From positions 1 through 12,566 of the forward strand of contig JAFGKO010000070.1 in assembly GCA_016928525.1 (NCBI GenBank): a stretch of 12,566 bases of DNA, in the 5' to 3' direction. Made by a program: the position numbers and the translations under genes. This document shows, in pieces, positions 1 to 12,566 of this stretch (position 1 is its first letter; each line of letters starts with the position of its first letter). This stretch comes from Anaerolineales bacterium. Its GTDB lineage: Bacteria > Chloroflexota > Anaerolineae > Anaerolineales > Villigracilaceae. The notes under the pieces were generated by a model, which had not been told where the DNA came from, made no database searches, and worked only from the letters and a program-made list of their open reading frames with translations.

Positions 1-102
1 GATCAGGATGAAACCCTGATGGTAACATACCCTCCGGATAAGGGGATGTTGATCATCGGTCGCAATGGTAATTCCCCAAAAGTTATCGCCGCCGCCGAGT
101 AA
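1..102 (+). CDS. C-terminal end of an unidentified protein (partial)
   Basis: Frame 1 is open from the first base to a TAA at 100-102 and encodes the last 33 residues of a protein, ending in KVIAAAE. The stretch contains a short predicted beta-strand (GMLIIG) but no recognisable motif, so no function can be given. That it is a real gene end is supported by the strong intrinsic terminator downstream on the same strand (227-259). It converges with the large minus-strand operon and is probably unrelated to it. The 5' part lies outside the window. Confidence 0.5.
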   Translation, partial: DQDETLMVTYPPDKGMLIIGRNGNSPKVIAAAE

Positions 103-226
103 GGCGTTGCTTGGTATGCGGTGAAATCCTCCCTCAATCATCACCGGCAGGTGGGCGGCGACGCATATATTGTTCAAATGCTTGTCGGCAACGAGCCAAA
201 CGTGAACGTGACAAACAACGCATTTT

Positions 227-259
227 CAGCCCTGGATAGTCCGCCAGGGCTGTTTTTTT
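227..259 (+). terminator. Rho-independent terminator of the plus-strand gene
   Basis: A perfect 9-bp stem (CAGCCCTGG at 227-235 pairs with CCAGGGCTG at 244-252) with an 8-base loop is followed directly by seven T residues (253-259). The T tract is only on the plus-strand 3' side, so it acts for the plus-strand gene that ends at 102. There is no matching T tract for the minus strand. Confidence 0.85.
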
Positions 260-340
260 GGTTCGTCAATGGATTGCGAAATCTTCTCTCAAAATCGAAC
301 GGATGAGCAATTCGGCCAGCACACCAGTCTAGAACTTTAT

Positions 341-369
341 TTTGGGTGAACAGTAAATGTTCACCCGAA
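341..369. repeat. Inverted repeat, possible hairpin downstream of the operon
   Basis: GGGTGAAC (344-351) and GTTCACCC (359-366) are perfect 8-base complements separated by 7 bases. The pairing extends to 11 bp through two A/T pairs and one mismatch that would be G:U in one RNA strand. No T tract follows on either strand. It lies about 155 bases past the operon's last stop codon, so it could be a processing or weak termination hairpin, or a protein-binding site. The function is unknown. Confidence 0.4.
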
Positions 370-461
370 CGATGAGGTGGTCCTTGCTGGGTAGACTGGG
401 CGGCATCCTGCAATCGTCAAGCTGCCTACCCCATTTTTCGTCTGGATTGGATTCTTCAAAC

Positions 462-477
462 ATGCAAGTTCTTGCAT
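462..477. repeat. Short palindrome near the operon 3' end
   Basis: ATGCAAG (462-468) and CTTGCAT (471-477) are complementary with only 2 bases between them. Read on the minus strand it is followed by TTTG, about 45 bases after the stop of the last operon gene. It might be a weak terminator or an operator-like palindrome. The evidence is thin. Confidence 0.25.
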
Positions 478-522
478 CGAAGAACCACTATGATAATCAA
501 TTAAGCAAGCAATTGAGGTTGA

Positions 523-1671
523 CTATAATTCCAACCGCTTCCCATTAGAGTCGCGCAATGCAATGGGGGATGATGTGCTCGAGTTCGCAACCAATTCAGA
601 CTCACCGCGCTGTCCTAAGACATGAATAGCTTCAGACACCACATCCACATCGCTATCCCGGAGGGCGTTACTTAAGACCGTTCGGTCAACAACCTGTTTC
701 TCTGCGCCGAAGTTCCTTATAGCTTGCCAGCGGATGAACCAGAACGGGTGATTAAAGGTCGTCTGAAAAACAAGTCCTGGCTCCTTGTCACTGTGACACA
801 ATGCCACTGCCGCGAGCATTTGTACTGCTCTATCTGAATGATCAAGGCAGGTTAATAAAAGCTGTGTGTATTCGAGATAGCGCAAGGCCAATACGGCTGA
901 ACGCCGGATACTGAAACAAGCATCATCTAGCATTCGCACAAGAAAGGTTTCACCGTCAAGTATATTGGGGAGGGCATCTGGGGAGACTGTTACCCCCATT
1001 CTTTCTTCGAATTCCCGTGCCTTCATATTAATATACTGTTCTGCTGCTGCCCATAGAGGATAGCCCCCCTGCTGGATTTCATTGAGAAACTGCCTTGCTC
1101 CCGGCCAATCTCCCTCATGCAAGCAGCCGTTGAACGCCTCAATCCATGTATACAGGCTCAAGCAGGCATTGATCTCGAACTGGCGGCGTATAGCATCCAA
1201 GGTATCTTCGATCGCTTCCCCTACTATCGGAATTTCGCGTACCCCATCACGCTCAATCATAAACGCGCGGAAGCGAAAATTGGCTTCAGCCTGTACCGTT
1301 ATATAGACTACTCCTGGGGGTACTTCCCAGGCAGCGAACAGATCCGCGACACGTGGGTTGGCGTTATTGTTTATGGATTGATAGATAGCGCTGACCTCAA
1401 GTCCGCTCTGTGAAATGTTTTGAAGAACTTCGTTACGGTGGTTCGGATCGGGTAAAAAACCCCGCGCGCTCCGTTCAGATTGAAGGAGATTATGCAGGGG
1501 ATAAGTGGCAATGCCTCGTCCGCTCTCCCCGGCCAGCAAACCATATGCAACGCGGGGTGCTTGCCCTTGAACGTGGCTCAAGATAGCTTTTCGAGCTTCA
1601 GACTCAAGAAAGTATTTTCCCAGCGGATCAGAATCTATAGAACGGAATCGTCGAAGAATTCTCTTTCTCAT
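523..1671 (-). CDS. Degenerate JAMM (MPN-minus) domain fused to HEAT-like repeats
   Basis: The product has 382 residues. Residues about 20-152 follow the layout of Mec/CysO-hydrolase-type JAMM peptidases: a helix, a GLLAG strand at 44-48, NLLQS at 61-65, GLEVSAIY at 90-97, then the metal-site region. There the expected His-x-His is replaced by Q98-S99-I100 and the expected Ser by R107, while D110 is kept. It should therefore not bind zinc or cleave isopeptides. Residues about 240-360 form HEAT-like helical repeats with motifs such as SIRRSAVLALRYL and DSDVDVVSEAIHVLG. This is the last gene of the operon, 18 bases after the TIR gene. A likely role, by analogy with eukaryotic MPN-minus partners, is as a scaffold for the active JAMM encoded two genes upstream. 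The start has only a weak ribosome site. The domain call is mine from the motif layout and was not checked by profile search. Confidence 0.72.
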   Translation of the reverse strand: MRKRILRRFRSIDSDPLGKYFLESEARKAILSHVQGQAPRVAYGLLAGESGRGIATYPLHNLLQSERSARGFLPDPNHRNEVLQNISQSGLEVSAIYQSINNNANPRVADLFAAWEVPPGVVYITVQAEANFRFRAFMIERDGVREIPIVGEAIEDTLDAIRRQFEINACLSLYTWIEAFNGCLHEGDWPGARQFLNEIQQGGYPLWAAAEQYINMKAREFEERMGVTVSPDALPNILDGETFLVRMLDDACFSIRRSAVLALRYLEYTQLLLTCLDHSDRAVQMLAAVALCHSDKEPGLVFQTTFNHPFWFIRWQAIRNFGAEKQVVDRTVLSNALRDSDVDVVSEAIHVLGQRGESELVANSSTSSPIALRDSNGKRLEL

Positions 1672-1689
1672 CTCTGAAACGATGCCCTA

Positions 1690-2388
1690 CTAACTTTCGT
1701 CACTACCGCCAGCCTGTTTGCGGATGGTAGCGACCACACGGTCAAGGCCGCGTTGCCATCGAGTGTAGTGCGAAAAATCTTCAAATATGAACGGCTTAAG
1801 CTGATCGGGCATTTCAACTTTTTCTCGCATCAAGGGTATCACACGGTTGCGAGAACTGGTTGGATCACGTGTAAGCACAAGCAGATTCTCAAAATTACCC
1901 CATTCGCTGGCCAACCATGCGGAGGTTACAACCAGTAGTGTCACACGGCACTCTCGGAGCGTCGCCTCAGTGATACTGCGAATAATAGGAGCGCCTACGT
2001 CAAAATCACGATCAGTTTTTACTGTGATACCGTGCTCTTGTAGCTTGGGAACCAACCATCCAAATATCCATTTACTGTTTTTGTGACTGTAACTGATAAA
2101 AACATCATGGGTGTATTGTGGGTTGGGCGGCTGGTTGCTAGGGGGCGGCTGTTCGATAGGCGGCGCAAGTTCAATAGGAGTCGGGGGCGCTTCTGTGGAT
2201 GTTGTTCCCTTTGATGCTTTGGTTGGGTCGGAAACTTCCGCCCACGTTTCAATCGCGCCATCAGTCTTTTGTAACGCTTGCTCGCGTTTCAAATCTTCCG
2301 GATTCCATGATGTAATCAAATCGTTGATCGATTGACTGCCCGGTATTATTTCAGGCTTGGAGGGAGCCTTCTTTTTGTTCCGCGCCAT
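1690..2388 (-). CDS. TIR-domain protein with a disordered N-terminal region
   Basis: With the start chosen here the protein has 232 residues. The first 90 or so are charged and then proline-rich and look disordered. A TIR domain follows, beginning at DVFISYSH, with the glycine-containing DFDVGAPI loop, then TSAWLASEW and a Glu four residues beyond that segment's Glu, in GNFENLL, the position of the catalytic Glu in NAD-cleaving TIR domains. NADase activity is thus plausible but unproven; a protein-binding role is the alternative. An upstream ATG at 2403 would add five residues, but GGAAGG (2396-2401) sits 7 bases before the ATG at 2388, and the upstream ATG has no ribosome site. The gene lies between the active JAMM and the dead JAMM-HEAT genes. 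TIR proteins in bacteria are commonly defence effectors or signalling adaptors. Confidence 0.85.
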   Translation of the reverse strand: MARNKKKAPSKPEIIPGSQSINDLITSWNPEDLKREQALQKTDGAIETWAEVSDPTKASKGTTSTEAPPTPIELAPPIEQPPPSNQPPNPQYTHDVFISYSHKNSKWIFGWLVPKLQEHGITVKTDRDFDVGAPIIRSITEATLRECRVTLLVVTSAWLASEWGNFENLLVLTRDPTSSRNRVIPLMREKVEMPDQLKPFIFEDFSHYTRWQRGLDRVVATIRKQAGGSDES

Positions 2389-2395
2389 TGCCGCA

Positions 2396-2401
2396 CCTTC
2401 C
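2396..2401 (-). promoter_or_regulatory. Ribosome binding site deciding the TIR start
   Basis: On the minus strand GGAAGG lies 7 bases before the ATG at 2388-2386. It overlaps the alternative upstream ATG at 2403-2401, which makes the downstream start the better choice. Confidence 0.65.
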
Positions 2402-2406
2402 ATTAA

Positions 2407-3498
2407 TTAGTAGAAGTATATCGTAGATATAGGGTCCAACTGATGCTGATTCCAGTGAAAAATAAGCGTATCGCGCCCGGCGTTGCCGATTACAAGCGCG
2501 ACATGCCAGGGGGCCTGCCATGTCCTACTATGAAAAGCCACGTCTTCCGGGCTTAAAAAGGGGGAATGCACAGGATGAGTATGATACCAACCCAGGGTAC
2601 GCCGACCTTTGTATTGCGTTTCCATAATCTTACTGAAGTCGTCCTCGTAACTAAAAGAAAGCGATATTTCATTTCCTGTGGCAGCTTTGGCCGGGATGTG
2701 ACCGTTAATCACAATGAATGGTTTCGTAGACTCGGCATTTCGGTGAGCCTGGCCGACTAACACGCCGCCAATTTCACGATCGGGTGTGTCGTGTGCCGCC
2801 TGGATGAGTTCTTTGAAAACTTTACGCTTGAAGAAGATCAATAATGCATCTTCTTTAGCGGAATTATTCATGGGTTGTGCGCGTCCTGAACGCGGGGGGG
2901 GCCGCTTGGTTAAGGTATTAATATCGTAAGTTTCTACGGCTCCTCCTATTGCCATCACTTCTTTAGAAATTATAGGAAACAATTCTTTTCCAGGGAAGCT
3001 TTCACCTCTACATAGGATCGCCTGATATTGGATGCCATTCGCTGTCGGCCATGCGCCCATAGATGTCAGATAGGTTCGCGCGCTGGCAAACCAGTTATCA
3101 AAAAAAGACAGTCGGATATTAGCAGATAGAGGCTGTTCTATTTCGCCTGTCGGCAGAATGGTCGCAAAATGAAGTGTAAAATAGTCCAGGGGCTGATCGG
3201 ATAAAGGGGATTCATCCCACATAACGCGCAGCCAGGGCAGTTCAGTGCGCGCCGCGTTCGTCCATATGTCTGCGATATGGGCCAAATCAAGATGAGCGTG
3301 TGAACCGGACGGATCGGCGTAACCCGGTTCTAACAAGGTAATCAACAAACTGTTGGAACGAAAAATCCCGCGTTGAGAAAATTTCTTAGCCAACCTCGCT
3401 ACAATCTCAGCTAAGACCGTCAGCCGCAAATCTCGTTCGTATATCAACTGGTTGCTGTCAGCATTTACCATTTTCAGGGTAAAGTAGTACATACTCAT
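2407..3498 (-). CDS. JAMM/MPN+ metallopeptidase with a long N-terminal region
   Basis: The product has 363 residues. The C-terminal domain (about 218-355) has an intact zinc peptidase site: E242 in REIGGVLVG, then H306-T-H308-P, S316 and D319. This is the signature of JAB/JAMM enzymes that cut isopeptide or peptide bonds after ubiquitin-like modifiers. The roughly 210-residue N-terminal region is not a known JAMM part. It contains two stretches (about 3-75 and 106-195) with a beta-hairpin followed by a helix that could be beta-grasp-like; this is tentative. A linker rich in Pro and Arg (about 199-210) precedes the peptidase. Its start overlaps the stop of the Ubl gene by ATGA, implying coupled translation with the likely substrate. 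No strong Shine-Dalgarno sequence is present, as expected for coupling. A second ATG lies at codon 3. Likely role: removal or maturation of the Ubl. Confidence 0.88.
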   Translation of the reverse strand: MSMYYFTLKMVNADSNQLIYERDLRLTVLAEIVARLAKKFSQRGIFRSNSLLITLLEPGYADPSGSHAHLDLAHIADIWTNAARTELPWLRVMWDESPLSDQPLDYFTLHFATILPTGEIEQPLSANIRLSFFDNWFASARTYLTSMGAWPTANGIQYQAILCRGESFPGKELFPIISKEVMAIGGAVETYDINTLTKRPPPRSGRAQPMNNSAKEDALLIFFKRKVFKELIQAAHDTPDREIGGVLVGQAHRNAESTKPFIVINGHIPAKAATGNEISLSFSYEDDFSKIMETQYKGRRTLGWYHTHPVHSPFLSPEDVAFHSRTWQAPWHVALVIGNAGRDTLIFHWNQHQLDPISTIYFY

Positions 3499-3803
3499 GA
3501 TCTTGCTGCCGTAGGTATATAGATGAGATACAAAGTCTCCGCGTCTTGAATTTGGGCTTGCTCAAGCGTATGCGCCGGTTCGATAACCACGTTATTTTTC
3601 TGGCGTTTGAAACGATATTCGTACCGGTTGCCCCTATGATCACTCAACTTATGATCAAAGCGGTGGATGGCAACGGTGGCCGCCAAATCTCCGGAAGGAA
3701 AGTCCAAAGGTAGTGCCAGGGGTAAGCTCGTTCTTTGCTGACTAATAAAGTCCACGACATGCACTTTTACACGCGGAATGTCATCAGAGTTATTTGGGGA
3801 CAT
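3495..3803 (-). CDS. YukD-like ubiquitin-fold small protein
   Basis: A 102-residue protein with a beta-grasp layout: strand at 12-20, strand at 27-33, helix near 36-50, and the closing segment TLEQAQIQDAETLYLIY at 79-95, which has the form seen in ubiquitin-like YukD proteins (a loop, a short helix, Asp, then the last strand). The tail after the last strand is only IPTAARS: there is no terminal Gly-Gly or even a Gly. It either is not conjugated by a classical Gly carboxylate or uses a different C-terminus. AGAAAGG (3816-3810) lies 6 bases before the ATG. It follows the duplicated-domain gene by 45 bases and overlaps the JAMM gene by 4 bases. YukD-like Ubls have been proposed as modifiers in prokaryotic E1-E2-RING systems, which fits this context. 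Confidence 0.75.
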   Translation of the reverse strand: MSPNNSDDIPRVKVHVVDFISQQRTSLPLALPLDFPSGDLAATVAIHRFDHKLSDHRGNRYEYRFKRQKNNVVIEPAHTLEQAQIQDAETLYLIYIPTAARS

Positions 3804-3848
3804 ATCGAACCTTTCTATGGACTGAACTGGTTAACCTGATCCAAGAAT

Positions 3849-4727
3849 CTACCAGTCAAAAACAACTACTTTGGGTGGGAGGAGATCGCCCGACTTTAGA
3901 AATTCCTCCAAGCGCTCACTGTTGGCGAGCAAAATCACTTCTTGAGAGAAACGATCGAGATAGGTCGCCATTCCTTGCATACACACATTGAACAGGGGAA
4001 AATCAAGCTGTTCTGTTGGGCATTGGATAGTGAGCATAATGTTTCCTTGCCCGGACAGCCGAAATTTTGCCATGATCATATAACGATTCAGATGGAGCAG
4101 GTAATCACAAATCGCTTCAAGGTGGGGGAGTTCACGTATCCTGATAGGAGATTGGAAATGGGTCCAATGAGCCGTAAAATGCATATACACGCTGTCAGGT
4201 TCCCCTCTATGGCCTCGGTATCCAAAATGCCAGCAACTGTCTTGTGGAGAATCGGCCAATATCCAACCGCTTACATTGATCTGGTATAAATACTGCCAGA
4301 TGCGTTCTTGGGGAATATAGAGCAGCATTTGGTTCGCCTGCTGTTCCGTCCCAGCATCTTCATCTCTGTATAAAGACTGCAGGGCTTGCGTGATCGTTGT
4401 CAAGAGAAGTTTGAATGCTGAAAAGGTCAAATGATTGGTGGGCCATTGCGCGCCAAGAATTGTGCGATTTTGAGCATCTTTATACAGTTTTGCCATCAGC
4501 AGGCGGCTATTGTGCCACAATATCGAAAAGTTGCTCTTTTCGGGAGGAATATCCATCAGAGTCCCGGCGTAAATCCAATTGGCGCTGAGGCTCACATCAA
4601 TCGGGAAGGCTTCGAACCCTCCGCAGACAGCACGCCAGCGATTTTTGTCGGTTTGCGATGACTGCCACTTGTCACACATCAATTCTGCAAAGTATTCGTT
4701 TATCAGTCCAGCCGTGTTCATCGTCAT
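3849..4727 (-). CDS. Unknown protein with an internal duplication, possibly YbjN-like
   Basis: A 292-residue protein that I cannot assign firmly. It contains two similar halves. Residues about 67-122 and 208-262 share the pattern of hydrophobics, Asn, four residues, then Met-Ala-Lys (N73 with MAK 78-80, and N214 with MAK 219-221), followed by a strand, a Pro-Thr turn (PTNHL, PTEQL), a Phe-containing stretch and a long helix. The layout resembles YbjN or type III secretion-chaperone-like folds, which bind other proteins; this is inference from pattern only. There are no catalytic motifs, signal peptide or membrane segments. The ATG directly abuts the E2 gene stop (TAAATG), so the two are probably translationally coupled. 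A second ATG at codon 3 is possible. It sits between the E2 and the Ubl, so an adaptor or chaperone role is a reasonable guess. Confidence 0.55.
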   Translation of the reverse strand: MTMNTAGLINEYFAELMCDKWQSSQTDKNRWRAVCGGFEAFPIDVSLSANWIYAGTLMDIPPEKSNFSILWHNSRLLMAKLYKDAQNRTILGAQWPTNHLTFSAFKLLLTTITQALQSLYRDEDAGTEQQANQMLLYIPQERIWQYLYQINVSGWILADSPQDSCWHFGYRGHRGEPDSVYMHFTAHWTHFQSPIRIRELPHLEAICDYLLHLNRYMIMAKFRLSGQGNIMLTIQCPTEQLDFPLFNVCMQGMATYLDRFSQEVILLANSERLEEFLKSGDLLPPKVVVFDW

Positions 4728-5246
4728 TTACTCTTGCTGAACCCCCCGGTCACGCAAGGGAGTAGTATCGAGGGGTATCGCGTCCGGGTGGTCCCTCACC
4801 CACGATGCCGCCCTTCGGGAGCGATCGGTTTTCCACATGTTTTCGAGTCGATAATGTTGTGTTGAGGTGAACTGAATCATATCTGCAATGAACTCGCAGA
4901 GATAGGCAATACGGATATTGGCTCCAAGGGGCGTTCCCTTGACACAAGGCCCCATCTCAATATCAATATTAGGATGCAAAATGGGTGTTTTCCATTGGAT
5001 CTCAAAGGAATCCTCGGCCAGGGGATAATTGGGATGGAGGATGATTTCGGCTTTATGTTCGTTACGAAACTGAGGAATACCATCAATAACATCCTCCAAT
5101 CCTTTGCAGCGAAAGGTCACTTCGTAGTGGGTAGGGGGGGAGTTCAAAACCGAAAAATCGAACCGAGAGCTTTCGGCTTTCAGTTGCTCCATCAATTCCA
5201 ATTCTTCTTGCAACAGTTTGCGATAATCCTGCTCAAAGGTGGACAT
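4728..5246 (-). CDS. E2 ubiquitin-conjugating enzyme-like protein (UBC fold)
   Basis: The product has 172 residues, close to a minimal E2. The family hallmarks are in order: an N-terminal helix (1-26), strands, HPNYPL at 71-76, WKTPILHPNI at 85-94 containing the HPN triad (91-93), then the putative catalytic Cys101 in GPCVKG, eight residues after the HPN motif, and C-terminal helices (114-150). The HPN Asn, which forms the oxyanion hole in eukaryotic E2s, is present, so this is one of the more eukaryote-like bacterial E2s. It would take the modifier from the E1-like protein and pass it to substrate, probably helped by the RING protein. A strong AGGAG (5258-5254) is 7 bases from the ATG. It lies 40 bases after the E1 gene, the second-longest gap in the operon. 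Confidence 0.88.
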   Translation of the reverse strand: MSTFEQDYRKLLQEELELMEQLKAESSRFDFSVLNSPPTHYEVTFRCKGLEDVIDGIPQFRNEHKAEIILHPNYPLAEDSFEIQWKTPILHPNIDIEMGPCVKGTPLGANIRIAYLCEFIADMIQFTSTQHYRLENMWKTDRSRRAASWVRDHPDAIPLDTTPLRDRGVQQE

Positions 5247-5286
5247 AATCCTGCTCCTTTTTCACCGTGACCGTGTAGTGGTGTCG

Positions 5287-6435
5287 CTATGCCCATTTCA
5301 TGATTTCGGCAGCATCTGTGCTGAGTTCATAAAAGCGATAATCCTCGCCGCGACGCGCCACGAGAATTTCCAGAGGGGGAATCCCCAGGCTACTTAAGGG
5401 TTGATCGATCTGTGCTGATTCGGGACCTAATGATTGCACATAGGTTGGCTGTCGCTGGGACTGGCAATGTGGACAACATCTGTGCTCCGCGACCAGATCA
5501 TCACGATCCAACCATAGGTCTTCGCTTTGTCCGCATACCGGGCAAACTAACCGGGTGACAACACTCCGTCCCAATTCGATGTGCGCCCCTGGGCCAAGAT
5601 CGCTCGCCGCCCATTCGAGTATATCACTGAGCGTATAATCTGAGGAAGAGGCAGGCAAATCAATGATCGGCTGATCGATATAGGCGCTGTGGCTAAAACA
5701 AACCGCCTGCCGATCGTAGTGAAGCGGACTGGCCTCGCCTTGCAGCGCATTAAAGTACCAACCAGATCCCCCATACACCTGCCCTCGCATCAGGTTCACC
5801 ATTTGCTGGACCATCATCGCGCCCGTCACGGAAGCTATCAATGGCGTGGTAGGGACCGAAGCACCCGCGCTCAACACGGACGGATCGCTGCACGAGTTCC
5901 GTTTCGGACTGAACGCTTGGCGGTCTTCAGGAGACATCGTGCATTCATAACAGGCCCCCTCGGGAGGTCGAAATACTTTCACGATGCCGATATGTTCAGA
6001 AATTCCCCCATCGATCCAGGGCGTGCCCGCCATCCAGCACCGCCGATTGATGTGATAGCGCGCTGCGACGTTATCCACACATCCAAAAACAACTTTGGCA
6101 CGCCGGAAAACTCCCGTTCCGATATGTCGCGAAACGTCGGCATTCATCGTCATGATGCGCACATCGGGATTGATTTGCCGCAGCGTTTCAGCAGCTACTT
6201 CCGTTTTGGGTTTCCCTTGATGCTCTGCGCGGAACAACACAGAGCGCGACAGATTCGATAGAGCAACACGGTCAAAATCAACCAGGATAACGAAACCGAT
6301 GCCTAACAGAGCAAGATTTTTGGCAACCTCGTTACCGAGCGCACCCACACCAGCCACCATAACAACTGCCTGCCGCAGGCTCTCCTGATCCCATCCTTCG
6401 ATTTGCCGCAGTCGTTCATAACGATCTTCACTCAT
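5287..6435 (-). CDS. E1/ThiF-family ubiquitin-activating enzyme with C-terminal zinc ribbon
   Basis: A 382-residue adenylating enzyme of the ThiF/MoeB/UBA class. Seen are the nucleotide-binding GVGALG (29-34), D53 in VDFDRV, the NLSR motif with R64 (61-64), K75/K77, and D121 in GCVDN. Zinc-binding pairs are CYEC (162, 165) and, in the C-terminal part, CPVC (298, 301) plus C321/C324. C182, in NSCSDP, occupies the area where ThiF-like E1s carry their transfer cysteine; this is tentative. The last 50 residues contain a short strand pattern that might be a small beta-grasp/UFD-like domain. Role: ATP-dependent activation of the modifier C-terminus and transfer to the E2. It overlaps the RING gene by ATGA at 6432-6435, so RING and E1 are translationally coupled. 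Confidence 0.92.
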   Translation of the reverse strand: MSEDRYERLRQIEGWDQESLRQAVVMVAGVGALGNEVAKNLALLGIGFVILVDFDRVALSNLSRSVLFRAEHQGKPKTEVAAETLRQINPDVRIMTMNADVSRHIGTGVFRRAKVVFGCVDNVAARYHINRRCWMAGTPWIDGGISEHIGIVKVFRPPEGACYECTMSPEDRQAFSPKRNSCSDPSVLSAGASVPTTPLIASVTGAMMVQQMVNLMRGQVYGGSGWYFNALQGEASPLHYDRQAVCFSHSAYIDQPIIDLPASSSDYTLSDILEWAASDLGPGAHIELGRSVVTRLVCPVCGQSEDLWLDRDDLVAEHRCCPHCQSQRQPTYVQSLGPESAQIDQPLSSLGIPPLEILVARRGEDYRFYELSTDAAEIMKWA

Positions 6436-7211
6436 ACCAGCGATCCTTCTGGTGATCCAAGAGAAAAGAAGGACAGCACCTTCTCGCGTACGTCATAGCC
6501 ACAATTAGGAGTCGGGCATGTTTTCAGAGAAAGCCAGCAAGCTTCATGGAAGGGCATTTTGCACTTTGGGCAATACGCAATTCGTCCTGATTGCGTCTTA
6601 TCGACGGCAAAGGGAATTTGATCCCAGTGATAACCGGGCTTGTGGTTACAGTATTTTCCAATCAATGGCGATTTAGGTGTCAACACTTCAAAGGCAAAGT
6701 CTTTTTGGAGGAACTTGACCAACAGGCTGCGATGCGGATAAGCACAGTCATGACGGCCACACCGTTCAGCGAGCAGCCAGCATTCCATATGGCTGGGCTG
6801 TCCGCAGCGGCATACAACAATTTCATCGTTTTCATTAAAGCCATGACGCAGTAGTTCGCAACGCGCGTCCAGGAAAGGCGATTCGGCCTGAATATAGCTG
6901 TGCTGGAATTCGGTGAAGAGCAGCGTTTGCTCGCCCAACGTTATCTGGTCTCCGTGACGGATGAATTTGTACTTATACACAGGAAACCCATTCACCTTTG
7001 TCGTCTCGCTCTCCTCTGCATGGTTAAGGAGGAGATAGCCTGGTGACTCAGGCAAATTGGTGATGGTAACATGTTTGGGTAAAACACCTGGTTTCTCCAG
7101 TGTATACTGGGCTTGATTCGAATCACTCCCGATGACAGCTTCCTGGTTCAACGCCCAGGGGATAGAAACACTTTGACGTGTACCGTCGTGCCAATAGATC
7201 AGTTCTGACAT
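6432..7211 (-). CDS. FHA domain plus two RING-like zinc modules, putative E3
   Basis: A 259-residue protein. Residues about 5-100 look like an FHA phosphothreonine-binding domain (VIGSDS near 26-31, KHVTI at 46-50, VNG at 73-75, HGDQITLGEQTLLF at 86-99), although the usual arginine and serine of the first binding loop are weak. Two RING/treble-clef modules follow with the same spacing: C136-x4-H141-x2-C144-W, C151, C156, and C217-x4-H222-x2-C225-W, C232, C237, with additional ligands C118, C134, C188 and C214. An FHA-RING fusion beside E1 and E2 genes fits a ubiquitin-ligase-like adaptor that would direct conjugation to phosphorylated targets. No kinase gene is in the window. AAGGA lies 8 bases from the ATG, 15 bases after pafA. 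RING fingers with E1, E2 and Ubl neighbours have been described in bacteria; the exact metal ligands need a structural model. Confidence 0.82.
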   Translation of the reverse strand: MSELIYWHDGTRQSVSIPWALNQEAVIGSDSNQAQYTLEKPGVLPKHVTITNLPESPGYLLLNHAEESETTKVNGFPVYKYKFIRHGDQITLGEQTLLFTEFQHSYIQAESPFLDARCELLRHGFNENDEIVVCRCGQPSHMECWLLAERCGRHDCAYPHRSLLVKFLQKDFAFEVLTPKSPLIGKYCNHKPGYHWDQIPFAVDKTQSGRIAYCPKCKMPFHEACWLSLKTCPTPNCGYDVREKVLSFFSLGSPEGSLV

Positions 7212-7226
7212 AAATAGTTTCCTTGA

Positions 7227-8906
7227 TCAGGAGAGTGCCGCATGCACCCGTCTACGAACAGCTATATGGGGGTCCAGAGTTGCCTGACGCAAAAGCTCTA
7301 TTGAGGTAGGTCTGAGACTCGTCAACGCTTCCACTGTTTGCACCCTAACCTTCCAGTCCGGATCGCCTAACCCGCTTGCTAACGCACGGCATCGGCGATC
7401 AGGGTCGAGAGAAAGCGAGGCAATAGCTTGCGCGGCGCGACCGCGTACTGAACTGATCGGCCCCTGCTGTAACTGCGTATGCAAAAACGCCAGCGATAAT
7501 TCAGCATCTGCGAAAGCGGCTAGGCCAGAACAAAAATCCAAAGGATCGTCTAAACTGATTCGCTGTCCGTTAATGATAATGGCGGACCAATCGGCTTGTG
7601 ACTGGAAATGATGCTCCCAAGACCATTTTACGTAGTTTCCACGAACATACGCACGGGTACTGGTAGGCGGCATATCAATAGCTCGTGACACAGCTGCGGG
7701 CGCTATTCTGTTAGCTAATGCGCCGTAGTGGACCACTCCATTATCTAGCAGACGGGGGAAAAGTCCCCGGCGTGGATCGATATCATGGTAACGTAAATCG
7801 AGCAAAGCCATGGTTGGGTTGTCCCAATTGATGCGGCTGACTCCTCGTTCAGTTTCAAGCAGCAGAAGCTTAATAACCCAATCGAGGCGATCTCCCATCG
7901 CAGGTGGATCGTATTTTAGATAGTCTAGTGCTTCTTGCCATTCAGCTATAATCAGCGCTTCTTCTGAATCGGACGATATGTCGCCAAAGAAATCTTTCAC
8001 TTTGTTAAGGTAGTCGCGCTGAATATCCAGTGCCGAACGCGCCACTTCGCGTCCCTTTTCACGTATCCGGATTTGTGCATGACGGCCATGATAGGACACG
8101 CTGCGCAAAGCGTGAATGGGATTAACCAACACAAAGTCAACGTCGAGTGCCAGGGCTTCGCACACGCTGAGGATCAGATGCGTGGTTCCCAATTTCATGA
8201 AGGTGCACCAAGCAGACATATTAGAATCGCCTACCAGGAGGTGCAGCCGACGATATTTCAGTCGATCCGCATGGGGTTCGTCTCGCACATTGATGATGGG
8301 CCGATAACGTCGAGCGTCTTCGGACAGAACCCCCGTGATAAAATCCGCCCGCTGCGAGATCTGGAATCCGGTTGTGGCTGGCTCGGAAAACCTGAGTGGA
8401 CTGACCAGCCCTGCCGAGCATAACAATGAGCGTGTAACCAGAAATGGCGCTAAACATCGCACCAGATAGTGAAAAAAAGCGTTCTCGTCTGGCAAATATT
8501 CGGTCAAACGGGGAACCAGATAATTCTCATGGCAACCGTAGGTGTGATTTCCACTGGTATTGTTTTTCAGCAGTGTTAATTGCCCGCCCAGTTGCTTTTC
8601 GGCCTCAGGAAGAGCGGCAGCGAGAAGGTGTTCTCCGGCGAGATCGTACAGCGTTGCCTCTGAAGGTGTCAAACATTCGGGCGTAGACCATTCAATCAAA
8701 CCCTCTGACGCCTGATGTGCCTCGTCATCAAAGTAGAATCTGCCCCCATTCGGCAGGAATACTGATGTTTCCGTTGGCGCGGCAACCTGAAACCGAGTAG
8801 CCATACTTTCGGCCAATGCCGAAAAGATAGTTTTCTGGCTTGGCTGTTCACCGTCCCCCTGCCAGATGGCGGCATACTCAGTTTCAAGGCCAAAAACTCG
8901 CGCCAT
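7227..8906 (-). CDS. pafA: PafA-like Pup ligase with C-terminal HEAT-like extension
   Basis: The product has 559 residues, about 100 longer than typical PafA. It has the carboxylate-amine ligase fold of PafA/Dop: GLETEY (6-11) for ATP/Mg, KNNT then YGCHENYL (114-130), QISQRADF (182-189), INVRDEPHAD (205-214) and GDSNMS (226-231). Segments such as SALDIQRDY and LDWVIK match PafA rather than Dop, hence the choice. It would join the C-terminal Glu side chain of Pup to target lysines. The catalytic-Asp segment is unusual: FYFDD (57-61) is followed by an insertion of about five residues, and the canonical HPEY is replaced by an IEWSTPEC version. Residues about 462-559 form HEAT-like helical repeats absent from standard PafA. 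The ATG is 5 bases after the pup stop, with a GGAG overlapping the pup end. Confidence 0.88.
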   Translation of the reverse strand: MARVFGLETEYAAIWQGDGEQPSQKTIFSALAESMATRFQVAAPTETSVFLPNGGRFYFDDEAHQASEGLIEWSTPECLTPSEATLYDLAGEHLLAAALPEAEKQLGGQLTLLKNNTSGNHTYGCHENYLVPRLTEYLPDENAFFHYLVRCLAPFLVTRSLLCSAGLVSPLRFSEPATTGFQISQRADFITGVLSEDARRYRPIINVRDEPHADRLKYRRLHLLVGDSNMSAWCTFMKLGTTHLILSVCEALALDVDFVLVNPIHALRSVSYHGRHAQIRIREKGREVARSALDIQRDYLNKVKDFFGDISSDSEEALIIAEWQEALDYLKYDPPAMGDRLDWVIKLLLLETERGVSRINWDNPTMALLDLRYHDIDPRRGLFPRLLDNGVVHYGALANRIAPAAVSRAIDMPPTSTRAYVRGNYVKWSWEHHFQSQADWSAIIINGQRISLDDPLDFCSGLAAFADAELSLAFLHTQLQQGPISSVRGRAAQAIASLSLDPDRRCRALASGLGDPDWKVRVQTVEALTSLRPTSIELLRQATLDPHIAVRRRVHAALS

Positions 8907-8911
8907 ACAGC

Positions 8912-9136
8912 TTATTCTCCATCCAGACCTTGCTCGGCCACCATGTTCACAAAATTCAAATCGCCCAACAAACGGCGATACTCGACCGTTTCCAGGGCTA
9001 CCTGCCTGTTACGCCGTGCAGGCGGCCAATTGGCCTGAGAATCTGCGTCTCCTTCAAGCAGGCGAGCTGGACTCTCAGTAACGTTGATCGTGGAGGTATC
9101 CACTGACTGCTGGACAAGTCGTCTTTTTTCTGGCAT
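8912..9136 (-). CDS. pup: Pup-like small modifier with a DGE C-terminus
   Basis: A 74-residue protein, in the size range of Pup. The first 45 residues are polar and probably disordered; a helical segment follows and the tail is NFVNMVAEQGLDGE. Canonical Pup ends in FVxxYVQKGG followed by Glu or Gln; here the penultimate Gly and terminal Glu are kept but the first Gly is Asp. A terminal Glu means no deamidation is needed before ligation. The assignment rests on size, tail and position between the Dop and PafA genes, and similarity outside the tail is low. A very strong AGGAGG (9147-9142) lies 5 bases from the ATG, consistent with high expression of a small modifier. Unlike actinobacterial loci, no prcBA genes follow. 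Confidence 0.82.
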   Translation of the reverse strand: MPEKRRLVQQSVDTSTINVTESPARLLEGDADSQANWPPARRNRQVALETVEYRRLLGDLNFVNMVAEQGLDGE

Positions 9137-9141
9137 ATTTT

Positions 9142-9147
9142 CCTCCT
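9142..9147 (-). promoter_or_regulatory. Strong ribosome binding site of pup
   Basis: AGGAGG on the minus strand within AAAGGAGGA, 5 bases before the ATG of the Pup-like gene. With the site before gene X it is the best match to the Shine-Dalgarno consensus in the operon. Confidence 0.75.
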
Positions 9148-9155
9148 TTCAAAAG

Positions 9156-10256
9156 CTACAAACGATGCATTATCCTGGCTACGAAACGTCGCGGCCTGGA
9201 TCCTGCGAAAAGCGGCAGCTTGCTTTTCAGGCTTCGTGATGGAATATGATATGTAGGGGCAGCCTCGACAGCCCTGTTCAATACACTTCGCACACCGGCA
9301 GCCAACAGAGGTTTTTTCAGCCGGTTGCGGGAAAAACGTCCACGGCACTGCTCTAGGTCATAATCATCTGTCGCCGCCCAAATCGCAAACTGGGCTACAA
9401 GGCTTTGCAGGCGGCGGGGCAATCTTCCTTCGGGATCGTTGTAAATATCGTGCTCGGTCAGCAAAAGCGCCTCGCCGGGTTTAAAGGAATAACCACTGTC
9501 CTCAAAGACATTATGGGTCAGGGCAGAGTCGAAATTGATGAGAGCCTGGTCGGTGAGAAACTGCTGAGGGGGTATACCCATCTGACAAAGAAGTTTAATC
9601 AGATCTTTTGGATCATATGTCCTCGTCAAGCTTTCCGATGACTCGCTCGATAAAGCAGATATACGACTGATTTGCGTGTCTATCTCCTCGATGGCCTGGG
9701 AAATGCAGCGAACCCAGTTGGCCCGCTCTTCGGGAAGAGGTTGCAGGCGATAGCCCATTTGCATCGTAGCGTGTGCGCCACGAGCCATGGTTTCCAGGTT
9801 GGTTCGCATCTCCCCAAGAACACGGTCGTTGTAGCCCATGGCCCGGCCTATCCGGTATAAATCCTCGACGTGAATCTGCATCCTGTTACCGGATTTGTCG
9901 AGAATATCTTCAATAGCATTTGGCATAAAGTTCTGCTGGCGGAGATAGGCGGCGGCGGAATTCTCATAAGGGGGGTTTCGTTCAGGCTGCAAACAAGCGG
10001 TATTGAGCCAAACCACCCGCGTTTCGAGTGGCTCCAGGTTCAGAACGGTGGACCGGATCACCGCCATGTCTTGAAAAGAGTGATTCCGAGGGGTGAACGC
10101 CGTACCCGGTTCAATGCGGACCTGGATGGGATAGTCCCGATTATTTCGAACCGTCACCCGAAGATGGGTGGTCGTGCCGTCGCCCGTAGCAGACACAAAC
10201 GCAGCATGTCCTTCTCTCTCAGCTTCGAACAGAGAATAACTTGGTATTTCAGCCAT
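9156..10256 (-). CDS. Unknown protein X between dop and pup
   Basis: A 366-residue protein I do not recognise. Residues about 20-90 look like an immunoglobulin-like beta-sandwich (alternating strands in HLRVTVRNN, YPIQVRIEPGTAF, then the LEPLETRVVWL turn and strand and a Cys). Residues about 105-210 are helical and may form a coiled coil. Residues about 260-335 include a further helical segment with AIWAATD, a motif also seen in proteins with such beta-sandwiches. The C-terminus is very basic (RSLKSK, SRPRRF, RIMHRL). No signal peptide or membrane segment is seen. The open frame could start at 10307, inside dop, but AGGAGG (10269-10264) points to the ATG at 10256. Its place between dop and pup suggests a Pup-pathway function, such as an adaptor or substrate; this is inference from position. 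Confidence 0.7.
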   Translation of the reverse strand: MAEIPSYSLFEAEREGHAAFVSATGDGTTTHLRVTVRNNRDYPIQVRIEPGTAFTPRNHSFQDMAVIRSTVLNLEPLETRVVWLNTACLQPERNPPYENSAAAYLRQQNFMPNAIEDILDKSGNRMQIHVEDLYRIGRAMGYNDRVLGEMRTNLETMARGAHATMQMGYRLQPLPEERANWVRCISQAIEEIDTQISRISALSSESSESLTRTYDPKDLIKLLCQMGIPPQQFLTDQALINFDSALTHNVFEDSGYSFKPGEALLLTEHDIYNDPEGRLPRRLQSLVAQFAIWAATDDYDLEQCRGRFSRNRLKKPLLAAGVRSVLNRAVEAAPTYHIPSRSLKSKLPLFAGSRPRRFVARIMHRL

Positions 10257-10263
10257 TGCCATG

Positions 10264-10269
10264 CCTCCT
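10264..10269 (-). promoter_or_regulatory. Ribosome binding site deciding the start of protein X
   Basis: A perfect AGGAGG lies 7 bases before the ATG at 10256-10254. An ATG at 10262 is too close to it (1 base), and the farther ATG at 10307 lies within dop with no ribosome site. Confidence 0.75.
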
Positions 10270-10282
10270 GATAAATGACGAA

Positions 10283-11614
10283 CTAATGCATACCGGGATC
10301 GGTCCAATCAAGCCGCCCGGCTGGACCATCCATATAGTCCCAATCGACTCGAAGGGGCTGATCATGATGATCCCGGATCGCTTGCGCCCTTATATGGGCG
10401 CGTGTGTTGGATGGTGGGTTGGTCATGCAATGTGCCACCAAGCTGTCATCAGTCAAAATAGATTGAATCCGGTTCTGGCTCTGTAAAGTGTAGAACAAAC
10501 TAGACCCGGGGTGAATATTGTGATAGCGAATATCGAACGCTTTTAACAGCGACGCGTCCCACCCAATACCTTCTTGCTCTCGTATCGTTTCGAGAAATGC
10601 CAATTTGATAGCCCAATCCAGTTTGCTGCCCAGCGCGAGGGGATCGGTACGCATCGCATCCAGGAGCGAGGACCACTCGACAGTCACACGCCGATCCTCA
10701 TCATCTGCGGGAGAGTGATCGAGAAAACGAATAACCATTTCGAGGAATGCAGATTGAATATCCACAGCGGTAACTACATCATCGCCGTAGATGCTGACAG
10801 GTGCAAACGGGTTGCGCGAAACCGATTGAAATGCCGCCACGGGGTCGCGTAGCGCCAAATGATCAGGATAGAATCCTTGTTCAAGCATACGGAGCACCAG
10901 ACGCGTCGTCCCGATTTTGAGAAACGTAGAGAATTCGGCCAGGTTCGTATCGCCCATTACGAGATGCAAACGGCGAAACCGAGAGCGGTCCGCCAGTGCT
11001 TCATCGCGCGTGTTTACAATGGGTCGGTTGGTGGTCGTTTCCAGGCCAATGGCTGTTCGGATGAAATCGGCCCGTTGAGAGAGTTGGTATCCGATCCAGC
11101 CATTTTCCCCACCCACACGTCCGGCTCCGCTAATGATCTGCCGGGAGGTTAAAAAGGGGATCAGGGCCTGGTAAAGTTCCGGTCCTCGTTGGACAATCAA
11201 CTTCTCAAACAACGAAGAAGAAATCAGATAATTTTCATGGCATCCCCAGGTATGACCGGCGTAGTCAGTATTGTTTTTATAGAGGGTCGGTATCCACCCC
11301 TCTGGCAGACGATCCCGCATCGTTTCACAGCACGCGCGCATGAGGAGCTCGCCCGCTTTATCGCACGCCACCAGGGATGTCAAATCGCCACATTCAGGCG
11401 TTGAATATTCAGGGTGTCCTAAATCGTCGTAGAATCGAGCGCCGTTACTGAGCATGGCGTCGGTAGCCGAACCGCAGCTTAGAATATTCAGTCCGGGGAA
11501 AACTGAAGGGTATTGGGCTACCATCTGTACTGTCATCGGGCGGGGATCGATTTTTTCTCCTCCACCACCTTCAATGACCAGCGCATATTCAACTTCAATT
11601 CCCGCTATGGACAC
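10283..11614 (-). CDS. dop: Dop-like depupylase/deamidase
   Basis: A 443-residue PafA/Dop-family enzyme starting with GTG. Motifs: GIEVEY (5-10); NGARFYDDLGHPEYSTPEC (57-75) with D64 at the catalytic Asp position; YKNNTD (112-117); WGCHENYL (123-130); QLSQRADF (177-184); INTRDE-like VNTRDE (200-205); GDTNLAE (221-227). IGLETT and GDTNLAE match Dop rather than PafA. Dop removes Pup from substrates and deamidates Pup-Gln; because the neighbouring Pup already ends in Glu, depupylation should be its main role. The region before NGARF is shorter than the long loop of mycobacterial Dop. AGGAG (11627-11623) lies 8 bases from the GTG, 25 bases after the ATPase gene. The order arc-dop-X-pup recalls actinobacterial arc-dop-pup, with X inserted. 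Confidence 0.88.
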   Translation of the reverse strand: MSIAGIEVEYALVIEGGGGEKIDPRPMTVQMVAQYPSVFPGLNILSCGSATDAMLSNGARFYDDLGHPEYSTPECGDLTSLVACDKAGELLMRACCETMRDRLPEGWIPTLYKNNTDYAGHTWGCHENYLISSSLFEKLIVQRGPELYQALIPFLTSRQIISGAGRVGGENGWIGYQLSQRADFIRTAIGLETTTNRPIVNTRDEALADRSRFRRLHLVMGDTNLAEFSTFLKIGTTRLVLRMLEQGFYPDHLALRDPVAAFQSVSRNPFAPVSIYGDDVVTAVDIQSAFLEMVIRFLDHSPADDEDRRVTVEWSSLLDAMRTDPLALGSKLDWAIKLAFLETIREQEGIGWDASLLKAFDIRYHNIHPGSSLFYTLQSQNRIQSILTDDSLVAHCMTNPPSNTRAHIRAQAIRDHHDQPLRVDWDYMDGPAGRLDWTDPGMH

Positions 11615-11622
11615 GCTGTTTA

Positions 11623-11627
11623 CTCCT
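11623..11627 (-). promoter_or_regulatory. Ribosome binding site supporting the GTG start of dop
   Basis: AGGAG on the minus strand, 8 bases before the GTG at 11614-11612, which begins the conserved GIEVEY N-terminus. No ATG lies between this site and that motif. Confidence 0.7.
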
Positions 11628-11639
11628 GCTCACTCGTCG

Positions 11640-12566
11640 TCAGAACATGTCCGGGGGAGTATCATTCCAACGATCCTCGACCTGAGTCGCCCAGCGCACG
11701 GATACCGTAATATCATCGATGGAAGGGCGGCGATAGTCTGTATCCTGAAATTCCAGTAGATTCACGACAAAATGTTCCTTGTTTTCTTCGTATTCCTGGT
11801 TAAGGGCCTCTTTCAGCGTATCTAGAGAAATGCGCCCAATGTCTCCTGTAGGCGGGCCTTCTGCGGAGTCTTGTGTCAGGCCTATTTCGAGAATCCATAG
11901 TTCGGCGGCGGCCTTTTTAGCTCTGGTGACCACGCTTTCGAGAATCGCCCCACTGGCAAACTGGCGTGCCGGGAGGATCAACCGTTCGCCCCGTTTTTGC
12001 GTGACCTGAATGTAACTCCGTTCATCATAAAGGATTTCGATCAACTGGCGCGCTAGTGTTGAAACATCCCCTGTGGTTGGCAGATCGGGTAAAAGGTACT
12101 TCAAGAGAATCTCAACCGCTGCATCGTTATTGGGACGGTCGATTTTTATTTTTCGATCCAGTCGCCCCGGACGCAACAGGGCAGGATCAATCAGTTCAAC
12201 CCGATTGCTGGCTCCAATCACAAGGACATTGCGCAACTCACGAACGCCATCTAGCTCGGCCAGAAACTGCGGAACGATGGTTTTCTCAACGTCGCTCGAA
12301 ATGCCACTTCCACGAGTCTGAAACATGGACTCAATTTCGTCGAAGAAAATAATGACAGGGGTATAAGGGCCAGAGGACCGCCGCGCTTTTTCAAAAAGCT
12401 TGCGAATCTTGTGTTCCGTCTCGCCTACCCATTTGGTTAGCAGCTCCGGGCCGCTGACGTTGATAAAGAACGCTTTGGGCTTAGAGCGTGTTATGTACTT
12501 TTTACCCCTATCCCCCGGCCCCTTTCCCCGTAAACGGAGAAAGGGGAGACGCGCAAGTCCCTCTCC
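11640..12566 (-). CDS. arc: ARC/Mpa-type proteasomal AAA ATPase (partial, 5' end missing)
   Basis: The frame is open from the right edge to TGA at 11642-11640, giving 308 residues. From about residue 29 it matches ARC/Mpa closely: the FFINVSGPELL strand and KWVGE pore loop (45-49), Walker B IIFFDE (72-77), the RTRGSGISSDVE stretch typical of ARC (84-95), sensor VIGASNR, and arginine fingers in LLRPGRLDRKIKI. The Walker A motif, oligosaccharide-binding domains and N-terminal coiled coil that binds Pup are outside the window. The first 20 or so residues come from a palindromic repeat and do not look like ARC sequence; the frame stays open across it. The C-terminus ends in PPDMF and lacks the GQYL-type tail that docks Mpa to the 20S proteasome. 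Role: ATP-driven unfolding of pupylated, or otherwise tagged, proteins. It is the most promoter-proximal gene seen in the operon. Confidence 0.88.
   Translation of the reverse strand, partial: GEGLARLPFLRLRGKGPGDRGKKYITRSKPKAFFINVSGPELLTKWVGETEHKIRKLFEKARRSSGPYTPVIIFFDEIESMFQTRGSGISSDVEKTIVPQFLAELDGVRELRNVLVIGASNRVELIDPALLRPGRLDRKIKIDRPNNDAAVEILLKYLLPDLPTTGDVSTLARQLIEILYDERSYIQVTQKRGERLILPARQFASGAILESVVTRAKKAAAELWILEIGLTQDSAEGPPTGDIGRISLDTLKEALNQEYEENKEHFVVNLLEFQDTDYRRPSIDDITVSVRWATQVEDRWNDTPPDMF
12505..12566. repeat. C/G-rich palindromic repeat at the window edge
   Basis: The run of C-rich blocks contains a hairpin: CCCCTTTCCCCG (12519-12530) and CGGAGAAAGGGG (12535-12546) pair over 12 positions with one mismatch around a TAAA loop. 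C-rich hairpin repeats of this style are frequent and dispersed in Chloroflexota genomes. It lies inside the open frame of the ARC ATPase, where the family has a variable loop between Walker A and the pore-loop strand. Its base composition differs sharply from the adjacent coding sequence. Copies elsewhere cannot be seen in this window. Confidence 0.6.

Follow-up and report, generated by a model that had tools for sequence, protein, structure and literature searches.

Protein tagging by Pup and by ubiquitin-type modifiers is the textbook case of one job done by two unrelated chemistries. Each has familiar bacterial representatives—on one side the actinobacterial-type Pup-proteasome locus (ARC-Dop-Pup-PrcBA-PafA), and on the other a family of RING-E1-E2-Ubl-JAMM cassettes built around a ubiquitin-like protein (Ubl), which was reportedly described by Burroughs in 2011. 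In the open-licence papers searched, we found a coupling of the two in one sentence only, in the relevant passages of a 2020 eLife paper (PMC7159879), which mention, for Thermofonsia and planctomycetes, Pup conjugation to which a Ubl system is coupled. As excerpted, that paper suggests a tie to target degradation and places related Ubl systems among conflict systems; this brief report reduces the novelty that a preliminary description of the present locus had implied for the pairing. Here we analyze a 12,566-nucleotide stretch of DNA (the window) that encodes predicted proteins of both pathways.

Gene content of a cluster with Pup and Ubl components

Thirteen genes, all on the minus strand, make up the cluster, and its 12 junctions are spaced from -25 to +45 bp according to ORF calls, with start codons as given by the ORF finder. 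The cluster is likely a single operon carrying both tagging machineries, as had been proposed at the outset; the tight junctions and the recurrence of the pairing elsewhere support this reading. Family matches (Pfam/NCBIfam) and ORF coordinates upheld the strand and order of the nine genes originally named (ARC, Dop, Pup, PafA, FHA-RING, E1, E2, Ubl, and JAMM), but that list omitted four others—two unannotated genes (up to 383 aa and 292 aa) and, at the end of the probable operon, a TIR-domain protein and a JAMM-like protein with HEAT repeats. Promoter-like sites in the window numbered 12 against 13.5 expected and terminator-like sites 18 against 12.7 expected (sd 4.0), and none of the RNA families and tRNAs searched for was found there. 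GC content by gene ranged from 0.49 to 0.54 between ARC and E1, and was slightly lower (0.47–0.50) from E2 to the last gene.

The Pup half begins with the 3' part of an ARC/Mpa-type AAA+ unfoldase (11640..12566; 308 aa), the ATPase expected of a pupylation system, recognized by TIGR03689 (E=2e-78) and AAA (1.7e-27). Its TIGR03689 score (264 bits) stays under the cut-off of 505 owing to truncation of the gene by the edge of the window, and a full-length relative in genome G308 (E=1.3e-74) likewise falls below the cut-off. The window ARC ends in NDTPPDMF and thus has no G[QH]YL tail, a feature carried by all ten canonical ARC ORFs (from 14 loci) and by none of the five ARCs adjoining Ubl cassettes (those of the window, G308, G217, G245, and G286). 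Queries with PrcA and PrcB gave no match in the window or in locus L116, and none better than E=0.2 in locus L106. Within the window, neither mark of a Pup-proteasome locus was found, as genes for PrcB and PrcA and the G[QH]YL end of ARC are both missing there; given that canonical prcBA loci are present elsewhere in the G308 and G217 genomes and that the window is one contig, a 20S core may nonetheless be involved.

Downstream lie the Dop-like depupylase (10283..11614; 443 aa; Pup_ligase 2e-125) and the PafA-like Pup ligase (7227..8906; 559 aa; Pup_ligase 1e-109), the latter with C-terminal HEAT repeats (HEAT_2 1e-6). Both score below the NCBIfam cut-offs of either family, with the Dop ORF scoring higher against Dop than PafA (355.6 vs 320.8 bits) and the PafA ORF higher against PafA than Dop (322.9 vs 302.6 bits), and each falls on its own side of the tree (84/86 for Dop). 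Their motifs are intact and canonical, comprising GhExE, Asp, [HQ]x[NH], and [QH]x4D as defined in PMC2588565. The same source describes Pup as a protein of 50–90 residues with a C-terminal G[EQ], encoded next to PafA. Between Dop and PafA, 5 bp before the latter and behind an AGGAGG, we found a 74-aa ORF ending in GLDGE (8912..9136), which we regard as a candidate Pup-like protein from its position, length, and Gly-Glu end; no Pfam or NCBIfam model matched it at E<=10, and it aligns to canonical Pups only with gaps. The remaining gene of this half (9156..10307; at most 383 aa) has no family match above cut-off and no counterpart at its position in G308 or G217, and its called TTG start could be replaced by internal ATG starts. 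What had been called a full Pup pathway is represented by Dop, PafA, a Pup-like protein, and an ARC whose 5' end is cut off, with no proteasome core genes found in the window.

The Ubl half opens with a protein combining an FHA domain (23.7 bits, cut-off 20.7) with two RING-like zinc motifs (6432..7211; 259 aa), matched in two stretches by Prok-RING_1 (40.2 bits, cut-off 29.1). Its Cys/His residues are invariant across seven aligned sequences; these are the features of a RING-type E3, and a ligase role is predicted from them. The E1-like ThiF enzyme (5287..6435; 382 aa; ThiF 3.5e-50) carries C-terminal zinc-ribbon-like CxxC pairs and a candidate catalytic residue, Cys182; all 12 E1s in the alignment have a Cys at that position, give or take one column. 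The E2-like protein (4728..5246; 172 aa) matches Pfam only weakly (E=0.024), but its HPNI motif and Cys101 are invariant among relatives, and structural comparison of its AF2 model also gives E2s; the window has both an E1 with adenylation domain and Cys and an E2 with UBC fold and Cys. Next comes the 292-aa unannotated protein (3849..4727), which has no confident Pfam match and an AF2 model with a pLDDT of 37.5; G308 and G217 likewise have an unannotated gene between E2 and Ubl. An assignment as a T3SC/YbjN-like chaperone was rejected, with Pfam giving E=0.093 only and hhalign a probability of 0.6% against the correspondingly placed genes of G308, G217, and G245.

The YukD-like Ubl (3495..3803; 102 aa) scores below the YukD cut-off (24.1 bits, cut-off 27) and was found by a profile of the Ubls of five relatives (E=2.4e-4). 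Its tail, PTAARS, has Ala (TAA-RS) where nine of ten relatives—all except that of G275—have Gly, and trimming would not leave the C-terminal Gly expected of a Ubl, so conjugation may be impaired. In the neighboring JAMM/JAB metallopeptidase (2407..3498; 363 aa), Prok-JAB matches at 6.9e-9 (36.0 bits, cut-off 25), Glu242 and the HxHx7SxxD motif (H306-H308-S316-D319) are intact, and its nearest solved structures are those of STAM-binding protein/AMSH. Just 3 bp further on lies the TIR-domain protein (1690..2403; 237 aa; TIR_2 5.8e-19), in which we take Glu172 to be the candidate catalytic residue; its best PADLOC match is PDC-S66 (4.3e-10), and it is probably an effector or signaling component. 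The last gene (523..1671; 382 aa) encodes HEAT repeats (HEAT_2 3.2e-8) and a JAMM-like domain that matches the Desampylase model (E=1.2e-4; 21.9 bits, cut-off 130), has no HxH or SxxD motif, and gave no BLASTP match to the JAMM protein.

Occurrence of the pairing beyond the window

Relatives of FHA-RING, E2, PafA, and Dop (P0004, P0012, P0120, and P0132) all lie on a single 36,068-bp metagenomic contig. Two further genomes, G308 and G217, from a class that includes Myxococcota-named MAGs, each encode a ten-gene hybrid cluster, RING-E1-E2-x-Ubl-JAMM-ARC-Dop-Pup-PafA (x, unannotated), with the modules of the window but its halves in opposite order. Their cluster proteins share 40–64% identity with each other. 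In both, HEN is replaced by HES and GD by GE in PafA, and the motifs of Dop deviate as well, so that the Pup arm of these genomes may have changed or lost its function. On the E1 tree, grouping the window E1 with those of G308 and G217 was rejected (p-AU 0.0007). For PafA and Dop, in a tree that left out the partial sequence P0012, one origin in the two hybrid lineages was not rejected, and separate origins of these enzymes are unsupported (p-AU 0.158 and 0.494).

These cases support the association put forward in the preliminary description as real and recurrent, and they make it very unlikely that chance or a chimeric assembly produced it. An assembly artefact would fit the single metagenomic-type record and the slight GC drop from E2 onward; against it, the 36,068-bp contig, G308, and G217 all carry the pairing too, and we give this explanation practically no weight.

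A Pup half beside E2 was seen in only two of the 17 E2-positive genomes in the phylum sample that includes G308, and genomes G541, G243, and G301 have Ubl cassettes and no Pup ligase anywhere in the genome. Within the class of G308, four of the five E2-positive genomes (G308, G217, G245, and G286) have an ARC-like ATPase directly after JAMM; the fifth, G107, has no ARC adjoining JAMM, although both E2 and a canonical Pup locus are present. Since the contigs concerned in G245 and G286 lack a Pup ligase, the unfoldase accompanies the Ubl half too.

The window PafA alone gave 13 pattern matches and no relatives among GTDB genome contigs, and the FHA-RING alignment 25 pattern matches and no relatives among viral contigs. 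Among the window proteins other than PafA and Dop, AAA alone had matches (E<=0.01) in the best 80 of at least 590 confirmed PafA loci from genome contigs, a screen with little power for distant E2s, and Prok-RING_1 was found in none of the 21 genomes screened from these loci. The E2 profile matched none of 95 genomes in the phylum of G010, one of 396 in that of G009 (a short match with internal stops), and two of 295 in that of G017 (G541 and G624, neither with a Pup ligase).

Possible roles of the paired pathways

As the leading explanation, though with confidence short of even, we take the window for a tagging system with two inputs, Pup and Ubl, which would both lead to a shared ARC unfoldase. 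E1 would charge Ubl, which E2 (through Cys101) and the RING protein would place on targets, with JAMM both trimming Ubl and taking it off again; in parallel, PafA would link the Glu side chain of Pup to lysines and Dop would reverse this. ARC, undocked from the 20S core, could then remodel or extract the tagged proteins, with the TIR protein as a regulated client or effector. Of the consequences suggested earlier, two tags feeding one unfoldase gains some indirect ground from the ARC-like ATPase after JAMM in four of the five E2-positive genomes in the class of G308, in two of them on a contig that lacks any Pup ligase; crosstalk between the pathways is plausible, and for mixed chains we found no supporting evidence.

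A simpler account, to which we assign a minor share of probability, is co-regulation only: two independent pathways under a common promoter, needed in the same condition, each with its own substrates, and ARC serving Pup alone. Cassettes in genomes without any Pup ligase fit this account, as does the absence of window E2, E1, or RING matches (E<=0.01) from the best 80 of at least 590 PafA loci, weak as that screen is for distant E2s, but it sits poorly with a pairing that recurs with reversed halves and non-grouping E1s, and with an ARC-like ATPase after JAMM at two loci on contigs without a Pup ligase. The position of the TIR gene invites another interpretation, an unlikely one in our estimation, in which the cluster is a defense or cell-suicide switch with the TIR effector at its center, restrained or released by the tagging arms upon infection or damage. 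In G541, whose cassette is Pup-free, a TIR gene likewise lies, by eye, at ~5 kb from E1, and related Ubl systems have been counted among conflict systems, as noted above; yet no TIR was noticed on a by-eye reading of the G308 and G217 hybrid clusters, and PADLOC has no model for the window E2, Ubl, FHA-RING, or Dop at E<=0.01.

Two further readings are less probable. Pup could regulate the Ubl arm, with PafA pupylating the Ubl enzymes and ARC turning them over, as transcription order and an ARC common to both halves might suggest; we consider this very improbable, as no sequence feature marks the Ubl enzymes as Pup targets and the reversed gene order gives no hint of hierarchy. A more elaborate form of joint reading, which we regard as distinctly improbable, is a coincidence code: Pup and Ubl on the same proteins would be read jointly by a proteasome-free ARC, doubly marked complexes, including TIR, would be dismantled or armed without degradation, and bacteria would have assembled the pairing on more than one occasion. 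Whichever applies, a recurrent two-tag cluster around a tail-less unfoldase makes the question of one reader for two tags testable in bacteria, along with that of an ARC ATPase serving an E1-E2-E3 system, and the ARC-plus-Ubl loci of G245 and G286 are candidate bacterial counterparts of ubiquitin plus unfoldase.

Comparison with described systems

Bil/Bub/CBASS-type Ubl systems share the adenylation domain of E1 (PADLOC E1-E2 2e-20, BilD 3.8e-10; BubCD structures 8e-8), with matches confined to the fold of that enzyme. FtsH-ternary systems have vWA, MoxR, and a double FtsH-type ATPase, none of which is among the Pfam matches of the 13 window proteins. ARC, Dop, Pup (in the window, a Pup-like protein), and PafA follow one another in the actinobacterial-type locus as they do in the window; the window differs in having no prcBA, an ARC without G[QH]YL, HEAT repeats on PafA, and an adjoining Ubl system. 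The cassettes of G541, G243, and G301 have Ubl, E2, RING, and JAMM as in the window, with E1s 38–40% identical over their full length to that of the window, but unlike it have no Pup ligase. Comparable by description are the coupled systems of PMC7159879, whose passages on them give no gene list, order, or mechanism and whose coupling sentence does not name Myxococcota; in those systems, as in the window, Ubl and Pup conjugation are encoded together.

Gene content of the window cluster

The window carries 13 genes, all on the minus strand and separated by twelve junctions spanning -25 to +45 bp, a tight arrangement that bears out the preliminary description of a single cluster carrying Pup plus E1-E2-RING-Ubl-JAMM genes. 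Their order is ARC ATPase (3' part), Dop, a 383-aa ORF, a Pup-like protein, PafA-HEAT, FHA-RING, E1, E2, a 292-aa protein, a YukD-like Ubl, JAMM, TIR, and a JAMM-like protein with HEAT repeats. The -25 bp junction holds if the 383-aa ORF starts at TTG; ATG at internal codons 16 and 18 would abolish this overlap. The ARC gene is truncated at the window end, and the first ~27 residues of its ORF at 12480-12566 (GEGLARLPFLRLRGKGPGDRG...) resemble no ARC in any frame and are similar to an interspersed repeat close to where the contig ends.

PafA and Dop kept all motifs examined (GhExE, Asp, TPE, KNN, HEN, RRLHxxxGD, and TRA) and were placed on the PafA and Dop sides of a 41-row tree with moderate support (84/86), while the JAMM protein displays the motif residues Glu242 and H306-x-H308-x7-S316-xx-D319. 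The Pup-like ORF, which matched no family model, was assigned because of its place, its length, an AGGAGG ahead of its start, and its Gly-Glu end. The E2 scored below the Pfam threshold (E = 0.024), but it shares invariant HPNI and Cys101 with four close relatives, and adding four distant E2s leaves both invariant. Its AF2 model (pLDDT 77.2, pTM 0.73) matched ubiquitin E2 structures in Foldseek, with 48 chains at E ≤ 0.001 and probability 1.00 throughout the 50 matches listed, yet with query-length TM-scores of only 0.44-0.54.

Recurrence in metagenomes and genomes

Among ~5.8 billion proteins, the FHA-RING had six relatives besides itself (7 hits from 172 candidates), and the metagenomic search with the E2 returned four (5 hits from 14 candidates), with an NCBI source shown for none. 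Four relatives of PafA lie at 50-57% identity and the next at only 34-39%, among the best 120 of 3672 matches from at least 8000 candidates. Because their contigs are equal in length, we infer that several of these proteins share a contig: relatives of FHA-RING (P0004), PafA (P0012), Dop (P0120, Dop-like), and E2 (P0132) each come from a contig of 36,068 bp, those of FHA-RING (P0002) and PafA (P0009) from one of 2,803 bp, and those of FHA-RING (P0006) and E2 (P0131) from one of 6,297 bp.

In genomes, Prok-RING_1 matches occurred in 17 of 377 members of the phylum of G001 (four over the cut-off) and in 2 of 295 from that of G017 (one over the cut-off); one genome, G146, has 12 such matches over ten contigs, an expansion of bacterial RING-like proteins. 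Reading the loci with these matches led to genome G308, whose class also contains MAGs named Myxococcota (loci L002 and L003) and gave E2 profile matches in 4 of the 90 genomes covered (sample limit 350), with a second profile adding G286. Pairing of an E2 with a Pup ligase beyond the window, envisaged in the preliminary description, was found in G308 (contig C43) and G217 (contig C12), where comparison of gene order showed the two halves reversed relative to the window. Both contigs encode, on one strand and in identical order, ten genes—FHA-RING, E1, E2, a fourth protein, Ubl, JAMM, ARC, Dop, Pup, and PafA-TPR—with junctions, for the chosen starts, of -11 to +68 bp and -14 to +91 bp, respectively. 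Nine of the proteins share 43-64% identity between the two genomes and the one between E2 and Ubl 40%; their E2s are related to that of the window (hhalign probability 98.3%, E = 1.6e-14), and residues 18-479 of the G308 ARC align to TIGR03689 (E = 1.3e-74, below the cut-off). In both, the E1 looks circularly permuted (L106:6410-7537 in G308, L116:9239-10402 in G217), the C-terminal half with zinc-ribbon-like CxxC pairs coming first and the Rossmann half with a candidate Cys last. Of the 17 E2-positive genomes in this phylum sample, all searched for a Pup ligase, 6 have one, and in two of them, G308 and G217, it lies no more than 8 kb from the E2; in G275, the two genes sit on separate small contigs, from which linkage is not readable.

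The PafA of G308 and G217 reads RCN, HES, GE, and GRA against the canonical KNN, HEN, GD, and TRA, and their Dop motifs read GADFE, HLN, and ARLH. Judging from these motifs, both genomes may have a changed or inactive Pup arm, so a conserved gene set does not amount to conserved chemistry. Both Pups have a GGQ C-terminus, and of the two only that of G308 touched the Pfam Pup model (E = 0.047). Pup-ligase-like ORFs in L122 (G245:C361) and L125 (G275:C659) carry hydrophobic stretches after an HES or QEN motif. PMC2588565 gives the features defining Pup and PafA, describes similar hydrophobic stretches in Pup-ligase-like proteins of Plesiocystis and Rhodopirellula, and notes that in both of these Pup occurs unlinked to proteasome genes.

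A graded series and the origin of the pairing

Ubl cassettes (RING-E1-E2-Ubl-JAMM) form a graded series: G541, G243, and G301 have them in genomes without any Pup ligase; G245 and G286 encode an ARC-like ATPase directly behind JAMM, with no Pup ligase on the same contig; and full hybrids comprise G308, G217, and the window together with its contig relatives. Such a gradation favors the unfoldase as the shared element, although G107 is a counter-case, with an E2 and a canonical Pup locus yet no ARC adjoining JAMM. A third Pup ligase of G245 lies on its own 3.4-kb contig, where linkage to the cassette is not readable.

In a 12-row E1 tree with long branches, 2 of 9 inner branches starred, and the permuted E1s entered in rearranged order, Pup-free cassettes were nearest to the window E1, and grouping it in one clade with the E1s of G308 and G217 was rejected (p-AU 0.0007). 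A common origin of the hybrids was not rejected by the PafA and Dop trees (p-AU 0.158 and 0.494). Either the Ubl half has therefore been exchanged for another, or joining of the two halves took place at least twice.

Several cassettes have further features, with domains read by eye. The Pup-free cassette of G541 (L107:4054-11882) contains E1, RING, Ubl, E2, two JAMM proteins with hydrophobic segments, a vWA-RING, and an FHA membrane protein; a TIR gene lies ~5 kb away (L107:17163-17903) and a second E2 ~13 kb away on the same contig. Right behind the RING-E1-E2-JAMM-ARC cluster of G245 are a second small Ubl-like ORF, a JAB-like ORF, and a second ThiF-like E1 (L118:13604-16200), and the E1 gene of the G243 cassette has an in-frame TAG (L108:5955-5957).

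Ubl and ARC tails, and comparison with known systems

The window Ubl ends ACG-GCA-GCA-AGA-TCA-stop (TAA-RS). A profile built from the Ubls of five relatives found ten Ubl ORFs in cassette loci at E ≤ 4e-6, including the five builders, and the window Ubl at E = 2.4e-4; two still weaker matches (G353 and G381) were left out of the tail count. Nine of the ten have a tail Gly, preceded by Ala in eight (G308, G217, G541, G243, G301, G107, G245, and G030) and by Leu in G286. Ala for Gly in the window, seen at one locus, may weaken charging, or may be a sequencing error or a genuine change. The exception among the ten, in G275 (L124:2190-2573), ends in …MEHIPA, a possible parallel to the Ala-Ala tail of the window.

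The G[QH]YL tail docks ARC onto the 20S core. It ends all ten canonical ARC ORFs found in 14 loci checked and is missing from all five ARCs beside a Ubl cassette (window PPDMF, G308 YLHAS, G217 YYNAA, G245 RLRAA, and G286 ELERAS). PrcA/PrcB queries, which recovered both genes at the canonical G308 and G217 loci, gave no match with E ≤ 1 either in the window or in the hybrid locus of G217; in that of G308, nothing scored better than E = 0.2. ARC would therefore unfold or remodel proteins with no direct transfer into a 20S core.

Ubl-Pup coupling is real, rare, and recurrent. In the open-licence literature searched, it appears once, in one sentence on Thermofonsia and planctomycetes (eLife 2020, PMC7159879), a paper whose accessible passages offer no characterization. 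The window extends this with TIR and JAMM-like genes joined to the coupled cluster, while the G308 and G217 clusters have their halves in reversed order and an apparently circularly permuted E1.
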